Assembly (NCBI GenBank): GCA_022750295.1
Contig: JAKIVZ010000006.1
Span: forward strand, 1 to 64,000
From: Candidatus Lutacidiplasma silvani
GTDB lineage: Archaea; Thermoplasmatota; Thermoplasmata; Lutacidiplasmatales; UBA184
Direction: 5' to 3'
DNA length: 64,000 nt
Numbering within the stretch: the first letter of the stretch is position 1; every line of letters starts with the position of its first letter. A program made the position numbers and the translations under genes. Shown in pieces: positions 1 to 64,000 of the stretch. A model generated the notes under the pieces. That model saw nothing but the letters and a program-made list of their open reading frames with translations. It had not been told where the DNA came from and searched no databases.

Positions 1-3000
1 GAGCGCCGCGCCGCCGCCCAGACGTCCCCGGTCGGGGTCGTCTGGTGCCGCCAGGTCGACAACGAGGCCGAGAGTCCAGGGTACACGACGGTCCCCGAGG
101 AGTTCCCCGGCCACCGGGAGACCCTCGAGACGATCCGGATCGTCGGGAACCTCACCGTCAACGTCGCCGACACCCACGACTACTGGGACCCGGACCCGTC
201 CCAGCCGCTCTCGTACTACCCGAACCTCTTCCTTTACCCGGCCGCGAACGGCCGCTACACCTGCGTCGGCCGGATGTTCCTTTCCACCGAGGACCGCCCC
301 CGCCTCGGCATGAAGACGCTCGTCCTCGACACCCAGCAGCTCCTCGCGACGGGCGAGTTCGGCTCGACGGTCCTCCGGTGGCACGCGTCGATGGGGGGCC
401 CCCGTCGCGAGACCCGGTCCCCGCCCAACCCCGACCCGGCGCTCTACGGCGTCGTCGGGGAGGGATTCCTCTTCCACCGAGGCTCGACCGACCCGGTCCT
501 CCTGGTCGCGAGCGACCAGTGGGAGGCGACGATGCAGGCGATCGTCGACCTCATCCGGGTCCTCCCGGCGTCGTTGGTGGCCCTCGGGGCGATCCTCGCG
601 TTCCCGTACTTCCTCCCGCAACCGAAGACGAACCTCCACGAGTTCACCGAGCAGATCCCGCTCTCCCTCGCGCTCATGCGGGTCGGCCGCGGCGAGGCCG
701 CCGGCGAGCGGCACGCGAAGCGGATCCAGAGCTGGGAGTCGGCGTCGGTCACGGTCCGAGACCTCACCGACGGGATCCCGAACCCCGGCGGCCGCGCGAA
801 GGAGACGTCGCCCCTCATCCTCCAGTTCGTCCGCGAGCGCCAGGAGGCGAAGCTCGTCCCGATCCGGCAGCGGGTCGACCTGGTCGAGAACGCCCGGCTC
901 CGGACCCACCTCAGCGACCCCGAGCGGCAGGGGGGCCGGGACCGCCGGAAGGAGATCTGGCGGATCGGCACCGCGATGGAAAGTGCGGCGCTCCTCCTCC
1001 AGCGGGCCCGGGGGCGCCACGTCCCCGTCACCGCCGAGACGGCGAAGCGGGCGCAGGAGTACCTCCAGGCCCGCGTGCCGATGGGCACGACGGATCCGGT
1101 CCCGGACGACGCGGTCGTCGCTCCGCCCCCTCCGGCCGCCGTTGCCGCCGAGCCCGGCGCCGTCGGTCGCCAGCTTCCGCCGTGGCTCAATCGACCGGGC
1201 GACGCGGTCCCGGCGACCCGGACCGCCCGCCCCGAGGTCGTCCCCATCTCGGTCAGCGACGATCCGACGCTCCACCCCACGGAGGCCCCCCCGGCCCCGG
1301 TTCCTCCCCCGTCGACGGCCGCACCGCCCGCTCCGGTGACTCCGCCCCCGACGGCGCCCCCTCCGCCCCCGGCCCCTTCCGCGCCGGTCGAGGCGAAGCC
1401 GACTTCGCTCCCCGCCTTCCCCGTCGAGACCGCCCGTCCGATCCAGGCCGCCGAGATCCCGCTCCCCGTCGCGGTCCCGGTCCCGCCGCCCCCCAGCGGG
1501 CCGTCCGCGAGCGAGATCGACCAGATGATCCAGGAGCGCGTGGGGCAGACCCGTGCCCAGATGGCCGAGGAGCTCCGCCGCTCGACGGCGGACCTCGAGC
1601 AGCGATTGACCGCCCAGTGGACGGAGGCGGCCGGTCGCAAGGGGGACGTGGACGACTCCTTTCGCCTCGGATTGGAGAGACGTCTATCGGAGGCTCAAGG
1701 CGCTCAACAGACCTCGGTCGAGACGTTCCGCATCGAGCTCGACAAGCGGCTCGAGGCGGCGGAGACCCGCCTCCGGGCCGCGGTCGCGACCGCGATCGGC
1801 CCCGAGGTCGACAAGCGGCTCCAAACCTCGCTCGAGCCGAAGGTCGCCGAAGCGCTCTCGAAGGTCCGCGACGACCAGCGGGGCGTCGTCGAAGCGCACC
1901 GGCAGCGGGTCGCGGACGAAGCGGACCGGACGAACGCCGAGCTCCGGCAACGGGCCGAGCGGGCGGAGGAAGACCTCCGGACGAGCCTCTCGGCGCAGCT
2001 CGACCTCCACCTCCGCGAAGCGGCCGACCGGGAGCTCTCGGTCCGGGAAGAGCTCGAGGGCCGGCTCCGGGAGTCGATCCAGGTCCGGTTCGGCGAGCTC
2101 GAGGCGAAGCGGGCCCGGGAGCAGAAGGAAGCGGACCAGAAGCTGACGATCCTCGTCGACGGCCGGACCCGGGAACTCTCGGACCGGCTCCAGAAGGCGG
2201 TCACCGACCAGCAGGGACGCGTCACCGGCGGGGTCGATGGCCGGATCACCGAGGCCGAAGGTCGCCTCTCCCAGCGGTTCGAGGCCCGCTCCACCGAGCT
2301 CCAGACCGGCAACCTCCAGGCGATCGCCGACCTCCAGGTCCGGATGCAGGGTCACTTTGACGAGAAGCTCCGCGAGGGCCTCGAGCGGGAGCGGGAGAAG
2401 TACCTCGAGCTCCTCGCCCGGCTGAAGGGCGAGGTCGAGGGCTCGTTCGCCCGCGCGAGCGACCCGGCGAAGCTCGAGCCGATCCTCCGCGAGCGGATCG
2501 GCCGGGCGATCGAGGCGTTCCGTTCCGAGACCCAGCGGATGGTCGACGCCCGGGTGGGCGAGGCCGAGGGCCGGCTCGCCGAGATCCCGAGCGACGGCCT
2601 CCGGCGGCTCGAACAGGTCGAGCAGGTCCTCGCCGAACGGGAGGCGCTCCTCGAGCAGCTCGAGACCCGGATCCGGGGCGAGCTCGACGAGCTCGACCAC
2701 CGGACGCAGGTGCTGAGCGACCGGCTCGTCCCGGTCGTCCGGAAGGCGTGGCTGAAGATCGCCGAGATCCAGAAGACGCCGCCCGGCGCGGCGGCCCCGA
2801 CGTCGGACGCCGAACTCCAGACGGTCCGGCGCGACCTGCACCGGGAAGTCCGCCGACTCGAAGCGGAGCTGCAGGAGAAGACCGCTGAGATCCGGGACCG
2901 GATGGAGACGTCGATCACGAACCAGGGCCGGGTGTGGCTCACCCTCGTCCGGCAGCTCTCGCAACTCACCGACGACCGTCGGGCGCTCGAGCGTGGGAAG

Positions 3001-3189
3001 GCCGACCCGCTGGGCGAGACCCCCTGGTCGGAGGCCGACGAGAAGGACCCGCTCGCGGGGCTCGGCCCCTCCCCCCGGGGCGGCCGCGCCACGAACCCCC
3101 CGGTCGCGAACCCGTCGACCTCGGACGACGACCCCCTCGGCCCGGACGACCCGCCGGTCGACCGACGCCGACCGCCGCGCCGCCGCTAG
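1..3189 (+). CDS. large coiled-coil protein, 5' end outside window
   Basis: The reading frame is open from base 1, so the true start lies upstream; 1062 residues are visible. The first ~330 residues look globular and contain a weak hydrophobic stretch (about 180-205, VLPASLVALGAILAFPYFL). Residues ~370-500 are a Pro/Ala-rich linker. Residues ~500-985 are highly charged heptad-like sequence (repeated EL, RL and Q/E/R blocks), a long predicted coiled coil. The tail is basic (DRRRPPRRR). I do not recognise a family. The layout of sensor or membrane-proximal head, flexible linker and long coiled coil fits a scaffold or cell-structure protein, but that is inference. It is convergent with the MFS gene downstream. 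Long overlapping reading frames on both strands here reflect high GC at codon position 3 and are not genes. Confidence 0.8.
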   Translation, partial: ERRAAAQTSPVGVVWCRQVDNEAESPGYTTVPEEFPGHRETLETIRIVGNLTVNVADTHDYWDPDPSQPLSYYPNLFLYPAANGRYTCVGRMFLSTEDRPRLGMKTLVLDTQQLLATGEFGSTVLRWHASMGGPRRETRSPPNPDPALYGVVGEGFLFHRGSTDPVLLVASDQWEATMQAIVDLIRVLPASLVALGAILAFPYFLPQPKTNLHEFTEQIPLSLALMRVGRGEAAGERHAKRIQSWESASVTVRDLTDGIPNPGGRAKETSPLILQFVRERQEAKLVPIRQRVDLVENARLRTHLSDPERQGGRDRRKEIWRIGTAMESAALLLQRARGRHVPVTAETAKRAQEYLQARVPMGTTDPVPDDAVVAPPPPAAVAAEPGAVGRQLPPWLNRPGDAVPATRTARPEVVPISVSDDPTLHPTEAPPAPVPPPSTAAPPAPVTPPPTAPPPPPAPSAPVEAKPTSLPAFPVETARPIQAAEIPLPVAVPVPPPPSGPSASEIDQMIQERVGQTRAQMAEELRRSTADLEQRLTAQWTEAAGRKGDVDDSFRLGLERRLSEAQGAQQTSVETFRIELDKRLEAAETRLRAAVATAIGPEVDKRLQTSLEPKVAEALSKVRDDQRGVVEAHRQRVADEADRTNAELRQRAERAEEDLRTSLSAQLDLHLREAADRELSVREELEGRLRESIQVRFGELEAKRAREQKEADQKLTILVDGRTRELSDRLQKAVTDQQGRVTGGVDGRITEAEGRLSQRFEARSTELQTGNLQAIADLQVRMQGHFDEKLREGLEREREKYLELLARLKGEVEGSFARASDPAKLEPILRERIGRAIEAFRSETQRMVDARVGEAEGRLAEIPSDGLRRLEQVEQVLAEREALLEQLETRIRGELDELDHRTQVLSDRLVPVVRKAWLKIAEIQKTPPGAAAPTSDAELQTVRRDLHREVRRLEAELQEKTAEIRDRMETSITNQGRVWLTLVRQLSQLTDDRRALERGKADPLGETPWSEADEKDPLAGLGPSPRGGRATNPPVANPSTSDDDPLGPDDPPVDRRRPPRRR

Positions 3190-3216
3190 GCGGAACGGCG
3201 CCGCCCGAGCTCCGTT

Positions 3217-4773
3217 CTACTCCGGCGGAGGCGCGGCCTCGGACTCCGACTTGCTCGCGGCCGAGGCGACCGGCACTCGGCCCCGCAGGGCCAGCGAGAA
3301 CCCGAAGGCGATCGCGACGGACACCGCGAGCGCGAGGAACACTTCGTCGTAGGACGTGACGAGCGCGCTCGCGAGCCCCGAGGCGCTCGTGACGCCGGCC
3401 GACAGCGTCGTGTCCCGCCAGGTCAGGAACACCGTCAGGAGCGAGATCCCGAGGGCGCCGCCCAGGCTCTGGAAGAACCGACCGAGCCCGATCGCGGCGC
3501 CGACCTCGGCCGCCGGCGCCTCGTTCTGGACGGCGATCGTCGTGCCCGTGAGGCTGAACCCGAGGCCGAACCCGATGGGGATCAGGGGGAGCGCGATCCC
3601 CCCCGAGAGCACGAACCCGAACTGGAAGGTCCATAGCGGGGTCGAGGTCGTCAGGTTCGCGAGGAAGAACGACGCGACCGCGGCCATCGCGAGGCCGGGG
3701 GCCACGACCGCCCGGTACGAGACCCGGTTGAGGATCTGGCCCGAGGCCACCGCCCCGAGGATCAGGGGGATCGCGAGGAAGTAGATGATGTCCCGAACGT
3801 CGTTCGTCGCGTTCGGGCCGTTGTGCAGGAGGACGATCCCGACGAACACCGAGAGGAACGTCAGCATCGCGCTGAACACGATCCCGGTGAAGAACATCGC
3901 CCCGCTGCTCGCGCCGATCACGCGCTGGCGGAGGAGCCGGAGCGGGACGAGCGGCTCGCGGGTTCGAAGTTCCCAGTACAGGAACAGCCCGAGACCGACC
4001 GTGGCCCCCACGAGGAGGGCGACGATCCGGGGGTCGGTCCACGTCCAACCGGCGTCCGCGACCTGCACGAGCGCGAGCATGAGGGCGCCCACCCAGCCGG
4101 TGAGGAGGGCGGCCCCCGGCCCGTCGAACCGGCCGCGGTTCGTCGGGCGGAGCGGGCCGACGGCCGCCAGCAGGACGACCATCGCGAGGACTCCGAAGGG
4201 GAGGTTGATGTAGAACACCCAGCGCCACGTCGTCACGGAGACGATGTAGCTCCCGACAAGGGGTCCGGCCACGATCGCGATCCCGGCGGCGCCGGTGAGG
4301 AGGCCCGTGACCCGGGCCCGGGTCTCGGGCGGGTAGAGGATGGCGACCATCGCGATCGCGACGGGGAACACCCCCCCGCCCCCGAACCCCTGCACCCCGC
4401 GGAACAGGATCAGCTCGTCGAGGTTCTGGCTGAGCCCCGCGAGGGCCGACCCGACGATGAACGTCGCCAATCCGAGCAGGAACACGTTCCGCCGGCTCAG
4501 GATGTCGGAGAGCCGGGCGAAGATCGGGATCGAGATGGTCGAGGAGATCAGGTACGCGCTCACGACGAAGGTGACCCCGTTCACCTGGTGGAGGTTTGAT
4601 GCGATCCGGGGGAGGACCGTGGAGACGACCAGGGCGTCCATCGACCCCATCAGGACCGCGAGGAACACGCCGACGAACACGAGGATCCCGACCGCCTCGG
4701 AGAGCGGGACGGCCGGGGTCGGCGGAACGGGGAGTTGGGACGCGGTCGGGGACGGAGCCGGGTCTTCGGTCAT
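3217..4773 (-). CDS. MFS multidrug efflux transporter, DHA2 (14-TM) type
   Basis: The 518-residue protein has about 14 hydrophobic segments, the length and count typical of the EmrB/QacA (DHA2) drug:H+ antiporters. Visible landmarks are a first-helix motif D relative (MDALVVSTVLP), a motif A-like loop after TM2 (RLSDILSRRNVFLLG) and a motif C-like GPLVGSYI in TM5, which marks antiporters. The N-terminal ~25 residues are a Pro/Thr-rich cytosolic tail. It is divergently transcribed from a TetR-family gene, with a perfect palindrome in the shared 164-bp gap, the classic layout of a regulator-controlled efflux pump. Substrate is unknown; a hydrophobic toxic compound is the usual case for this family. 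Confidence 0.9.
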   Translation of the reverse strand: MTEDPAPSPTASQLPVPPTPAVPLSEAVGILVFVGVFLAVLMGSMDALVVSTVLPRIASNLHQVNGVTFVVSAYLISSTISIPIFARLSDILSRRNVFLLGLATFIVGSALAGLSQNLDELILFRGVQGFGGGGVFPVAIAMVAILYPPETRARVTGLLTGAAGIAIVAGPLVGSYIVSVTTWRWVFYINLPFGVLAMVVLLAAVGPLRPTNRGRFDGPGAALLTGWVGALMLALVQVADAGWTWTDPRIVALLVGATVGLGLFLYWELRTREPLVPLRLLRQRVIGASSGAMFFTGIVFSAMLTFLSVFVGIVLLHNGPNATNDVRDIIYFLAIPLILGAVASGQILNRVSYRAVVAPGLAMAAVASFFLANLTTSTPLWTFQFGFVLSGGIALPLIPIGFGLGFSLTGTTIAVQNEAPAAEVGAAIGLGRFFQSLGGALGISLLTVFLTWRDTTLSAGVTSASGLASALVTSYDEVFLALAVSVAIAFGFSLALRGRVPVASAASKSESEAAPPPE

Positions 4774-4822
4774 CGTGGATTCCGGGTCGCCCGCGGCGTT
4801 CGCCGCAGGGTCGACACGGAAC

Positions 4823-4843
4823 CTGACTCATAGTCAGTATAAA
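4823..4843. promoter_or_regulatory. palindromic operator and TATA element between MFS and TetR genes
   Basis: A perfect inverted repeat, CTGACT-CAT-AGTCAG, lies at 4823-4837. Read on the minus strand, TTTATA (4843-4838) directly precedes it, so a repressor bound to the palindrome would cover the MFS promoter just downstream of its TATA box. A further GGTCAG half-site lies at 4851-4856. The likely ligand-responsive repressor is the adjacent TetR protein. Confidence 0.6.
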
Positions 4844-4937
4844 GTCTTACGGTCAGTTTTTCGGCGGTCCGAACGTAGAAATACGCGCCCGTCCCATCGC
4901 CGGGCCGCGATGGCCGCGGGCCGTCGCCCCTCCCCGA

Positions 4938-5513
4938 ATGCCGAAGGTCGTACCGGGTTACAAGGAACAAGCGCAGCTTCGGATCACCGACGCCGCGCGG
5001 GTCGTGTTCCAACGGAAGGGGTTCACCCGGACGACGATGGACGACATCGCGAAGGAAGTGGGGGTCAGCAAGGGCGCGATCTACCTCTATTTCCGGACGA
5101 AGGCCGAACTGCTGATCCACGTCAACGACCGGGCCCGGAACGAGGTCCTCGCGGGGTGGGAACAGCTCCTCGAGGAGGGCGACGTCGCCGAGGGGATCGC
5201 GCGTTCCCTCGACCCGATCACCGCGGGAAACGTCGACCTCGCGGTTTGGTTCCGACTCGTGGCCGAGGCGGCGAACGACGCGGACGTGCGCGCGGCCCTC
5301 GAAGCCGACCACCGGGACGACTCGAAGGAGATGCGGCGTTTCCTCCGCCGTTTGGAGGCGCGGGGTCGGATCCCGAAGATGCACGACCCCGCCGTCATCG
5401 CCGAAGCCGTCCTCATGCTCCTGGCGGGAGCGGCGAGCCGGGCGCTCGTCCGGCAGGAAGGGGACGTGCGCGACCGGCTCGAGAAGGCGCTCCGCGTCGT
5501 GCTTCGCCTCTAG
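4938..5513 (+). CDS. TetR/AcrR-family transcriptional regulator
   Basis: The 191-residue protein has the canonical TetR N-terminal DNA-binding domain: an ITDAARVVFQRKGFTRTTMDDIA segment, then the helix-turn-helix VGVSKGAIYLYFRTKAELL at about residues 38-56. The C-terminal ~130 residues are helical and variable, as expected for ligand binding and dimerisation. The ATG at 4938 puts the HTH at the normal distance from the N-terminus. It diverges from the MFS efflux gene and very likely represses that gene and itself through the palindrome at 4823-4837. The inducing ligand cannot be read from sequence. Confidence 0.93.
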   Translation: MPKVVPGYKEQAQLRITDAARVVFQRKGFTRTTMDDIAKEVGVSKGAIYLYFRTKAELLIHVNDRARNEVLAGWEQLLEEGDVAEGIARSLDPITAGNVDLAVWFRLVAEAANDADVRAALEADHRDDSKEMRRFLRRLEARGRIPKMHDPAVIAEAVLMLLAGAASRALVRQEGDVRDRLEKALRVVLRL

Positions 5514-5601
5514 GGCATGGCGACCGGGCTCTCGGCAACGGGACTGTCGAACGCGTCGGGGACCCCCGCTGAACCTTTAGAGGCCGAAGCCAGGGCGGGT
5601 C

Positions 5602-5772
5602 ATGGCCGGAACGCTCCCCTGGCAAACGTCCCCACCGCCGCCCCCCTCGTTCGACTCGACCGAGCTGCTGCGGCGCATCGAACAGAACACGGCGAACACC
5701 GCTTCGTGGACGAAGTGGCTCACGATCCTCGTCGTGGTCCTGGTCCTCGTCGACGTCCTGCTCTTCATCTAG
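5602..5772 (+). CDS. 56-residue tail-anchored membrane protein
   Basis: A short frame encodes 56 residues: a Pro-rich N-terminus (WQTSPPPPPSFDST), a short amphipathic stretch (ELLRRIEQNTANTASWTKW) and a C-terminal hydrophobic helix (LTILVVVLVLVDVLLFI) that ends the protein. This is the profile of a tail-anchored protein with its head in the cytoplasm. A TATA-like ACCTTTAG at about 5574-5581 sits ~25 bases before the ATG, as for other leaderless genes here. I know no family for it. It lies between the TetR gene and the TrmB-like gene with no obvious partner. The coherent soluble-head plus single-helix design and the promoter spacing support it being real. Confidence 0.6.
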   Translation: MAGTLPWQTSPPPPPSFDSTELLRRIEQNTANTASWTKWLTILVVVLVLVDVLLFI

Positions 5773-6030
5773 GGCGCGCGAGCCCCCGGGGGAGCGGCTC
5801 GGCCCGGGGGAGGAGGCTCCGGCGCTCGAGCAGCGAATTTCACCCGCCGGGGCCCGCCGAGGACGGCAATGGGGGAGTTGCCCGAGCGATTGCGGGCCCC
5901 GCCCACCCGCCGGAGGGACGGACGTGGGAGGGCGTCCACGGTGGAATCCGGCGACCCGGACGCGACCCCGGCCGACGGGAAGTGCGACCAGCGGGCCTCG
6001 AAATCCGAACTTCCCGGCGGATTGAAATAA
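5773..6030. other. intergenic stretch without a recognisable gene
   Basis: About 260 bases of very GC-rich sequence follow the small membrane protein. A self-complementary run (GCCCCCGGGGG-like, near 5781-5813) could form a stem. I see no credible coding frame on either strand and no tRNA fold. Its far end runs into the AT-rich promoter of the next gene. Confidence 0.5.
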
Positions 6031-6077
6031 GTATTAATACGCATTCAAACCCAGTGTATCACTGGTGCAGGGAGGGG
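6031..6077 (+). promoter_or_regulatory. promoter, palindromic operator and Shine-Dalgarno of the TrmB-like gene
   Basis: Three signals line up. TATTAATA (6032-6039), inside the perfect palindrome GTATTAATAC, is a strong TATA box. A second perfect inverted repeat, CCAGTG-TAT-CACTGG, at 6051-6065 covers the predicted transcription start ~25 bases downstream of the TATA box. GGAGGGG at 6071-6077 is a Shine-Dalgarno sequence 10 bases before the ATG at 6088. The placement suggests autorepression by the regulator encoded downstream. This gene is one of the few in the window with a clear leader and SD. Confidence 0.65.
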
Positions 6078-6087
6078 ACCGACGGGA

Positions 6088-7257
6088 ATGTCTCGAACGG
6101 CCTGGGCAGGCGAGAAACCGATGAGCCAGATGCGACATCACGCGACGTACACGACGAGTTCGACACGCCCGCCCGAGACGGCCCCGGGCGACGGCCCGAT
6201 CCGGTCTCCTTCCCCGCCCTTGACGTCGCACATGCCAGAAACCAGCGAGCCGGAAGGCGCCGACGAACTGACCCGCGGTCTGACCCATCTCGGACTCACG
6301 GTCCACGAGGCCCAGATGTACCGGGCGGTCGTCCGCAACGGCCCCGTCACGGCCCGCCACGCCATCGCCGCGTCCCAGCTCGACCGGGCGACCGGGTACC
6401 GGATCCTCGCCCGCCTCGCGGCCCGTGGGCTCGTCGTGCCGACCGGCCGCCGCCCTCACCGGTTCGTCGGCCTCGACGTCGGCCGGCTCCTCGACCGCGC
6501 GACCGTGTTCCTGCGGGACGAGGTCGACCTCCACCGCGTCGTCCGCGCGATCTACCTCGCCGAGTCGCCCCCCCGCCCGACCGGCCTCGATGAATCCGAG
6601 GCGGTCCTCCGCCCCCCGACGACGCGCGTCCCGTTGCCCGGACGCACCCGCATCATTCCCAAGGACGAAGAGTTCGCTCCCGAACTGATCCAACGGATCT
6701 CCGCGGCCCGCCAGGAGATCCAGGCCCTCTCCCGTCCCGGCGTCTTCGCCGAGGAGGCCCGCGTCGACGTGGCGAAGGCGCTCCTCCGGGCCGCCGAGCG
6801 GGGAGTCCGCATCCAGCTGGTCGTGGATTACCGGGCGACCGACCTGGAATTCCTGGCCCGTCTCCTCGCCGGACCGACGGGGAGCGGCGCCCGCCCCGAC
6901 GTCCGGATCTGGACCCCCCAGCTCGCCCGCCTTTGGGTCGTCGACCGCCGGATCGCCGTCCGCGGCTTCGGCGCGCTCTCCCCACCCCGTCCGGGCGGCG
7001 GTCCGCTCGTCGAGTCGGAGGACGACGAGTTCGTGCGGCAGAACGCGATGCGATTCGAGGCCATCTGGCGCGAGGCGACGCCCCTCTCCCTCGGCGCGCA
7101 GGAGCTCGCGGAATACGGGCGGGAAGGCGCCCGCGCCTCCCCCAAGGCGGCGACTCCCGAGGCGTCCCGTCGCCCCCTCGCTCCTCGCGAGGCGTCGTAC
7201 CGGGCGTCCCTGCCCGACGCGACCGAGTTGGCGATCGGCCGGATGTTCCGCGCATAG
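6088..7257 (+). CDS. TrmB-family transcriptional regulator
   Basis: The 389-residue protein (from ATG 6088, preceded by GGAGGGG) has a ~55-residue disordered N-terminus, then a winged helix resembling TrmB: LTHLGLTVHEAQMYRAVVRN followed by AIAASQLDRATGYRILARLAARGLV (about residues 67-115). The middle part (about 190-305) contains the phospholipase-D-like effector region common in TrmB proteins (SAARQEIQALSRPGVF, ERGVRIQLVVDY, WTPQLARLWVVDRR). TrmB proteins sense sugars or other small metabolites and repress or activate transport genes. No transporter is adjacent, so the target is unclear; autoregulation is suggested by the palindrome at 6051-6065. An in-frame ATG at 6232 is an alternative start that would keep the HTH intact. 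Confidence 0.85.
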   Translation: MSRTAWAGEKPMSQMRHHATYTTSSTRPPETAPGDGPIRSPSPPLTSHMPETSEPEGADELTRGLTHLGLTVHEAQMYRAVVRNGPVTARHAIAASQLDRATGYRILARLAARGLVVPTGRRPHRFVGLDVGRLLDRATVFLRDEVDLHRVVRAIYLAESPPRPTGLDESEAVLRPPTTRVPLPGRTRIIPKDEEFAPELIQRISAARQEIQALSRPGVFAEEARVDVAKALLRAAERGVRIQLVVDYRATDLEFLARLLAGPTGSGARPDVRIWTPQLARLWVVDRRIAVRGFGALSPPRPGGGPLVESEDDEFVRQNAMRFEAIWREATPLSLGAQELAEYGREGARASPKAATPEASRRPLAPREASYRASLPDATELAIGRMFRA

Positions 7258-7306
7258 GGTCGGGTGGGCCCGGAACGCCTAAGCGGCCCCGCCGGCTGGC
7301 GCGGTC

Positions 7307-7501
7307 GTGACCGACATCGACGACCATCGCCACTGCAAGGTCTGCGGCAAGCCGTGCGACCTCACCGCGGAGACGTGCAGCAAGGCGTGCCGTCGGACCC
7401 TCGACGAACGGCGGCAGGCGAAGACGAACTACACCTACCTGATGTACGCCGCGATCGCGATCCTCGCCATCTTCGTCGTCCTCCAGATCGGGCACATCTG
7501 A
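7307..7501 (+). CDS. small zinc-ribbon membrane protein, DUF2116-like
   Basis: The 64-residue product from GTG 7307 has an N-terminal zinc-binding pair, CKVCGKPCDL followed by CSKAC, then a charged linker (RRTLDERRQAK) and one transmembrane helix (YLMYAAIAILAIFVVLQIG). This matches small archaeal DUF2116-type zinc-ribbon proteins with a C-terminal anchor, whose role is unknown. It ends 10 bases before coaD and is probably transcribed with it. Confidence 0.8.
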   Translation: MTDIDDHRHCKVCGKPCDLTAETCSKACRRTLDERRQAKTNYTYLMYAAIAILAIFVVLQIGHI

Positions 7502-7511
7502 CGGCGCGCCG

Positions 7512-8486
7512 ATGTCCCGGGTGCACACGGCGGTCCTCGGCGGAACGTTCGACCGGCTCCACGACGGCCACGCCTCGCTGATTGCCGCGGCGGTCCGTTC
7601 CGCGGGCGTCGTCCGGATCGGGTTGACGACCGAGCGGTACCTGGCCGAGCATCCCAAGCCCGGCCTCGCGCGGATCCGACCGTATCCCGCGCGCCTCCGC
7701 GCGCTCCGGAGGTTTCTCCGCCAGCGCCACCCGAATCGCCGATTCGAAATCGTCCCGTTGGACGATACGGTCGGCCGGTCGGCGGAACCGGGGGTCGACG
7801 TCCTGGTCATCTCCGAGGAGTCCCGCGCAGGAGGCGAGGCGGTCAACGCGGCGAGGCGGGCCCGTCATCTCCCCCCCGCCCGGCTCGTGGTGGTCCCCCT
7901 CGCCCGGTCCCGGGACCTTCGGCCGCTCTCGTCCCGGAGGATCCGAGCCGGCGAGCTGACCGGCGCGGGGGTTCCGAAGGGTCGAACGGTCGTGGAGGTC
8001 CGGGGCGGAACGGAAGACGACCTTGTCGAAATTCGTCGGGGGTTCGCGAACTCCCTTCCGGGAGTTCCGCTCACCCTCGCTTCGCTCGACGCGGACCCGC
8101 GCACCGGGGCCGGCCGGTGGGACTATCGGATCGAGCTTCCCGCCGTGTCTGCGAAGGGCGGGTCGGGCACCCTGACGACGCCGGAGGGGGTCGTCGGACC
8201 GGTGCCCGCAAGGGGACCGAGATCGCTCGGCGCCGCGATTGTCCGTCTTCTCCGCCCCCGCGCCGCGGAATACTCGCGACAAAGGTTATCCCGCGGACTC
8301 CCGGTGTCCCGACCATGGAAACGTACCTCCGCGTCACCTTCCACAGCGAAGGGGCGAAGCCGTCGGAGATCGCCGACCGGCTCCGGGAGTTCGGGTTCGT
8401 CCCGACGCAGGGGAACTACGACTTCGTCTACGACTGGAGCGCGACGCCGACCCGCGACCAGGTCCTCGACCTCGCGGACGAAGTGA
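7512..8486 (+). CDS. coaD: phosphopantetheine adenylyltransferase with extra C-terminal domain
   Basis: Residues 1-~155 are an archaeal pantetheine-phosphate adenylyltransferase, the penultimate step of coenzyme A synthesis. The nucleotidyltransferase signature GGTFDRLHDGH (10-20) includes the HxGH-type motif, and ISEESRAGGEAVNAAR matches the family's later conserved block. Residues ~160-245 (GGTEDDLVEIRRGFANSLPGV and on) form a second domain. Thermoplasma proteins are known in which this enzyme is fused to an additional domain, possibly related to DUF84 NTP phosphatases. The frame has no stop until 8486 and runs 172 bases into the next gene. Its last ~55 residues are Ser/Arg-rich and look like the out-of-frame reading of that gene. 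The true C-terminus, or a frameshift near 8260-8290, is therefore uncertain. Confidence 0.8.
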   Translation: MSRVHTAVLGGTFDRLHDGHASLIAAAVRSAGVVRIGLTTERYLAEHPKPGLARIRPYPARLRALRRFLRQRHPNRRFEIVPLDDTVGRSAEPGVDVLVISEESRAGGEAVNAARRARHLPPARLVVVPLARSRDLRPLSSRRIRAGELTGAGVPKGRTVVEVRGGTEDDLVEIRRGFANSLPGVPLTLASLDADPRTGAGRWDYRIELPAVSAKGGSGTLTTPEGVVGPVPARGPRSLGAAIVRLLRPRAAEYSRQRLSRGLPVSRPWKRTSASPSTAKGRSRRRSPTGSGSSGSSRRRGTTTSSTTGARRRPATRSSTSRTK

Positions 8487-8536
8487 CGAACCTTCTGCGC
8501 GGCTACCACGTCCTCGTCGAGATCGAGACGGTCTAG
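8315..8536 (+). CDS. 73-residue protein of unknown function, paralogue of the protein at 45077
   Basis: The 73-residue protein reads as compact alpha/beta with the phrase GNYDFVYDW at its centre. It is clearly homologous to the 79-residue protein at 45077-45316: both have SEGA..SEIA..L...GF.P..G.YDFVYDW..TPT, then LAD.V and a closing beta strand. It has its own TATA-like GGTTATCC (8284-8291), 27 bases before the ATG, so it is probably expressed independently although the coaD frame runs across it. I do not recognise a named family. The conservation of two copies argues for a real, functional small protein. Confidence 0.8.
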   Translation: METYLRVTFHSEGAKPSEIADRLREFGFVPTQGNYDFVYDWSATPTRDQVLDLADEVTNLLRGYHVLVEIETV

Positions 8537-8651
8537 TCGACCTTCTCCCCGTTCGGCCCCGCGGCTCGCCCCCGGGAGCCCGGGCGAAACGCCCGCGTCT
8601 TCCGACGACGGTCGGACCGCGGTCGCCGAACCGAATCCCACTTGGTGGGCA

Positions 8652-9614
8652 TCACGCCCCGGGAATCGCCCGCGTGGCGAGGACCGCGAATGCGAAGCCG
8701 AGCGCCAGCCCCGAGGTCGGCCCCAGCGCCCACCCGAGGAGGATGTCGCGCACCGGCTTCCCGAGGGCAGTCGTTCCGCCGCGGATCAGGCCGGCCCCGA
8801 TCATGGCCCCGACGAGGGCCTGGTTCATCGAGGTGAACAACCCGAACGCCACCGACACGAGGATCACCACCGATTGCGCGAGCTGGCAACTCGTCGCGGT
8901 CCGGGCGTCCAGTCGGACCACCTTGAACGCGACCTTCTCCAGGAGCGGCCGCCCCCACGTGAGCACGCCGAGCGCGAGGCCGACGCCCCCGATCGCGACC
9001 GCGGTGAGAACGGGGAACAATCCGGTCATGACGAACGCACCGGAGGCGTTGGCCACGTCGTTCGCTCCCATCGCGAACGACGCCGCCATCCCGACGGCCA
9101 CGAGTCCGGCGACGGCCCGGGGCCCGAGGGCGTTCGCTGGCGCGGGTCGCCACCGGTCCCCGACCCAGACGAAGAGGGCCGCGAGCCCGCAGGCGGCGAA
9201 CGGGGCGACCGCCCAGAGGACGACGAGGTCCCCGATCGTCCGCCAGTCGATCGCGATCCCGTCCGCGAAGCCGGCGCCGATCGCGGAGAAGACGAGGATC
9301 TGGATCGTGGACGTCGGGAGGGTGAGGAAGTTGTACGTGCTCGTGAGGAGGAACGCGGCCCCGACGATCGCCACCGCCGTCCCGAGGGCGACCGTCGGAG
9401 TCTGGAGGATGGCGTGGCCCACCGTCGCCACCACGCCGTGGCTCGCGAGCAGGGCCCCCAGGAGCACGAGCGGCGCCATCACGAGCAGCGCGGGACCGGT
9501 CCGGATCGCCCCGGCGGCCCGGGGCATCCCCATGCACGCCCCGGTGTAGTGGGCGCCCATGCTCACCGCGAACCCGAACGCGACGGCGACGAGCAGGATC
9601 TCGACGACGAGCAT
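8652..9614 (-). CDS. PiT-family inorganic phosphate transporter, atypical first repeat
   Basis: The 320-residue integral membrane protein has ~9-10 hydrophobic segments. The second half carries the PiT signature MGANDVANASGAF, diagnostic of PHO4/PiT permeases (H+ or Na+ coupled phosphate uptake). The first half has the matching repeat, but the signature is altered: MGAHYTGACMGMPRAAGA, so the usual GANDAANxxG asparagine and aspartate are replaced by His and Tyr. I chose ATG 9614, preceded by GAGGG, over a GTG at 9638. No PhoU-like regulator gene is adjacent. The change could alter ion coupling or substrate. Confidence 0.85.
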   Translation of the reverse strand: MLVVEILLVAVAFGFAVSMGAHYTGACMGMPRAAGAIRTGPALLVMAPLVLLGALLASHGVVATVGHAILQTPTVALGTAVAIVGAAFLLTSTYNFLTLPTSTIQILVFSAIGAGFADGIAIDWRTIGDLVVLWAVAPFAACGLAALFVWVGDRWRPAPANALGPRAVAGLVAVGMAASFAMGANDVANASGAFVMTGLFPVLTAVAIGGVGLALGVLTWGRPLLEKVAFKVVRLDARTATSCQLAQSVVILVSVAFGLFTSMNQALVGAMIGAGLIRGGTTALGKPVRDILLGWALGPTSGLALGFAFAVLATRAIPGA

Positions 9615-9702
9615 CAGCCCTCGTGACTCTGGGCGCACCGTGCCAGGGGGGCCGACCGGCGAGGGCCAAGAGCGGGGGAGGAACGACCCACGTGGCGCCC
9701 GA

Positions 9703-11919
9703 TCATTCGGCGAGCCTCCCGTCCCGGACCACGGGCGAACCGTCGACCAGAAGGTCGCCGCCGCGAAGGAAGAGCCACGCCCACCAGTCGGACCGGGTCC
9801 GGCCCCCCACCGGTTCGTTGCGACCCAGGTGCATCGAAATGGTGCCGAGCCCTTGGTCCTCCAGGAGCGGGGCGTTCGCGATTCGCTCGTTGAGTCCGAT
9901 CGACACGTAGGCGGGTCGGTCCCGACCTTCCCGGGCGCGCCCGTAGCTCTGGGCGAAGAGGTCCTGGCCGGCGTCGTACCGGAACGAAGTGAGCCGGCCC
10001 CCCGCGAACGTCCATCGCCCGCCGGAAAAGTCGCCGACCGAGTCCGATAGCCCGCCCGAGCTTCGGACGTTCGCCCGGAACGTCCCCTCGGCGAACGTCT
10101 CGTCGACGGCCACCGTCGCGACGCCCGCTGGGAGGGTGACCAGGCTCCAGTTCCCCGCGGCGGTCGGCCGGCCTACCGTCCCGTCGGAGACGACCGGCCG
10201 GGCGCCGCGAAGTCGGAGCCGAAGGTCGGTCCCGTTCGCGTGGACGATCCGCAGTTCGTGCCCCTTGGATAGGCGCCGGGCCACTCGACGCCCACGGTCG
10301 CGAAGCTCCTTCGGGTCCACGAGGGTGGCATCGAGCAGCTCGTGCCGCCAGCCCTCGAGGTCGACGCTGTACATCCGGGCCGAGGCCTCGGAGACGCGCC
10401 CGATCGCCATCTGCACCGACCGCGCTCCCGCCTTCGCGGCGGTCTGGTAGAGCGTATCTTCGTACTCGCCGAGTCGGAACCGCGTGGCCCGGGGGAGGGA
10501 ATGGAACCGTTCCCGGTCGCTGGGGCCGAAGAAGGTGACGAATGCGTCGGTGCGCTCGAGGGCCGCCTTCCGGTGGTCCCCCATCGCAGCCAGCGCCTTG
10601 GCGGGCACTTCGGTAGTGGCCGCCCAGTACGTCGGCTCGTCCTGGTAGAGCAAGAGCGGCCGCGCACCGAGACGGAGCGATTCCAGGACGAACGCGTTGC
10701 CGTAGTCGAGGCTCTCGGTCCATGCCTCGATCGTCACGCGCTCGCCCGCCCGGACTCGAAGGTACTCTCGCAGGATGCGGCGGGCCGACCGGCGTCGCTT
10801 CTCCGCGAGGTCCGGCCCCGGCGGCACGGGACCGGAAGGACGGAGCGGGCCCTTGAACCCCGGGTGCCCTGTCACCGCGAGCTCGTACCGTAACCGGTAC
10901 GCCGCCTCCGCCTCGTCGATGTCGGACTTTCGCGCCATCCATCGGAACGGGCCCGAACCCTCGGGAAACCCCACGATCGAACGCGTCAGCGACTCGCTGA
11001 GTTCGACCCGACCCCGGTAGTGGCGGGGCGGGGGTGCCGCCCGACCGACTCGGGCGAGCTCCGCCTCGGCGAGTCCTCGCCAGTGGGGCAGATCCGGTGC
11101 CACCACGATCTCGTACTGCGGGTGCCGGATCTTCCACCGTCGGAGGGCCAGCCCGTTCGCAGAGTGCGGGGGAGTCGCGAGGACCCGGACCGCCGGTCGG
11201 TCGGCAAGTCGCTGGTCGAGTTCCCCGAGGAACCGCAGCAGCTCCGATGCGGCCGAGTCCGAAGAGGAGCGCGTGTCACTCGGGCCCCCTCCGACGAACT
11301 CGACGCGGTCGAAGGTCCACGGCACGAGCCCGCTCGATGGGAGCTCGCGGCGCGCGAGCTCCGCCCCGTCGCGGTCCGGGCGAGCGGGGGATTCAACGGC
11401 CACGTGGAGGGTCATCGCGAGCCACGCCCAAGGACCGTGGAGTTCCAGGCCGACGAGGTCCCACGGAACCGAAGTCGAGACGGGGTCGGCACGGGGAGGG
11501 ACGGCATCGAACCGGCGAGGTCGGATCCCGTAGGCGTCCCACACGCGTCGGACGGTCATGTGACTGACGTGGAACTCCCGCGCGAGCGCCCGGGTCGACC
11601 ACGTCCGCCCTCCGGGAGGGGGACGAGCGACCGTGGCCCGGACGATTGCCTGGAAGTCCTCCTCGGGAACTCGTCCCCGCCGGCCCGAGGACGGCCGGTC
11701 GGCCAGCCCCGCGAGGCGTGCGGCGAGGAACCGTCGGCGCCACCGACCGACGCTTTGGCGACTCCGCCCCCGGCGTCGGCCGATCTCGAGGTCTTGCAGT
11801 CCCTCGGCGGCGAGCAGGATCAGGTCGGCCCGCTCGCCGGAGGGACCGCCTCGCGTCCGCCGCCGCAGGAGACCCGCCCGCTCCTCGGGGCTTAGGAAGA
11901 CCGGGGGGGCGACTCGCAT
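9703..11919 (-). CDS. chimera: IS630-transposase-like N-half fused to M29-aminopeptidase-like C-half
   Basis: The protein has 738 residues. Residues ~8-135 match the two HTH domains of IS630-family transposases (LSPEERAGLLRR, LLAAEGLQDLEIGRRRGRSR, VGRWRRRFLAARLAGLADRP, then WSTRALAREFHVSHMTVRRV). Residues ~150-315 resemble the IS630 DDE domain (WDLVGLELHGPWAWLAMTLH; FLGELDQRLAD; ALRRWKIRHPQYEIVVAP; PHWRGLAEAELAR), but the positions of both catalytic aspartates are changed (HVAVES, LATPPHS) and only the Glu (285) aligns. Residues ~370-738 match M29 aminopeptidases (AmpS/AmpT; RILREYLRVRAGERV to LLVDGSPVVRDG). The usual metal ligands appear replaced (LPAGV, VSIGLN, GTISMHLG, SDWWAW). I infer a domesticated, non-catalytic DNA-binding or sensor protein. 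The frame is intact and has a TATA-like GTTTTGTA 27 bases upstream. Confidence 0.8.
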   Translation of the reverse strand: MRVAPPVFLSPEERAGLLRRRTRGGPSGERADLILLAAEGLQDLEIGRRRGRSRQSVGRWRRRFLAARLAGLADRPSSGRRGRVPEEDFQAIVRATVARPPPGGRTWSTRALAREFHVSHMTVRRVWDAYGIRPRRFDAVPPRADPVSTSVPWDLVGLELHGPWAWLAMTLHVAVESPARPDRDGAELARRELPSSGLVPWTFDRVEFVGGGPSDTRSSSDSAASELLRFLGELDQRLADRPAVRVLATPPHSANGLALRRWKIRHPQYEIVVAPDLPHWRGLAEAELARVGRAAPPPRHYRGRVELSESLTRSIVGFPEGSGPFRWMARKSDIDEAEAAYRLRYELAVTGHPGFKGPLRPSGPVPPGPDLAEKRRRSARRILREYLRVRAGERVTIEAWTESLDYGNAFVLESLRLGARPLLLYQDEPTYWAATTEVPAKALAAMGDHRKAALERTDAFVTFFGPSDRERFHSLPRATRFRLGEYEDTLYQTAAKAGARSVQMAIGRVSEASARMYSVDLEGWRHELLDATLVDPKELRDRGRRVARRLSKGHELRIVHANGTDLRLRLRGARPVVSDGTVGRPTAAGNWSLVTLPAGVATVAVDETFAEGTFRANVRSSGGLSDSVGDFSGGRWTFAGGRLTSFRYDAGQDLFAQSYGRAREGRDRPAYVSIGLNERIANAPLLEDQGLGTISMHLGRNEPVGGRTRSDWWAWLFLRGGDLLVDGSPVVRDGRLAE

Positions 11920-11942
11920 GGAACCGGAGGGGAACGACCCCG

Positions 11943-11994
11943 TACAAAACCCCCGTCGTCGGGTCGACTCGAGGATACGGTACTGGCTTAAAGT
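11943..11994. promoter_or_regulatory. divergent promoters
   Basis: On the minus strand GTTTTGTA (11950-11943) lies 27 bases before the ATG of the chimeric gene, giving a leaderless transcript. On the plus strand CTTAAAGTT (11986-11994) is a TATA-like element ~50 bases before the phosphatase-like gene. The two start regions are only ~40 bases apart. Confidence 0.5.
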
Positions 11995-12040
11995 TCCAAC
12001 CGTCGCGGGCTACTTACCTTCCCCCGCGCTCCCCGTCTCC

Positions 12041-12508
12041 ATGTCGTCCTCGCGCCCCGCCGCCAAGGCAAAGAGCCACGCGCCGAAGTCGAACGCGTCC
12101 GAAATCGCCCCTGGCGTATTCGTCGGGGGGTGGAACGACGCCGCGGAATTCGTCGGGGTCCGGGTCTGTGTCCTCGACGACCCGCCGGAGGAACCCCTCC
12201 CGGGGTCGACGCACGTACCGATCTACGACGAGAAGCAGGACGCCGCCCTCCCGGCAAACCTCGATCGAGTCGCCCGTCTCGTGGAAGACGCGAGAGGAAA
12301 CGGCAAGCCGGTGATCGTGTTCTGTGGTCACGGCATCCGTCGGGGATCGCTGGCGGGGGCCTGGTACCTTCACCGACAGAGCGGCATCAGTCTCGACGAG
12401 GCGTACGAGCGGGTCCGGGCCGTCCGACCGAAGATCGAGGAAGGGAAGAGCTGGATCGGGCACTGGCCCCCGCCCGACGTCCCGTCCGCCCGACGTACGT
12501 CGGCCTGA
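12041..12508 (+). CDS. dual-specificity phosphatase-like protein
   Basis: The 155-residue protein has a charged N-terminal tail of ~20 residues, then a compact cysteine-phosphatase fold. The catalytic P-loop is VFCGHGIRRGS: C95-x5-R101, the CX5R signature of protein tyrosine and dual-specificity phosphatases. Upstream VLDDPPEE offers a candidate general-acid Asp at 46 or 47. The opening IAPGVFVGGWNDAAEF resembles the start of archaeal DSP domains. Substrates may be phosphotyrosine, phosphoserine or a small phosphoester. It is followed after 8 bases by a methyltransferase gene and is probably co-transcribed with it. ATG 12041 was chosen because the frame upstream has no family similarity. Confidence 0.8.
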   Translation: MSSSRPAAKAKSHAPKSNASEIAPGVFVGGWNDAAEFVGVRVCVLDDPPEEPLPGSTHVPIYDEKQDAALPANLDRVARLVEDARGNGKPVIVFCGHGIRRGSLAGAWYLHRQSGISLDEAYERVRAVRPKIEEGKSWIGHWPPPDVPSARRTSA

Positions 12509-12516
12509 GAGAATCG

Positions 12517-13224
12517 ATGGAGCGGGAGACGGACCCCGACGTGGCGTGGGTCGAAGCGCTGGCCGGCGCGACTCGCCCCGCGGCCCAGCGAGCGATCGAC
12601 GAAGCCGCCGGAGAGAATCGGCTGTTCCGGTCCATCGCGGCGGAACACGCGAAGGAAGGGCGGGCCTCCTACATCGAGATCGACGCCCCCCTCGAGCTGC
12701 ATGCGCTCGTCCGGCTCCGAAAGCCGCGACACGTCGTCGAGGTCGGGGTCTCGTCGGGTGTCTCGTCGGCGTACCTCCTCCACGCCCTCGAACGGAACGG
12801 CCTCGGAACGCTGCACTCGGTCGACCTCCCCCAGCTGGACCGAACGACCGGATCGACTCGGCCCCGGCACTCCTGGTCGCTTCCGAACGGTCGATCGACC
12901 GGATGGGCCGTTCCGTTCCCGCTCCGGAAGCGGTGGGACCTCCGTCTCGGGGACAAACGGGTCGTCCTCCCGATGCTGGCCCAGGAGCTGCCCCGAATCG
13001 ACCTGCTCGTCTACGACGTTCCGCACGAGGACTCCGCGACGTTCCGGGAGTTCCTGTCGCTCGACCCCCGGTTTCCGGCCCATGGGATCGCGATCGCCGA
13101 TCACGGACCGACCGGGGGGTTGTGCGGCGGGCTCCGGCGGTGGGCGATACGGCGGGGCGCAACCCCCGTCCGGCGGGCCGGCCTCGGACTCTTTGGATTC
13201 CGGGCCGGCCCTCGCGCGCGGTGA
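12517..13224 (+). CDS. class I SAM-dependent methyltransferase
   Basis: The 235-residue protein has the SAM-binding motif I region HVVEVGVSSGVSSAYLLHAL (about 72-91), followed by an acidic residue at the end of strand 2 (SVDLP, D103) that would contact the ribose of SAM. DLLVYDVPHED and an ending IADHGP loop are typical of the Methyltransf_24/caffeoyl-CoA-methylase-like group. The substrate is unknown. It forms an operon with the phosphatase-like gene 8 bases upstream. Two other proteins of similar fold are encoded in this window (28756 and 62662). Confidence 0.8.
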   Translation: MERETDPDVAWVEALAGATRPAAQRAIDEAAGENRLFRSIAAEHAKEGRASYIEIDAPLELHALVRLRKPRHVVEVGVSSGVSSAYLLHALERNGLGTLHSVDLPQLDRTTGSTRPRHSWSLPNGRSTGWAVPFPLRKRWDLRLGDKRVVLPMLAQELPRIDLLVYDVPHEDSATFREFLSLDPRFPAHGIAIADHGPTGGLCGGLRRWAIRRGATPVRRAGLGLFGFRAGPRAR

Positions 13225-13352
13225 CGGGGACCCGGCCGCTCCGCAACCCAGGCCCCTCGACGCTGCCGAGGACCGCCTGCGGGGCGGGGAGTGCCCCGGC
13301 CCCTCCGTCGCGCCGGAACCGTTAAATTTCGACCACCGGTCGGAACCGTCGG

Positions 13353-13664
13353 ATGCAGCACTACCCGGTTCGTCCGAGCCATCGTCGGAACCTGGACGGG
13401 CCGGCCCTCGAGGCGATCTGCCGGAGTCATTTCGACGGCGTCGCGCGGGACGCCGAGGGGGTCACCGGGAAGTGGGGGGCGATCGAACGCCTTCAAACCC
13501 GGGCCGAAGGGAAGGAGCTCGGGGTGGAGCTGAAGATGAATCCGAAGGTCGACGAGTCGGTCGCGCACGAGACGATCCGTCGGTACAACGCGTTCCTCGA
13601 AGCGGCCACGGGGTACAACTCGAAGGAACGGGCGAAGCGTCTCCGGAAGTCCGCCGGTGAGTGA
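13353..13664 (+). CDS. DUF5611-like small archaeal protein
   Basis: The 103-residue protein ends with the conserved stretch HETIRRYNAFLEAATGYNSKERAKRL, which I associate with DUF5611 proteins of Thermoplasmata and Methanomassiliicoccales. The middle part (WGAIERLQTRAEGKELGVEL) reads as beta strands. Function is unknown. TTAAATTT at 13322-13329 lies 27 bases before the ATG, giving a leaderless start. Its stop codon overlaps the GTG of the S2P protease gene by 8 bases, so the two form an operon. Confidence 0.75.
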   Translation: MQHYPVRPSHRRNLDGPALEAICRSHFDGVARDAEGVTGKWGAIERLQTRAEGKELGVELKMNPKVDESVAHETIRRYNAFLEAATGYNSKERAKRLRKSAGE

Positions 13665-15231
13665 CCCGGCCATGGGTCCGACCGGCGCCGCGCTCCCCGC
13701 CGGGACCGAGGTCGACCGGATCCGGTCCACGGTGGCGGTCTACTTCCCCGTCTACGAGACCCGGATCACCCCGGTCTCGCTCATTCTCATGGTCCAGGTC
13801 GACCCGGCGACCCTCGAGGAGCGGTTCGACAAGCTCCGCCAGGAGTTCTGGGCGAAATTCTACATCCCGCAGATCCGAAAGGAAGGGGGCGAGTACCTCA
13901 TCGAGGTGATCCGACGGCCCCGCCGGACCGCGTGGAGCTCGGCGACGAACCTCGTTCTGCTCTTCGTCACGATCGGGACCACCGTGCTCGCGGGCGGCTT
14001 CCTGTGGGTCGCCTACATCGGGGGCTCGGCGTTGACGAGCCCGGACGTCGGGTACGGCGCGATCTACTTCGGTCTCCCGCTCCTCGCGATCCTCGGCTGC
14101 CACGAGCTCGCCCACTTCGTGATGGCGCGGCACCACCACGTCGAGGCGTCGCTGCCGTACTTCATCCCGGTCCCGCCGCCGTTCCTGCTGTTCGGAACGT
14201 TCGGCGCCTTCATCAGCCTCCGTGAACCGATCCCGAACAAGAAGGCCCTGCTCGACATCGGGGCCTCGGGACCGCTCGCAGGATTCGCGGTCGCGATCCC
14301 CGTCACGATCGCCGGGATGTTCCTCAGCGCCCACGCGCCGACCCTGTCGGTCGCGAACTGCGGGCCCGCGTTCTTCGGCGTGAGTTACGGAAACCTTGAG
14401 GTCGGGGTCTCGATCTTCTGGTTCCTGCTGAGCAAATTCGTTCCCGTGAGCTTCGTCAGCCTCCATCCGCTTGCCCTGGCCGGATGGGTGGGGCTGCTCG
14501 TCACCGCGATCAACCTCCTCCCGGCCGGCCAGCTCGACGGCGGCCACGTCTTCCGGGCCCTCTTCGGCGACAAGACCCGGTGGGTGAGTTACGGCGCCGT
14601 CGGACTCCTCGTGGTCCTCGGCCTGTTCTACCCGGGGTGGCTCCTCTTCGCGATCCTGATCGTCGTCCTTGGGATGCGCCACCCGCCCCCGCTCAACGAC
14701 ATCACCCCGCTCGACACCAAGCGGATCGTCGTCGGCGCCGTGGCGGTCATGGTCCTCATCACCGGGTTCGTGATCATCCCGATCAGCCAACCCACCGGGT
14801 CGTTCGGGATCGCCGGGGGCCCGACGACCTCCTCCCCCACCGGACCGGGAATGGCCGACGTGACGACCGTCTCCGTCGTCAACCACGACGCGGTCGCCCA
14901 CGGCTACCTCCTCGAGGGGAGCGTTCGGAGTGTCACGGCGGTCGTCAACGGGAGCGCGGAGTCGCTCCAGGGGGCGGCGTTCTCGGCGTTCGCGAACAAT
15001 TCGAGCTGGCAGGTCCAGCTCCCGAACGGCAACGTCACCGTGTTCGGCTCGACCGGAACCTTCGAGGTCCCCAGCGGCGAGTACTCCGCGCTGAACTCGG
15101 GCGCCACCGGGACGTTCACGGTCGACTACAAGAACCCGCAACAGGCGTCGGTCACGGTGCAACTCACGGTCCTCGAACTGTGCGCGGACGGGTCCTCGCC
15201 GACCCAGTCGGTCTCCGTCGCGATGCAGTAG
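13657..15231 (+). CDS. site-2-protease-type membrane metalloprotease (M50)
   Basis: The 524-residue protein begins with a ~90-residue soluble domain (VDRIRSTVAVYFPVYETRITP), as in archaeal and chloroplast S2P proteases, followed by ~8 membrane segments. The zinc site HELAH lies at 149-153 and the second motif LLPAGQLDGGH, with D294, provides the third ligand. These enzymes cleave membrane-spanning substrates within the bilayer. Unusually, ~140 residues after the last helix (from ~375) form a Ser/Thr/Asn-rich, glycosylation-site-rich extracellular beta domain. Start is GTG 13657; ATG 13672 is an alternative. The gene is coupled to the DUF5611-like gene. Confidence 0.9.
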   Translation: MSDPAMGPTGAALPAGTEVDRIRSTVAVYFPVYETRITPVSLILMVQVDPATLEERFDKLRQEFWAKFYIPQIRKEGGEYLIEVIRRPRRTAWSSATNLVLLFVTIGTTVLAGGFLWVAYIGGSALTSPDVGYGAIYFGLPLLAILGCHELAHFVMARHHHVEASLPYFIPVPPPFLLFGTFGAFISLREPIPNKKALLDIGASGPLAGFAVAIPVTIAGMFLSAHAPTLSVANCGPAFFGVSYGNLEVGVSIFWFLLSKFVPVSFVSLHPLALAGWVGLLVTAINLLPAGQLDGGHVFRALFGDKTRWVSYGAVGLLVVLGLFYPGWLLFAILIVVLGMRHPPPLNDITPLDTKRIVVGAVAVMVLITGFVIIPISQPTGSFGIAGGPTTSSPTGPGMADVTTVSVVNHDAVAHGYLLEGSVRSVTAVVNGSAESLQGAAFSAFANNSSWQVQLPNGNVTVFGSTGTFEVPSGEYSALNSGATGTFTVDYKNPQQASVTVQLTVLELCADGSSPTQSVSVAMQ

Positions 15232-15252
15232 TCCGCCCGTCGGCCGGGACCA

Positions 15253-16260
15253 TCACGGGTCATCGGGGCGGGCGTACACGCGGAACTCCCGCGTCAACGA
15301 GCCGTGCACCCGGTCCTGGACGCAGACCACCCGGAGCCACGGTGGGCCGACCGGGTCCGCACCCCCGGGTACAACCACGACGATCCGGCCTCCTGGGCGG
15401 ACCGACCGGGCCCAGTGCGACACCACGCGGCGGGCGAGCCCCTCGGCGTCCTCGCCCCCGGTGGGGGACGCCCTCCCGTACGGAGGGTCGGTCACGATCG
15501 CCTCGTAGAGCCCGTCGGGGGCGACGGCGGCTGCGTCGTCGACGACGATCGAGTCGGCGGCGACCCCGACGTGGGCAAAGTTCGTGAGGGCGCCCCGGGC
15601 CATCTCGGCGTCGGTGTCGATCCCGGTGACCCGGGCTCCGAGGAGGGCGCACTCGATCGCGAGCGCCCCGGTCCCCACGAATGGGTCCACGACCCGGTCC
15701 CCCGGACGGATCCGGGCCAGGTTGGCGGCGACCCGCGCGAGGCGGGGCGCGAGGCTCACCGGGCGACGGAACGGGAGCCTCGGCATCCGGCGGGCGTCGA
15801 ACGACGCTCGATCGACCTCGGCGAGCAGCTCGGCGAACTGCCAGCGCGAGTCGTCCGCCGGAAGAAACCGGAACTGGCGGGTGGGCGCGTCGAGGTCGAG
15901 GATCCCCCCGGCGTCCCGGATGGCTTGGACCCACTCGTCCAGCGCCGGGTCGGTCGAGCGAGAGGTTGGCCGGTCGATGCGGCGGAACGAGATCCGGTCG
16001 CCGTGATGGACGTCGCGGGCCAACCGGTCCGTGATCGCCCGGACCTCCGCCTCCGGCCATCGGAGGAGGACGCGACGCGCCAGCGCGATCCGGGAGGCCA
16101 GCGCGGTCCCCGCCGACGCGCTCGGGAGACGGACGGCGACGATCGATTCGGAGATCGACCCGTCCGTCGGGCCCCCTCCCAGTGCGGCGAGGGTCGATTC
16201 GAGCTCGCGGGCCGCCAGGGCCGGATTTTCCTGGCTGAGCTCCACCCAGAGGTCGATCAC
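15253..16260 (-). CDS. tRNA (guanine10-N2)-methyltransferase, TrmG10 type
   Basis: The ~335-residue protein has an N-terminal THUMP-like region (VELSQENPALAARELESTL) and a C-terminal class I methyltransferase domain. The SAM-binding motif is VVDPFVGTGALAIECALLGA with acidic GIDTD after it. The catalytic TDPPYGR is the DPPY motif of N2-guanine methylases. This matches archaeal TrmG10, which forms m2G/m2,2G at position 10 of tRNA. GTG 16260 was selected because GTGA overlaps the stop of the upstream Mut7-C gene, giving translational coupling; the frame further upstream lacks family similarity. Confidence 0.88.
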   Translation of the reverse strand: MIDLWVELSQENPALAARELESTLAALGGGPTDGSISESIVAVRLPSASAGTALASRIALARRVLLRWPEAEVRAITDRLARDVHHGDRISFRRIDRPTSRSTDPALDEWVQAIRDAGGILDLDAPTRQFRFLPADDSRWQFAELLAEVDRASFDARRMPRLPFRRPVSLAPRLARVAANLARIRPGDRVVDPFVGTGALAIECALLGARVTGIDTDAEMARGALTNFAHVGVAADSIVVDDAAAVAPDGLYEAIVTDPPYGRASPTGGEDAEGLARRVVSHWARSVRPGGRIVVVVPGGADPVGPPWLRVVCVQDRVHGSLTREFRVYARPDDP

Positions 16261-16766
16261 GGGGACGCCCCGGGACCCCACGCTTCGGCGAAGAAGGAGC
16301 GAATGCGAGCCGCATGGCTGCCCTCCCAGTACGGGCGATGGCACGACGGACACTCCCAGACCGTGAGCCCGGTCTCCAGAGCGTTCGAGGGGACGAGCTC
16401 GGGCCAGGGCGCTCCCGCCGCGGGAGGGATCCACGGCGCCAGCTGGGCATTGCACTCCGGACACCGGTCGAAGGTGACCACCATTCGCATCGAGGGATAC
16501 GCGGTCCGAACCTCGCGTAGCTGCCCGACGAGGTCGACCGACCGGATCAGGACCGCCGGGTCCGACCGGCGGCCCAATTCCCGGTCCCGAGTGAGGACGA
16601 CCCGGCCGTCGGTCCGGGCGAGGGCCCGGATTTCCCCGTCCGAAAGCCCCCTCGCTTGCACCGTATCGTGCCCGAGGAATCGCAGGTACCGGGTGAGTCG
16701 GCCGAGCATCTCGTCCGTGAGCCACCGCGGAGGCTCGGCCGCGGGTGGGGGAGGGTCCGGCGTCAC
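16257..16766 (-). CDS. Mut7-C (PIN-like) RNase domain protein
   Basis: The ~169-residue protein carries the Mut7-C/DUF82 signature: DEMLGRLTRYLRFLGHDTV near the start, LARTDGRVVLTRDRELGRR in the middle and a C-terminal zinc ribbon, CPECNAQL then CPSCHRPYWEGSH. The family has a PIN-like nuclease fold and is thought to act on RNA; aspartates in DEML, RTDGR and TRDREL are the likely metal ligands. GTG 16766 leaves a short Pro-rich leader before the domain. It is divergent from the phosphohexomutase gene and overlaps the tRNA methylase gene by 4 bases, which fits an RNA-processing role. Confidence 0.85.
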   Translation of the reverse strand: MTPDPPPPAAEPPRWLTDEMLGRLTRYLRFLGHDTVQARGLSDGEIRALARTDGRVVLTRDRELGRRSDPAVLIRSVDLVGQLREVRTAYPSMRMVVTFDRCPECNAQLAPWIPPAAGAPWPELVPSNALETGLTVWECPSCHRPYWEGSHAARIRSFFAEAWGPGASP

Positions 16767-16791
16767 CGGTCGATTCGCAGTTCGGGCAGGG

Positions 16792-16798
16792 TTAAGAA
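16792..16798 (+). promoter_or_regulatory. TATA element of the phosphohexomutase gene
   Basis: TTAAGAA is centred 27 bases before the GTG at 16822, the spacing expected when transcription starts at the start codon. It supports the GTG as the true start. Confidence 0.6.
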
Positions 16799-16821
16799 CT
16801 CCCTCCGCCCCCGGGTCGCCC

Positions 16822-18195
16822 GTGCGGCTGTTCGGGACGAACGGCATCCGCGAGGTCGTCGGGACCCGCGTGACGGCCCCGTTCGTCGCGTCGGTCGCCG
16901 GCGCGATCGCGCAGGCGATCGAGCCGGGCGCCCCGGTCATCGTTGGCTGGGACGGGCGGACGTCGAGCCCGGCGATGGCCCGGATCGTCAGCGCAGCGCT
17001 GGCGATGGGGGGCCACCGGGTCACCGAGGTCGGGCTGCTCCCCACACCCGCGATCCAGTACAACATCTCGAAGCTCGGGGGTCAGCTGGGCGTCATCGTC
17101 ACCGCCTCGCACAACCCACCCGAGTTCAACGGTCTCAAGTGCATCGCCGCCGACGGGCTCGAGGTCCCCCGCGAGTTCGAGGAGAAGATCGAGGCCGCGG
17201 TGGCCGCGAATCAGGTTCGCGCCGTTCCGTTCGACCAGGTCGGGGAGATCCGCTCCGACTCGCACGGCGCGGGCCGGTACGTCGAGGGGATCCTCGGCCA
17301 GGTCGACGTGGCCGCCGTCGCTCATCGGAAGTTCACGGTCGTCCTGGACTGCGGCAACGGGGCTTCGATTCCCACGAGCCCCGCCCTCCTCCGGAGGCTC
17401 GGCTGTCGGGTCGTCACGCTCAACGGCCACGTCGACGGCACGTTCCCGGGCCACCTCTCCGAGCCGACGGAGACCAACCTCGCCGACCTGATGCGGACCG
17501 TGCCCGCGGTCGGGGCCGACCTGGGGATCGCCCACGACGGGGACGCCGACCGGGCCGTCTTCGTGGACGGGAAGGGGCGGTACGTCCCCGGGGAAGAGAC
17601 CCTCACGCTGCTCGCCCGCGAGGCCGTCCGGAAGGCGAAGGGAGGCACCGTGGTCACCCCGGTCTCCGGTCCGCAGAGCGTCGAAGACGTCGTCCGCCCT
17701 CTCGGCGGCGAGGTCGTCTACACCCGGGTCGGCTCGCCGGTCGTCACGCGGGAGATGCTCCGGCGCCACGCCGTCTTCGGGGGCGAGGAGAACGGGGGTT
17801 TGATCTTCCCCTCGTTCCAACTGGCCCGGGACGGGGCGATGACCGCCGCGGCGGTCCTCGACTACCTGGCGCGCAGCGGGGAAACGCTCGCCGAGGCCCT
17901 CGCGACGCTCCCGAGATATGCCCTCGTGAAACAGAAGGTCGAGTGTCCGATCGAGGTCCGCGACCGAGTCCTCGAGTCCATCGCGAAGGGCGTGGGAAGC
18001 GAGGGAGCCCGCGTCGAGACTATCGACGGCTTGAAGGTGTTCCATTCGGACGGCTGGGTCCTCCTGCGACCGTCCGGGACCGAACCGCTGATCCGAGTGT
18101 TCGCCTCGGCCAAGGAGCGCGCGCGCGCCGAGGCGCTGGCCCAGGACGGCGTCGGCCGGGTCCGCGACGCGATCGCCAAGCTCGGGACTCACTGA
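16822..18195 (+). CDS. glmM: phosphoglucosamine mutase / phosphomannomutase
   Basis: The 457-residue enzyme belongs to the alpha-D-phosphohexomutase family. The active-site phosphoserine loop is TASHNPP (S96), the Mg-binding loop is DGDADR (D239, D241, D243), the sugar-specificity loop is GEENGG (~321-326) and the phosphate-binding loop is RPSGTEP (~416). The opening MRLFGTNGIREVVG is typical of archaeal enzymes annotated GlmM. It would interconvert hexose or hexosamine 6- and 1-phosphates for UDP-GlcNAc or other sugar nucleotides used in glycan and lipid synthesis. Sequence alone does not separate the GlmM from the ManB role. The frame is open far upstream, but that part is the reverse of the tRNA methylase gene. 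Confidence 0.92.
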   Translation: MRLFGTNGIREVVGTRVTAPFVASVAGAIAQAIEPGAPVIVGWDGRTSSPAMARIVSAALAMGGHRVTEVGLLPTPAIQYNISKLGGQLGVIVTASHNPPEFNGLKCIAADGLEVPREFEEKIEAAVAANQVRAVPFDQVGEIRSDSHGAGRYVEGILGQVDVAAVAHRKFTVVLDCGNGASIPTSPALLRRLGCRVVTLNGHVDGTFPGHLSEPTETNLADLMRTVPAVGADLGIAHDGDADRAVFVDGKGRYVPGEETLTLLAREAVRKAKGGTVVTPVSGPQSVEDVVRPLGGEVVYTRVGSPVVTREMLRRHAVFGGEENGGLIFPSFQLARDGAMTAAAVLDYLARSGETLAEALATLPRYALVKQKVECPIEVRDRVLESIAKGVGSEGARVETIDGLKVFHSDGWVLLRPSGTEPLIRVFASAKERARAEALAQDGVGRVRDAIAKLGTH

Positions 18196-21100
18196 TCGGC
18201 CCGACGGCGAGAGTTCCGCCAGACCACGACGGCCACACCGACGGCCGCCACCACGGCCGCGCCAGCCACGATGCCGACCTCCTCGCCGGAGAGAGGCGCC
18301 GTCCCCGACCCGGGCGCCTCGGGCTGGACCGTCAGATTGAGCCTCAGAGGCAGGCTCGACCCGGCGCTGTCGTTCACCCAGACCTCGAACGGGTCAATTC
18401 CGGTCCCCGAGAGGGTGACGTTCACGAAGCTGAACGGTGAATCCGTCCCGGAAAACGTCGGCCCCGACCCGTTGGCGAACCGCCAGCTGAAGGTGTAGGG
18501 CGGAAGACCCCCGGTCACGGCAGCGTGCAGCGGCACGGTGGTACCCGTCACGACGGCCGGCCCGGTGGGCGGATCGGTCGTCAGCGTGCCCGTCATCGGC
18601 GCACCCACCCCGAGGGCGACCGAGCTGGTGGCAGTAATCCCGAAGGCGTCGATGACCCCGACCGTTGCGGTGTACGCCCCGGGGCTCGGGAAGACGTGGA
18701 TCTCCGAGAGGAGCGACCCGGCATCGACCGCGCCGACCGGAGCGGAACCGTCCCCGAACTCGAACTCGTACGAGAACGGCGGGATACCTCCCGTGACGTT
18801 CGCGGAGACGCGGAGACTCCGGGCCAGCGAATCGGTCCGGTCGGGCGCAGCCGACAGCCCGACCGCCACCGTCGGCACGACCGCGAACGGGACCGACCCT
18901 TCGGCCCTCGATCCGTTCTGGTCCGTGACGACCACGGTGACCGTGGAGGACGACGGCCCGCCCGGGCGGCAGACGAGCTGAGCCGTGTCGGCCGTCGCGC
19001 ATCCCGGGGGAAGCGCGGAGTAGGTGAAGCCCAGCGGGGGAACCCCTCCGCCCGCTAGTGCGTGGAAGACGACCGGACTGCCCACCTCATCGGTGCCGAT
19101 CGGAGCGCCGCCGTCTCCGAGGTTGGGCGCCGTCCCGAACGGCACGAGCCCGGCCACCTGGGGAACCCGAGAGAACGCATCGAGCGTCCCCGATCCGTAG
19201 TCGGAGACGACGACCTCGTCCCCGACCGGGTCCACCGTGACTCCGTCCGGGTCCGGTCCGACGACGAGCGTCAGCGGCGGCCGCGTGAGCGCGGAGGCGG
19301 CGGTCCCGTTCAGGACGAGGAGAGTCCCGCGGGCGGAGTCGGTCACGAGAAGGTCGTCGCGCCCCGGGTCGAACGCGAGATACGACGGCGAGCCGCCGAC
19401 CGAGGTGGACGCGACGACGGTGCCATTCGTCACGTTCACCGCGACGACGGTGCCGCTCCGCTCGGCAACGTACGCGTCGCCGTCGACTGGATCGAACACA
19501 ACCGCAAGCGGGACGGCTCCCGAGTGGGCTGCGCCCGGCCCGCCGATCGCAACGAATTCCGAACCTGCCGTTGACTCGTTCACGATCCAAAGGCCGGAGA
19601 CCCCCGCCGCGGCCAGGTCCGGCTCGAGGAGGAGCACGGTCCCGAGCGCGGAGTCCACGGCCAGCGGCTCTATCGAACCGCCCCAAGGGACCGTCGGAGG
19701 GGTCGCGTTCCAGTGCGACGCCAGGGTCAGGTTCGCCGTGTCGAACCCGGCAAGCTGCCCGGTGGCCGATCCGTAGTAGACGAGCGAGCGCGTCGAGTCG
19801 TCCGCGAGGCCCACGGGTACGAACGGAATCGAGAGGTTCGCCAGCCACCGGCCGTCGTCCCCGGCGAGAGCCGTACCCCCCGTCCCCGCCTGCTCCGCCG
19901 TGAACAGACGCGCGGTGGTCGGGTCGTAGGCCAACCCGACCAATCCGGTCCCCGCCGGCGAGAACTTCGGCGCCAGGGGGGAGAACTCCGTGGGGGCGAC
20001 CCCCGAGGCTGGGTCGATCGCGTCGAGAACGTCGGGACCGGTCGAATTTCCGAGTCCCCCGGCGAACGAGTTCACGACGGAGATTCGCCCGTCGGCTCCG
20101 TCGTACGCGCCTCCTCGCGGCCCGGCACCGAACGCCAATGTTCCAACGGTCCCACCCTGGGAGAGGTTCACGGTGCTGAGGAACACCTGGCCGAGCCGTC
20201 CGATGTAGTCGGTGTCGGTGGCGACGTCCTCCGCCTGCGTGACCGGCCGACCGGCGAGCTGGCAGACGGCCGTCCACCCATTTCCGCTCGGGTCCCAACG
20301 GTCGAGCTGTCCACCGGTTGCGTTGGGTCCGTACGCCGTGACGTACACCCCCAACGAGTCGGGGTCCGCCAGCACCGACGAACCGGCCTCCCCAGCCGGC
20401 AGGGCAGTCGTGGAAACGACGCTCCCGTTGTTCGGGTCGACGGTGACGAGCTCGGTGTCCGCCGGCGCCCCCACTGTGGCGAGGATCAGGAGGTCCCCGT
20501 TCGCAGGGTCGATCGTCAAGGCATGGGGGACTGGGCTCCCCGGGAGCCCGATCGCGGGTCCCACCGGAGCATTGTCGGTGGCGTTGAGCACCGTCAAATC
20601 GTCGGAGCCGGAGTTCCCCACGAACTCCCGATCGTCGGCCGCGTCGTAGGTGACGGACGTTGGGTCTATGCCCACCGGAACGACCGCCCTCACCAACTCG
20701 GTGGCCGGGTCGACGACCGTCACATTGCCCGGGACCTCGGTGGCGGCGTCGACCGTCATCCACAGGTCCCCGGTGGCGAGATCGAGCCCGATATCGCTGG
20801 CGGCGAAGCCGACCGGGGTCGGAGCCCGGACGACGTCCCCGCCGGCCGTGTCGACGCCAAGGAAGCCATCGCCTGGAGTCCCCGGGATCGATTCGGTGAG
20901 AAACACCTGGGCCGTGCTGGCATCGTCCACCAGCGCGCTCACGTTGCCGAGTCCGGTGACCACGTCGGTGTCTCCGCTGGTCACGTTGCGGATCGTCACG
21001 TTGGTCGGCTCCCCGGCCGGGGCCGACGTGAACGCCACCCAAAGCGTTCCGTTCGCGGGAACGTACAGGAGTTGGTCGGGGCCGACCGAAAATCCCTGGT

Positions 21101-21452
21101 TGACCGCTCCCGGGTCGACCGACCCGTTCGCCAGCACCCAGGAGAACGCCACCGAGCCGAACGACCCGTTGTCGTCCGGAGCCGACGAGGGCGCCCTGGG
21201 CGCGCGGCTTCCTGCCGCGGGGGAGCCGATCGGCCGTGCCTCGACCGTCCCGGTGCCGGGAGTGGACGGGCCGCCCGGATGCGCGAGCGAGCGAGGGACG
21301 ACGGTCTCCCGGAGCGGAATCCCTGAAATCACGAAGAGGAGGACGAGGAGGAACCCCGCGCTCGCCGGGCCCCACGGCCGGCCGCTCGGGAGACGACGCC
21401 AGCGGGGAACGGAATCCACGGCACCTCTGGAGAACGCCGAGACAGCGTCCAT
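18189..21452 (-). CDS. large beta-propeller surface protein with PKD-like domains and C-terminal anchor
   Basis: The 1087-residue protein has a basic N-terminus and a signal helix (ASAGFLLVLLFVISGI). The central ~600 residues are repeated ~40-45-residue blocks (YDPTTARLFTAE, FDPVDGDAYVAERSGTVVAV, FDPGRDDLLVTDSARGTLLVL, VDPVGDEVVVSDYGSGTLDAF), the pattern of YVTN/NHL-type beta propellers. The last ~330 residues hold PKD/Ig-like repeats (GGIPPFSYEFEFGDGSAPV, GGLPPYTFSWRFANGSG), then a transmembrane helix (VGIVAGAAVVAAVGVAVVVW) and a short basic cytosolic tail. Many N-x-S/T sites suggest glycosylation. It is an outward-facing adhesin or S-layer-associated protein. ATG 21452 lies 26 bases after GATATTC. 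It converges with glmM, overlapping by 7 bases. Confidence 0.85.
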   Translation of the reverse strand: MDAVSAFSRGAVDSVPRWRRLPSGRPWGPASAGFLLVLLFVISGIPLRETVVPRSLAHPGGPSTPGTGTVEARPIGSPAAGSRAPRAPSSAPDDNGSFGSVAFSWVLANGSVDPGAVNQGFSVGPDQLLYVPANGTLWVAFTSAPAGEPTNVTIRNVTSGDTDVVTGLGNVSALVDDASTAQVFLTESIPGTPGDGFLGVDTAGGDVVRAPTPVGFAASDIGLDLATGDLWMTVDAATEVPGNVTVVDPATELVRAVVPVGIDPTSVTYDAADDREFVGNSGSDDLTVLNATDNAPVGPAIGLPGSPVPHALTIDPANGDLLILATVGAPADTELVTVDPNNGSVVSTTALPAGEAGSSVLADPDSLGVYVTAYGPNATGGQLDRWDPSGNGWTAVCQLAGRPVTQAEDVATDTDYIGRLGQVFLSTVNLSQGGTVGTLAFGAGPRGGAYDGADGRISVVNSFAGGLGNSTGPDVLDAIDPASGVAPTEFSPLAPKFSPAGTGLVGLAYDPTTARLFTAEQAGTGGTALAGDDGRWLANLSIPFVPVGLADDSTRSLVYYGSATGQLAGFDTANLTLASHWNATPPTVPWGGSIEPLAVDSALGTVLLLEPDLAAAGVSGLWIVNESTAGSEFVAIGGPGAAHSGAVPLAVVFDPVDGDAYVAERSGTVVAVNVTNGTVVASTSVGGSPSYLAFDPGRDDLLVTDSARGTLLVLNGTAASALTRPPLTLVVGPDPDGVTVDPVGDEVVVSDYGSGTLDAFSRVPQVAGLVPFGTAPNLGDGGAPIGTDEVGSPVVFHALAGGGVPPLGFTYSALPPGCATADTAQLVCRPGGPSSSTVTVVVTDQNGSRAEGSVPFAVVPTVAVGLSAAPDRTDSLARSLRVSANVTGGIPPFSYEFEFGDGSAPVGAVDAGSLLSEIHVFPSPGAYTATVGVIDAFGITATSSVALGVGAPMTGTLTTDPPTGPAVVTGTTVPLHAAVTGGLPPYTFSWRFANGSGPTFSGTDSPFSFVNVTLSGTGIDPFEVWVNDSAGSSLPLRLNLTVQPEAPGSGTAPLSGEEVGIVAGAAVVAAVGVAVVVWRNSRRRADQ

Positions 21453-21552
21453 CCCCCAGACGAAGGGCGGAGGGGAATATCTCTCCGAGCCGCGCCCCGT
21501 TCGAGGACGCGAAAGAGGGAAGCCCCAGTCGGCCTCGGCTCGCCGGCCACGC

Positions 21553-21628
21553 GGGCGCGTCGCACAGCTTGGACCAGTGCCCCGGATTCCTAATCCGGTT
21601 GACGTGGGTTCAAATCCCACCGCGCCCG
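21553..21628 (+). tRNA. tRNA-Arg (CCU)
   Basis: A full cloverleaf can be drawn. The acceptor stem is GGGCGCG/CGCGCCC (21553-21559 with 21621-21627), the discriminator is G, the D stem is GCAC/GTGC and the anticodon stem CCGGA/TCCGG encloses the loop TTCCTAA. The T arm GTGGG-TTCAAAT-CCCAC is canonical. The anticodon CCT reads AGG, hence arginine. There is no intron in the anticodon loop and CCA is not encoded. It sits ahead of a toxin-antitoxin pair. Confidence 0.95.
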
Positions 21629-21752
21629 TTCCGGCCCGAACGTGACACCTCGCCTCGCGGTCGAAGCTCGCGCGGCGGATTCGGAGGGGGCCTCGCTCGA
21701 CCAGGCGACTTTCCAACATGTTCCGCCGATAGGGATAAGTAAGGTTTTACCG

Positions 21753-21768
21753 CTCCGGGATTCCGGAG
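21753..21768. promoter_or_regulatory. inverted repeat upstream of the mntA/hepT genes
   Basis: CTCCGG-GATT-CCGGAG is a perfect 6-bp-arm inverted repeat ending 7 bases before the ATG at 21775. A TATA-like GATAAGTAAGG lies at ~21734-21744. The position fits an operator for autoregulation of the toxin-antitoxin operon, or an mRNA hairpin at the start codon. Confidence 0.45.
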
Positions 21769-21774
21769 ATAGCG

Positions 21775-22212
21775 ATGACGCCACGGCTCGTCCGGGTGGC
21801 TCACTGCTACCGCTGCGTGTACCGGTGGCGAATGCGCCGACGAAAGCCCACCATGTGTCCGAGGTGCAAGTCGAAGCTTTGGAATGTTCCGAAGATTCGG
21901 CCCGTGATTCTCGGTCATGGGCTCGGCATCGAGGAAATTCTGACCCCCCACCGGAAGGCCATCCTCCGGCTCGCTCGAAAGTACGGGGGTCGGAATGTTC
22001 GCGTTTTCGGGTCGGTGGCGCGCCGCGAGGCCGACGAGACCAGTGACGTGGACCTACTCGTCGATTGGGATCGGAACGTCTCACTCCTGGGCACCGCGGG
22101 ATTCCGGGTCGACCTGAAACGCCTCCTGAACCGCGAAATCGATACGGTCGAGGAGGACCTGCTCCACTGGGCGATTAAACCGCAAGTCCAGGCGGAGGCG
22201 ATCCCTTTGTGA
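21775..22212 (+). CDS. mntA: MntA-type nucleotidyltransferase (antitoxin) with N-terminal zinc ribbon
   Basis: The 145-residue protein has a zinc ribbon at its N-terminus (C11-x2-C14 and C28-x2-C31) and a minimal nucleotidyltransferase domain. The catalytic GSX10DXD motif is GSVARREADETSDVD (G79-S80, D91, D93), followed by LLVDWD with the third acidic residue. In MNT-HEPN systems this antitoxin inactivates the HEPN RNase by adding AMP to a tyrosine. Its stop overlaps the next gene (GTGA), so antitoxin and toxin are translated together. The zinc-ribbon fusion occurs in other archaeal members and may bind nucleic acid. It lies directly after tRNA-Arg, a common site for mobile defence modules. 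Confidence 0.88.
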   Translation: MTPRLVRVAHCYRCVYRWRMRRRKPTMCPRCKSKLWNVPKIRPVILGHGLGIEEILTPHRKAILRLARKYGGRNVRVFGSVARREADETSDVDLLVDWDRNVSLLGTAGFRVDLKRLLNREIDTVEEDLLHWAIKPQVQAEAIPL

Positions 22213-22580
22213 CCGGCCGGAGCACCGGACCACGAGTGCTCGTCGACGACATGGGGCAGTACGCGGAAACGATCCCCCACTGGGTCGCGAAAGGCCACGA
22301 CGCGTTCGTCGACCCCGAGACGGGCTGCCAAGCGACGATCGAGCGGCAGTTCGAGCAATTTGAAGAGGCGGCAAATCGACTTGGAGCTTCGTTTCAGAAG
22401 GCAAATCCGGGCATTCCTTGGTCGCCGATTTTTGAGATTCGGAACGACTTCTCCCATCCGTACGAGCGCGGCTACGACCGAGAACGGCTTTGGAGGTTCG
22501 TGCGCGACGAGCTCCCCGCGATTGCCCGGAAACTCCGGCGGCCGAATTTTCCCAACGGCGCCGACCGTCGTCGCGCCTAG
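22209..22580 (+). CDS. hepT: HepT-type HEPN RNase toxin
   Basis: The 123-residue mostly helical protein contains the HEPN active-site motif RNDFSHPY: R78-x4-H83-x-Y85, an exact RX4HXY. Arg and His form the RNase site, and the Tyr is the residue AMPylated by MntA in studied systems. The stretch NPGIPWSPIFEIRNDF is typical of DUF86/HepT proteins. Start is GTG 22209, overlapping the antitoxin stop. Known HepT toxins cleave tRNA or mRNA when released, acting in phage defence or plasmid maintenance. Confidence 0.88.
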   Translation: MTGRSTGPRVLVDDMGQYAETIPHWVAKGHDAFVDPETGCQATIERQFEQFEEAANRLGASFQKANPGIPWSPIFEIRNDFSHPYERGYDRERLWRFVRDELPAIARKLRRPNFPNGADRRRA

Positions 22581-22812
22581 TCCCCGCCGGCGTTTGCACC
22601 AGAGCAAAGTGCACCCTTTCAGCACGTCCGGGACCCACGACTGCTCGGGCCGGGACGCGGGAGCATGTTCCCACTAACCTGGGACCCGCACTGTACGGGG
22701 GGTCGAGCCCGCCCGAATCCATCCCGGCAGCGACGACCTCCCCAAGACGCGTCGGTCTCAAAATTGGTGACTGAATCCGCGCTTCGGTTCCTCCACCGGG
22801 GGAGCGGAACGT
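22581..22812. other. convergent intergenic region
   Basis: This gap of 232 bases separates the ends of hepT and the HTH protein gene. A GC-rich segment around 22680-22730 has short complementary runs, but no complete tRNA cloverleaf can be drawn and no credible coding frame is seen. Confidence 0.4.
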
Positions 22813-23862
22813 CTAGGCGCCCGACCCCTTGGGAAGTAGCCGATCGTACCGGTGGTCGATCAGAGTCCGGACCGACGGAGCCGGGACCTGGACCAGTTCG
22901 ATCCCCTCCAGGGACTCCTGCAACGTGGGAAGCACGGGTCGTCGGGCCTCCGAGGCTCCCGCCGGAGGGGGACCCGAACGGCCCAACGCCCCGAGCAGGG
23001 CCCGCGGGGTGTCCACCACGTAGAGGAACGGGAAGACCCGACACTCTTCCGTCAACGCCCGGAAGAGCCGCTCCGGCCGCGCACCCGACTTCCAGGCGCC
23101 GGTGATGAGGACAATCTGGTCGGCGGCATTCCCCTGGAACGGGGGGAGCCGACCCGGGTCGAGAAAGACCCGATGCAGGACGGTACCCTGGGCGACCATC
23201 CGTTGCTGGGAGAACGGGAGCCCGAGCGGGCCGACGAGGTGCGCCGCCCGACCCTCTTCCGGTGCCGCGAAGGGGCGGGCGAGGAGCTCGCTCGCCGCCC
23301 ACCGTTGGTGATTCGAGAGCGTCGTTGCGTCTTCGGGTTCTGGAGTCCCACCGAGGCCGCGCGGGTACGCGACCGTCCCTCCAAACTCCGTAAGGTGGGT
23401 CCAGAGCCCCTCGTAATCGAAGTACACCGGGATCGAAGGCGTGTGCAGGTCCGCAACGATCGACTCCTGCCAGGACGCGACTCGCCCGTCGAGCAACCGA
23501 CTCGAGAGCGCCCGGGCCGCCTCCGCTTCCCTCTCAACGAAGACCCCGAGGACGAGTTCGGTCCCGGCAGCAAAGTACACGCACGAGGGCACCGCCGACC
23601 ACCGCTGCGCGAGCTCGGGACCCCGGTCGACGAACGGTCGGGCCGCGAGGATCAGGGCGGCCCGGAACCCGAGCCGCTCCGGCTGCGGCACGTACCGGTC
23701 CCGGAGCCACCCCTCCGAGTAGGCTCGTCGTCGCGCGGCGTGGTAGGTCGACCGGGGAACGGCGATCCGTCGAAGCCGCTCGCGCTCGCTCGCCGCCGCC
23801 GAGCCGAGCAACCCGGCGATGACGCGGGCCTCCGCCGGCGTCAGGTCGCGCACCCGGTCCAC
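22813..23862 (-). CDS. winged-helix (Lrp/AsnC-like) DNA-binding protein, function unknown
   Basis: The 349-residue protein opens with a helix-turn-helix-like region, LTPAEARVIAGLLGSAAASE followed by RLRRIAVPRSTYHAARRRAYSEGWL (about 7-54), as in Lrp/AsnC or replication-type winged helices. The remaining ~290 residues contain a beta-rich region (FRAALILAARPF, VPSCVYFAAGTELVLGVFV) and a second block (ADQIVLITGAWKSG, CRVFPFLYVV) that I cannot assign. A perfect 17-bp palindrome lies 15 bases upstream of the start, suggesting autoregulation. The divergent neighbour, a secreted protein, is a plausible target. I infer a transcription regulator; a specific ligand cannot be named. Confidence 0.6.
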   Translation of the reverse strand: MDRVRDLTPAEARVIAGLLGSAAASERERLRRIAVPRSTYHAARRRAYSEGWLRDRYVPQPERLGFRAALILAARPFVDRGPELAQRWSAVPSCVYFAAGTELVLGVFVEREAEAARALSSRLLDGRVASWQESIVADLHTPSIPVYFDYEGLWTHLTEFGGTVAYPRGLGGTPEPEDATTLSNHQRWAASELLARPFAAPEEGRAAHLVGPLGLPFSQQRMVAQGTVLHRVFLDPGRLPPFQGNAADQIVLITGAWKSGARPERLFRALTEECRVFPFLYVVDTPRALLGALGRSGPPPAGASEARRPVLPTLQESLEGIELVQVPAPSVRTLIDHRYDRLLPKGSGA

Positions 23863-23876
23863 TTCCCGGAACCGTC

Positions 23877-23893
23877 ACGGCGTAGCACGCCGT
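23877..23893. promoter_or_regulatory. 17-bp palindrome upstream of the HTH gene
   Basis: ACGGCGT-AGC-ACGCCGT is a perfect inverted repeat with 7-base arms and a 3-base spacer, in the 114-bp divergent gap. It lies 15 bases before the HTH gene's start and ~85 bases before the secreted protein gene, whose TATA-like ACTTAAGA is near 23921-23928. It is a likely operator for the HTH protein. Confidence 0.55.
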
Positions 23894-23976
23894 ACAGCCC
23901 CTACGAATCGGGAGTGAACATCGACTTAAGACCCGTGGCCGCCAGTGGAGGAGTGTCTGAGGACCGGAGCCACTCA

Positions 23977-25404
23977 ATGTCTGCACGCACCGCGCGAGCC
24001 GTCGGGGCCGCCTTCGGCGCCATCCTCGTCCTCGCCGTCCTGATCATTCCGGCCGCCTCGGCAACGCCGGTCGGGGTGGCCCCCGCGTCCACCTCGGCCG
24101 CCGCCGCCGTGCAGGAATGGGGGTACGGCGGGAGTCACTGGGCGAACTCTACGGGCACCATCTCCAACGACACGACCGTGGCGATCCACGCGTACCTCGG
24201 AGTCCAAGTCGTCGTCCGCGAGGTCAACACGAGCGCCACGACGTTCGAGCTCACCGCGAACCGGACCATGGTCCTCGACTACTTCGCCCTCTATTGTCAC
24301 CCCAGTTGCACGAACCCCGGCGTCTCGGCGAACATCTCCGTGCGGGCCTGGGAGGTCGCCCGAGGGAGCGACAACTTCACGACGGCCGGCCAGGTCGTCG
24401 GGCCGAACGGCCCCGTGGCCGCCATCGCGCTGGTCAACTCGTCGGTATCGGCGTCCGCGAACCTGACCGAGTCGACGGCGTACAACGTGTCGGGTCCGTT
24501 CGCCACCCACCGGGGAACCCAGTACTTCTCGATCCACTCCTCGGCGAACGCCGCGGTATCTCTCTCGCCGGCCCTCGGGCTTGTTCCCGAGAACCTCTCC
24601 TCGACCCCGAATTGGGCCGCCGTGAGCGCCTTCGCCGCCCAGGGCGAGTGGTCGTGGGGCTCGGTGTACGCCCACGTCCCGCTTTCGGGGCTCCCGTCCC
24701 ATACCTCGGACTCCGGGAGCGGAGCCGTCAACCGCTCCGGCAACCTCACGCTGACCGGCACCGACCTCGGCCCGATCGGTCTCCGCGGAGGGCTCGCCGC
24801 GAGCGCCGTCCGGATCGCGATCGTCGGTCCGTTCGCGTTCCGCGACGGACTGATCTTGGTCCCCATCGGCGCCGACCTGTTCGGCGGCGGCGGGACGTGG
24901 CAGTCGGAAGCCCCGACCGGCCAGAGCGCGACGACCCAGGCCGTCGACTTCGCGGCCGCCGCCGGGTCCCGCCCGCTGATTCGCGCGTCCGAGACGTCGT
25001 TCGTCGGTAACTCCGCCGAGCCGGTGACGACCGCGGGCGTAGTCCCGATGGTCGCGGCCGAGCAGAGCGAGTACGCCAACGGAACGCTCCAGGCGGAGCC
25101 CGAGACGTCCTCGCAGGCGACTTCCCAATCGGCCTGCATGCTCGCGGGAACGTGCGCGACGACCTCCCCGGGCGGGCCGGCCAGCCACGCCCGGCTCGGG
25201 GGCGTCGTCGTTCTCACCATCGCGGTCGTCGGACTCACCGTCGTCGTCGTCGGGCTCGTGATGGCCCGCCAGCCGCCCCGGAAGGAGCTGCCGTCGCCCA
25301 ACTCGAACCTCTACCCTCAAGGACGGATTGTGCCGGTGGCCCCGCCCGCGAGGACCCCCGTGCCGCCCCCCGAGGCCGACGACCCGCTCGGCCACCTCTG
25401 GTAG
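23977..25404 (+). CDS. secreted surface protein with C-terminal membrane anchor
   Basis: The 475-residue protein starts with a clear signal peptide (TARAVGAAFGAILVLAVLIIPAASA, cleavage near A-S-A|TP). The exported part is rich in Ser, Thr, Asn and N-x-S/T sites and reads as beta-sandwich sequence; two cysteines in CHPSC and two in CMLAGTC may pair. Near the end is a transmembrane helix (GGVVVLTIAVVGLTVVVVGLVMA) followed by a Pro-rich cytosolic tail of ~45 residues. I recognise no enzyme motif. It is divergent from the HTH protein, which may control it. Confidence 0.8.
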   Translation: MSARTARAVGAAFGAILVLAVLIIPAASATPVGVAPASTSAAAAVQEWGYGGSHWANSTGTISNDTTVAIHAYLGVQVVVREVNTSATTFELTANRTMVLDYFALYCHPSCTNPGVSANISVRAWEVARGSDNFTTAGQVVGPNGPVAAIALVNSSVSASANLTESTAYNVSGPFATHRGTQYFSIHSSANAAVSLSPALGLVPENLSSTPNWAAVSAFAAQGEWSWGSVYAHVPLSGLPSHTSDSGSGAVNRSGNLTLTGTDLGPIGLRGGLAASAVRIAIVGPFAFRDGLILVPIGADLFGGGGTWQSEAPTGQSATTQAVDFAAAAGSRPLIRASETSFVGNSAEPVTTAGVVPMVAAEQSEYANGTLQAEPETSSQATSQSACMLAGTCATTSPGGPASHARLGGVVVLTIAVVGLTVVVVGLVMARQPPRKELPSPNSNLYPQGRIVPVAPPARTPVPPPEADDPLGHLW

Positions 25405-25416
25405 CGCGGACCGGCC

Positions 25417-25881
25417 TCAGCCGTTCGCGCGGTTCCACTCGGTCTCGATCGCCGCCCGGAACTCGTCGTACTCCCGCACGAGGGAGTGTCGGATCATCCG
25501 GCGGACGAACGGAAGGATCACGCGGGCGCCGAAGGTGACCCCGCGCAGGTCGAACGTCGCGGTCAGTCGGCGGCGGCTTCCCAGGTCGTCGAGGGCGAAC
25601 GCGGTCCGAATCTGGGCGAACGGCTCATCGTGGAGGTGGACGATCCCCTCGTACCGCCACCCGTTCGGGGATTCGACCCGGACCGAGCCGACGTTCAGGA
25701 TGATCCGGCCGGCGAACCGGGTCGTCGTCCGGAGCTCCGCATGGGTCTTGTCGACCCAGAGGGCGGTCCGGGCCACGATGTCGCCCGTGAGGTGGGCGTC
25801 CCCCTCGCCATAGTCGAGCCACCAGTTCCGGACGAAGTCGACCGACGCCGGGGTCTCGACCTGGACGACGACCCGTACCAT
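25417..25881 (-). CDS. SRPBCC/START-like ligand-binding protein
   Basis: The 154-residue protein has the alternating-strand pattern and C-terminal long helix of the SRPBCC (Bet v 1/START) fold: an opening VRVVVQVETPASVDFVRNWW, central strands (RTTTRFAGRIILNVGSVRV, RLTATFDLRGVTFGA) and a terminal helix (MIRHSLVREYDEFRAAIETEW). Such proteins bind hydrophobic ligands in a cavity and include polyketide cyclases and lipid carriers. No catalytic residues can be assigned. ATG 25881 was chosen over an upstream TTG at 25902. It faces the end of the secreted-protein gene. Confidence 0.65.
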   Translation of the reverse strand: MVRVVVQVETPASVDFVRNWWLDYGEGDAHLTGDIVARTALWVDKTHAELRTTTRFAGRIILNVGSVRVESPNGWRYEGIVHLHDEPFAQIRTAFALDDLGSRRRLTATFDLRGVTFGARVILPFVRRMIRHSLVREYDEFRAAIETEWNRANG

Positions 25882-25962
25882 CGAAATTCCGTTCTGGCCC
25901 AACCGAGCCGTTGCCGGTCGGGCGAAGGAAAGGGTTGCGGTCGTCCGCGGCCGGAGGGACGC

Positions 25963-26625
25963 TCAGACGTACTGCTGGCAGCCGTAGCAGTACCAGCGGT
26001 TGTACTGCGCGACCCACGTCGCGGGCTTTCCGCATCGGGGGCAGGTCCCGGCGGCCGGGGCCGCGGGGGCGGCGACGGGCATCGGGGCCGGAGCGGCCAT
26101 CGGGGCCGTCTGCGGGGGCGAGGGCGGCGGGGCGCCCCATGCGGGCTGGGCGGGCGGGGGCTGGCCCCACGCGCCCTGCGCCGGGGGCTGGCCCCCCATC
26201 TGTTGCTGGCGCTGCCAGTTGATCACCGGGTCGTACTTGATGTAGGCCACGACGAGGATGATGCCGATGATGATGCCGCCGAGGATGAACCCGAGGATCA
26301 TCCAGAGGAACGTCTTGTCCTTGGCCGCCTGGTACTGGCCCGCGTCGACCATTCGCTGGATCTGCCGGATGTTCGTGTAGATCAGGAGATTGATCACGAA
26401 GAACAGCAGGAGGAACAGTCCCGGTAGGATCGCGAAGAACAAGAATCCGACAAACGTCGCGAGCGCAACGATCGCGATGATCGAGACCAGGCCGACGAGC
26501 AGCCAGATGATCATGAAGATCAGCGCGACGATGCGCGCGATGTTCAGAATCGACTTCAGCGAACTCACTTCGGCGGGCTCCATTCCTGGATAGCCACCGT
26601 ACATCGGTTGTGCCGTGGGAATCAC
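25963..26625 (-). CDS. membrane protein with C-terminal zinc ribbon
   Basis: The 220-residue protein has three or four hydrophobic segments between residues ~28 and 130 (ARIVALIFMIIWLLVGLVSI, LFFAILPGLFLLLFFVINLL, LWMILGFILGGIIIGIILVV), a Pro/Ala/Gln-rich linker and a C-terminal zinc ribbon, CPRCGKPATW then WYCYGCQQYV. The design is common in Thermoplasmata, with the zinc ribbon in the cytosol. Function is unknown. It starts with GTG, and the minus-strand TATA-like CTTAAATA (26660-26653) lies ~30 bases upstream. Confidence 0.75.
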   Translation of the reverse strand: MIPTAQPMYGGYPGMEPAEVSSLKSILNIARIVALIFMIIWLLVGLVSIIAIVALATFVGFLFFAILPGLFLLLFFVINLLIYTNIRQIQRMVDAGQYQAAKDKTFLWMILGFILGGIIIGIILVVAYIKYDPVINWQRQQQMGGQPPAQGAWGQPPPAQPAWGAPPPSPPQTAPMAAPAPMPVAAPAAPAAGTCPRCGKPATWVAQYNRWYCYGCQQYV

Positions 26626-26921
26626 CTTGGGTCGTCGGAGGCGGGCCCACGGTATTTAAGGTTACCGGCGAAATGGGCCCGCGCGAACGTCGAGGTTCCC
26701 ACGGCGACGCCCGGCCCGGGATCCGGCCCGTTCCCGGCGCGCGTGCGGGCAGGGACTCCCACCGGGTCGGGAACAACAGCGCGGAATCCCGGCCGACTGG
26801 GTGCTCTCCGAAGCGGCGCCCGTCCATCCCCACAACGGGCCGTCCACGGGCCACCAGAGTCGGCCACGTCCGCACCGACTTGAAACGACCCGCCGAGCCG
26901 GGCGGCGTCGCACGGGTTGGC
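26626..26921. other. intergenic region without a recognisable gene
   Basis: The first ~35 bases carry the promoter of the zinc-ribbon membrane protein. The remaining ~260 bases up to the end of the aRF1 gene show no coding frame with family character, no tRNA fold and no obvious repeats. Confidence 0.45.
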
Positions 26922-28211
26922 TCACGTAGACGCGGGGGGACGGAGCAGAGGGGACCGGGTCGCCATCGGGTATCGGAGGATCGCCGCGACCCCCGCGAAC
27001 GCTTTAGCGAGCATCTCCCCCTCCTCGCTCTCGGAGGAGATCATCCGGACGTCGGCGCCCGACTCGGCGGCCCGACGGAACATCCGCTCGACGGCGTCCT
27101 CAGTGTTGACCTTCGTCACCGGGCCCCCGCCGCAGTTCGGGCACGGCTCGGTCGTCGGCTTGTCGACGTCGTCGTCGGCGAGGCTCTTCGAGAACGTCGT
27201 CTGGCACTGGCCGCAGCGGAATTCGACCCGTTTCTTCCGCATCCCTTCGGAGACGAGCAGGGTCTGGACGGCGCCGACGGCCAGCGCCGCCTCGACGTCC
27301 TTCTCGCCGTACGCGGCGAGGCCGGCCTCGGCCCGGCGGATCTCGGAGAGCAGCTTCTGGATCAGCCGCTTCTCCTCGGTGAGCTCGAGGCCGTGGAGGG
27401 TCTGGGTCGCCTTCTCGACGAGCTCGCGGAGGCCGTACTCATCGGTGTACCCGACGTCGAAGAGCGGCTGGACGACCTTCTGCTGGAGCTCGTAGTGGAG
27501 GTACGTTTCCTTGTAGAAGTACTCCTTCGTGGCGCCCGGTCCGCCGAGGAGGATCCCCTTCAGCTCGTCCTTCTTCGGGAGGAACAACTCGTTCGACATC
27601 TCGCCGCACCGGACGAAGAACTCGTGGGCGGCGTGTTCGATCATCCGCTCGAACCGGTGGGCCGACTGGCCCCCGCGCCCGTGCTTGCTCGGCACCTGCG
27701 ACTGGCGGTTGCGAAGGACCTCGATCCGCTTCCCCTTCAGCTGGCCGATCGTGACCTCGGCCCGGTCCATCACAATGAGCCCCCAGATGTCCGGCTCGTG
27801 GACCATCGCGAGGAGCGGGTCGAGGAAGAAGTTCGAGTCGCAGCGGTAGAGGTACGTGTTGAGCGGCTCGGGGGGTTCGACGATGAAGGTGACCGTCTCC
27901 GACTTGTCGGCGCCGACCGCCTTGTTCCCGACGAAGAAGGCGACCCCGTTCGCCGGCGGCTCCTTGTACTGGCGGACCCGGCCCATGAGCGATTCGATCG
28001 CCCACATCACGTTCTTCCGCGTGGTCCGGCTCTTGATGTTCGAGCTCTGGGCGTACTCGTTTCGCAGGTACCCCATGACGTCGGAGATCTGCTTGCCCGG
28101 CGAAACGTACAGGCTGATCAGCTCGGTCGCCCGGCCGCGGGCGGCCGCGATCTCGTCGATCTTCCGCCGGAACGAGTAGCGGGCGAGCTGGAGGTCGGCG
28201 CTGTCGCTCAC
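26922..28211 (-). CDS. prf1: archaeal peptide chain release factor 1 (aRF1)
   Basis: The 429-residue protein is a class I release factor recognising all three stop codons. Domain 1 carries NIKS (58-61) and YLYRCDSNFFLDPL, a YxCxxxF-type motif, both used in stop-codon decoding. Domain 2 carries the catalytic GGQ (180-182, in GRGGQSAHRFER) that triggers peptidyl-tRNA hydrolysis. Domain 3, which contacts aRF3/aEF1A-type GTPases, contains a zinc-ribbon-like pair, CGQC then CPNCG. Length is normal for the family. The C-terminal ~20 residues (ILRYPMATRSPLLRPPAST) extend slightly beyond the conserved end. Confidence 0.97.
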   Translation of the reverse strand: MSDSADLQLARYSFRRKIDEIAAARGRATELISLYVSPGKQISDVMGYLRNEYAQSSNIKSRTTRKNVMWAIESLMGRVRQYKEPPANGVAFFVGNKAVGADKSETVTFIVEPPEPLNTYLYRCDSNFFLDPLLAMVHEPDIWGLIVMDRAEVTIGQLKGKRIEVLRNRQSQVPSKHGRGGQSAHRFERMIEHAAHEFFVRCGEMSNELFLPKKDELKGILLGGPGATKEYFYKETYLHYELQQKVVQPLFDVGYTDEYGLRELVEKATQTLHGLELTEEKRLIQKLLSEIRRAEAGLAAYGEKDVEAALAVGAVQTLLVSEGMRKKRVEFRCGQCQTTFSKSLADDDVDKPTTEPCPNCGGGPVTKVNTEDAVERMFRRAAESGADVRMISSESEEGEMLAKAFAGVAAILRYPMATRSPLLRPPAST

Positions 28212-28297
28212 TGGGACGACCCCGCGAGCGATGCCGCCCGCGATTCAACGGTGGGGGCGGTCCGGCGACCGAGACGCTCGCTCCCCGGGCGGACCAG

Positions 28298-28615
28298 TCA
28301 GAGGAGCTTGCGGATGTGCTCGTCGATGACCTCTTCGGGGTACGCCCCAACGATCCGGTCAACGAGCTTTCCGTCTTTGTAGAAGAGGAGCGTCGGGATG
28401 CTCATGATGCCGAGCTGGCCCGCCTTCTCCCCGTGGTCATCGCTGTTGAGCTTGCCGAAGGCGACCTTGCCCTGGTACCGCTGGGCGAGCCGCTCGACGA
28501 TCGGGGAGACCATTCGGCACGGGCCGCACCACGGCGCCCAGACGTCCACGACGGCGACCGCGCTACCGCCCGAGAACTTGTCGAAGCCCGACCCGTCGAG
28601 TTCTTGAACACCCAT
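28298..28615 (-). CDS. trx: thioredoxin
   Basis: The 105-residue protein is a classical thioredoxin with the active site WCGPC (29-33), the cis-proline loop SIPTLLFYKDGK and the buried Asp in VVDVWAPW. It reduces protein disulfides in the cytosol. ATG 28615 gives the normal length; the frame is open ~40 codons further upstream without family similarity. A minus-strand TATA-like CTTAAC is at 28658-28653. The divergent gap shared with the next methyltransferase holds a nested inverted repeat. Confidence 0.95.
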   Translation of the reverse strand: MGVQELDGSGFDKFSGGSAVAVVDVWAPWCGPCRMVSPIVERLAQRYQGKVAFGKLNSDDHGEKAGQLGIMSIPTLLFYKDGKLVDRIVGAYPEEVIDEHIRKLL

Positions 28616-28660
28616 TCCCGGCACGCTCGTCGATGGAATGCGCGCGGGGATAGTTAAGGC

Positions 28661-28701
28661 GAGTGGAGGGATTCGGGAATCCGGTGGTGTTCGCGCCACT
28701 C
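28661..28701. promoter_or_regulatory. nested inverted repeats in the trx/methyltransferase divergent region
   Basis: GGATTC-GG-GAATCC (28669-28682) is a perfect 14-bp palindrome, enclosed by GAGTGG (28661-28666) and CCACTC (28696-28701). It lies just upstream of the trx TATA element and ~25 bases before the TATA-like TGTATGTAAC (28726-28735) of the divergent gene. It could be an operator for both promoters or a structured RNA element. Confidence 0.4.
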
Positions 28702-28755
28702 CGTCCCCGCCCTCGACGATGGGTGTATGTAACTCGGCCACCTTACGGCTCTTTC

Positions 28756-29568
28756 ATGCAACCCGCGAGCGCCCGCGCTGACCCGCGTCGCCCGGAGTCC
28801 CCGAGTCCCCCGCCGGCCGGCGGGGTCGTCCCCTCGAGCGACCGGACGCCGCGCCCGCCGGTCCTCCTCACCCCGGCGTCCCGCAAGGAGCTCCGAAACC
28901 GGATGCTGTTCCACCGGCAGGCGGCGCTCGACCAGATCGTCTCGCTGACGGGGATCGCGCCGGAGAGCTTCCGGACGATCCGGCGGGAGCTCTCCGAGAG
29001 CGACCTCCCCGACCGGCTGCTCCAGCGCGGAGCGGGCCTCGCCTATACGCGCGAACTCCCGCAGGGCGCACTCCTGTACCTCCTCGTCCGCGCCGCCCGA
29101 CCGAAGCGGGTCGTCGAGACGGGCGTCGGGCCGGGCTACTCCTCGAGCTGGATCCTCGCGGCCCTCGACGCGAACGGCGAGGGCGAGCTCTTCTCCCTCG
29201 GACCCGGTACTCCTCACGGCCGGGCGAGCGGGGTCGGCCTCGTCTCGGTCGGCGCGTTCGTTCCCCTGTCGTTGCGACCGCGGTGGACGCTCGTCCTCGG
29301 CAACACCGAGGAGCGATTCCAGGAGATCCTCCAACCTGAGCACGGCACCGACCTCGCCTTCCTCGACAACGGTCCGGACCCGGACCGGGCGCGGTTCGAG
29401 CTCCACCACGCATGGAACGCGCTCGCGCCGCGGGGGCTCTTGCTGGCCCACCGGACCGATTCCAACCCGGCGTGGGCCGACTTCTGCCGGGCGCAGGGGC
29501 TCTCCCCCCAGCACCTCGACCCGGGTCCGCCGCCGCTCGGCGCGCTGTCGGTGCGGCGGCGCGCCTAG
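28756..29568 (+). CDS. class I SAM-dependent methyltransferase (Methyltransf_24-like)
   Basis: The 270-residue protein has a Pro/Arg-rich N-terminus of ~40 residues, a helical region, then SAM motif I RVVETGVGPGYSSSWILAAL. Later motifs are LVLGNTEERFQEIL and DLAFLDNGPDP, in the place where O-methyltransferases of this group have the metal- or SAM-contacting Asp. The substrate is unknown. The start at ATG 28756 fits a TATA-like TGTATGTAAC ~25 bases upstream. It resembles the methyltransferase at 12517 in motif I (VE-GV-x-G-xSS). Confidence 0.75.
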   Translation: MQPASARADPRRPESPSPPPAGGVVPSSDRTPRPPVLLTPASRKELRNRMLFHRQAALDQIVSLTGIAPESFRTIRRELSESDLPDRLLQRGAGLAYTRELPQGALLYLLVRAARPKRVVETGVGPGYSSSWILAALDANGEGELFSLGPGTPHGRASGVGLVSVGAFVPLSLRPRWTLVLGNTEERFQEILQPEHGTDLAFLDNGPDPDRARFELHHAWNALAPRGLLLAHRTDSNPAWADFCRAQGLSPQHLDPGPPPLGALSVRRRA

Positions 29569-29569
29569 G

Positions 29570-30094
29570 TCAGCGCTCCAGCTCCTCGACGAGGTGCTGG
29601 ACCGCGGGCGCGATGAGTCGCTCGATCGCCGTGCGGACCGCGCGCTCGGAACCGGGGAGGGCGAACACCGGCTTCAGCTTCAGGACGAAGAGCGAGGCCC
29701 GGCTGAGGATCGCGAGCGGCCCGACCTCCTGGAAGCTCAGCGACCGGTAGACCTCGCCGAACCCCGGGAGGACCCGCCCCCCCATCGTTTCCAGCGCGTT
29801 GACGGTGAGGTCGCGGGAGCTCGCGCCGGTCCCGCCGACCGTCACGATCGCCTCGAGCTCGCGGCCGTCGAGCCACGGGTCGAGGGCGTCGCGGACGTCG
29901 GCGACCGAATTGGCGACGAGGTGGTACTGCGGGACTGTGTGCCCCGCGGCCTGCAGGAGCTCCCGGGCCAGGTGGCCCGAGGCGTCGTCCTCCTCGGTGT
30001 GGGTGTCCGAGACGGAGAGGACGCCGAACGCGATCGACCGTCCGCCGCCGAGATGGTGCCGCCCCGCCGGCGCGGCGGGTTCGGGCGCGGTCAC
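29570..30094 (-). CDS. moaB: molybdenum cofactor biosynthesis protein MoaB/MogA
   Basis: The 174-residue protein has the MoaB/MogA molybdopterin-binding fold: GVLSVSDTHTEEDDASG at the start, VTVGGTGASSRDLTVNALE (the GGTG loop) and FALPGSERAVRTAI near the end. It adenylylates molybdopterin before metal insertion. GTG 30094 overlaps the stop of moaC in a GTGA junction. It is the last gene of the rfcS-moaC-moaB operon. The partner genes moaA, moaE and moeA are not in the window. Confidence 0.93.
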   Translation of the reverse strand: MTAPEPAAPAGRHHLGGGRSIAFGVLSVSDTHTEEDDASGHLARELLQAAGHTVPQYHLVANSVADVRDALDPWLDGRELEAIVTVGGTGASSRDLTVNALETMGGRVLPGFGEVYRSLSFQEVGPLAILSRASLFVLKLKPVFALPGSERAVRTAIERLIAPAVQHLVEELER

Positions 30095-30543
30095 CGCTTC
30101 CTCCCCATCGGACGCTTCTCCTTCCGGACGACCCGGACCGGCCCGAGGACGGTCTCCGGGTAGCCGCCGTCGTCGTCCTTTTCGAGGTATTTGACCATGT
30201 CCCACACGGTCAGGAGCGCCACACTGGCGCCCACGAGCGCCTCCATCTCGACGCCGGTCCGGTAGAGCGCCTCGGCCTCGGCCCGGACGCGCACGGTCCG
30301 CCCCCGGACGGTCACGTCGACCCGTCCGCCGGTCAGCGGGACCGGATGGCAATGGGGGATGAGGTCGGGGGTCCGCTTCATCGCGAGCAGCCCCGCCAGC
30401 TCCGCCGCGGTCACGGGGTCCCCTTTCTTGACGCGACCGTCGCGAATGGCGCGGGCGGTGGAGCTCCGGACCGTCAGCGAACCGGCGACCTCGGCGCGCC
30501 GGTAGGTGAGCGGTTTCGTGTGGATCCGGCGCTGGCGGGTCAT
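30091..30543 (-). CDS. moaC: cyclic pyranopterin monophosphate synthase MoaC
   Basis: The 150-residue protein matches MoaC, which converts the MoaA product to cyclic pyranopterin monophosphate. Conserved parts include VKKGDPVTAAELAGLLAMKR, the active-site DLIPHCHPVPL and GVEMEALVGASVALLTVWDM. A C-terminal KYLEKDDDGGYPETVLGPVRVV region completes the fold. ATG 30543 overlaps the rfcS stop (ATGA), so translation is coupled to the clamp-loader gene, an arrangement without obvious functional logic. Confidence 0.95.
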   Translation of the reverse strand: MTRQRRIHTKPLTYRRAEVAGSLTVRSSTARAIRDGRVKKGDPVTAAELAGLLAMKRTPDLIPHCHPVPLTGGRVDVTVRGRTVRVRAEAEALYRTGVEMEALVGASVALLTVWDMVKYLEKDDDGGYPETVLGPVRVVRKEKRPMGRKR

Positions 30544-31535
30544 GCCGGTCGGGCACCCGGTGCCGGTCGGAAGAGCGCCAGTCGGGCGAGGACGCTCTCC
30601 ATCTGGACCCGTTCGGACGCCCCTTGCGCGAGCCGGAAGTCGACCTCGGCCAGATGGTCGATGAGGGCGATCTTTTCCCGGGTCGCGATGGTGGCCTCGG
30701 GAAGGTCCGGGAGGTACCGGTGGACGGCCCGGAGGATGTCCTCGCCGCTCGCTCCCCGGTCGACGAAGAGCCGATAGAGCCGCTCGCGCGCATCGAAGAA
30801 CTGCCCGGCGAGCGCGAGGGTGACCATCGCCTCGACCTCGGGTCGGATCGGTTGCGTCGTCGCCCCTTCCACCGACGCGCGGGAGATCGGGGCGCCCGGA
30901 GCCGCCGCCAGCTGGAGGAGGTTCGTCGCCCTCCGCAGGTCCCCGTCGGCTTGTTCGGCGATCGCGGCGTACGCGTCGTCGGCCACCGTGAGCTTCTCGC
31001 CCTTCGCGACCCGCTCGAGCTGACGTCGCATATCGTCGACCGACATCCCGCGGAACCGGAACACGGCGCACCGCGACTGGATCGGTTCGATGATCCGGCT
31101 CGAATAGTTGCACGAGAGAATGAACCGGCACGCGGACGAGTACCGCTCCATCATCCGGCGAAGCGACCCCTGGGCCTCGCTCGTCAGATTGTCGGCCTCG
31201 TCGAGGAAGAGGAGCTTGAACCCAACCCCGCCGATCGGGGCGCTCCGCGCATACCCCTTGATCGTGGTCCGGACCGTGTCGATCCCCCGCTCGTCGGAGG
31301 CGTTCAGCTCGAGGAAGTTCTGCCGCCACTCCTCCCCGAGGAGGTCGTGCGCGAGGGCGAGGGCCGCCGTCGTTTTCCCGGTCCCCGGCGCGCCCGCGAA
31401 CAGCAGATGCGGGAGCGACCGGCGGGCGGCGTACGCCCGCAGGAGCGGGACGACGCCTTCCTGACCGACCATGTCGGCGAGCGAACGAGGGCGGTACTTC
31501 TCCACCCAAATCGCGTCGGAGGTCGGTTCGGCCAT
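30540..31535 (-). CDS. rfcS: replication factor C small subunit
   Basis: The 331-residue AAA+ ATPase is the archaeal clamp-loader small subunit, which loads the PCNA ring onto DNA. Visible motifs are the opening WVEKYRPRSLADMVGQ, Walker A GAPGTGKTT, NASDERGIDTVR, Walker B LLFLDEAD, sensor 1 FILSCNYSSRI and the SRC trans-acting arginine motif (QSRCAVFRF). Length is normal. The gene leads the operon with moaC and moaB; the large subunit gene is not adjacent in this window. A TATA-like ACTCTATCT lies ~40 bases before the ATG. Confidence 0.97.
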   Translation of the reverse strand: MAEPTSDAIWVEKYRPRSLADMVGQEGVVPLLRAYAARRSLPHLLFAGAPGTGKTTAALALAHDLLGEEWRQNFLELNASDERGIDTVRTTIKGYARSAPIGGVGFKLLFLDEADNLTSEAQGSLRRMMERYSSACRFILSCNYSSRIIEPIQSRCAVFRFRGMSVDDMRRQLERVAKGEKLTVADDAYAAIAEQADGDLRRATNLLQLAAAPGAPISRASVEGATTQPIRPEVEAMVTLALAGQFFDARERLYRLFVDRGASGEDILRAVHRYLPDLPEATIATREKIALIDHLAEVDFRLAQGASERVQMESVLARLALFRPAPGARPA

Positions 31536-31825
31536 CGGCGGTCGTCCCCGGGGGCGGGGACGGTTCTGCGCAGATAGAGTTTCCCGGCGCGGCCCGTCCG
31601 GCCGGGATCGTCCGCGCCCTCACCGCCGGTGAGTGCGGTCGGTGCGTCGGCGGAATGGGGGGGCGGGCACTGTGTCGATCATGCCCGACTGGACGAGGAT
31701 TCGCCCGAACGACCGGACCGTGGAGTTTGCGACCCGAACGAACGACCTGGTTCCTCGACGCCCCGACGGGACGGGGTCGAACCCGCCGCTCCCCCGGTGG
31801 AGCCCCCGATCGCGCGGGGTGCTAC
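31536..31825. other. intergenic region with an inverted repeat, no clear gene
   Basis: The gap of 290 bases lies between rfcS (start) and the cupin gene (end). CTCACC-GCC-GGTGAG (31619-31633) is a perfect inverted repeat ~85 bases upstream of rfcS. A 62-codon frame from ATG 31681 runs over the cupin end, but has no family resemblance or promoter and is not called. Confidence 0.4.
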
Positions 31826-32182
31826 TCAGGCTGGTCCGCGCACTGGGGTCGAACGTCCCGGGAGCGTGATCCGCCGCTCCCCAAAGCAGTGGATCGAGCT
31901 GGTCCCGGGCCGGAATCGGAAGCTGTGCGGAACCTGCGCCGCGATCAGGTGCTGGGTCCCCGCGGGATGGAGCTCGACCCGCTCCCCGATCGTCATCTCG
32001 ATCTCGCCTTCGACGACGGTACCCCACTCGACGCCGTGCGTGTGGGTCGGGACGGTCACGGCCGCCCGGTCGGCGCCGAGTTCCATGAACAGGACCTGGC
32101 TCGAACCGTCGTCGTGAACGTAGACGTCGATTCCGGCCAGGCTCGTCTTCGGCAACTGGGTGATCGGCGCTCCGAACGGCAT
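31826..32182 (-). CDS. cupin-domain protein
   Basis: The 118-residue single-domain protein has the cupin motif 1 pattern THTHGVEWGTVVEGEIEMTIGE (two His and a Glu that bind metal) and a degenerate motif 2, PAGTQHLIAAQVPHSFRF, with a further His. It resembles small cupins that bind metal and a small ligand; the reaction cannot be named. The minus-strand TTTTAG (32210-32205) lies 26 bases before the ATG, indicating a leaderless transcript. Confidence 0.85.
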   Translation of the reverse strand: MPFGAPITQLPKTSLAGIDVYVHDDGSSQVLFMELGADRAAVTVPTHTHGVEWGTVVEGEIEMTIGERVELHPAGTQHLIAAQVPHSFRFRPGTSSIHCFGERRITLPGRSTPVRGPA

Positions 32183-32231
32183 GGCCCGTTCAATTCGCTC
32201 GGCGCTAAAACGGACCGCCCCGGGCCGGGGC

Positions 32232-32657
32232 CTACGGGGCCACGGACCCCCCCTTCGTCCGTCGCCAGTCGAGTCGAGCGGCGGCGACCTTCCGGGCCTT
32301 GAGGAGGGGGGCGGGAAGGAGCAACACCCCGACCACGACGACGACGGGGGCCCCCCATACGATCGGGGGGCCGACGGCGAGGGCGAACCGCTCGATCCCG
32401 ACCCATGCGATTCCGCCGAGGGAAATCGTCCCGAGGGTGAAGAGTCCGACCACGAACGCACACACGGCGCCGACGAGGAGCGCCACGATTCCGCCCCAGT
32501 AGAGGACCAGGTACCCGTCGACCCGTCCGGTCGCGCCCAGCCAGAGGAGGGGGGCGGCCGCGACGAGGAACGCGCCGAGCACCCCGGGAACTACGATGCG
32601 ACCGTCGAGCAGGCTCGGTTCGGGGACCCACTCCGGGACCTCGGCTTCGAGCGGCAC
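32232..32657 (-). CDS. four-helix integral membrane protein, unknown function
   Basis: The 141-residue protein has four hydrophobic segments (IVVPGVLGAFLVAAAPLLWL, LVLYWGGIVALLVGAVCAFVV, LFTLGTISLGGIAWVGI, PIVWGAPVVVVVGVLLL) and a basic C-terminal tail. I recognise no family. It is upstream of the cupin gene on the same strand with a 49-base gap; the cupin has its own promoter. The divergent neighbour is the SppA-like protease. Confidence 0.6.
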   Translation of the reverse strand: MPLEAEVPEWVPEPSLLDGRIVVPGVLGAFLVAAAPLLWLGATGRVDGYLVLYWGGIVALLVGAVCAFVVGLFTLGTISLGGIAWVGIERFALAVGPPIVWGAPVVVVVGVLLLPAPLLKARKVAAARLDWRRTKGGSVAP

Positions 32658-32770
32658 CGGACCTCGATGGGCCGTGGTGGGGCGGGCGATAACCCTAGCG
32701 TCAGCCCGTTGCGCGGGGGACCCCGCGGCCGTAAATCGGGTCCCGGCCTCCCCGAGGGGAGGTACGCCGG

Positions 32771-33559
32771 ATGCGGGAACTCCTGGCCCATGTCCAATTC
32801 CGTGGGACGATCCGCGAGCGGACGGTCGAACCGTACCTCCGACTTCTCGCGGCGCTCCGGGAGAAACGTCGGGTCAAAGGCGTCCTGTTCGACATCTCGT
32901 CCGGCGGGGGCGCCGAGATTCCGTCGACCGACCTGTACCTGGCGGTGAAGCGACTCGACGCGGTGAAGCCGGTCGTCGCGTCGATCGGTTCGCTCGGCGC
33001 GTCGGGGGCGTACATGGCCGCGATCGGGGCGCGGACGGTCTACGCCTACCCGGACAGCGGCGTCGGGTCGATCGGGGTCGTGTTCCCGCACCTGGCCGTC
33101 CGAAGGCTCCTCGACCGGATCGGCGTGGACGTCGAGATGATCCACGAGGGACGTCACAAGGACGCCTACCAGGGGCTCCGCCCGCTCTCGGACGAGGAGC
33201 GCACGAAGTTGCAGGCGGTCACGAAGGACTCGTACGACTCGTTCGTGGCGATGGTCGCCCGGGAGCGGAAGCGGCCGGTCGCCGAGATCGTCCCGCTCGC
33301 GACCGGGGAGTTCTGGAGCGGCCGCCGGGCGAAGGAGCTCGGTCTCGTCGACGCCCTCGGCGACCGGGAAGAGGCCCTGGGCGAGCTCGGCCGACTCACG
33401 GGGGTCCGCACCTCCAAGGTCGTGCGGGTCGTTCCGCCGCAGCCGTTCTTCGCCCGGATGTTCTCCGGCGGCATGGGCGCCGTCGTTCCCGGTCTCTCGA
33501 CGGGGATCCGGGACGCCGTCGAGGACGCGATCTGGGACGGCGCGCTGTTCGGCCGCTAG
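32771..33559 (+). CDS. SppA-like (S49) serine protease
   Basis: The 262-residue protein has the S49 fold of signal peptide peptidase/protease IV. The nucleophile is S78 in GSLGASGAYMAA, and the general base Lys is K130 in EGRHKDAYQGL. LFDISSGGG gives the oxyanion-strand motif, and GEFWSGRRAKELGLVDALGD is the family's C-terminal signature. No signal peptide or transmembrane helix is visible, so this is a soluble single-domain form. A Shine-Dalgarno GGGGAGGT lies shortly before ATG 32771 and a TATA-like GTAAATC ~38 bases before it. It would remove signal-peptide remnants or other short membrane peptides. Confidence 0.88.
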   Translation: MRELLAHVQFRGTIRERTVEPYLRLLAALREKRRVKGVLFDISSGGGAEIPSTDLYLAVKRLDAVKPVVASIGSLGASGAYMAAIGARTVYAYPDSGVGSIGVVFPHLAVRRLLDRIGVDVEMIHEGRHKDAYQGLRPLSDEERTKLQAVTKDSYDSFVAMVARERKRPVAEIVPLATGEFWSGRRAKELGLVDALGDREEALGELGRLTGVRTSKVVRVVPPQPFFARMFSGGMGAVVPGLSTGIRDAVEDAIWDGALFGR

Positions 33560-33581
33560 TCCCCGGCGGCGGACGCATCCA

Positions 33582-33587
33582 TATATA
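33582..33587 (+). promoter_or_regulatory. TATA box of the Sec61-beta gene
   Basis: TATATA is centred ~26 bases before the ATG at 33611 and is the closest match to a canonical archaeal TATA box in this region. The spacing implies a leaderless mRNA. Confidence 0.7.
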
Positions 33588-33610
33588 CCGGCCGCCGGTG
33601 GAACCGTTCG

Positions 33611-33775
33611 ATGCCGCAAGACAGCCGCAAGAGCGGATTCCACTCCGCCGCGGGCCTCATCCAATACTACGACATGGAGGAGACGCGGGCTCTCAAGATC
33701 GACCCGTACCTCGTCATGGTGTTCGGGATCGGGGCCGCGGTCGTCGTCCAGATCCTGAACTGGAAGCTTTCGTAG
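33611..33775 (+). CDS. secG: preprotein translocase subunit Sec61-beta
   Basis: The 54-residue protein reads SAAGLIQYYDMEETRALKID before a single C-terminal helix (PYLVMVFGIGAAVVVQILNW), matching archaeal Sec61-beta (AGLxxYYxxEExxxIKIDP then a tail anchor). It is the small non-essential subunit of the SecYEG/Sec61 translocon. A TATATA box supports the start. It stands alone between the SppA-like protease and Taw1. Confidence 0.92.
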   Translation: MPQDSRKSGFHSAAGLIQYYDMEETRALKIDPYLVMVFGIGAAVVVQILNWKLS

Positions 33776-33862
33776 TCCCGCGCGGAGCGCGGCGATCCGC
33801 CCCCGTCGTTCGCGGAAGCGATACCCGGCGGGCGAATCTCTGTACGGCGCTCGCCGGCCCGC

Positions 33863-34837
33863 TTACGCGAGGGCGGCGGCCTCGCCGTCGGCGGGGCCCA
33901 ATCCCGGCAGGAACCGGTCGACCCCCGTCGGAGAGCCGAGGAGAACGACCTTCGACTCGGGGGATTCGTCCAGGCGCCGGTAGCCGGTCCGGGTCGCAAG
34001 CTGGCCGGCGAATTCGCGGATCTCGCCATGCGACGGGACGTGGGAGCGGCCGAGCCGCTGCCGGGATCGGCCCATGTACACGTAGCCTTTCGGCTCCACG
34101 AAATCGGGCCGGGCGGTGAGGTCGAGCTCGGCGTACTGGTCGACCCATCCGAGGTTCCAGCCGCGGACGAGCGTGTGACGGACCACCCGGCGGGTCCGGA
34201 GCGACCGGACGATCTCGAGCGATTCGAGGAGCCGGTCCCACGCGTGGACGTCGCTCGGCGCCGTCAGGCGCCGGAACACTTCCGCGTTGGGGGCGGTGAC
34301 GCTGACGTAGAGCTGGGTCGGGAGCGGGTCCATCGCCCGCAGCGCGTCCGGGTTGGTCCCGTTGGTGACCAGGAACGTCGTGATCCCCCGTTCCGCGCAG
34401 AGCGCGAGGAATCGGTTCATCTTGGGGTAGAGTGTCGGCTCGCCGGTCAGGGAGATGGCCACGTGCCGGGGGGCCTGCGATTCCGCCCATCGGGCCGGGT
34501 CGACCGTCCCCTCGCCCTTGAACCCGGACAGGATCCGGCGCTGGGCCTCGATCGAGCGGTCGAGGAGGACCTCCGGGTCGTCGTACTCGGTCATCATCAC
34601 GTCGTTCTCCCACCCCTGGCTCCGCCAGCAGAACCGGCAGTGGAGGTTGCACGAGTCGATCGCCGGCGACATCTGCAGGCACCGGTGGCTCTCGATCCCG
34701 TAGAAGCGCCCCTTGTAGCAGTCCCGGCCCTGCGTCAGCGATTGCCGGGTCCAGTAGCAGAGCTTGACCGCGCTGTGGCGGCCGGTCAGCTGGTACCCCT
34801 GCCCCATCAGGCCGGAGTTGAGGTCCTGGTCCCCCAT
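33863..34837 (-). CDS. taw1: 4-demethylwyosine synthase Taw1 (radical SAM)
   Basis: The 324-residue radical SAM enzyme matches archaeal TYW1/Taw1, which condenses pyruvate with m1G37 of tRNA-Phe to form 4-demethylwyosine. The radical SAM cluster is C63-x3-C67-x2-C70 (CNLHCRFC). The second cluster's three cysteines are also present (C27, C40, C53 in KLCYW, RDCYK, HRCLQ). ISLTGEPTLYPKMNRF and FLVTNGTNPDAL are family motifs. Length is normal. Other wyosine genes are not nearby. Confidence 0.95.
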   Translation of the reverse strand: MGDQDLNSGLMGQGYQLTGRHSAVKLCYWTRQSLTQGRDCYKGRFYGIESHRCLQMSPAIDSCNLHCRFCWRSQGWENDVMMTEYDDPEVLLDRSIEAQRRILSGFKGEGTVDPARWAESQAPRHVAISLTGEPTLYPKMNRFLALCAERGITTFLVTNGTNPDALRAMDPLPTQLYVSVTAPNAEVFRRLTAPSDVHAWDRLLESLEIVRSLRTRRVVRHTLVRGWNLGWVDQYAELDLTARPDFVEPKGYVYMGRSRQRLGRSHVPSHGEIREFAGQLATRTGYRRLDESPESKVVLLGSPTGVDRFLPGLGPADGEAAALA

Positions 34838-34907
34838 CGACGCCGTCCCACGCCCCTCCCGGCTCTTAACGTTCTAACCCGGCTAGGGGACCGAGGAGCC
34901 GCCATCG

Positions 34908-36185
34908 ATGGCCGAACGGGGACCGGTCGGACCGACGAGCGAGGGGGGGTTCCCGGCCGGTCTGCGGCCGGTCGCGCTCGGCGCCGGCTTCCGCGCGTTC
35001 GGGCTCTCGATGATCGGCCCGTTCCTCGCGCTCTACCTGCACAACATCCTCAGCGTCGGATACGCGGAGATCGGCGTGATCGTCGCCGCCGTCGCAATCC
35101 CCCCGCTGTTCCTCGGGGGGCTCGGCGGCCTCCTCGCCGACCGGGTCGGACGGCGACGGCTCTACCTGGTTTCCCTCTTCATCGAAGGGCTCGCGCTCCT
35201 CGTCGGCGGCGTGGCGATGGACCTCCACGCGTTCGTCGGGGTCCTCATCGCGTTCGGGGTCTCCGGCGTCGGGGGGAGCATCGCGGGGCCGGCGCTCTCG
35301 GCGTACGTGAGCGACCTGACCACGGGGTCGTCGCGGACCCGGGCGTTCACGTGGCTCCGCGTCGGATGGAACGTCGGGTTCGCGCTCGGGACCGCGGTGG
35401 GCGGGGTCCTGCTGGTGTTCCTCGGGTTCGCCCCGGTCGCCTGGGGGGCGGGGGCGGCGACCCTCGTCGGAGCGACCTACCTCGCGCTTTCGCTCGCCCC
35501 TTCGCCGTACGACGTTCGTCTCGCGGCGGCGGGATCGCCGGACGCGGCGCCCGTCGCCCGGCCGGGGTCGATGGCGAACAGCCTAGGGATCCTCCGGCGG
35601 GACCACGCCTTCCTGCTGTTCTGCCTCGCGTTTGCGCTCGCCGACGTGACGATCAACCAGTGGAACGTCACGTTCTCGCTGTTCGTCTCCGGACCCCTCC
35701 ACCTGCCGTACTCGTACCTGGGACTCGGGTTCGCCGTCAACGGTCTCGTGGTCGTCTTCGGCCAGGTGCCGACGACCCAGCTCGCCATCGGTCGGCGTCA
35801 CACCTCGCTCGCCGCGCTCGGGATCGTCGCCTACTCGCTCGCGTTCCTGGCGCTCGGATTCGACGCGCTCGTCCCGGTGGCGGTCGTCGCGGTGTTCTTC
35901 GGAGCGGTCGTCCTCCTCACGCTCGGGGAGAACCTGACCTCGATCCCGTTCACCACGCTGCCGTCGAACGCCGCCCCCCCGACGGAGATCGGGGCGTACA
36001 ACGGGGTGTTCGGCACGATCGGCGGCCTCGGGACGCTCCTCGCCCTCGTGGTCGGCGGCGCGGCGCTGGCCACGATCCGGAACCCCGTCGAGCTCTGGGT
36101 CGTGCTCTGCGCCCCCGGCGTCCCGGCGATCCTGCTCTTCCTCTACGCGGGGCGACGGCTCCCTACGTCGTCGAACCGAGCATGA
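34908..36185 (+). CDS. MFS transporter (12-TM)
   Basis: The 425-residue protein has ~12 hydrophobic segments and the MFS motif A in the loop after TM2 (GGLLADRVGRRRLYLV). A Pro/Ala-rich central loop (~200-225) joins the halves. An early Arg in FRAFGLSMIGPFLALYLHN fits drug or sugar exporters of the MDR type. Substrate is unknown. A TATA-like CTTAACGTTCTAAC and an SD-like GAGGAGC precede the ATG. Its 3' end overlaps the convergent copper ATPase gene by 23 bases. Confidence 0.85.
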   Translation: MAERGPVGPTSEGGFPAGLRPVALGAGFRAFGLSMIGPFLALYLHNILSVGYAEIGVIVAAVAIPPLFLGGLGGLLADRVGRRRLYLVSLFIEGLALLVGGVAMDLHAFVGVLIAFGVSGVGGSIAGPALSAYVSDLTTGSSRTRAFTWLRVGWNVGFALGTAVGGVLLVFLGFAPVAWGAGAATLVGATYLALSLAPSPYDVRLAAAGSPDAAPVARPGSMANSLGILRRDHAFLLFCLAFALADVTINQWNVTFSLFVSGPLHLPYSYLGLGFAVNGLVVVFGQVPTTQLAIGRRHTSLAALGIVAYSLAFLALGFDALVPVAVVAVFFGAVVLLTLGENLTSIPFTTLPSNAAPPTEIGAYNGVFGTIGGLGTLLALVVGGAALATIRNPVELWVVLCAPGVPAILLFLYAGRRLPTSSNRA

Positions 36186-38262
36186 GCGACGGGCTCGGAC
36201 CGGCGAGACGGACCGTCCGGAGCGTCAGCGAGTTGACGACGACCGACGTCGAGGAGAGCGCCATGGCCAGCGCGCCGACGACCGGAAGGACCGCATAGAC
36301 CCCAAACCCGAACCAGGGTACCAGCGCCCCCGCGGCGATCGGGAGGAGGACGAGGTTGTACCCCACCGCCCAGGTCAGGTTCTGCCGGACCTTCCGGACC
36401 GTCGCGCGGGCCAGACCCACCGCCGCCGGCACCCCGGCGAACTCGCCGCGGACGAGGAGGACCCCTCCCGCCTCACGGGCCACTTCGGTCCCCGTGCCGA
36501 TGGCGATCCCGACGTCGGCCGCCAGCAGCGCGCCGGCGTCGTTGATGCCGTCGCCGACGAACCCGACGACCCGCCCCTCCCGCTGGCGGGCCGCGACGAG
36601 GTCCCGCTTCGCCCCCGGCGTCTGCTCCGAGTGGACGAGGGAGATCCCCGCGGTCGCCGCCGCGGCCCGGGCGGCGCCCGGGCGGTCCCCGGTGACCAGC
36701 TCGACCCGAATCCCCTCTCGGGCGAGGGCCGCGATCGCGGTCGGCACTCCGGGGGCGACCGGGTCGACGAACGCGATGGCGCCGAGGAACGTTCCGGAGT
36801 ACCGCACGAACGACACGGTCTCGCCGCCCGCGTCCGCCTCGGTCAGGAGGGCCACGGCCCACGGGTCGGCGGGGGGACCGGCGACCCGTCGCCCGAACTC
36901 CACGGTGCCCCCTCCGACCACCCCGAACGCGCCCAGCCCGCTCTCGAAGCGGAGCGCCTCCGCGGGGGCGAGCGGGATCCCCCGGCCCCGGGCGTACTCG
37001 ACCGTCGCGCGGCCCAGCGGATGGTCGCTCCCGACCGAGACGGCCGACGCGAGGCCCACGACGGTGGCTTCGGCGACCCCCGGCGCCGCCACGACACGCC
37101 GGACCGTTGGCCGACCGAGGGTGATCGTGCCGGTCTTGTCCACGAGAAGACAGTCGACCTCCGCGAGGCGCCCGATCGTCTCCTCGCCGCGGAAGAGGAT
37201 CCCCATCTCGGCGGCCCGGCCGGCCCCCAGCGAAATCGCCGCCGGAGTGGCAATGCCGAACGCGCAGGGGCACGCGGTGATGGCGACCGTCACGAACACC
37301 AGGAGGGCGACGGGGAGGGGCGCGTGGCCGAACGCGGCCCACGCCACGGCGGCCCCGACGGCGAACACGAGGACCGCCGGGGCGAACCCCGATGCGATCC
37401 GGTCGGCGAGCCGACGGAGCGGCATCCGGTTCGCCTCGGCGTCGGTGACGAGCCGGCCGACCTCGCCCAGGAACGACGACGGCCCCACGGCGGTCACGAC
37501 CACGTCGAGGACCCCGTCGCCGTTCCGAGTTCCTCCGACGACCCGGTCGCTCGGCGACTTTGGGACGGGCGCGCTCTCGCCCGTCACAACGGCTTCCTCG
37601 GCCCACGAAGCGCCGGTCCGGACCGTCCCGTCGGCCGGGAACCTCGCGTGGGGTCGGACCCGGAGCACATCCCCGGCCGACACGAGGTCGAGCGCCACGA
37701 GCGACTCTCGGCCGTCCTCCATCCGGGTCGCCGTGGCGGGCAGGAGGTCCCGGAGGGCACGGAGGACGGCCGAAGCACGGGACCGGGTCCGCTGCTCGAG
37801 ATAGTTCCCGGTGAGGATCAGGGCGAGAATGAGCGAGGAGGCGTCAAAGTAGAGCGACGGGGGGAGGCGGCCCGGGAGAACGACGACCGCGGCGCTGTAT
37901 CCGAACGCGGCCGTCGTGGCGACCGCGACCAGAAGGTCCATGTTGCCAATGCGGCTCCGGAGCGCGTCCCACGTCCCCCGGTAGAACGTCCGGCCGGCGT
38001 ACCCCTGCACGATGGCCGCGAGCCCGAGGGCGACGATCGGCCATTCCGGGAACGGAGCCGTGTAGGTGAGGAGCGCGACGACGGCGGCGAGCGGCCATGC
38101 GACCGCGAGCTGCCGGGCGAGCCGCGCGCGGTGGGCCTCGGGCTGGGCGAACGATTCCCGGCACGATTCGGCACAAAAGTAGTACGTCCGATTTTCGCGG
38201 ACCAACGACAGCGTCGACGTACGCGGGTCGACGTACATCCCGCAGACCGGGTCGGTCGCCAA
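36163..38262 (-). CDS. copA: copper-exporting P1B-type ATPase with N-terminal YHS domain
   Basis: The 699-residue protein starts with a YHS/TRASH metal-binding domain (DPVCGM with YYFCAESC, residues 4-~40) instead of the usual HMA domain, followed by eight membrane segments. The transport site is C331-P-C333 (ITACPCAFG). The phosphorylated Asp is D375 (DKTGT), GSDHPLG is the nucleotide-binding HP motif and GDGINDA closes the P domain. YN in TM7 and MxxSS in TM8 (ALAMALSSTSVVVN) fit the Cu+ (P1B-1) class. The start appears to be TTG 38262. The 51-residue YHS protein upstream is probably its metallochaperone. An 11-bp motif upstream is shared with that gene. Confidence 0.93.
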   Translation of the reverse strand: MATDPVCGMYVDPRTSTLSLVRENRTYYFCAESCRESFAQPEAHRARLARQLAVAWPLAAVVALLTYTAPFPEWPIVALGLAAIVQGYAGRTFYRGTWDALRSRIGNMDLLVAVATTAAFGYSAAVVVLPGRLPPSLYFDASSLILALILTGNYLEQRTRSRASAVLRALRDLLPATATRMEDGRESLVALDLVSAGDVLRVRPHARFPADGTVRTGASWAEEAVVTGESAPVPKSPSDRVVGGTRNGDGVLDVVVTAVGPSSFLGEVGRLVTDAEANRMPLRRLADRIASGFAPAVLVFAVGAAVAWAAFGHAPLPVALLVFVTVAITACPCAFGIATPAAISLGAGRAAEMGILFRGEETIGRLAEVDCLLVDKTGTITLGRPTVRRVVAAPGVAEATVVGLASAVSVGSDHPLGRATVEYARGRGIPLAPAEALRFESGLGAFGVVGGGTVEFGRRVAGPPADPWAVALLTEADAGGETVSFVRYSGTFLGAIAFVDPVAPGVPTAIAALAREGIRVELVTGDRPGAARAAAATAGISLVHSEQTPGAKRDLVAARQREGRVVGFVGDGINDAGALLAADVGIAIGTGTEVAREAGGVLLVRGEFAGVPAAVGLARATVRKVRQNLTWAVGYNLVLLPIAAGALVPWFGFGVYAVLPVVGALAMALSSTSVVVNSLTLRTVRLAGPSPSLMLGSTT

Positions 38263-38288
38263 CGGCCCCCTTCGAGCTCCCGGGGATT

Positions 38289-38299
38289 CGGGGGACTAC
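38289..38299 (-). promoter_or_regulatory. GTAGTCCCCCG motif upstream of copA
   Basis: On the minus strand GTAGTCCCCCG ends 27 bases before the copA start. The identical 11-mer ends 26 bases before the YHS gene (38477-38487). This copy includes the TAG stop of the YHS gene. Equal spacing suggests a shared control element, possibly copper-responsive. Confidence 0.5.
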
Positions 38300-38451
38300 C
38301 CCGACCGGGCGGGACGGGCGGACCGGCGACGCTCGAACTCGGTCCGGCAGGCGACGGCGCAGAAGTAGACCGTCTCGCCGTCGTACGTCCCCTTCGCCGC
38401 CGCCCGCTCGGCCTCGATCGTCATCCCGCAAACGGGGTCCTGGACCTTCAT
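38296..38451 (-). CDS. YHS-domain metal-binding protein (putative copper chaperone)
   Basis: The 51-residue protein is a single YHS/TRASH domain: DPVCGMTI near the start and YFCAVACRTEF, giving the C...CxxxC metal-binding set also seen at the N-terminus of the ATPase downstream. The tail is basic (RRRSARPARSG). Its stop is 33 bases before the copA start, so the genes form one copper-handling unit. The 11-bp motif GTAGTCCCCCG precedes it at the same distance as before copA. Confidence 0.85.
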   Translation of the reverse strand: MKVQDPVCGMTIEAERAAAKGTYDGETVYFCAVACRTEFERRRSARPARSG

Positions 38452-38476
38452 CGCGTACGCCCCGGCCCGACGAGCC

Positions 38477-38487
38477 CGGGGGACTAC
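38477..38487 (-). promoter_or_regulatory. GTAGTCCCCCG motif upstream of the YHS gene
   Basis: Minus-strand GTAGTCCCCCG lies 26-36 bases before the ATG at 38451, the place of a TATA/operator region. It is identical to the element before copA. The preceding bases (TTTGCGTATCGTCAT) are relatively AT-rich and may hold the TATA box. Confidence 0.5.
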
Positions 38488-38569
38488 ATGACGATACGCA
38501 AACCTGCGGGCCACCGGCTCCTCCGGCGCCGACGCAACTCCTAAAGACCCCCTCGATATCCGAACGTTC

Positions 38570-38896
38570 GTGGTCGCCTCGCTCACCCCGGAAGCCGCCG
38601 CGCAGTTGCTGAAGGACCACCCGCAGGAGTACGTCCTCCTCGACGTCCGCGAGCCGGACGAGCGGGAGGTGGCCGCGATCGAACCGTCGCTCCACATCCC
38701 GATGAACGACGTGCCGACGCGGCTCGCCGAGATCCCCAAGGACAAGAAGCTCATTCTCTACTGCCATCACGGGAGCCGCTCGATGATGGTCGCCGGCTAC
38801 CTCCACGGCGCCGGCTACCCCTCGCTCTCGAATCTGGATGGAGGGATCGACGCCTGGTCCCGGAAGGTCGACCCGTCGATCCCGCGGTACTCCTAG
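38570..38896 (+). CDS. rhodanese-like sulfurtransferase
   Basis: The 108-residue protein is a single rhodanese domain: VLLDVREPDEREVAAI, the active-site loop LYCHHGSRS with its catalytic Cys, and YPSLSNLDGGIDAW. It would carry persulfide sulfur for sulfur transfer or detoxification. GTG 38570 follows a TATA-like CTAAAGA (38541-38547) by ~27 bases. It is divergent from the copper locus and upstream of an ABC exporter. Confidence 0.9.
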   Translation: MVASLTPEAAAQLLKDHPQEYVLLDVREPDEREVAAIEPSLHIPMNDVPTRLAEIPKDKKLILYCHHGSRSMMVAGYLHGAGYPSLSNLDGGIDAWSRKVDPSIPRYS

Positions 38897-38957
38897 GCCC
38901 CGGTCGCTCACCGGTCGTGCGCTCGCCCGATATCGTCCGCCAGCCTCGGAGGTCCGG

Positions 38958-39956
38958 ATGAGCGGGCCTCTCGCCCCGACCCCGAGCGGGCCGGCTCCGG
39001 TCCTCCTCGCCCGCGGCGTCGGGAAGGTGTATCAGAGTCGCGGCGCGGCCGGCGGCCCTCGGGTCGCGAACCACGACCTCCACCTGCGGCTCGACGCCGG
39101 CGAGGTCGTCGCCCTCCTGGGTCCCAACGGCGCCGGGAAGACGACGTTCCTCCGCCAGGTCGCGGGCCAGCTCCTTCCGACCTCGGGGTCGATCGTGGTC
39201 GCGGGCGTCGACATCGTCGCCGAGCCGCTCGAGGCGAAGCGGTTCCTCTCCGTCATCCCGCAGGAGTGCCAACCGATGCAGGAGCTGACGGTCGAGGAAC
39301 AGATCCGCGGGTTCGCCCGATTGAAGGGGGTCCCGGCCGCGTCGCTCGATGCGACCGTGGAGGAGATCCTCCGCGATGTCGGCCTGGTCGCCGAGCGGGG
39401 ACAGATCGTCCGGGAACTTTCGGGTGGCTTCAAGCGGCGAGTCCTGATCGCCGTCGCCATGGCCTCGGCGACGCCGCGGCTCATGCTCCTCGACGAACCG
39501 ACCACCGGACTCGACCCCGAAGCCCGCCGGCAGGTCTGGTCGGTCATCCGCGGCCTCCGCCGGCGCGGCCTCGGGATCCTCCTCACGACCCACTACATCG
39601 AGGAGGCCGAGATCCTCGCCGACCGGGTCGTCATCATCTCCGGGGGTCGGTTCACGGTGAGCGGCACCGTCGAGGAGATCCGCAATCGGCTCCCGTATCG
39701 CGGGCGCCTCATCGTCCTCCGGGCCGACCGGTTGACGGCCGCCGGAGCGGAGGCGGTCCGCGCCCTCGAAACCCGGTGGCGCGTCACCCTGCGCGAGCCG
39801 TCGACGATCTGGTTCGAGGTCCCGGACCCGTTCGACCGGGACACGGTCGGCGAGCTCGCCCGCCTCGCTTCGCTCGGGGTCCAGGCGTCGCTGCGGCCGG
39901 TCTCGCTCGAGGACGCATACTTGACGGTCGTCGGGACCCCGGAGGCGCTCGTATGA
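38958..39956 (+). CDS. ABC transporter ATP-binding protein
   Basis: The 332-residue ATPase has Walker A GPNGAGKTTF (from residue 55), the Q-loop VIPQECQPM, signature LSGGFKRRVLIA, Walker B LMLLDEPTTGLDPEA and the H-switch LLTTHYIEEA. The C-terminal ~110 residues form the extra domain common in DrrA/NodI/CcmA-like exporters. A strong Shine-Dalgarno GGAGGT lies 5 bases before ATG 38958. Its stop overlaps the permease start (ATGA). Confidence 0.92.
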   Translation: MSGPLAPTPSGPAPVLLARGVGKVYQSRGAAGGPRVANHDLHLRLDAGEVVALLGPNGAGKTTFLRQVAGQLLPTSGSIVVAGVDIVAEPLEAKRFLSVIPQECQPMQELTVEEQIRGFARLKGVPAASLDATVEEILRDVGLVAERGQIVRELSGGFKRRVLIAVAMASATPRLMLLDEPTTGLDPEARRQVWSVIRGLRRRGLGILLTTHYIEEAEILADRVVIISGGRFTVSGTVEEIRNRLPYRGRLIVLRADRLTAAGAEAVRALETRWRVTLREPSTIWFEVPDPFDRDTVGELARLASLGVQASLRPVSLEDAYLTVVGTPEALV

Positions 39957-40690
39957 TGACGACCGTCCGCCAGATCGGGGTGGCGACGTCGATGACCCTC
40001 CGGGCCACCTTCCGCGAACTGGGGGCGATCCTCGGATTCGTCGTCCTGTTCCCGCTGGCCTTCCTGTTCTTCCTCGGCGCGATCGTCCAGCACGACCTCC
40101 GGACGCAGGTCGTCGTCGGGGCGATCATGATGGAGATGGCGCTCCTCAACGTGAACGTCGTCGGCCAATCGATCGGCGCCGACAAGGAGAGCAAGCTCTA
40201 CGACCTCTGGGTCTCGCTCCCGGCGTCGCCCGTCGTCTACGTCACCTCGATCGCCCTCTCGCTCCTTCCGTTCTCGCTGCTGTCCGCCGTGCTCACCCTC
40301 ACCGTCGGGGCGATCGCGTTCGGCGTCTCGATCCCGCTCGCCCTCGTGCCGTGGCTCCTCCTCGGGTTCCTCCTCGTCTGGGCTTCGACGCTCGGGATCG
40401 GGTTTGCGATCGGGGTGTTCGGGCGGACCCCCCGCCAGATCAACCAGATCGCCCAGTTCGTCGGGATCGTGATGACGTTCTTCGCCCCGGTGTTCTACCC
40501 GGTCACGATCCTGCCGGAGCCGATCCGGATCATCGCGTACCTTTGGCCGATCACTTGGGGGACGGTCCTCCTGACCGGGCTCCTGGCCGCCAACGCCACC
40601 ACGGTCCTCGAGGCGACCGGCGTCCTCGCGGGATTCGCGCTCGGCTCGGTCGTGCTGATCGGCCGGGGGATCCGGTGGCGGCAGACGTGA
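39953..40690 (+). CDS. ABC-2 type permease
   Basis: The 245-residue protein has six hydrophobic segments and the ABC-2 family pattern: ADKESKLYDLWVSLPASPVVYVTS between TM2 and TM3, and PVFYPVTILPEPIRIIAYLWPITW near the end. It pairs with the ATPase in front through an ATGA overlap. Such exporters move drugs, lipids or polysaccharides outward; the cargo is not evident. Confidence 0.9.
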   Translation: MMTTVRQIGVATSMTLRATFRELGAILGFVVLFPLAFLFFLGAIVQHDLRTQVVVGAIMMEMALLNVNVVGQSIGADKESKLYDLWVSLPASPVVYVTSIALSLLPFSLLSAVLTLTVGAIAFGVSIPLALVPWLLLGFLLVWASTLGIGFAIGVFGRTPRQINQIAQFVGIVMTFFAPVFYPVTILPEPIRIIAYLWPITWGTVLLTGLLAANATTVLEATGVLAGFALGSVVLIGRGIRWRQT

Positions 40691-40720
40691 GCGTCCCGGC
40701 GTCGCCCGGGCGATTCTCGG

Positions 40721-41053
40721 CTACGGAGTCCGGTGGCGGTCCCGCCCCTCGAACATCTCGGTGAAGCCGCGCATCTTCCAGTACGTGTTCAGGAACTCCT
40801 GCCCGCGGGCGGTGATGTCGTACGTGACGAACCCGTCCTGCGGCCGTACTTCGAGGAGGCCGAGGGCCGCGAGCCGTTCGACCGCGGACCGGAGGCGGTC
40901 GACGGGCATCCCCGCGCCGTACGAGATCCGCGTGATCCGGCCGGTCCCTTCGTGGCGCTTGACGACCTCGAGGATCGTGGCATAGAGGTCGGACTGCTCG
41001 CGACGCCGGTTGACCGCCGGGCGGGTCGGACGTTCGGGGGCGGGGCCGGTCAC
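40721..41053 (-). CDS. small winged-helix DNA-binding protein
   Basis: The 110-residue protein contains a winged helix typical of small archaeal regulators (COG3432-like): DLYATILEVVKRHEGTGRITRISYGAGMPVDRLRSAVERLAALGLLEV followed by the wing FVTYDITARGQEFLNTY. The C-terminal helix may dimerise. GTG 41053 is 3 bases after the bactofilin-like gene stop, so the two are co-transcribed. Target genes are unknown; the operon partner or divergent uracil-DNA glycosylase are candidates. Confidence 0.8.
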   Translation of the reverse strand: MTGPAPERPTRPAVNRRREQSDLYATILEVVKRHEGTGRITRISYGAGMPVDRLRSAVERLAALGLLEVRPQDGFVTYDITARGQEFLNTYWKMRGFTEMFEGRDRHRTP

Positions 41054-41056
41054 GGC

Positions 41057-42280
41057 TCACACCGGGGGCGTGGGCCGGGTCGCCACGCGTCGCGGGGGCC
41101 GGTCGACCTTCGCACTTCCGTCGATCCGGAGGTCGCGGACGTACTCGATCGTCCCGACCCGGGCCCCCGAGGCGACCTGCACCTCGTCGGCGCCGACGTA
41201 CTCCACGTGGGCGTCCGGACCGACGTCGACCGAGCCGCCGAAGACGCTCTCGGCGGTGGCGCCCCGACCGATCCGGATCCGTTCCGCGATCAGCGCTCCT
41301 TGCACGGAGCAGTTCCGTCCCACCGCGATCCTCACCGCGCGCAGCCCCTGCTCGGTCCGGATCCGTCCACCGACCTCCACGTCGGTCGCGACGGTCGCCC
41401 CGCGGGCAACGAACTCCCCGCCGATCTCGAGGGAGCCCGCGGCGACCCTGCCGGTCACGGTCGCCTGGCCGCCGACCTCGAGCCGGTCGGTGAGCGTGAG
41501 ATTCCCGCCCGCCCAGAATCGGCCCCCGACGTCGACCCGGTCGCCCTCGGCATCCCCCTCGATCTCGGCGATCCCACCGACGGAAAGTCGAGAGAACTGG
41601 AACGCGCCGACGACCCGCAGCACGCCGCCGACGTCGACCTTCTTGCCGGCGCCCCCGCCCTCCAGGGTCGCGGCCCCCCCGACCTCCAGGTCGCCGAAGA
41701 CGAGTCGACCGGTCGCGGAGAACTTCCCGCCGACCGCGATGCGGTCCCGGATCGTCCCGCCGCCGACCGTCCCGAGACCTCCGACCTCGAAGCGGGCGAG
41801 TTCGACGTCGCCCAGCGACGCCTGGCCGCCGACGCTGACCTCGCTCGCCTCGGTTCGCCCCCGGACTTCGGCCCGCCCTCCGACGCGCAGCGTCTCGCCG
41901 CGGACCGCCGCCTCGGCCAAGAGCCGACCCCCGACATCGAGGCGGCCGACGCTCGAATCGGCGTGGAGATGGAGCTCCTTGTCGACGTCGACCCGCGGGG
42001 CGGTGAGCGGACCAACCACCTCGAGGGTGCTGTGGTCCGCGTCGACCGCATCGTGGACCGTCAGCGAGCTCTCGAACCGGAGCCGGCTCTTCCGGGCCTG
42101 AAGGCGGCGACAGGTGAACGGGCCGCGGACGGTCGCATCTCCGGTGAACGTGGCGTCGCCGCGGACCGAGATCCCGGCGGGGGTTTCCGGCTCGATCGTC
42201 GCCCCGGGCTCGACGACGAGATTCCCCTCGACCGCCGTGAGCCGGGCCTGGCTCCCCTTCGGGATTCGGACGTCGCCCAT
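41057..42280 (-). CDS. bactofilin-like polymer-forming beta-helix protein
   Basis: The 407-residue protein is almost entirely short beta-strand repeats of 16-22 residues, most carrying xVGG (VSVGGQASL, FEVGGLGTV, IAVGGKFSA, LEVGGAATL, VDVGGVLRV, LSVGGIAEI, VDVGGRFWA, LEVGGQATV, LEIGGEFVA, VEVGGRIRT). This is the right-handed beta-helix of bactofilins, which polymerise into filaments. It is about two to three times longer than typical bacterial bactofilins and has no membrane segment. TATTAGAA (minus strand, 42310-42303) lies 26 bases before the ATG. It is followed by a small winged-helix gene. A cytoskeletal or scaffold role is inferred. Confidence 0.82.
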   Translation of the reverse strand: MGDVRIPKGSQARLTAVEGNLVVEPGATIEPETPAGISVRGDATFTGDATVRGPFTCRRLQARKSRLRFESSLTVHDAVDADHSTLEVVGPLTAPRVDVDKELHLHADSSVGRLDVGGRLLAEAAVRGETLRVGGRAEVRGRTEASEVSVGGQASLGDVELARFEVGGLGTVGGGTIRDRIAVGGKFSATGRLVFGDLEVGGAATLEGGGAGKKVDVGGVLRVVGAFQFSRLSVGGIAEIEGDAEGDRVDVGGRFWAGGNLTLTDRLEVGGQATVTGRVAAGSLEIGGEFVARGATVATDVEVGGRIRTEQGLRAVRIAVGRNCSVQGALIAERIRIGRGATAESVFGGSVDVGPDAHVEYVGADEVQVASGARVGTIEYVRDLRIDGSAKVDRPPRRVATRPTPPV

Positions 42281-42302
42281 CGACGGTCACGAGGTTCCCC
42301 CG

Positions 42303-42332
42303 TTCTAATAGGATAGGTCACTTCCGGTGACC
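42303..42332. promoter_or_regulatory. divergent promoter region with inverted repeat
   Basis: The minus-strand TATTAGAA (42310-42303) serves the bactofilin-like gene. GGTCAC-TTCCG-GTGACC (42316-42332) is a perfect 6-bp-arm inverted repeat between it and the UDGb gene, 20 bases before that ATG. It may be an operator, perhaps for the winged-helix protein of the same locus. Confidence 0.45.
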
Positions 42333-42352
42333 GCGAGGAGCGAACTCCGCCG

Positions 42353-43039
42353 ATGGCCGACGACACGTTGACCCGGGTCCGCGACGAGGTGGTCGCGTGC
42401 CGCCTCTGCCCGCGTCTCGTCACCTACCGCGAACGGGTGGCGAAGGAGCGGAAGCGGGAGTTCCGGGACGAGACGTATTGGGGTCGAGGCGTCCCCGGGT
42501 TCGGCGACCCGAACGCCCGACTGGTGGGCGTGGGACTCGCGCCGGCCGCCCATGGCTCGAATCGGACCGGACGGATGTTCACCGGGGACCGGTCGGCCGC
42601 CTTCCTCGTCCGGGCGCTCTACGACGCCGGCTACGCGAGCCAGCCGACGTCGACCCGCCGGGGGGACGGCCTCTCGTATCGCGACTTCTTCCTGACCGCC
42701 GGCGTCCGGTGCGCCCCCCCGGACAACCGCCCTCGGCCGGACGAACGGGACCACTGCCGCCCGTACCTGGAGCGGGAGATGCGGCTCCTCGCGAACGCCC
42801 GGGCGTTCCTCGCGTTGGGTGGCTTTGCGTGGGACGCGACCCTCGACGCCGCGGCCCGGGCGTACGAGGTGCCGCGGCCGGGGGTCCCCTTCGCCCATGG
42901 CGCCGCGGCGCCGCTCGGCCCCGGAAAGCCGATCGTGTGGGCGTCGTACCATCCGAGCCCGCAGAACACGAACACCGGGAAGCTCACGCGACCGATGCTG
43001 GTCGACCTGCTCGCCCGGATCCGCGCGTCGTACGACTGA
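42353..43039 (+). CDS. uracil-DNA glycosylase family 5 (UDGb)
   Basis: The 228-residue protein matches family 5 uracil-DNA glycosylases, which remove uracil and other deaminated bases. Motif 1 is GLAPAAHGSNRTGRMFTGD and motif 2 is HPSPQNTNTGKLT, both diagnostic of UDGb rather than family 4. Four cysteines for the iron-sulfur cluster are present: C16 and C19 (CRLC), RCAPP and DHCRP. It stands alone, divergent from the bactofilin-like gene. Confidence 0.93.
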   Translation: MADDTLTRVRDEVVACRLCPRLVTYRERVAKERKREFRDETYWGRGVPGFGDPNARLVGVGLAPAAHGSNRTGRMFTGDRSAAFLVRALYDAGYASQPTSTRRGDGLSYRDFFLTAGVRCAPPDNRPRPDERDHCRPYLEREMRLLANARAFLALGGFAWDATLDAAARAYEVPRPGVPFAHGAAAPLGPGKPIVWASYHPSPQNTNTGKLTRPMLVDLLARIRASYD

Positions 43040-43116
43040 CCCGGACCGCCGGGGCGCGCGGGGCGAGCGTCGGCGCCCGCGTCAACGTTAACCCGAGTTC
43101 GCCGTCGGCGCGCCGG

Positions 43117-45051
43117 ATGGGGGACTTCGAGCTCCTCGCGCGGGACGGTCTCGCGCGGATCGGACGACTCTCGACCCCCCACGGACCGATCGAGACTCCC
43201 GCGCTCCTCCCCGTCGTCCACCCGGACCCGGCCCGCCAACCGGTCCCGCCCCGCGAGCTCCGACGGCGGTTCGGCCTCGGCGCCGTGATCACCTCGTCGT
43301 ACATCATCTGGCGAACCCCGCCGCTCTCGGCCGTCGCGGAGGAGCGCGGGGTCCACGGTCTTCTCGAGTTCGACGGACCGGTGATGACCGACTCCGGCGC
43401 GTTCCAGCAGCACGCGTACGGGCACGTGGAGGTGACCGACGAGCAGATCCTCGCCTTCCAAGGTCGGATCGGGACCGATATCGCCACCGTCCTCGACATC
43501 TTCGTCGAGCCGGACGTCCCGCGCGAGGTCGCCGAGGCGGGGGTCCGCGAGACGATCGTGCGGGCGACCCGGGCGCGGACCGCTCGCGCCGGGCTCCTCG
43601 CCGTCCCGGTCCAAGGGGGAGTCGACGCCGAGCTTCGGCGAGAATCCGCGGCGGCCGCCACCGGTCTCGGAGACATCCTGGCGGTCGGGGGCGTCGTTCC
43701 GCTGATGGAGCGGTACCGGTTCGCCGACCTCGCCCGGGTGTTGATCGCGACCCGGCCGGCGCTCGGCCCCGAGGGGGTGGTCCATCTCTTCGGGACCGGC
43801 CACCCGATGACCTTCGCCTTCGCCGCCCTGTTTGGCGTCGACCTGTTCGACTCGTCGGCGTATCTCAAGTTCGCCCGGCGCGGGATGCTGATGTTCCCGG
43901 AAGGAAGCGTGCCCGTCGACGGGATCCACGAGAATCTGTGTCGGTGCGCGCTCTGCGAGCGGATCCCGCTGACCGAGGTCGCCCGGCTCCCTCCCGAGGA
44001 GCGCGAGGTCCGGATCGCCGAGCACAACCTCTCCGTCTCCGCCGAAGAGGTCGCCCGGGTCCGGCAGGCGATCCGCGACGGCACGATGTGGGAGCTCGCC
44101 GAACGCCGGTCGACGTCCCACCCCGCGCTCGCCGCCGGATTGCGGGCGGCGATCCGGGGCACCCGCGTGTTCCTGCCGACCGAGCCGGAAAGCCGGCGCG
44201 CGTTCCGGACCACGGTCGCGACGAGCGGGCTCCGGCCGGCGGTGATCCGGTTCCTGACCCGTCTCGAAGCGTTCAAGGCCGGACGGGGTCCGTATCGAAC
44301 CCTTCCGTTCGTCCCGCTGACCACCCTTGCGCTGCGGGAAGTGCCGGCCGAGACCCGGGACGGAGTGCCGCTCCACTGGGAGGTCGTTCGACCGGTCGGC
44401 GCGGTCCCGCTCGAGTTGACGGATGTGTACCCGGTCGGGTGCTACCTCTCCCCCGAGGAGTTCGACGGCTCCCGCCGGACCGGCTCGGTGCGGGAGGCGC
44501 TCGAGGGGCTCGCGGTCGACGTCGAGCGCGACTGGGTCGACGCCTGGACCCGGCGCCAGGTCGATGCGCTGTTCGCCTGGCGGTATGGCCCGGACGCGGC
44601 GCGGGCGCTCGCCGAGGAGAACCTGGTGGGCCGCCGTTCCCCGAAGAGCGGCCGGCTCCGCCGCATCGAACACGGGACCACGATCCACTTCCATGTCGGG
44701 TCCGAAGGGCTCGCCCGTCCGACGTGGAAGGGGGCCCAGCTCCTCCACCGGATCCTCCCGTATCCGCAGAGCCGGGTCGTCGTCGCGCCGGACGCGGTCC
44801 CGTTCGTCCGCCAGGGCCGCACGCTGTTCTCCCGATTCGTGGCCGGCGGCGACGGCTCCCTCGTCCCCGGTGCGAGCGCCCTCCTCGTCGACGCGTCGGA
44901 CGAGCTCCTCGCGGTCGGACGGCTCGTCCTCGCCCCGGGCGAGATGGGCCGGCTGATGCGGGGCACGGCGGTCCGCGTCGTCGGCCACGCGAAGGGGGAA
45001 GAACCCCCCGATCCGGACGACGGCGACGACCCGGCGCTCCCGACACGTTAA
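43117..45051 (+). CDS. tgtA: archaeosine tRNA-guanine transglycosylase
   Basis: The 644-residue enzyme exchanges guanine 15 in archaeal tRNA for preQ0, the first step to archaeosine. The catalytic domain shows VMTDSGAFQ (active-site Asp) and LLAVPVQGGVD, and the zinc site CRCALC followed by EHN. The C-terminal part ends with a PUA domain (ASALLVDASDELLAVGRLVL, GRLMRGTAVRVVGHAKG) that binds tRNA. A TATA-like CGTTAACC (43086-43093) lies 27 bases before ATG 43117. The frame is open further upstream across the glycosylase gene, but that part is not this protein. Confidence 0.95.
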   Translation: MGDFELLARDGLARIGRLSTPHGPIETPALLPVVHPDPARQPVPPRELRRRFGLGAVITSSYIIWRTPPLSAVAEERGVHGLLEFDGPVMTDSGAFQQHAYGHVEVTDEQILAFQGRIGTDIATVLDIFVEPDVPREVAEAGVRETIVRATRARTARAGLLAVPVQGGVDAELRRESAAAATGLGDILAVGGVVPLMERYRFADLARVLIATRPALGPEGVVHLFGTGHPMTFAFAALFGVDLFDSSAYLKFARRGMLMFPEGSVPVDGIHENLCRCALCERIPLTEVARLPPEEREVRIAEHNLSVSAEEVARVRQAIRDGTMWELAERRSTSHPALAAGLRAAIRGTRVFLPTEPESRRAFRTTVATSGLRPAVIRFLTRLEAFKAGRGPYRTLPFVPLTTLALREVPAETRDGVPLHWEVVRPVGAVPLELTDVYPVGCYLSPEEFDGSRRTGSVREALEGLAVDVERDWVDAWTRRQVDALFAWRYGPDAARALAEENLVGRRSPKSGRLRRIEHGTTIHFHVGSEGLARPTWKGAQLLHRILPYPQSRVVVAPDAVPFVRQGRTLFSRFVAGGDGSLVPGASALLVDASDELLAVGRLVLAPGEMGRLMRGTAVRVVGHAKGEEPPDPDDGDDPALPTR

Positions 45052-45076
45052 GGGGCCCCGGCCGCTCGCGCCGACG

Positions 45077-45316
45077 ATGCGGTCGTTCCTCCTCGTGCAG
45101 CTCGACAGCGAGGGGGCTCCGTTCTCCGAGATCGCGGAGCTCCTCGAGGACTCGGGATTCCGGCCCCATGAGGGCGGGTACGATTTCGTGTACGATTGGG
45201 GTCGGACCCCGACCGTGGCCGAGTCGCTCGGCCTCGCCGACCGCGTCCAGGCGACGCTGAAGGGGAAGGGCGTCTACTACCGGCTCGAGTCGTCCGACGA
45301 CACCGTCGCCCGGTAA
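45077..45316 (+). CDS. 79-residue protein of unknown function, paralogue of the protein at 8315
   Basis: The 79-residue protein shares most of its length with the product at 8315-8536, including SEGA..SEIA, G.YDFVYDW and TPT. Its own TATA-like CGTTAAGG (45047-45053) overlaps the tgtA stop and lies 27 bases before the ATG. It sits between tgtA and kae1, two tRNA-modification genes, and its stop is 22 bases before kae1. No named family is recognised. Confidence 0.8.
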   Translation: MRSFLLVQLDSEGAPFSEIAELLEDSGFRPHEGGYDFVYDWGRTPTVAESLGLADRVQATLKGKGVYYRLESSDDTVAR

Positions 45317-45337
45317 CTTCGGGCGGGAACCCGGACC

Positions 45338-46333
45338 GTGGTGATCCTCGGCATCGAATCGACGGCGCATACCGCCAGCGTCGGCATCGTCACCGAGCGG
45401 GCCGAGGTCCTCTCGATCGCGTCCGACATGTTCCGGCCGCCGAAGGGAGGGATCCATCCCCGGGAGGCGGCGAACCACCACGTCGACCTCCTCCCGGGAC
45501 TCGTCGAGAAGGCGCTCGCCGACGCGAAGGTCCGGCCGAGCGAGATCGACGCGGTCGCGTTCGCCCAGGGCCCCGGCCTCGGGCCGTGCCTCCGCGCCGG
45601 CGCCACGGTCGCGCGGATGCTCGCCCTCACGTGGGACCGGCCGCTCGTCCCCGTCAACCACTGCGTCGCGCACGTGGAGATCGCCCGGGTCCTGAGCGGG
45701 ATCGACGACCCGATGCTCCTCTACGCGTCCGGCGGCAACACGCAGGTCGTCTCGCACGGTTCGGGTCGGTACCGCGTCCTCGGCGAGACCCTCGACATCG
45801 GCATCGGCAACTTCCTCGACAAGCTGTGGATCTCGCTCGGCGGGAGATTCCCGGGCGGTCCGGCCCTCGAGGCCGAGGCGAAGCGAGGCTCGGAGCTCCT
45901 CTCGCTCCCGTACTCGGTCCACGGGATGGACGTCGCGTTCTCCGGCATGTACACGGCCGCCCTCGCCCTCGACGCGAAGGGGGTCGGCACCCCGGACCTC
46001 GCCTTCTCGGTCGAATCGACCGCCTACGCGATGCTCACGGAGATCACCGAGCGGGCCCTCGCCCACCGCCACCAGACCGACGTCGTCCTCGGCGGGGGCG
46101 TCGCCTGCAACGAGCGGCTCCGCGGCATGGTACGGGCGATGGCGGAGGGGCGGGGCGGCACGTCGTTCGCGCCTCCGAAGCCGCTGTGCCTCGACAACGG
46201 GGCGATGATCGCGTGGACCGGCCACCTCGCCTTCCAGGCCGGGCTCACGATCCCCGTCGAGCGCTCGGCCGTCCAGCCGCGACAGCGGACGGACATGGTC
46301 CTGACCCCCTGGCGCGAACGCGCTCCTCGGTAG
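45338..46333 (+). CDS. kae1: KEOPS complex protein Kae1 (tRNA t6A)
   Basis: The 331-residue protein is the catalytic KEOPS subunit that adds threonylcarbamoyl to A37 of ANN-decoding tRNAs. The ASKHA fold is visible in ILGIESTAHTASVGIV, the metal-binding HPREAANHH, AFAQGPGLGPCLR, LLYASGGNTQVV and the nucleotide-binding LGGGVACN. The C-terminus ends after the Kae1 domain, so the Bud32 kinase is not fused here as it is in some archaea. GTG 45338 or the next GTG at 45341 may be the start. Confidence 0.96.
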   Translation: MVILGIESTAHTASVGIVTERAEVLSIASDMFRPPKGGIHPREAANHHVDLLPGLVEKALADAKVRPSEIDAVAFAQGPGLGPCLRAGATVARMLALTWDRPLVPVNHCVAHVEIARVLSGIDDPMLLYASGGNTQVVSHGSGRYRVLGETLDIGIGNFLDKLWISLGGRFPGGPALEAEAKRGSELLSLPYSVHGMDVAFSGMYTAALALDAKGVGTPDLAFSVESTAYAMLTEITERALAHRHQTDVVLGGGVACNERLRGMVRAMAEGRGGTSFAPPKPLCLDNGAMIAWTGHLAFQAGLTIPVERSAVQPRQRTDMVLTPWRERAPR

Positions 46334-46345
46334 GGCCGCGACAGC

Positions 46346-46801
46346 TCAGACCCGGACGAGGAGACGGATCTCGCTCAAATCGAGGCCGGGGGTCTGGACC
46401 CCGAACTGGCCGTCGTGGCTGAGTCGCGTTTGCCAGGGCGTCGGGGGGGCGCAGCAGGCGAGGAGCCCAAGTTCGGCGCTCGCGCCCGACGGCTCGGTCC
46501 CGCGGACCGTCACCCCGAAGCTGGCGTTGGTCTCGACCGGGATGAGTTCGAACTCGTCGCCGGCGAACGATACGTTCGTCGTGGTTGGACCCGGATTCGG
46601 AACGCTCTCGAACGTGTATCGGACGCCGTTCAGGCACTCGCGCCCCGTCGTGCCGCTCGGAATCGTGCAGAAGGGCGGAACGTCGTTCACGGCGAGAATC
46701 ACAACGACGGAAACAACGGCAGCGGCCGCGATAGCGGTGCCGAGTACGCCCCAGAACCGGCGGGAGCGGCGCGTCCGTGGAGCGGTTCCGTCCAGATTCA
46801 T
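46346..46801 (-). CDS. small exported or membrane-anchored protein
   Basis: The 151-residue protein has a basic N-terminus (RTRRSRRFW), one hydrophobic helix (GVLGTAIAAAAVVSVVVILAV) and an extracellular beta-rich domain with cysteines that may pair (FCTIPSGTTGRECLNG and LLACCAPP). The lack of a small-residue cleavage site suggests a type II anchor. I recognise no family. It follows another anchored protein on the same strand after an 81-base gap and converges with kae1. Confidence 0.65.
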   Translation of the reverse strand: MNLDGTAPRTRRSRRFWGVLGTAIAAAAVVSVVVILAVNDVPPFCTIPSGTTGRECLNGVRYTFESVPNPGPTTTNVSFAGDEFELIPVETNASFGVTVRGTEPSGASAELGLLACCAPPTPWQTRLSHDGQFGVQTPGLDLSEIRLLVRV

Positions 46802-46882
46802 CGCCGCCCTCTTACGAGCGCAAGGTACGAGGGAGCGACCAGGAGATTCGCCGTCCCGCCCTTGATTTCCATCGACGGCGGG

Positions 46883-47875
46883 TCACGCGGCATGGCGTCC
46901 AACGAGCCAGCTCAGACTCCCGAGCGCCAGCTTCGCGAAATCGGTCCGCTCGGAGGCCCCGAATCCCAGGTGGGGCATCGGCGAGTCGTAGAGGAGCAGG
47001 TCCCAGCCGGGGACCGCCGGGCCGGTGGCGAGCGTCGGGGCGAGGAGGTGGGTGCCGGCCGCTCCCGCCGTCGGTCCCGAGTACGTCAGGAGGATGTGGT
47101 GTCCGGTGCCGTACTTCTGCCCAATGCACGAGGGATACGGGTTGGGGCCGTAGTCGAGGGTGTCGATCCCGAGCGCGGGGCCCGCGGCCGACGGCGTCCC
47201 GTCCACGAACTCTCGGACGAAGTGGGTCGAGTCGCTCGAGAAACCGAGCAGGTCGTTCGAGTCGTAGACGATCGGCTGGCTCGCGTGGGAGGCGTTGACG
47301 AACACGTTCGCGTACGACTGCGACCAGACCGAGAAGAACGTCGACAGGTTGTAGGCGAACGCCCAGGGGCTGACGATGTAGATCGTCCCCGACCCGTAGC
47401 CCGAGCTGGCCGTCTGGGTCTCGACCGGAAGATCGCAGGCTTGCCCGCCGGGGTAACTCGAATTTCGGCCGATCGACGTGGGGAGCGAGACCGTCGTGCC
47501 CCCGATCGAGATCGTCAGGTAGGGGAACGAGTCGAGGACGATGTTCACGCCGCTCGGGCACCAGGTGTTCGTGAAATCGGTCGTGTTGTGGGGCGGGAAT
47601 CCCGGGAGCCCCGAGACCGACACGGGGACCCCCGAGAGCTGCAGGCACGGGATCGAGTTCGCGTTCGTCAGCGTGATGAGGACGACGACCACGGCGATGA
47701 CGACCGCCGCCGGGACGCCGATGTACGCCGCGCGGCGCCACGGGGTCGTGGGCGCGGTCCGGCCGGCCTTCTTGGAGGCCCGGTCCTTCTTCCGCTGCTT
47801 GCGGCGCTCCTCGGGGGTCCGGGCGACGGCGTTCTTCTCCTCCTCGGGCTGGGAGGAGACGCGGCGCTTTGCCAC
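46883..47875 (-). CDS. type II membrane-anchored extracellular protein
   Basis: The ~330-residue protein begins with a very basic, charged cytosolic segment (EERRKQRKKDRASKKAGR), one transmembrane helix (AAYIGVPAAVVIAVVVVLITL) and a ~260-residue outer domain with N-x-S/T sites and a few cysteines (IPCLQ, TWCPSG, QACDL, PSCIG). The layout is like DUF929-type archaeal proteins, but the CPYC motif of that family is absent. GTG 47875 lies 25 bases after the minus-strand TATA-like GTTAAG (47903-47898). It is divergent from the GGR-family reductase gene. Confidence 0.7.
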   Translation of the reverse strand: MAKRRVSSQPEEEKNAVARTPEERRKQRKKDRASKKAGRTAPTTPWRRAAYIGVPAAVVIAVVVVLITLTNANSIPCLQLSGVPVSVSGLPGFPPHNTTDFTNTWCPSGVNIVLDSFPYLTISIGGTTVSLPTSIGRNSSYPGGQACDLPVETQTASSGYGSGTIYIVSPWAFAYNLSTFFSVWSQSYANVFVNASHASQPIVYDSNDLLGFSSDSTHFVREFVDGTPSAAGPALGIDTLDYGPNPYPSCIGQKYGTGHHILLTYSGPTAGAAGTHLLAPTLATGPAVPGWDLLLYDSPMPHLGFGASERTDFAKLALGSLSWLVGRHAA

Positions 47876-47897
47876 GACTCCTTCAACCGGTCCCGGG

Positions 47898-47933
47898 CTT
47901 AACGGCAACCCCCGCGCCCTTGGCCGTTAAGAA
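47898..47933. promoter_or_regulatory. bidirectional promoter with two TATA elements
   Basis: GTTAAG on the minus strand (47903-47898) is 25 bases before GTG 47875, and TTAAGAA on the plus strand (47927-47933) is 27 bases before ATG 47957. Both imply leaderless transcripts diverging from an 81-bp gap. Confidence 0.6.
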
Positions 47934-47956
47934 CCGCCCGCGACTCGCGAGCCCCG

Positions 47957-49207
47957 ATGGAACGGGTCGATGCGCTGGTCGTCGGCGCCGGGCCGGCCGG
48001 GTCGACGGTCGCCTACGGTCTCGCGTCGCGGGGGCACGACGTCCTCGTGGTCGAGGAGCACGGCCGGGTCGGCCACCCGGTGCAGTGCGCCGGCCTGGTC
48101 AGCCAGCGGGTCCTCGACCTGGCGGGGTCGCGTTCGATGGTCCTCGGAGCGGTCGCCGGGGCCACCGTGTTCGGGCCCTCGCTCGGGTCGGTGTCGTTCG
48201 CGGCCGACGGACCGCGGGCGTTCGTCATCGACCGGGCCGGGCTCGACGTCTACTTGGCCGAACGGGCCGCCAAGGCGGGGGCCCGGTTTCGGACCGGGCT
48301 CCGCTTCGACCGGGCCGAGCGGCCCCCCGAGGGACCGGTCCGGGCCGAACTCACGGACGAATCGGGACGCCGGGTCGAGATCGAGGCGCGCCTCCTCATC
48401 GGGGCCGACGGCGTGGCGAGCGCGGTCGCCCGGGCCGTCCGGCTTCGACGGCCGGTGGAGGTCCTCCCGGCGTTCGAGGCCGAGATCCCGCGGTCGCCCG
48501 GGGACGCCGGCCAGGTCGAGGTGTACCTCGGGAACGAGCTCGCCCCGGGACTCTTCGGGTGGTGGATCCCCGACGGAGCGGGTGGGGCCCGCGTCGGGGT
48601 CGCGGCTTCCGCCGGACCGGTGTCCGCCCGGACCTACTACGAGCGGCTCTCCCACCAAGTCGAGCGCCGCTTCGGAGTGCGACTCCCCGGACCCACCGCC
48701 CTTCTGGTCTCCGGAATTCCGATCGGAACCGTCCCGCACACGTCGACCGACCGGGCGTTGCTGGTCGGCGACGCGGCCGCCCAGGTCAAGCCACTCTCCG
48801 GCGGCGGGATCTTTACCGGGATGCGGTGCGCCGAGATCGCGGCCGGGGTGGCGGACCGGGGGCTCCGGTCCGGGAACCTCTCCGCGGAGGCGCTCGCCGA
48901 GTACGACCGGGCGTGGAGGGCCGAACTCGGGGAGGAGTTCCGGGAGGCGATGTTCCTCCGACGACTGTTCACCCGACTTTCGGACCGGGACCTCGACCAG
49001 GTCGTCGCCGCGTTGCAGGGGGCCGAACTGAAGGCGTCGATCGTCGCGTTCGGCGACATCGACTTCCCCTCGCACGTCGCCCGGCAGCTGCTCCGTCAGT
49101 CGCCGTCGCTCGTGCGGCTCTTTCCGAAGGCCGTGTCGGCGTGGCTCGGCGGCGGGCCGGCGCTGGCCCCCGACCTCGACCCCGGCCGGCGGCGGACCGC
49201 CCAGTAA
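47957..49207 (+). CDS. geranylgeranyl reductase family flavoprotein
   Basis: The 416-residue FAD protein has the dinucleotide-binding GAGPAGST near the N-terminus, the GGR-family PVQCAGLVS motif, PGLFGWWIPDGAGGARVGV (substrate-side sheet) and GDAAAQVKPLSGGGIFTGM (FAD-binding). Archaeal members saturate the geranylgeranyl chains of membrane ether lipids. The C-terminal ~100 residues are helical. It is convergent with, and overlaps by 112 bases, the gene for an anchored surface protein. Confidence 0.92.
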   Translation: MERVDALVVGAGPAGSTVAYGLASRGHDVLVVEEHGRVGHPVQCAGLVSQRVLDLAGSRSMVLGAVAGATVFGPSLGSVSFAADGPRAFVIDRAGLDVYLAERAAKAGARFRTGLRFDRAERPPEGPVRAELTDESGRRVEIEARLLIGADGVASAVARAVRLRRPVEVLPAFEAEIPRSPGDAGQVEVYLGNELAPGLFGWWIPDGAGGARVGVAASAGPVSARTYYERLSHQVERRFGVRLPGPTALLVSGIPIGTVPHTSTDRALLVGDAAAQVKPLSGGGIFTGMRCAEIAAGVADRGLRSGNLSAEALAEYDRAWRAELGEEFREAMFLRRLFTRLSDRDLDQVVAALQGAELKASIVAFGDIDFPSHVARQLLRQSPSLVRLFPKAVSAWLGGGPALAPDLDPGRRRTAQ

Positions 49208-49893
49208 CCCCCGACCGCGGCGAGGACGACCGCGCCTCCGAGGATCACGGCCAGGGTGACCGGGTACGGGTTCGACCGGACGAGCACCGCGCTTTCCGGG
49301 ACGACGCCGGAAACCCCGAGGCGCGTGGCGTTCAACGTCGAGACGTGGTCCGGTGGCGAGGTCGCATTGGCCCACGCGGCCGAGCTGAAGAATCCCCGCG
49401 ACTCGAGGACATACGCGGTGCCGTTCGCCTCGAAGGTGAGCGACGTACGGACTGCGTACGTTCCTTGCGGCGCCCCGGCCGGGGCGGCGACGAACAGGTC
49501 GACCGCGCCCGGCGAAGCGTACGTGGCCGCCCCATCGGCGAGCGTGCCCACCGAGATCGTGATCGAGCTCGAACTCCCCGCGCCCGACCCGGAGAACACC
49601 GGCGCGCCGCCGGCGGGCACCGGCCCTGTCGCGTTCCCCGGGTAGGCGTTGAACTCGTACACCCCGAGGGTGAAGACGACCGACGTCATCGGAACGCCGA
49701 GCGGGTCGCCGACCGAGAATCCGACCGGCCCGGACGCCCCGGGCGCGAGGGTGGGAAAATTCAGCCCCGAGAGGAACCCCCCCCAGGTCGACGGGGGCAA
49801 CGGTGCGGTAGATCCGTGGACGGGAGGGACCGCGGCCGCGAGGACCACGAGCGCCACGACGGCGAGGAGGCCGCCGAGCCGCCGACTAGGCAC
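49096..49893 (-). CDS. secreted protein with C-terminal anchor, third gene of the BlaI-M48 operon
   Basis: The 265-residue protein has a signal peptide (LGGLLAVVALVVLAAAVPPVHG), a Ser/Thr/Gly-rich beta-sandwich exterior with N-x-S/T sites (NATGP, NGTAY, NATSP, NATRL), and a C-terminal helix (PVTLAVILGGAVVLAAVGGYWAV) followed by a cytosolic tail. GTG 49893 overlaps the M48 protease stop by 8 bases, so both are made together; it may be the protease's substrate or partner. The last 112 bases overlap the convergent reductase gene, encoding the cytosolic tail. Confidence 0.7.
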   Translation of the reverse strand: MPSRRLGGLLAVVALVVLAAAVPPVHGSTAPLPPSTWGGFLSGLNFPTLAPGASGPVGFSVGDPLGVPMTSVVFTLGVYEFNAYPGNATGPVPAGGAPVFSGSGAGSSSSITISVGTLADGAATYASPGAVDLFVAAPAGAPQGTYAVRTSLTFEANGTAYVLESRGFFSSAAWANATSPPDHVSTLNATRLGVSGVVPESAVLVRSNPYPVTLAVILGGAVVLAAVGGYWAVRRRPGSRSGASAGPPPSHADTAFGKSRTSDGD

Positions 49894-50791
49894 CCTCGTG
49901 CTCCGCGAACCGTCCGGACTCCGACATCGCGACGAGCCGCTCGATCCGCTCGACCGCCTCCCGGCGGCCGCGGTCGCCGGACCCGCCGAGGAACGCGTCG
50001 CCCGGAATGGGTCCGTTGAACTCGGGCCCCGAGGCCATCGCCTTGTAGAGCGCGCGCGCCAGCGCGAGGGGTCGTCCGGTCATCCGGGCGGCCTCGTCGT
50101 CGGCCCGGAACTCCTCGCGTCGGGTGAGGGAGTAGGCGAGGTAGGCGAGGAGCGGGTCCCACCGCATCATCCGGGAAAGGGTCCGAAGAAACGTCAGGTA
50201 CCGGCTGTCGAGGCCCCGAATGTGCCCGAGCTCGTGCGCGACGACCGCTTCGACCTCCGCCGCACTCAGACGAGACTCGAGTCCGTCGGACATGAGGATC
50301 ACCTCGTGCCGGTGGAACCCGAACTTTCCGCCCCCGAACTCGAGTAGCGTGAACGAGAACGCCTCCGGGCGCTCCGACGGGAACACGTGGAACGACGTCT
50401 GGTCGGAGGGCGGGGTCAGCCGCTCGGGCCACGGGCGGTCGACCGGGTGGAGGAGGTGGAGGAACCCTCGACCGACGAGCTGGTTCAGGACGAACGCGAG
50501 GGCGAACACGAGGAACGCGCCGACGGCGCCCTCGACCCACAGCGGGGCCGCCGCCGGGGCGAACAGCGCGAGCGGGTGGCGGAACAATCCCACCACCGCG
50601 GCCCACCCCCCATGCGTGAGGACCCAGACGAGGGTCGTCGTGGCGAGGAGCGCCCAAAGGGCGAGGAACGTGGCGGCGAGCCGGAGCACGACCGGAGGGG
50701 CCGAACGCCGGAACGCGTAGAGGAGCCCGACGCCCGTGGCGACCCAAACGGCCACCGGGACGTAAAGCGCCACGAAGAGGGGCGACGCCAT
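49886..50791 (-). CDS. M48-family membrane metalloprotease
   Basis: The 301-residue protein has four N-terminal hydrophobic segments within residues 1-110, then a protease domain with the zinc motif VVAHELGHIRG (H186, E187, H190) and the downstream Glu in LTRREEFRADDEAARM as third ligand. GKFGFHRHEVILMSDGLESRLSAAEVEAV is typical of HtpX/BlaR1-type M48/M56 domains. It is preceded after 27 bases by a BlaI-like repressor and followed by an anchored surface protein. Membrane protease plus BlaI recalls the BlaR1-BlaI antibiotic-sensing pair, but without a penicillin-binding sensor domain. Confidence 0.88.
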   Translation of the reverse strand: MASPLFVALYVPVAVWVATGVGLLYAFRRSAPPVVLRLAATFLALWALLATTTLVWVLTHGGWAAVVGLFRHPLALFAPAAAPLWVEGAVGAFLVFALAFVLNQLVGRGFLHLLHPVDRPWPERLTPPSDQTSFHVFPSERPEAFSFTLLEFGGGKFGFHRHEVILMSDGLESRLSAAEVEAVVAHELGHIRGLDSRYLTFLRTLSRMMRWDPLLAYLAYSLTRREEFRADDEAARMTGRPLALARALYKAMASGPEFNGPIPGDAFLGGSGDRGRREAVERIERLVAMSESGRFAEHEGA

Positions 50792-50818
50792 CCGGGGTTC
50801 CCCGAGAACGTTCGGGGG

Positions 50819-51175
50819 TTAAAGTCTCAGCCGTCGGCGGAGCTCGCGCTCCTTGCCGGGGGGGAGCTTCGCAAGCTCCTGATTGAGGTGGACGACTCCG
50901 GACGGTCCGAAGAGGGTGACGACGCCCCGAAGGACGTCGCGCAGGTACGCCCGCTCGAAGTCCACACTCCGGTAGAGGTACCGTTCCCCGCCGCGGCACG
51001 TCTCGCGGCGCCGACGGACGAGACCCTTGTCGAACAGGCGGCCGAGGCTGGTGGCGACGGTCGTGTACGCGACCGAAACCCCGCGCCCCTTCAACCGGGC
51101 CTGAACGGTCCGAGCGGGGGCCTCCTCCAGGTCCCGGAGGGTCCGCAGCACCTCGGCTTCGAGAGATCCGATCAT
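50819..51175 (-). CDS. BlaI/MecI-family transcriptional repressor
   Basis: The 118-residue protein has the Penicillinase_R winged helix: LEAEVLRTLRDLEEAPARTVQARLKGRGVSVAYTTVATSLGRLFDKGLVRRRRE (VAYTTVATxLxRL is the recognition helix). The C-terminal ~45 residues form the dimerisation part, where bacterial BlaI is cut to lift repression. It is the first gene of an operon with the M48 protease and a surface protein. The minus-strand ATTAAAA (51218-51212) is a likely TATA box ~40 bases upstream. No clean TACA-TGTA type operator was found. Confidence 0.85.
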   Translation of the reverse strand: MIGSLEAEVLRTLRDLEEAPARTVQARLKGRGVSVAYTTVATSLGRLFDKGLVRRRRETCRGGERYLYRSVDFERAYLRDVLRGVVTLFGPSGVVHLNQELAKLPPGKERELRRRLRL

Positions 51176-51273
51176 CGCGCCAGTGGGGAAGGACGGGGAG
51201 CCGCCCGCCTGTTTTAATGTTCCGGTTCGGCTGGTTGGTGCTAGCCCTTATTCCGACCCAACTATGGCCCGCC

Positions 51274-52668
51274 GTGACCGGGCGCGCCTCCCCCAGCACC
51301 GTTCTCGACCTCATTGGCGACACCCCGGTGCTGCCGCTCCACCGGCTCGGGAAGGACCTCCCGTACCGGATTCTCGCGAAGCTCGAGTTCCTGAACCCCG
51401 GCGGTTCGGTCAAGGACCGGATCGGCGCCCGGATGATCGACGACGCCGAGGCGAAGGGCCTTCTCAAGCCGGGCGGGACGATCGTCGAGGCGACGAGCGG
51501 CAACACCGGCGTCGGGCTCGCCCTCGTGGCCGCGGTCCGGGGATACCGGTCGGTCTTCGTGCTCCCCGACAAGATGAGCGCGGAGAAGATCCGACTCCTC
51601 CGGGCGTACGGGGCCCGGGTTGTGGTCACGCCGAGCCAGCTCCCGCCCGACCATCCGATGAGCCACTACTCGGTGGCGAAGCGGCTCGCCAAGGAGATCC
51701 CGGGCGCGTACTACCCGAACCAGTACGAGAACGGGGGCAACCCGGACGCGCATTACCATACGACCGGCCCGGAGATCGACCGGCAGGGCGGAGATCGGCT
51801 CGGGGCGGTCATCGCGACGATCGGGACCGGCGGGACGGTGAGCGGGATCGGCCGATACTTCAAGGAGCATCGTCCCTCGGTCCGCATCGTGGCCGTCGAC
51901 CCCAAGGGGTCGGTCCTCGGACCGTACTTCCGGACCCACGAACTCCAGAAGGTCGTCCCGTACCTCGTCGAGGGGATCGGGGAGGACATGATCCCGAAGA
52001 CGGCCCTCTTCCAGTACCTGGACGAATTCGTCGAGGTCGACGATCACGAGTCGTTCGCCTACGCCCGCCGACTGGCCCGCGAGGAGGGGCTCTTCGTCGG
52101 GGGCTCCTCGGGAGCCGCGGTCGCCGGCGCGATCCGGTGGCTCTCGTCCCGACCGCTCCCGGCCGATTCGACGGTCGTCGTGATCCTTCCGGATTCCGGG
52201 GACCGGTACCTGTCGAAGTTCTACTCCGACGAGTGGATGCGGGAGAAGGGGTTCCTGGACGACACCGGCCGTGCGTCCGACCTCGTCCGGGCGAAGGAGG
52301 GGGTCCCCGCCCTCGTCAGCGTCGACCCCACCACGCTCGTGAAGGACGCCCTCGAGCTCCTTCGCCGCCACGACGTATCGCAACTCCCGGTCCTGGCGGG
52401 CAGGGAGAACGTCGGAAGCGTCACCGAGGAGGAGATCCTCCAACGGGCGCTCGCCGACGAGACGGTCCTCGAGCGGACGGTTTCGGCGGTGCTCGGTCCG
52501 CCGTTCCCCGAGGTCGGGGACGACGCACCGCTCGGGGAGCTCCTGATCCGGTTGAAGGAGTCGCGGGCGGTCCTCGTGCGGGGGCCGGAGGGGGCCCGGC
52601 CGACCGGGCTGTTGACCCGGCGGGACCTTTTCACCTTCTTGTCCCACCCGGGGGCCCATGCGGTTTGA
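51274..52668 (+). CDS. cystathionine beta-synthase/cysteine synthase with C-terminal CBS domains
   Basis: The 464-residue PLP enzyme has the catalytic lysine in NPGGSVKDRIG, the substrate loop EATSGNTGVGLA, the PLP-phosphate loop IGTGGTVSGIGR and VGGSSGAAVAG. Residues ~330-460 form a pair of CBS regulatory domains (LVSVDPTTLVKDALELLRRHDVSQLPVL and the partner near GLLTRRDLF). It makes cystathionine from homocysteine and serine or cysteine from an activated serine. GTG 51274 follows TATA-like CTTATTCC by ~25 bases; an ATG at 51217 is possible but would add a hydrophobic leader. It heads a four-gene operon. Confidence 0.92.
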   Translation: MTGRASPSTVLDLIGDTPVLPLHRLGKDLPYRILAKLEFLNPGGSVKDRIGARMIDDAEAKGLLKPGGTIVEATSGNTGVGLALVAAVRGYRSVFVLPDKMSAEKIRLLRAYGARVVVTPSQLPPDHPMSHYSVAKRLAKEIPGAYYPNQYENGGNPDAHYHTTGPEIDRQGGDRLGAVIATIGTGGTVSGIGRYFKEHRPSVRIVAVDPKGSVLGPYFRTHELQKVVPYLVEGIGEDMIPKTALFQYLDEFVEVDDHESFAYARRLAREEGLFVGGSSGAAVAGAIRWLSSRPLPADSTVVVILPDSGDRYLSKFYSDEWMREKGFLDDTGRASDLVRAKEGVPALVSVDPTTLVKDALELLRRHDVSQLPVLAGRENVGSVTEEEILQRALADETVLERTVSAVLGPPFPEVGDDAPLGELLIRLKESRAVLVRGPEGARPTGLLTRRDLFTFLSHPGAHAV

Positions 52669-53806
52669 CACCAAGCTGATCCACGCCGCGCAGCCGCCGG
52701 ATCCCCTGACGGGCGCCGTGAACGTCCCGATCTACCTCTCCAGCACGTTCGCCCAGGACGCGCCGAACCGCAACAAGGGGTACGTCTACAGCCGGTCGGC
52801 GAACCCGACCCGGACCGTCCTCGAGTCGGCCCTCGCCGCGCTCGAGGAGGGGTCCGTGGGACTCGCGTTCTCGAGCGGGCTCGGGGCGATGACCACGCTG
52901 CTCGCCGCCGTCCCGTCGGGCGCCCGGGTTGTGGCCGACACGGACCTCTATGGGGGGAGTTGGCGACTGTTGGAGCACCATCGCCGGACGTACGGCGTCC
53001 GAACGGACTACGTCGATTTCACCGACCTCGCGGCGGTCCGCGCGGCCGTCGGAGCGTCCCCGGCGCCGACGCTCGTGTACGGGGAGTCCCCCACGAACCC
53101 GCTGCTGCGCGTCGTCGACCTCGCCGCCCTGGCCGGGATCGCCCATTCCCGGAGGGCCGCCTTCGTCGTCGACAACACGTTCGCGACCCCGGCGCTCCAG
53201 CGACCCCTGCCGCTTGGCGCCGACGTGGTCCTCCACTCCACCACCAAGTACCTCGGTGGCCACTCCGACGTGATCGGCGGGGCCCTCGTCGTGCGCGCCA
53301 AAGCGCGGGGGGAACGGCTCCGGTGGCTGCAGAACGCGCTCGGCGCCGTTCCGAGCCCCTTCGACTCGTTCCTCGTCCTCCGAGGGCTCCACACGCTCGG
53401 GGTCCGGATGCGGGCTCACGCCGAGGGGGCCCTCGCCGTCGCGGACGCGCTTGCGGGGTCTCGCAAGGTCGTACGCGTCCTGTACCCGGGACTCGACTCC
53501 CATCCGCAGCACGCCCTCGCGGCGCGCCAGATGTCCGGCTATGGGGGAATGCTCTCCGTCGACCTTCGCGGGGGAATGCCCGGGGTTCGGCGGTTCCTGC
53601 GGTCGTTGCGGGTGTTCACCCTCGCCGAGAGCCTCGGAGGGGTCGAGTCGCTCGTCGACCACCCGGCGTCAATGACGCACGCCTCGGTCCCCCGGGCCGA
53701 GCGGGAGGCCCACGGCGTCACCGACGGGCTGGTCCGCCTGAGCTGCGGGATCGAGGACCCGGCCGACCTCGCCGAGGACGTCACGACGGCGCTCCGGAGA
53801 ATCTAG
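52658..53806 (+). CDS. cystathionine gamma-synthase/lyase (Cys/Met PLP enzyme)
   Basis: The 382-residue protein belongs to the Cys/Met-metabolism PLP family. The PLP lysine is in HSTTKYLGGHSDVIGG, VYSRSANPTRTVLE and GVESLVDHPASMTHAS are further signatures, and DLVRLSCGIEDP-like sequence (GLVRLSCGIEDP) closes the active site. With the CBS upstream it can complete transsulfuration from homocysteine to cysteine (lyase direction) or the reverse. The start overlaps the previous gene by 11 bases, so the two are translationally coupled. Confidence 0.92.
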   Translation: MRFDTKLIHAAQPPDPLTGAVNVPIYLSSTFAQDAPNRNKGYVYSRSANPTRTVLESALAALEEGSVGLAFSSGLGAMTTLLAAVPSGARVVADTDLYGGSWRLLEHHRRTYGVRTDYVDFTDLAAVRAAVGASPAPTLVYGESPTNPLLRVVDLAALAGIAHSRRAAFVVDNTFATPALQRPLPLGADVVLHSTTKYLGGHSDVIGGALVVRAKARGERLRWLQNALGAVPSPFDSFLVLRGLHTLGVRMRAHAEGALAVADALAGSRKVVRVLYPGLDSHPQHALAARQMSGYGGMLSVDLRGGMPGVRRFLRSLRVFTLAESLGGVESLVDHPASMTHASVPRAEREAHGVTDGLVRLSCGIEDPADLAEDVTTALRRI

Positions 53807-53810
53807 ACCG

Positions 53811-55253
53811 ATGCGTCGGTTCGAGCTGTACGATACCCTGAGTCGGTCGACCCGGCTCTTCGTCCCCCTCGTTCCGCCGAAGATCGGGCTATTCGTCTGC
53901 GGCCTGACCCCCTACGCCGACGCTCACATCGGCCACGGCAAGGTCGCGGTCACGTTCGACGTGGTCGCCCGCGCCCTTCGGCGTTGGGGGTACCGGGTGT
54001 TCTCCGTCCAGAACGTCACGAACATCGACGACCGCCTCATCGCCCGCGGCGGGGAGACCGGGACCGACCCGCTGGTCCTGGCCGACCGGCACATTGCGGC
54101 ATGGCACGGCGCGATGGACCGTCTCGGCGTGACGTCGGTCAACTACTACCCCCACGCGACGGATTACGTCCCGGAGATCCTCGCTCAAATCCAGACCCTC
54201 ATCGAGAAGGGGTTCGCCTACGCGGCGATGGGATCGGTGTACTACGACATCGCGAAGTTCCCGAGCTACGGCGCGCTCTCCGGCCAGAAGGCGGACGCGC
54301 TCCGTCCCGGCGCGCGGGTTCCCCCGGAACCGGGGAAACGAGCGCCGGCCGATTTCGTCCTGTGGAAGGCGGCGACGCCGGGCGAGCCCACGTGGGAATC
54401 CCCCTGGGGACCCGGGCGCCCCGGATGGCATATCGAGGACACGGCGATCAGCGTCCGGCTCTTCGGTGCCCGGTACGACATCCACGGGGGCGGCCTCGAC
54501 CTCAAGTTCCCGCATCACGAGGCGGAGATCGCGCAAGCCGAGGCGGCGACCGGCGCGTCGCCGCTCGTCAACTTCTGGATGCACGTCGGGCTCCTCACCA
54601 TGAAGGGAGAGAAGATGTCGAAGTCGGTGGGCAATGTCGTCGGCCTCGAGGAGGCGATCGACGAGTTCGGACCCGAGGTCGTCCGGTTCTTCTACCTGAA
54701 CGCGCACTATCGGAGCCCGCTCGATTACGTCCCAGGCCGGAGCCTCGAGGAATCGGCTGAGGCGTTCCGAACGCTCTCCCAATCCGCTGGCCGGATCCGG
54801 GCGGCGGCGGCCTCCGCTGGACCTGAGCGTGTCGGAGACGATCTGCCGGCCGAGCTTGCGAATGCGGCCGCGTCGACAGTCGAGGCGCTTGACGAGGCGA
54901 TGGCCCAAGATTTCCACAGCCGCGAAGCGATCGCAGCCCTGTTCCAGTGGACGACCCGCCTCAACGAGAACCTCCCCGCGCTCGATTCTCTCTCGTCCGA
55001 GTCGCTCGCCGCGATCCTCGGTCCGTACGAGTGGGCCGCGGAGGTCCTCGGGATCCTCGTGGGCGCTCCGGCGGCCGACCACTCGACGCTGGGGGCCGCG
55101 GTGGAGGTGATCCTGGCGGCCCGGGCCCGGGCACGTGCCCGCAGCGACTTTGCCGAAGCCGACCGGATCCGCAGCGAACTGGCCGAGGCCGGGATCGTGA
55201 TCGAGGACGACGGGGCGGCCACGCGCTGGCACCTCGGCGGCCCGGATCGATGA
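53811..55253 (+). CDS. cysS: cysteinyl-tRNA synthetase
   Basis: The 480-residue class I synthetase has the HIGH motif in YADAHIGHGKV and KMSKS in GEKMSKSVGN. Zinc that selects cysteine is held in E. coli CysRS by two Cys, a His and a Glu. Here C30 (FVCGLTPY) and the HHEAEIAQ residues are present, but the second Cys is replaced by D210 (GWHIEDTAI). The anticodon-binding helical domain and the C-terminal AEADRIRSELAEAGI are normal. It starts 4 bases after the PLP enzyme stop and overlaps the next gene (ATGA), tying charging of tRNA-Cys to cysteine synthesis. Confidence 0.95.
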   Translation: MRRFELYDTLSRSTRLFVPLVPPKIGLFVCGLTPYADAHIGHGKVAVTFDVVARALRRWGYRVFSVQNVTNIDDRLIARGGETGTDPLVLADRHIAAWHGAMDRLGVTSVNYYPHATDYVPEILAQIQTLIEKGFAYAAMGSVYYDIAKFPSYGALSGQKADALRPGARVPPEPGKRAPADFVLWKAATPGEPTWESPWGPGRPGWHIEDTAISVRLFGARYDIHGGGLDLKFPHHEAEIAQAEAATGASPLVNFWMHVGLLTMKGEKMSKSVGNVVGLEEAIDEFGPEVVRFFYLNAHYRSPLDYVPGRSLEESAEAFRTLSQSAGRIRAAAASAGPERVGDDLPAELANAAASTVEALDEAMAQDFHSREAIAALFQWTTRLNENLPALDSLSSESLAAILGPYEWAAEVLGILVGAPAADHSTLGAAVEVILAARARARARSDFAEADRIRSELAEAGIVIEDDGAATRWHLGGPDR

Positions 55254-56284
55254 AGGGACTTGGGTTCCGCGAACACGGTGGGCTCGACCGGGTCGAGTTC
55301 GTCGACGTGCCGGAGCCGGTCCCGGGTGCGGGGGAGGTTCGAATTCGCGTTCGCGCCGCGGCGTTCAACCGGCTGGACCGGTGGGTCCTCGCGGGGATCC
55401 CCGGCGTCCCGATCGAACGACCTCATGTTCTCGGCTCCGACGTCGCGGGGGAGGTCGAGCGTCTGGGCGCGGGAGTCGACGACCTGCAAGTCGGCGCGCG
55501 GGTCCTCGCCAACCCCGGCCTCTCCGACGGCACCTGCGAATCGTGCCGGGCCGGGGAGCAATCGCTCTGTCGGGCCTACCGGATCCTGGGCGAGCACACC
55601 CAGGGGAGCGCGACCGAGTTCGTCGTCCTTCCCCGGCGGAACCTGTACGAGGTCCCCGAAGGCTGGTCGTTCGGACAGGCGGCCGCCGCTCCGCTCGTGT
55701 TCCAGACCGCCTGGCGGGCCCTCCGGACCGTGGGCGCCGTCCGGCCCGGCGAGACGGTCGCAATCGTCGGCGCCGGGGGTGGCGTCGCCTCCGCAGCGAT
55801 CCAGGTGGCGAAGCAGCTCGGGGCCCGCGTTGCCGTCACGACCCGCAGCGAAGCCAAGGCCGAACGCGCACGGTCGCTGGGCGCCGACGATGTGCTCGTG
55901 ACCGGTCCGGAACGACCTCTCGACCGGGCTCTCTGGGAGTGGTCGTCCAAGCGGGGGGTGGACGTGATCTTCGACTCGGCCGGCCGGGAGACGATTCCCC
56001 GTTCGTTGAAGGCGGTCGCCCGGGGGGGACGGATCGTGGTGATCGGGGCGACGACCGGTCCGGTCGCCGAGGTCGACCTTCGGACCCTCTTCTGGCGGCA
56101 GGCGTCGATCCGCGGAAGCACGATGGCGAACACCCGGGAGTTCGAGGAGGTCCTCGGCGAACTCGCCGCGGGCCGTCTCCACCCGGTCGTGGACCACGAG
56201 TCGGCGTTCGAGGACGGAGTCGTCGCATTCTCGCGGCTCGATGCGGACGACCTGTTCGGCAAGATCGTGCTCCGGGGTCCGTAG
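55250..56284 (+). CDS. zinc-type alcohol dehydrogenase/quinone oxidoreductase-like protein
   Basis: The 344-residue protein is a medium-chain dehydrogenase/reductase: N-terminal GroES-like part (GAGEVRIRVRAAAFNRLDRW, LGSDVAGEVERLGAGV) and NAD(P)-binding Rossmann part (AIVGAGGGVASAAIQVAKQLGA). Three of the four structural-zinc cysteines appear (DGTCESCRAGEQSLC), the first being Asp. The catalytic-zinc Cys position is occupied by FNRLD, as in quinone oxidoreductases. It is the last gene of the cysteine operon, coupled by ATGA to cysS. The reason for its presence there is unclear; redox handling of thiol-derived carbonyls is one guess. Confidence 0.85.
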   Translation: MKGLGFREHGGLDRVEFVDVPEPVPGAGEVRIRVRAAAFNRLDRWVLAGIPGVPIERPHVLGSDVAGEVERLGAGVDDLQVGARVLANPGLSDGTCESCRAGEQSLCRAYRILGEHTQGSATEFVVLPRRNLYEVPEGWSFGQAAAAPLVFQTAWRALRTVGAVRPGETVAIVGAGGGVASAAIQVAKQLGARVAVTTRSEAKAERARSLGADDVLVTGPERPLDRALWEWSSKRGVDVIFDSAGRETIPRSLKAVARGGRIVVIGATTGPVAEVDLRTLFWRQASIRGSTMANTREFEEVLGELAAGRLHPVVDHESAFEDGVVAFSRLDADDLFGKIVLRGP

Positions 56285-56401
56285 TCCCGTTCCCCCGCCC
56301 GCGAACCGTCGCCGCGCCGGCCGCCGTCCGGAGACCCGGAATGGGCGTTCCCGTTCCGCGCCCGATATGGAGCCGTCGGCCCCGTCGGTCGCCCGAGAGC
56401 G

Positions 56402-56409
56402 TTTTTATA
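56402..56409 (+). promoter_or_regulatory. strong TATA box of the large surface protein gene
   Basis: TTTTTATA is centred ~29 bases before GTG 56435; a further T-rich CTTTATTT (56421-56428) follows. This is the most AT-rich promoter in the window and suggests high expression of a leaderless mRNA starting at the GTG. Confidence 0.7.
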
Positions 56410-56434
56410 CCGGGACCTTCACTTTATTTCGCTC

Positions 56435-59400
56435 GTGGACCGTTTTCGAGTCCCCTCCCCACGTGGGGGAGGGACGGAGCGTGCGACGAGCCGACCGAAG
56501 GGCCGGTGGCTGTTGGGCCTGGTTTTTCTCCTGATGGTCGTGAGCCTCTTCGCGGTCACCGGGTCGGGCGCTAGCTCGACCCCGCTCGCGGTTCCCCACG
56601 CCTCCCCCGTCACGCCCGCCGCCGCTCCCGCGGCCACGACCCACGGGGACCTCATCGTCGGCCCCTCCAACTCGCCGTACGTGATCGCGCCCGGTTCGAG
56701 CACCGAGCAGACCTACTACCAGGCGGGGAACGTCACCGTCCAACCCGGCGGCAAGCTCATCATTCTCCAGACCCGGTTCGAGTTCGTCCAGTACATCGGA
56801 GCGACGGGGACCATCGGGAACAAGCTGAGCCACATCTACACGTTCGACGACCAGGGGAGCGTCTGGATTCAGAGTTCCACGCTCACCTCCGACCTCAACC
56901 TCCTGAACCCGTACGCGAAGGTGACGGTCAACGTCACGGAGCCCGGCCAGCTCTACGTGAACTCGAGCTACCTCGAGTTCGCGGGATCGCTCAGCGTCTA
57001 CGGGGCCGGCGCCGGAGCGTGGGTCAACGGTTCGGTCATCGCCCCGAACCCCGACAACACCGCCCTCACCAACGGCACCGCCCAGACGAACGACTCGCTC
57101 TACGCCCCGGTCCTCTCCGTGACCGGCGGCGGCCGCATGACGCTCGCCCACACGTCGGAGACCTCGACGTACAAAGACAACTGGACCCTCTCCGGCAGCA
57201 TCCAGCCGAACTCGCTCGCCGACACCAGCGCGGGGGCGATCTCCTCGACGAACAGCTACACGTTCGGGGCGTACACGACGCCCGGCGACCCGACCTCGCT
57301 GCTCCAGGACACGCTCTATCACCAGGTGAGCTCCGGTTCGGTCACCATCGACTACGCGGCGACGGTCGATGAGACCGGCACCGGCAACACGTTCGTCTAC
57401 ACCTCCAGCTCGAATCTGCCGAACATCGACTACGCGGCGGCCGGCACCCAGGTCACCGTGGCACTCCCCGCGAGCGCGATCGCCCAGATCAACGCACTCG
57501 GGGTCCCGGCGTACTTCGCCGCCGCCTCGGCCGGCGGCTCCTCGGTGACCCTCGGCGAGACCAACTCGGTCACGACGGTCTCGATCTCCCTCGTCCAGAT
57601 CAATCTCCTGGCCGCGGCGTCGTTCAACGTCACGGCGTCTGGGGCGGGCAGCACCCTCACGGCGGTCGACACGAGCGTCGACGTGAACTGGTACCCCGTC
57701 GCGCCGTTCCTCCTCCCGCCGACGGCGCCGCCGGGGATCCTCCCGTGGGTGTCGAACAAGGTCGTCCTCACCGACGGAGCAACCGGTTACCTCGCGAACC
57801 TTACGACCACCGTCGCGCCGAACCCCCAGAACGTGACCGACATCTCGGCGGTCCTTCCCGACGCGACCAGTCAGGCGTACTTCTACCGGTGGATGGAGAT
57901 CCCCGTCTATGGCGCCGGCCAGCAGCCGGTCGCCGGTGGCACCGCCGTCGCCTCGTACGAGTACTCTTCGCTCCAGTCCAACAACGCGACCGCGAACGCG
58001 CTCAACAACCTCGGCTCGGCGGACCCCGACCTGGCCGCCTACGTCGCGACCGTCGACACCGCGAACCACGTCACCGGCTACGGCGGCACCAACCCGTCCA
58101 CCGGCGAGGCGATGCTGCTGCTGGCGACGGGCGCGCTCGATCAGGGGTCGCTCCAGGACGGCACGTACCTCGGCGACTACCACGTCGTGGTCTCGGTCAC
58201 CGGCGGCCGGGCCGGGCCGCCCGAGTCGTTCAACGGCTCGGTCGCCCCCTATCCGACCGACATGGCCCCGGCGGCGCCGGACGTCCAGTCCCCGACGATC
58301 TTCCCGCTGTACCGCCCGAGCCTCGGGGTCGGGGTCAGTGAGGTTACGGTCGGGGCCACGAACGCGACCGCGAACTCGAACGACACGCTCGCGATCGGCG
58401 AGTCGACGAACTTCACCGTCACCGTCACCAACACCGGGACCGGCGCCGTCGGCACCTTCGTCGTCGACCTCCAGACGTCCCCGCCCGCGACGATCAACGC
58501 GACCCAGATCGCGAACTACACCGCGACGGCCCCGCTGGCCGTCGGCGCGAGCCTCAACCTCACCTTCCCGTGGGTCGTGAACGAGAGCCAGACCGGCATT
58601 CCGAATCCGCCGATCCACATGGGATTCCTCGCGATCGTCATCTGGAATCAGGGGGCGTCCCCGATCGGCGGGGTCGCCGAGAGTTCCGTCAACGAGACGA
58701 TCGTTCCGTCGTACATCTCGCTCCAGTTCGTCGCCCCGGCGGGCGCGCTCCTCCCGGGGAACTCCTACGTCGGGACGGCGACGCTGCTGTTCTCCGGAAA
58801 TCAGTCGGCGTGGCTGAACGTCACGGCGACGTCGAGCGCCGGGGTCTACACCCTGACAACGTCGCAGCTCCGCTCGGGGGCCGGCATCACCGTCGAGCTC
58901 GCCCTTCCGAGCTCGATGGCGAACGGCCAGTACGCGATCCAGGTCACCGCCTACCACCAGGGGCGAACGGCGTTCCTCAACCTCACGTCGCGGTTCACGG
59001 TCGGGCCGCCCCCGTCCGGACCCGCGCCGTGGTATGACCAGAAGGTCCTCGGACTGATCCCGCTCTGGCTCCTCCTCGTGATCATCATCGCGGCGGTCGC
59101 CGCGATCGTCCTCGTCCTCCTCGTCTTCCAGCGCCAGGCGAAGGGCAAGCTCGTCGAGTGCGGCGAGTGCGGCAACCTGATCCCCGAGGACGCGACCACG
59201 TGTCCGAAGTGCGGTGCCGAGTTCGAGGCCGACCTCGTCCGGTGCAGCCGCTGCGGTTCGACGATCCCCGCCAATTCCCAGGTGTGCCCCGAGTGCGCCG
59301 CGCAGCTCCTCGGGAAGGGCGAGCAGGAGACGTCCGACCCCGAGCGCCAGGCGTACGCGGACTTCGTGGAGCGGTTCCGCGCCGGGGCCCGCAAGGAGCT

Positions 59401-59833
59401 CGGCGACAACTACAACGAGGGGGCGTTCTGGGATTGGTGGAAGCGCCAGTCGACGTACCTGCCGTTCAGCCAGTGGAAGTTCCAGCAGACGCAGGGATCG
59501 CGCGCCGGCATGACGGCGCCGCCCTCCGAGTCGGGGGACAACATGGCCGTCGCCGCCGAGCAGGCGCCGACCCCCGCCACCCCGCCCAAGAAGGGCGGCG
59601 GTTCGGGCGGCCTGACCTCCGCGCCGGCGGCGAGCCCGCCGCCCGCGAAAGTTGCGACTTCCAGGGCCCCGGCCCCCGCGGCGCCTCCCGCGGCCCCCCT
59701 GACCGCCCCTGCCGCGCCCCCCTCGACCGCAGCGGCGTCCCCCGCGGCGCCGATGAAGGCGTGCTCGAACTGCGGCAAGGAGATCCCGCCGGAGTACCTC
59801 GTCTGTCCGTTCTGCGGAGCGGTCACTCAGTAG
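56435..59833 (+). CDS. large surface protein with transmembrane helix and cytosolic zinc ribbons
   Basis: The 1132-residue protein has a signal helix (WLLGLVFLLMVVSLFAVTGSGA), ~800 residues of Ser/Thr/Asn-rich extracellular beta domains with very many N-x-S/T sites, a CARDB/DUF11-like block near residues 640-720 (IGESTNFTVTVTNTGTGAVGTF), then one transmembrane helix (VLGLIPLWLLLVIIIAAVAAIVLVLLV). The cytosolic part has a double zinc ribbon (CGECGNLIP..CPKCG, CSRCGSTIP..CPECA), a helical region (YADFVERFRAGARKELGDNY), a Pro/Ala-rich linker and a third zinc ribbon (CSNCGKEIP..CPFCG). It links the cell surface to an interior zinc-ribbon platform. Function is unknown; S-layer-like or sensory roles are both possible. 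Confidence 0.85.
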   Translation: MDRFRVPSPRGGGTERATSRPKGRWLLGLVFLLMVVSLFAVTGSGASSTPLAVPHASPVTPAAAPAATTHGDLIVGPSNSPYVIAPGSSTEQTYYQAGNVTVQPGGKLIILQTRFEFVQYIGATGTIGNKLSHIYTFDDQGSVWIQSSTLTSDLNLLNPYAKVTVNVTEPGQLYVNSSYLEFAGSLSVYGAGAGAWVNGSVIAPNPDNTALTNGTAQTNDSLYAPVLSVTGGGRMTLAHTSETSTYKDNWTLSGSIQPNSLADTSAGAISSTNSYTFGAYTTPGDPTSLLQDTLYHQVSSGSVTIDYAATVDETGTGNTFVYTSSSNLPNIDYAAAGTQVTVALPASAIAQINALGVPAYFAAASAGGSSVTLGETNSVTTVSISLVQINLLAAASFNVTASGAGSTLTAVDTSVDVNWYPVAPFLLPPTAPPGILPWVSNKVVLTDGATGYLANLTTTVAPNPQNVTDISAVLPDATSQAYFYRWMEIPVYGAGQQPVAGGTAVASYEYSSLQSNNATANALNNLGSADPDLAAYVATVDTANHVTGYGGTNPSTGEAMLLLATGALDQGSLQDGTYLGDYHVVVSVTGGRAGPPESFNGSVAPYPTDMAPAAPDVQSPTIFPLYRPSLGVGVSEVTVGATNATANSNDTLAIGESTNFTVTVTNTGTGAVGTFVVDLQTSPPATINATQIANYTATAPLAVGASLNLTFPWVVNESQTGIPNPPIHMGFLAIVIWNQGASPIGGVAESSVNETIVPSYISLQFVAPAGALLPGNSYVGTATLLFSGNQSAWLNVTATSSAGVYTLTTSQLRSGAGITVELALPSSMANGQYAIQVTAYHQGRTAFLNLTSRFTVGPPPSGPAPWYDQKVLGLIPLWLLLVIIIAAVAAIVLVLLVFQRQAKGKLVECGECGNLIPEDATTCPKCGAEFEADLVRCSRCGSTIPANSQVCPECAAQLLGKGEQETSDPERQAYADFVERFRAGARKELGDNYNEGAFWDWWKRQSTYLPFSQWKFQQTQGSRAGMTAPPSESGDNMAVAAEQAPTPATPPKKGGGSGGLTSAPAASPPPAKVATSRAPAPAAPPAAPLTAPAAPPSTAAASPAAPMKACSNCGKEIPPEYLVCPFCGAVTQ

Positions 59834-59866
59834 AACGACGGTCCTGAAGCGTCGACCCGGCGCGGG

Positions 59867-60706
59867 CTAGGGAGCCGGAGCCCCCGCCTCGCCGACCCGC
59901 CGGTACACCCCGACCGCGAGCCGCTCCGAGGCCGTGATATCAATCCCGCGGAGGATCTTCCGCCAGCCAGAGTAGAGCCGAGTCCGTCGATATGCCCGCC
60001 AGAGCTTCGCGGAGACGACGGGATGCCGGAGAAGGAATCCTACGGAACGCCGGATCGTCGTCCCCCGAGAGAGCCGTCGGAAGACAAACCCATGGGGCCG
60101 CAACACCTCGTCGACCGCGGCCCGGGTGCCGTGAAGCTCGATGGCGATGGCGGAGACTTGCGGAAGGAGCGCTCCGAGTTGCACGAGCGCACCGGCCTCG
60201 GCCCCTTCGATATCAATCTTGAGTGCAAGCGATCCCAAGTGACGCCCATCCCACGAGACCGCAGCCTCGCGGAGCAGTTCGGGGAGGGGGACTCCCCTCG
60301 CATCGAAGCTGAGTCCCTTGAATGTCAGCGGGAGCGGACCCGCGTGGGGTGCTAGCGCCGCGTTCACGGCCCGCACGTTCGTGCATCGGTTGGCCGCAAG
60401 GTTCCGGCGCAGGAGATCGAAGTCCCCGGGACTTGGCTCCACCGCGATGACCAGGCCTCCGCCGCCCACACGTCGTGACGCAGCCACGGCGAAGTCCCCG
60501 ATCCCGGCGCCGAGGTCGACTACGACTGACCCAATGGCCAAGTCGCGGAGCTCGTACGCGTCGAGAACGAACACTTCGAGGATCCCGGCGATGTCCTGGG
60601 GATGAGAATAGGCGAGACGGACCCCCCCTGGAAGGTCGCAGACCAATGCAGAGAGGGGCGGAACCGGCGGGAACGCGGGCCCGAGCGTCGATGCCGAGCC
60701 CGTCAT
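59867..60706 (-). CDS. FkbM-family methyltransferase
   Basis: The 279-residue protein matches FkbM-type SAM methyltransferases: motif I SVVVDLGAGIGDFAVAASRR, acidic VIAVEPSPGDFDLLRRNL, and the family hallmark LKIDIEGAEAGAL. The group often O-methylates sugars or lipids. The C-terminal ~70 residues are basic (RRLSRGTTIRRSVGFLLRH). Together with the methyltransferase at 62662 and the glycosyltransferase at the window end, it may mark the edge of a glycan biosynthesis region. Confidence 0.85.
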   Translation of the reverse strand: MTGSASTLGPAFPPVPPLSALVCDLPGGVRLAYSHPQDIAGILEVFVLDAYELRDLAIGSVVVDLGAGIGDFAVAASRRVGGGGLVIAVEPSPGDFDLLRRNLAANRCTNVRAVNAALAPHAGPLPLTFKGLSFDARGVPLPELLREAAVSWDGRHLGSLALKIDIEGAEAGALVQLGALLPQVSAIAIELHGTRAAVDEVLRPHGFVFRRLSRGTTIRRSVGFLLRHPVVSAKLWRAYRRTRLYSGWRKILRGIDITASERLAVGVYRRVGEAGAPAP

Positions 60707-60875
60707 TCCTTTGTCGCCGGCTCGATCTCCAGCGCGGCGCTCCCTCGCGAGTCGGGAGTCGTCCCGTTAGAAAAGCGCGCCGGATTACAGGTTCCTTTCC
60801 GACCGACCGGTCAACCGCATCGAGCTACCTTGCGCGGGCCGCAACACTGTCGCGCTGGGCTGGCCCGCCGAAGGG

Positions 60876-60883
60876 TTTTATCT
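60876..60883 (+). promoter_or_regulatory. TATA element of the S-adenosylhomocysteinase gene
   Basis: TTTTATCT lies ~33 bases before GTG 60915 and would place the transcript start only a few bases upstream of it. Confidence 0.55.
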
Positions 60884-60914
60884 CCGGGGCCGTGGAGGGC
60901 TCGGGTCGGCCTTG

Positions 60915-62144
60915 GTGGGGAATCTCGCCTCAGGGCGGCTGAAGGTCGCGTGGGCCCGGTCCCACATGTCAGTACTTGAGGGAGTGAGGACCCGGTTCGA
61001 GAGGGAGCGGCCGTTCCAAGGACTCACGATTTCCGGTGTCCTGCACATTGAAGCCAAGACCGCCGCCCTCGGCCTCGCGCTGGCCGCGGGGGGCGCCGAG
61101 GTTCACCTCGCCGCGGGAAACCCACTCTCCACGGACGACGACGCGGTCGCCGCCCTTCTCGACGCGGGGATTGACACCCGGGCCCGGAAGGGCGAGTCGA
61201 CGGAGGAGTACCGGTCGGCGATCGCCGCGATGCTCGACGCCGACCCGGACATCATCATCGACGACGGTGCGGACCTGGTCGCTCTCGCGCACACCCACCG
61301 AGCCGGCCGTGGCCGGATCCTCGGTTCGACGGAGGAGACGACGACGGGCGTGACCCGATTGAGAGCCCTCGAGCGGAGTGGAAAGCTCCGGTTTCCGGCG
61401 ATCGACGTCAACGATGCGGCGATGAAGCACCTGTTCGATAACCGGTATGGGTGCGGCCAATCCGTCCTCGACGGGCTGTTCGGAGCGACGAACCTTCTCG
61501 TCGCGGGGCGGACGACCGTCGTCGCGGGGTACGGGTGGTGCGGAAAGGGGATCGCCTCGAGGCTCCGAGGCATTGGGGCCGATGTAATCGTTACCGAGAT
61601 CGACCCGGTCAAGGCGATCGAGGCGCGCCTCGAAGGGTTCCGGGTGATGCCCATGATCGACGCCGCGGCCCAGGCGGACCTGATCGTCACGGCCACGGGG
61701 AACCGCGACATCGTCCGGGCCGACCACTTTCGCGTTATCAAATCCGGCTGCCTCCTTGCGAACGCGGGCCATTTCGACGTCGAGATCTCGAAGCTCGACC
61801 TTGAAGGGCTCGCCGTTTCCCGGGAGATCGTTCGTCCCGGGGTCGAGGCGTTCCGATTCGCGGACGGCCGGCTTGTCTACCTACTGGCCGACGGCCGCCT
61901 GATCAACCTCGCCACCGGGCAGGGGCATCCCGTGGAGATTATGGACCTGAGCTTCGCTCTGCAGGCCCTTTCCGCCGAGGTTATCGCGAAGCGGGGTCAC
62001 ACCATGGCGTTGCAGGTCCACCCGGTGCCGCCGGAGATCGACCGTGCGGTTGCGGAGGCGGCGCTCGTGCCGCTCGGAGCGTCGGTGGACGCCATGACCG
62101 ACGGCCAACGGAAGTACGCTGAGAGCTGGGAGTCCGGCACATGA
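60915..62144 (+). CDS. ahcY: S-adenosylhomocysteine hydrolase
   Basis: The ~409-residue enzyme splits S-adenosylhomocysteine to adenosine and homocysteine. Landmarks are VAWARSHMSVLEGVRTRFERERP, LAAGGAEVHLAAGNPLSTDDDAVAAL, IIDDGADL, ETTTGVTRLRALE, the NAD-binding VVAGYGWCGKGIASRLRG with acidic VTEID, and GHPVEIMDLSFALQALS. Start is GTG 60915 (a TTG sits at 60912). It overlaps gcvH by 4 bases. Recycling methylation by-product next to several methyltransferase genes is consistent, and homocysteine feeds the cysteine operon upstream. Confidence 0.95.
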   Translation: MGNLASGRLKVAWARSHMSVLEGVRTRFERERPFQGLTISGVLHIEAKTAALGLALAAGGAEVHLAAGNPLSTDDDAVAALLDAGIDTRARKGESTEEYRSAIAAMLDADPDIIIDDGADLVALAHTHRAGRGRILGSTEETTTGVTRLRALERSGKLRFPAIDVNDAAMKHLFDNRYGCGQSVLDGLFGATNLLVAGRTTVVAGYGWCGKGIASRLRGIGADVIVTEIDPVKAIEARLEGFRVMPMIDAAAQADLIVTATGNRDIVRADHFRVIKSGCLLANAGHFDVEISKLDLEGLAVSREIVRPGVEAFRFADGRLVYLLADGRLINLATGQGHPVEIMDLSFALQALSAEVIAKRGHTMALQVHPVPPEIDRAVAEAALVPLGASVDAMTDGQRKYAESWESGT

Positions 62145-62542
62145 CCGCCGGCAACGTCCCCCCCGATCTTCGGTACACAAAGAGCCACGAGTGGATTCGC
62201 GAGTTGGGCGACGAAATGATCGTCGGGATCACTGACCATGCTCAGCAGGAGTTGACCGACATCGTCTTCGTCGACCTCCCGAAGTCCGGCGCCTCGGTCA
62301 AGGCCGGCGCTTCCGCGCTCGTGCTCGAGTCGGTCAAGACCGTCGCAGACGTCTACGCCCCGTTCGACGGCACCGTCGTCGCGGGGAACGAGGCCCTAAA
62401 GGCGCACCCCGAGCTCGTCAACCGCGCGCCGTATTCGGATGGGTGGCTGTTCAAGATGAGACGGACGCCCAGCGGACTGGCCACCCCGAACCTTTCGGCC
62501 GCTGAGTACGAAGCGTTCGTCGCTGTCGGATCGCCCGCGTAG
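62141..62542 (+). CDS. gcvH: glycine cleavage system H protein (lipoyl carrier)
   Basis: The 133-residue protein has the GcvH signature: YTKSHEWIRELGDEMIVGITDHAQQELTDIVFVDLP, and the lipoylated Lys K66 in LVLESVKTVADVYAPFDGTVV. It shuttles the aminomethyl group in glycine cleavage. The start overlaps ahcY (ATGA), coupling it to methyl-cycle recycling; other gcv genes are not in the window. A role as lipoyl carrier for another pathway cannot be excluded. Confidence 0.95.
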   Translation: MTAGNVPPDLRYTKSHEWIRELGDEMIVGITDHAQQELTDIVFVDLPKSGASVKAGASALVLESVKTVADVYAPFDGTVVAGNEALKAHPELVNRAPYSDGWLFKMRRTPSGLATPNLSAAEYEAFVAVGSPA

Positions 62543-62661
62543 CGAGATCGGCACCCGAGTCTCGGAGGTCCAGAGCTTCCAGCAGAAGCGCCCCCTACCT
62601 TGTTCGTTCTCTTCCGAAGTTGCACGTTCGGGAGAATCTTCGGCCGCAACCGACCGGAGGC

Positions 62662-63558
62662 TCACTCCACGAGGAATGCCACTTGTTGCCCGCGTTCGCC
62701 CACCATCGCGACCGGCTTGAGCCGCCGTCTGAATGCCGACGAGTAGTCTCGGAACGCGCGGAACTCGTGCAATGGGACGCAGAACTCGTCAAAGACGATG
62801 ATCGTCCCCGGGACGAAGAGGGAGTCGCAGCTCGCGAGGCAGAAGAGCGCCGAACTATAGAGATCACAGTCGAGGTGGACCACCAGTCTCGACGCGGGGT
62901 GAAATCCCAGCAGGAAGGTGGGGAGGGAAGTCTGGAACTCCCCCTCTACCAGCGTCACCCGGGGGTCGGGGATGACGGGGGGCGAACCGGCCAGATCGTA
63001 ACTGCCCTTAGCGAATCCCGGCACCCAGTCTTCGGGAAGGCCCCGGAACGAGTCGAATCCCCAGAATCGGGACGAGGGATTGGGGTTCATCCGAACCCAC
63101 TCCCGGAGCGAGTTTCCTTGGTACACGCCGAACTCGAAATAGTCGATGGGGGCCCCTCGGACGAGCTCTTCATTTAGATGGGCATAGAGCAGGGGTCGGG
63201 AATCGACGAGGGAAATCTGGGGTCGATTCTCCCGCACCCACGCTCGCACGAGAGCAAGGTAATTCGCCTTGTCGAGGCGGGTCGAGTACGACGGAAGAAG
63301 TAGAGAGGCGAGCGCCTCCTTGGCTGGACGCGACACCGCCGACCTCAACGCCGGCTCCGAGCGGCCAGGGCCCGCACCTTCGCCAGCCCCTCGGTACGGC
63401 GGGGGGTCTGTACACTGACTCCCAGTATTTCCGCCCGCGGAGATCGCGGCGCGTGTGGCCTTCTTCGCTGCAAGGAACCGGTAGATCCTCGTCCGTAGGG
63501 GGTGTCCTTCGTGTCTTTCCCCACGGACGCCCGCCTTAGAAGACCATCGAGAGCCCAT
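62662..63558 (-). CDS. TylF/MycF-like class I SAM methyltransferase
   Basis: The 298-residue protein has an N-terminal basic region of ~75 residues, then the TylF-type core: APIDYFEFGVYQGNSLREWV (SAM motif I), RFWGFDSFRGLPEDW, VVHLDCDLYSSALFCL and IIVFDEFCVPLHEFRAFRDY (metal-binding acidic residues). Related enzymes O-methylate sugar hydroxyls of macrolides, and others act in surface glycan synthesis. A TATA-like GATATTTC (minus strand, ~63597-63590) lies ~35 bases upstream of the ATG. It is next to a glycosyltransferase gene on the same strand. Confidence 0.82.
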   Translation of the reverse strand: MGSRWSSKAGVRGERHEGHPLRTRIYRFLAAKKATRAAISAGGNTGSQCTDPPPYRGAGEGAGPGRSEPALRSAVSRPAKEALASLLLPSYSTRLDKANYLALVRAWVRENRPQISLVDSRPLLYAHLNEELVRGAPIDYFEFGVYQGNSLREWVRMNPNPSSRFWGFDSFRGLPEDWVPGFAKGSYDLAGSPPVIPDPRVTLVEGEFQTSLPTFLLGFHPASRLVVHLDCDLYSSALFCLASCDSLFVPGTIIVFDEFCVPLHEFRAFRDYSSAFRRRLKPVAMVGERGQQVAFLVE

Positions 63559-63705
63559 TCTGGAGCCCTCGGGAAGGGCACCTCGAACGGAGAAATATCC
63601 TCGACTCAGGGGCCCTCGCTCGGGCGATCGAACCTGGCCGGCGCCCGCAGACGAAAGAACAGTCGGCCCTGCGGGCCCTCAGCGTCCAAGGGGGTTGCCG
63701 GCGGC

Positions 63706-64000
63706 TCATTGCAGAGGTCGGGTCCCGCCCAGTTCGGAGAGGAACCGGTCGGTCGTCGCCTCCACCGTGCTCGGGGGAACGGGCTCCGGAAGTGGACGCG
63801 TCCGGAGCTCGTCGAGGCCTCCACGGAGCGACTTCGGATCGGGGTCGCACCGCACAACCCCGGGTCCCTCGGGGCCGTAGGCGAGACCCGCGAGGAGGAC
63901 GCGGCGCCCGAGCGCGAGCGCCTCGAGCGCGAGCGTCGGGACCCCTTCGACGATGGACGGGACGACCACCGCGTCCGACCCACGTATGAGGTCGACCTTT
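63706..64000 (-). CDS. glycosyltransferase (GT4-like), C-terminal part only
   Basis: The frame is open through the window edge; only ~97 C-terminal residues are visible. KVDLIRGSDAVVVPSIVEGV followed by PTLALEALALGRRVLL is the nucleotide-sugar-binding end of group 1 (GT4, GT-B fold) glycosyltransferases, including the conserved EGVPTLALEALA glutamates. The N-terminal acceptor domain is outside the window. With the TylF-like methyltransferase it suggests a surface-polysaccharide or protein-glycosylation cluster beyond 64 kb. Confidence 0.8.
   Translation of the reverse strand, partial: KVDLIRGSDAVVVPSIVEGVPTLALEALALGRRVLLAGLAYGPEGPGVVRCDPDPKSLRGGLDELRTRPLPEPVPPSTVEATTDRFLSELGGTRPLQ

Follow-up and report, generated by a model that had tools for sequence, protein, structure and literature searches.

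A conserved fusion of an apparently inactive IS630-family transposase and an M29-like domain, with putative relic transposon ends at the locus, in Candidatus Lutacidiplasma silvani

The window analyzed here, the whole stretch of 64,000 nucleotides of Candidatus Lutacidiplasma silvani contig JAKIVZ010000006.1, contains a gene which joins an IS630-derived N-terminal half to an M29-like C-terminal half, together with the neighboring genes and putative regulatory elements collected in Table 1. The intact 738-codon frame claimed by the sequence-only reading is present and lies on the minus strand, where positions 9703-11919 form a single open frame of 738 aa. Searches across the genus, which belongs to the acid-soil Thermoplasmata, found full-length, stop-free orthologs (719-745 aa, 44-61% identity) in at least 13 further species. 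Several of the named ortholog records are Thermoplasmata MAGs, and the isolates AcS13-54 and AcS1-45 are included in a table of Ca. Lutacidiplasmatales genomes from pine-forest soils (PMC9287336). In 14 orthologs the target frame shows no stop codon; the remaining five frames contain 0-19 stops each, and only one such frame, in one ortholog, is stop-free.

Table 1. Features of the fusion locus, with positions in the window.
Feature	Position	Strand	Evidence
Fusion gene, IS630-derived N-terminal half and M29-like C-terminal half	9703..11919	-	738 codons and stop; orthologs; omega
Paired helix-turn-helix DNA-binding region, residues 1-149	11473..11919	-	Pfam HTH_32, HTH_23, HTH_28; NCBIfam IS630; ~50% mean pairwise identity
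Vestigial DDE (RNase H-like) region, residues 150-300, triad lost	11020..11472	-	No DDE_3 match; 29% mean identity; order of strands and helices in the model fits RNase H fold
M29-like domain without metal ligands, residues 370-738	9706..10812	-	Foldseek to PepS/AmpS/AmpT/NicX; PepS profile 5e-7; paralog alignment
R element, putative relic right inverted repeat of an IS630 element, within codons 342-351	10869..10894	-	Best site of left-element matrix; synonymous constraint; overlaps place of transposase stop
Probable nested gene for a free M29-like protein, starting at the internal GTG of codon 365	9703..10827	-	Start 48 nt after GTTAC in 11 orthologs with R element
TATA-like TTCAAG, 30 nt before internal start	10852..10857	-	By eye; similar CAAG boxes upstream of some free-standing paralogs
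L element, putative relic left inverted repeat in divergent promoter, GATACGGTACTGGCTTAAAGTTCCAA	11974..11999	+	14/14 orthologous loci; unique strict match; 48 nt before DSPc ATG
DSPc-family phosphatase gene, divergent from fusion	12041..12508	+	Pfam DSPc E 2.5e-11
Methyltransferase-like gene 3' of DSPc	12517..13224	+	Named by eye; no Pfam match
PiT-type phosphate transporter gene, downstream of fusion, same strand	8652..9638	-	PHO4 E 2e-32

The fusion gene is divergent from the DSPc gene in every locus, the methyltransferase-like gene adjoins DSPc in most loci, and PiT lies downstream of the fusion in most loci, with the exception of L029, L031 and L059. DSPc was found in 34 of the 78 genomes of the genus and the fusion only beside DSPc; absences of either gene are uncertain, because many genomes are incomplete. 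Elsewhere in the window, positions 6088-7257 of the plus strand encode a TrmB-type HTH together with a domain that weakly matches a PLD-like model (E 0.0015), a further combination of regulator and enzyme fold in the vicinity.

For the N-terminal half, IS630-type HTH domains and a DDE-like domain had been read from the sequence, and profile searches recovered only the former. IS630 HTH models match residues 29-146 (HTH_32, E 4e-14; HTH_23, 5e-6; and also HTH_28), and the NCBIfam IS630 model NF033545 gives a partial match to the same residues, with 69 bits against a cut-off of 100. The Pfam search found no DDE_3 match in the fusion protein, whereas L017, an intact IS630 relative of the same genome, scores 72 bits. 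The order of strands and helices in the predicted model of this region fits an RNase H fold, its best match in PDB, although weak (E 0.034), is the Mos1 transpososome, and the residual C-terminal PFxWxAxxxEI motif of IS630 type is kept. Loss of the DDE active site had been proposed on the basis of two replaced residues, with Glu285 kept; the loss is borne out but involves the whole triad, as none of the three DDE positions shows a conserved acidic residue in the 14 orthologs and the column of Glu285 is occupied by E,V,V,I,E,A,A,L,A,L,L,A,L,L.

The M29-like half shows only a weak match to Peptidase_M29 (Pfam PF02073) in residues 374-654, with an E value of 0.012 and 14.9 bits against a 27-bit cut-off, which is passed by the ortholog L031 (27.5 bits) and barely missed by L033 (26.8 bits). 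AlphaFold confidence in this half is low (pLDDT of 26-81 by block); Foldseek matched the model to the PDB structures of PepS, AmpS and AmpT with E values of 4e-11 to 1e-8, and also to NicX, a dioxygenase of related fold. Searched against PDB, the full ortholog profile gave nothing significant and a profile of the M29-like relatives and paralogs was needed instead, which matched PepS (5e-7). The predicted fold of the C-terminal half is thus that of M29, in agreement with the sequence-only reading, and the loss of the metal ligands that it described was also confirmed by alignment. The two metals of M29 are bound by Glu, Glu, His, His and Asp. In the alignment PTEEVF is paired with PAGVAT, and SIGLN, GTISMHLG and SDWWAW stand at the later motifs. 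These ligand motifs are absent in all 17 fused or free-standing relatives aligned, including the eight free-standing paralogs of the same genome, and their loss is therefore not a result of the fusion. As far as the alignment allows, the M29-like family of the genus is a family of pseudo-peptidases, or of proteins with another activity, irrespective of the fusion. NicX, a 2,5-dihydroxypyridine dioxygenase, binds iron through His, His and Asp, and its ligand motifs are absent as well, SHIGWGL and CHLD of 7cn3 aligning with SIGLN and SDWWAW.

The eight paralogs are distributed over the 2.1-Mb genome (G000 contigs C5, C8, C11 (three), C16, C20 and C25; loci L018-L023). Most genomes of the genus have several copies of this expanded pseudo-peptidase family, whose role is unknown.

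Mean identity across the orthologs is ~50% in the HTH region, 29% in the DDE-like region, 47% in the C-terminal part of the latter and 61% in the M29-like region. The high conservation of the M29-like half, with invariant polar residues such as D427, E428, H449, D468 and H560, would also agree with an enzyme of different, unrecognised chemistry which the N-terminal half only ties to DNA or to its own promoter. We regard this as unlikely, without dismissing it: the fold family includes NicX, whose chemistry is different from that of M29, and eight free-standing paralogs occur in the genome; however, the metal-binding motifs of M29 and NicX are both absent and no other catalytic signature was recognised.

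Alignment of the divergent promoters of the orthologs shows a 26-bp element, roughly GATAAGTCn(10)AAGTTCCAG, which a leave-one-out matrix locates at the same place in 14 of 14 loci (L element). The distance from the G of GTTCC to the DSPc ATG is 48 nt in 12 of these loci and 47 nt in the other two; the element is also present in a second DSPc locus of G044, where the fusion is truncated, and a hand count gives 48 nt there, so that the spacing is 47-48 nt in 15 of 15 loci. This second DSPc-methyltransferase locus (L154, G044:C121:19000-23500) contains a fusion remnant with a match of ~98 aa and, since G044 is marked as 8% contaminated, may belong to another species. At 17 DSPc loci that have no intact fusion the promoter contains no L element; among them are G012, in which PiT and DSPc are directly divergent with no fusion between them, and G049, whose fusion copy is shortened and degenerate. 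The strict pattern WTAMG-N13-GTTMCA has a single match in the 2.1-Mb genome and low numbers of matches in other genomes: nine in 13 fusion-free genomes versus two in a reversed control. As the fusion-free count is not far above that of the control, no regulon beyond the locus is shown, and a wider regulon was rejected, the other sites not having been examined individually. The matrix gave no strong L-type element for any of the other IS630-derived proteins in the genus. The L element was found after inspection of these same loci and the orthologs are related, therefore significance values are only indicative.

With the matrix built from left elements only, 10 of 13 orthologs have their best coding-sequence site at codons 342-350, in the orientation opposite to that of the L element (R element). 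The codon for Leu343 is TTA in 11 of the 13 orthologs, TTA being used for 15 of 999 Leu codons (1.5%). Ranking 246 amino-acid-conserved columns by unusual codon choice placed codon 343 first, GTT349 third and Thr 350 seventh. Judged from this codon usage, the DNA of the R element appears to be selected beyond the protein sequence, at the synonymous level. The copy of the window itself is weaker, with GTGACAG for GTTACAG and a score of 5.9.

The intact IS630 elements of the genus show an inverted repeat which overlaps the 3' end of the transposase, and L078 and L083 encode LSVTAH followed by a stop codon at this place. The fusion reads LAVTGH-PGFK there; the stop is gone and the frame runs on into the M29-like gene. 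The repeats of intact elements read CTAGTGnG-nTGTaaC-...-TTATnCCGG, and in the 3'-end repeat of L017 the spacing from TG to CCGG is 28 nt, equal to that of the left element of L032. Core and spacing are shared between the ends of intact elements and the L and R elements; the matrix finds an end in only two of five intact copies (L017 and L078), and the ends of L074 and L077 differ. The inner ~26 bp of both repeats are retained, while the outer ~8 bp (CTAGTGNG), which would be the cut site, are lost. On these comparisons, both terminal inverted repeats of an ancestral IS630 element appear to survive.

In all 11 orthologs with an R element, GTTAC is followed at exactly 48 nt by an in-frame ATG (seven) or GTG (four), a spacing equal to that on the DSPc side, and in the two orthologs without the element, L031 and L032, the internal start codon is also absent. 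The TTCAAG box is located at TATA distance and resembles, by eye, boxes 5' of some free-standing paralogs. The R-linked internal start and this box make it probable that the M29-like domain is also produced by itself; the fused protein must be of importance as well, given that the frame remains complete in L031 and L032. It could be argued that the locus encodes two separate functional products, an IS630-derived regulator on its old ends and an internally promoted M29-like protein, with the fusion as a tolerated by-product of stop loss. The joint presence of internal start and R element in 11 orthologs and their joint loss in two would agree with this, as would the free-standing state of all other M29-like relatives in the genome. 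However, a stop between the halves has reappeared in none of the orthologs, and in L031 and L032 only the fusion can supply the M29-like part, so we judge that separate products are an unlikely account of the locus.

The fixed 47-48 nt to the DSPc start, in the absence of binding data for the fusion protein, could also be explained if the L element were an ordinary DSPc promoter element for another factor, its likeness to an IS630 end being coincidental. We find this improbable: where no intact fusion is present the DSPc promoters lack the element, its strict pattern has no other match in the genome, and an inverted second copy lies exactly at the expected right end of the transposon.

Codon models gave an omega of ~0.06 overall and 0.05-0.15 by region, and simple counting a median dN/dS of 0.42 for the whole gene, with 0.73 in the DDE region; with synonymous sites close to saturation, omega is informative for direction only, and the counting value suggests that the DDE region may evolve almost freely. 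Close pairs were uninformative, G065 and G044 differing at ~3 sites. Within these limits, the fusion behaves as a conserved gene under purifying selection rather than a chance insertion, in line with the search for the same fusion in related genomes. That it is a functionless decaying insertion or a chance open frame is scarcely credible and was ruled out, in spite of a GC content of 71% which makes long frames common, the 29% identity of the DDE region and the degenerate copy of G049, by stop-free orthologs in at least 13 other species, the low omega and the fixed neighborhood and spacing.

A tree of DSPc and methyltransferase sequences is weakly supported and shows loci with and without the fusion intermixed, with L088/L091 as a supported pair of a fusion and a non-fusion locus (support 86). 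The tree is too weak to date the insertion; the intermixing and this pair suggest, but do not prove, one old insertion with repeated loss.

Among known systems, the locus resembles the IS630 family of insertion sequences (IS630-Tc1-mariner group) in the HTH pair, the PFxWxAxxxEI motif and both inner inverted repeats, which are placed correctly. Relatives with intact DDE and full ends exist in the same genus (L017, L078 and L083); unlike these, the fusion lacks the DDE triad, the stop codon and the outer ends, occupies one fixed locus with conserved neighbors and is joined to another protein. The C-terminal half resembles peptidase family M29 (AmpT, AmpS and PepS) and NicX in overall fold and sequence profile but differs in the absence of both sets of metal ligands, the fused DNA-binding domain and its membership of a multi-copy pseudo-peptidase family. 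Plants and animals have well-documented transcription factors which derive from transposases. FHY3/FAR1 are transposase-derived host transcription factors (PMC6000157) and domesticated pogo transposases, from within the IS630-Tc1-mariner group, are host genes (PMC7386202); both cases are eukaryotic, whereas the present fusion is archaeal. CSB-PGBD3 also joins a transposase to a host protein, is made beside the host protein alone and is reported to regulate nearby genes (PMC3459987); it is a primate piggyBac fusion made by alternative splicing, while the present one is archaeal, derives from IS630 and would depend on stop loss and an internal promoter. No archaeal or other prokaryotic regulator derived from a DDE-type transposase was found in the literature searched, which left out most subscription papers.

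Many other IS630-like proteins of the genus are free-standing, stop-free and of ~330-415 aa; their HTH domains are strong, and DDE_3 is matched weakly or not at all (L075, L076, L079-L082, L084-L086, L152, L153 and L155), and form several look-alike groups across species. L155 (G040:C3:34000-45500) contains three IS630-derived HTH proteins within ~6.5 kb. Long HTH frames in G001 and G002 were rejected as further fusions, the IS630-like frames there having 364 aa. A radiation of domesticated IS630 proteins has probably taken place in the genus.

Taking orthologs at a fixed locus, purifying selection and lost catalysis as the criterion for a domesticated transposase, the fusion meets it. The description of the protein as a double pseudo-enzyme and domesticated transposon protein is supported by the orthologs, purifying selection, the fixed neighborhood, the loss of the DDE triad and the better conservation of HTH than of DDE; none of the conditions named by the sequence-only reading as refuting it was fulfilled. 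The strongest evidence, which that reading could not see, is that the two transposon ends persist as conserved elements with a fixed spacing to flanking start codons, one of them within the coding sequence. Of its proposed role as a DNA-binding sensor or scaffold, the DNA-binding regulator is supported by comparative evidence, with binding inferred, while a sensor function of the M29-like half remains an inference only.

We consider it likely that an IS630 element was domesticated whole at this locus and that the dead transposase-M29-like fusion is a local transcription factor acting on its own relic repeats; binding and regulation are inferred, without data on binding, expression or transcript starts. 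An IS630-family insertion sequence would have landed, in an ancestor of the genus, between a DSPc-phosphatase gene and an M29-like gene. As the sequences show, the transposase has lost the DDE triad and the stop codon, and its frame now crosses the right end of the element and continues into the M29-like gene; selection has maintained the HTH pair, the inner repeats and the open frame, and the outer tips are gone. Each repeat lies 47-48 nt 5' of an outward start, that of DSPc on the left and the internal M29 start on the right. The fusion protein is inferred to bind both repeats, as operators, through its HTH domains and to exert an autoregulating local control of DSPc(-methyltransferase), the fusion itself and the nested M29-like(-PiT) unit. 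Archaeal activators commonly bind just upstream of TATA/BRE, and the repeats occupy the corresponding place relative to the expected TATA/BRE position; activation is therefore weakly favored over repression, the direction of regulation being inferred. Since no catalytic metal site is recognisable in it, the M29-like half probably binds a ligand or partner and would modulate the switch; its assignment as a ligand or partner sensor is a guess.

We remain evenly divided on the fullest form of this proposal, in which the complete IS630 element, protein and both ends, was domesticated into a self-contained regulatory cassette with a dead peptidase-fold ligand sensor. The two relic ends would be bound by the protein and act as outward promoters of equal geometry, one for the phosphatase and the other for a nested, separately expressed copy of the sensor and the phosphate transporter, and the cassette would be one of several radiated IS630-derived regulators of the genus. 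The putative transposon ends of this locus remain legible at the level of single bases, and one of them is apparently kept inside a coding sequence by synonymous constraint. The fusion locus would provide a model, open to direct test, of the way in which an insertion sequence may turn into a regulator, and of the survival of a nested gene within a transposon read-through.
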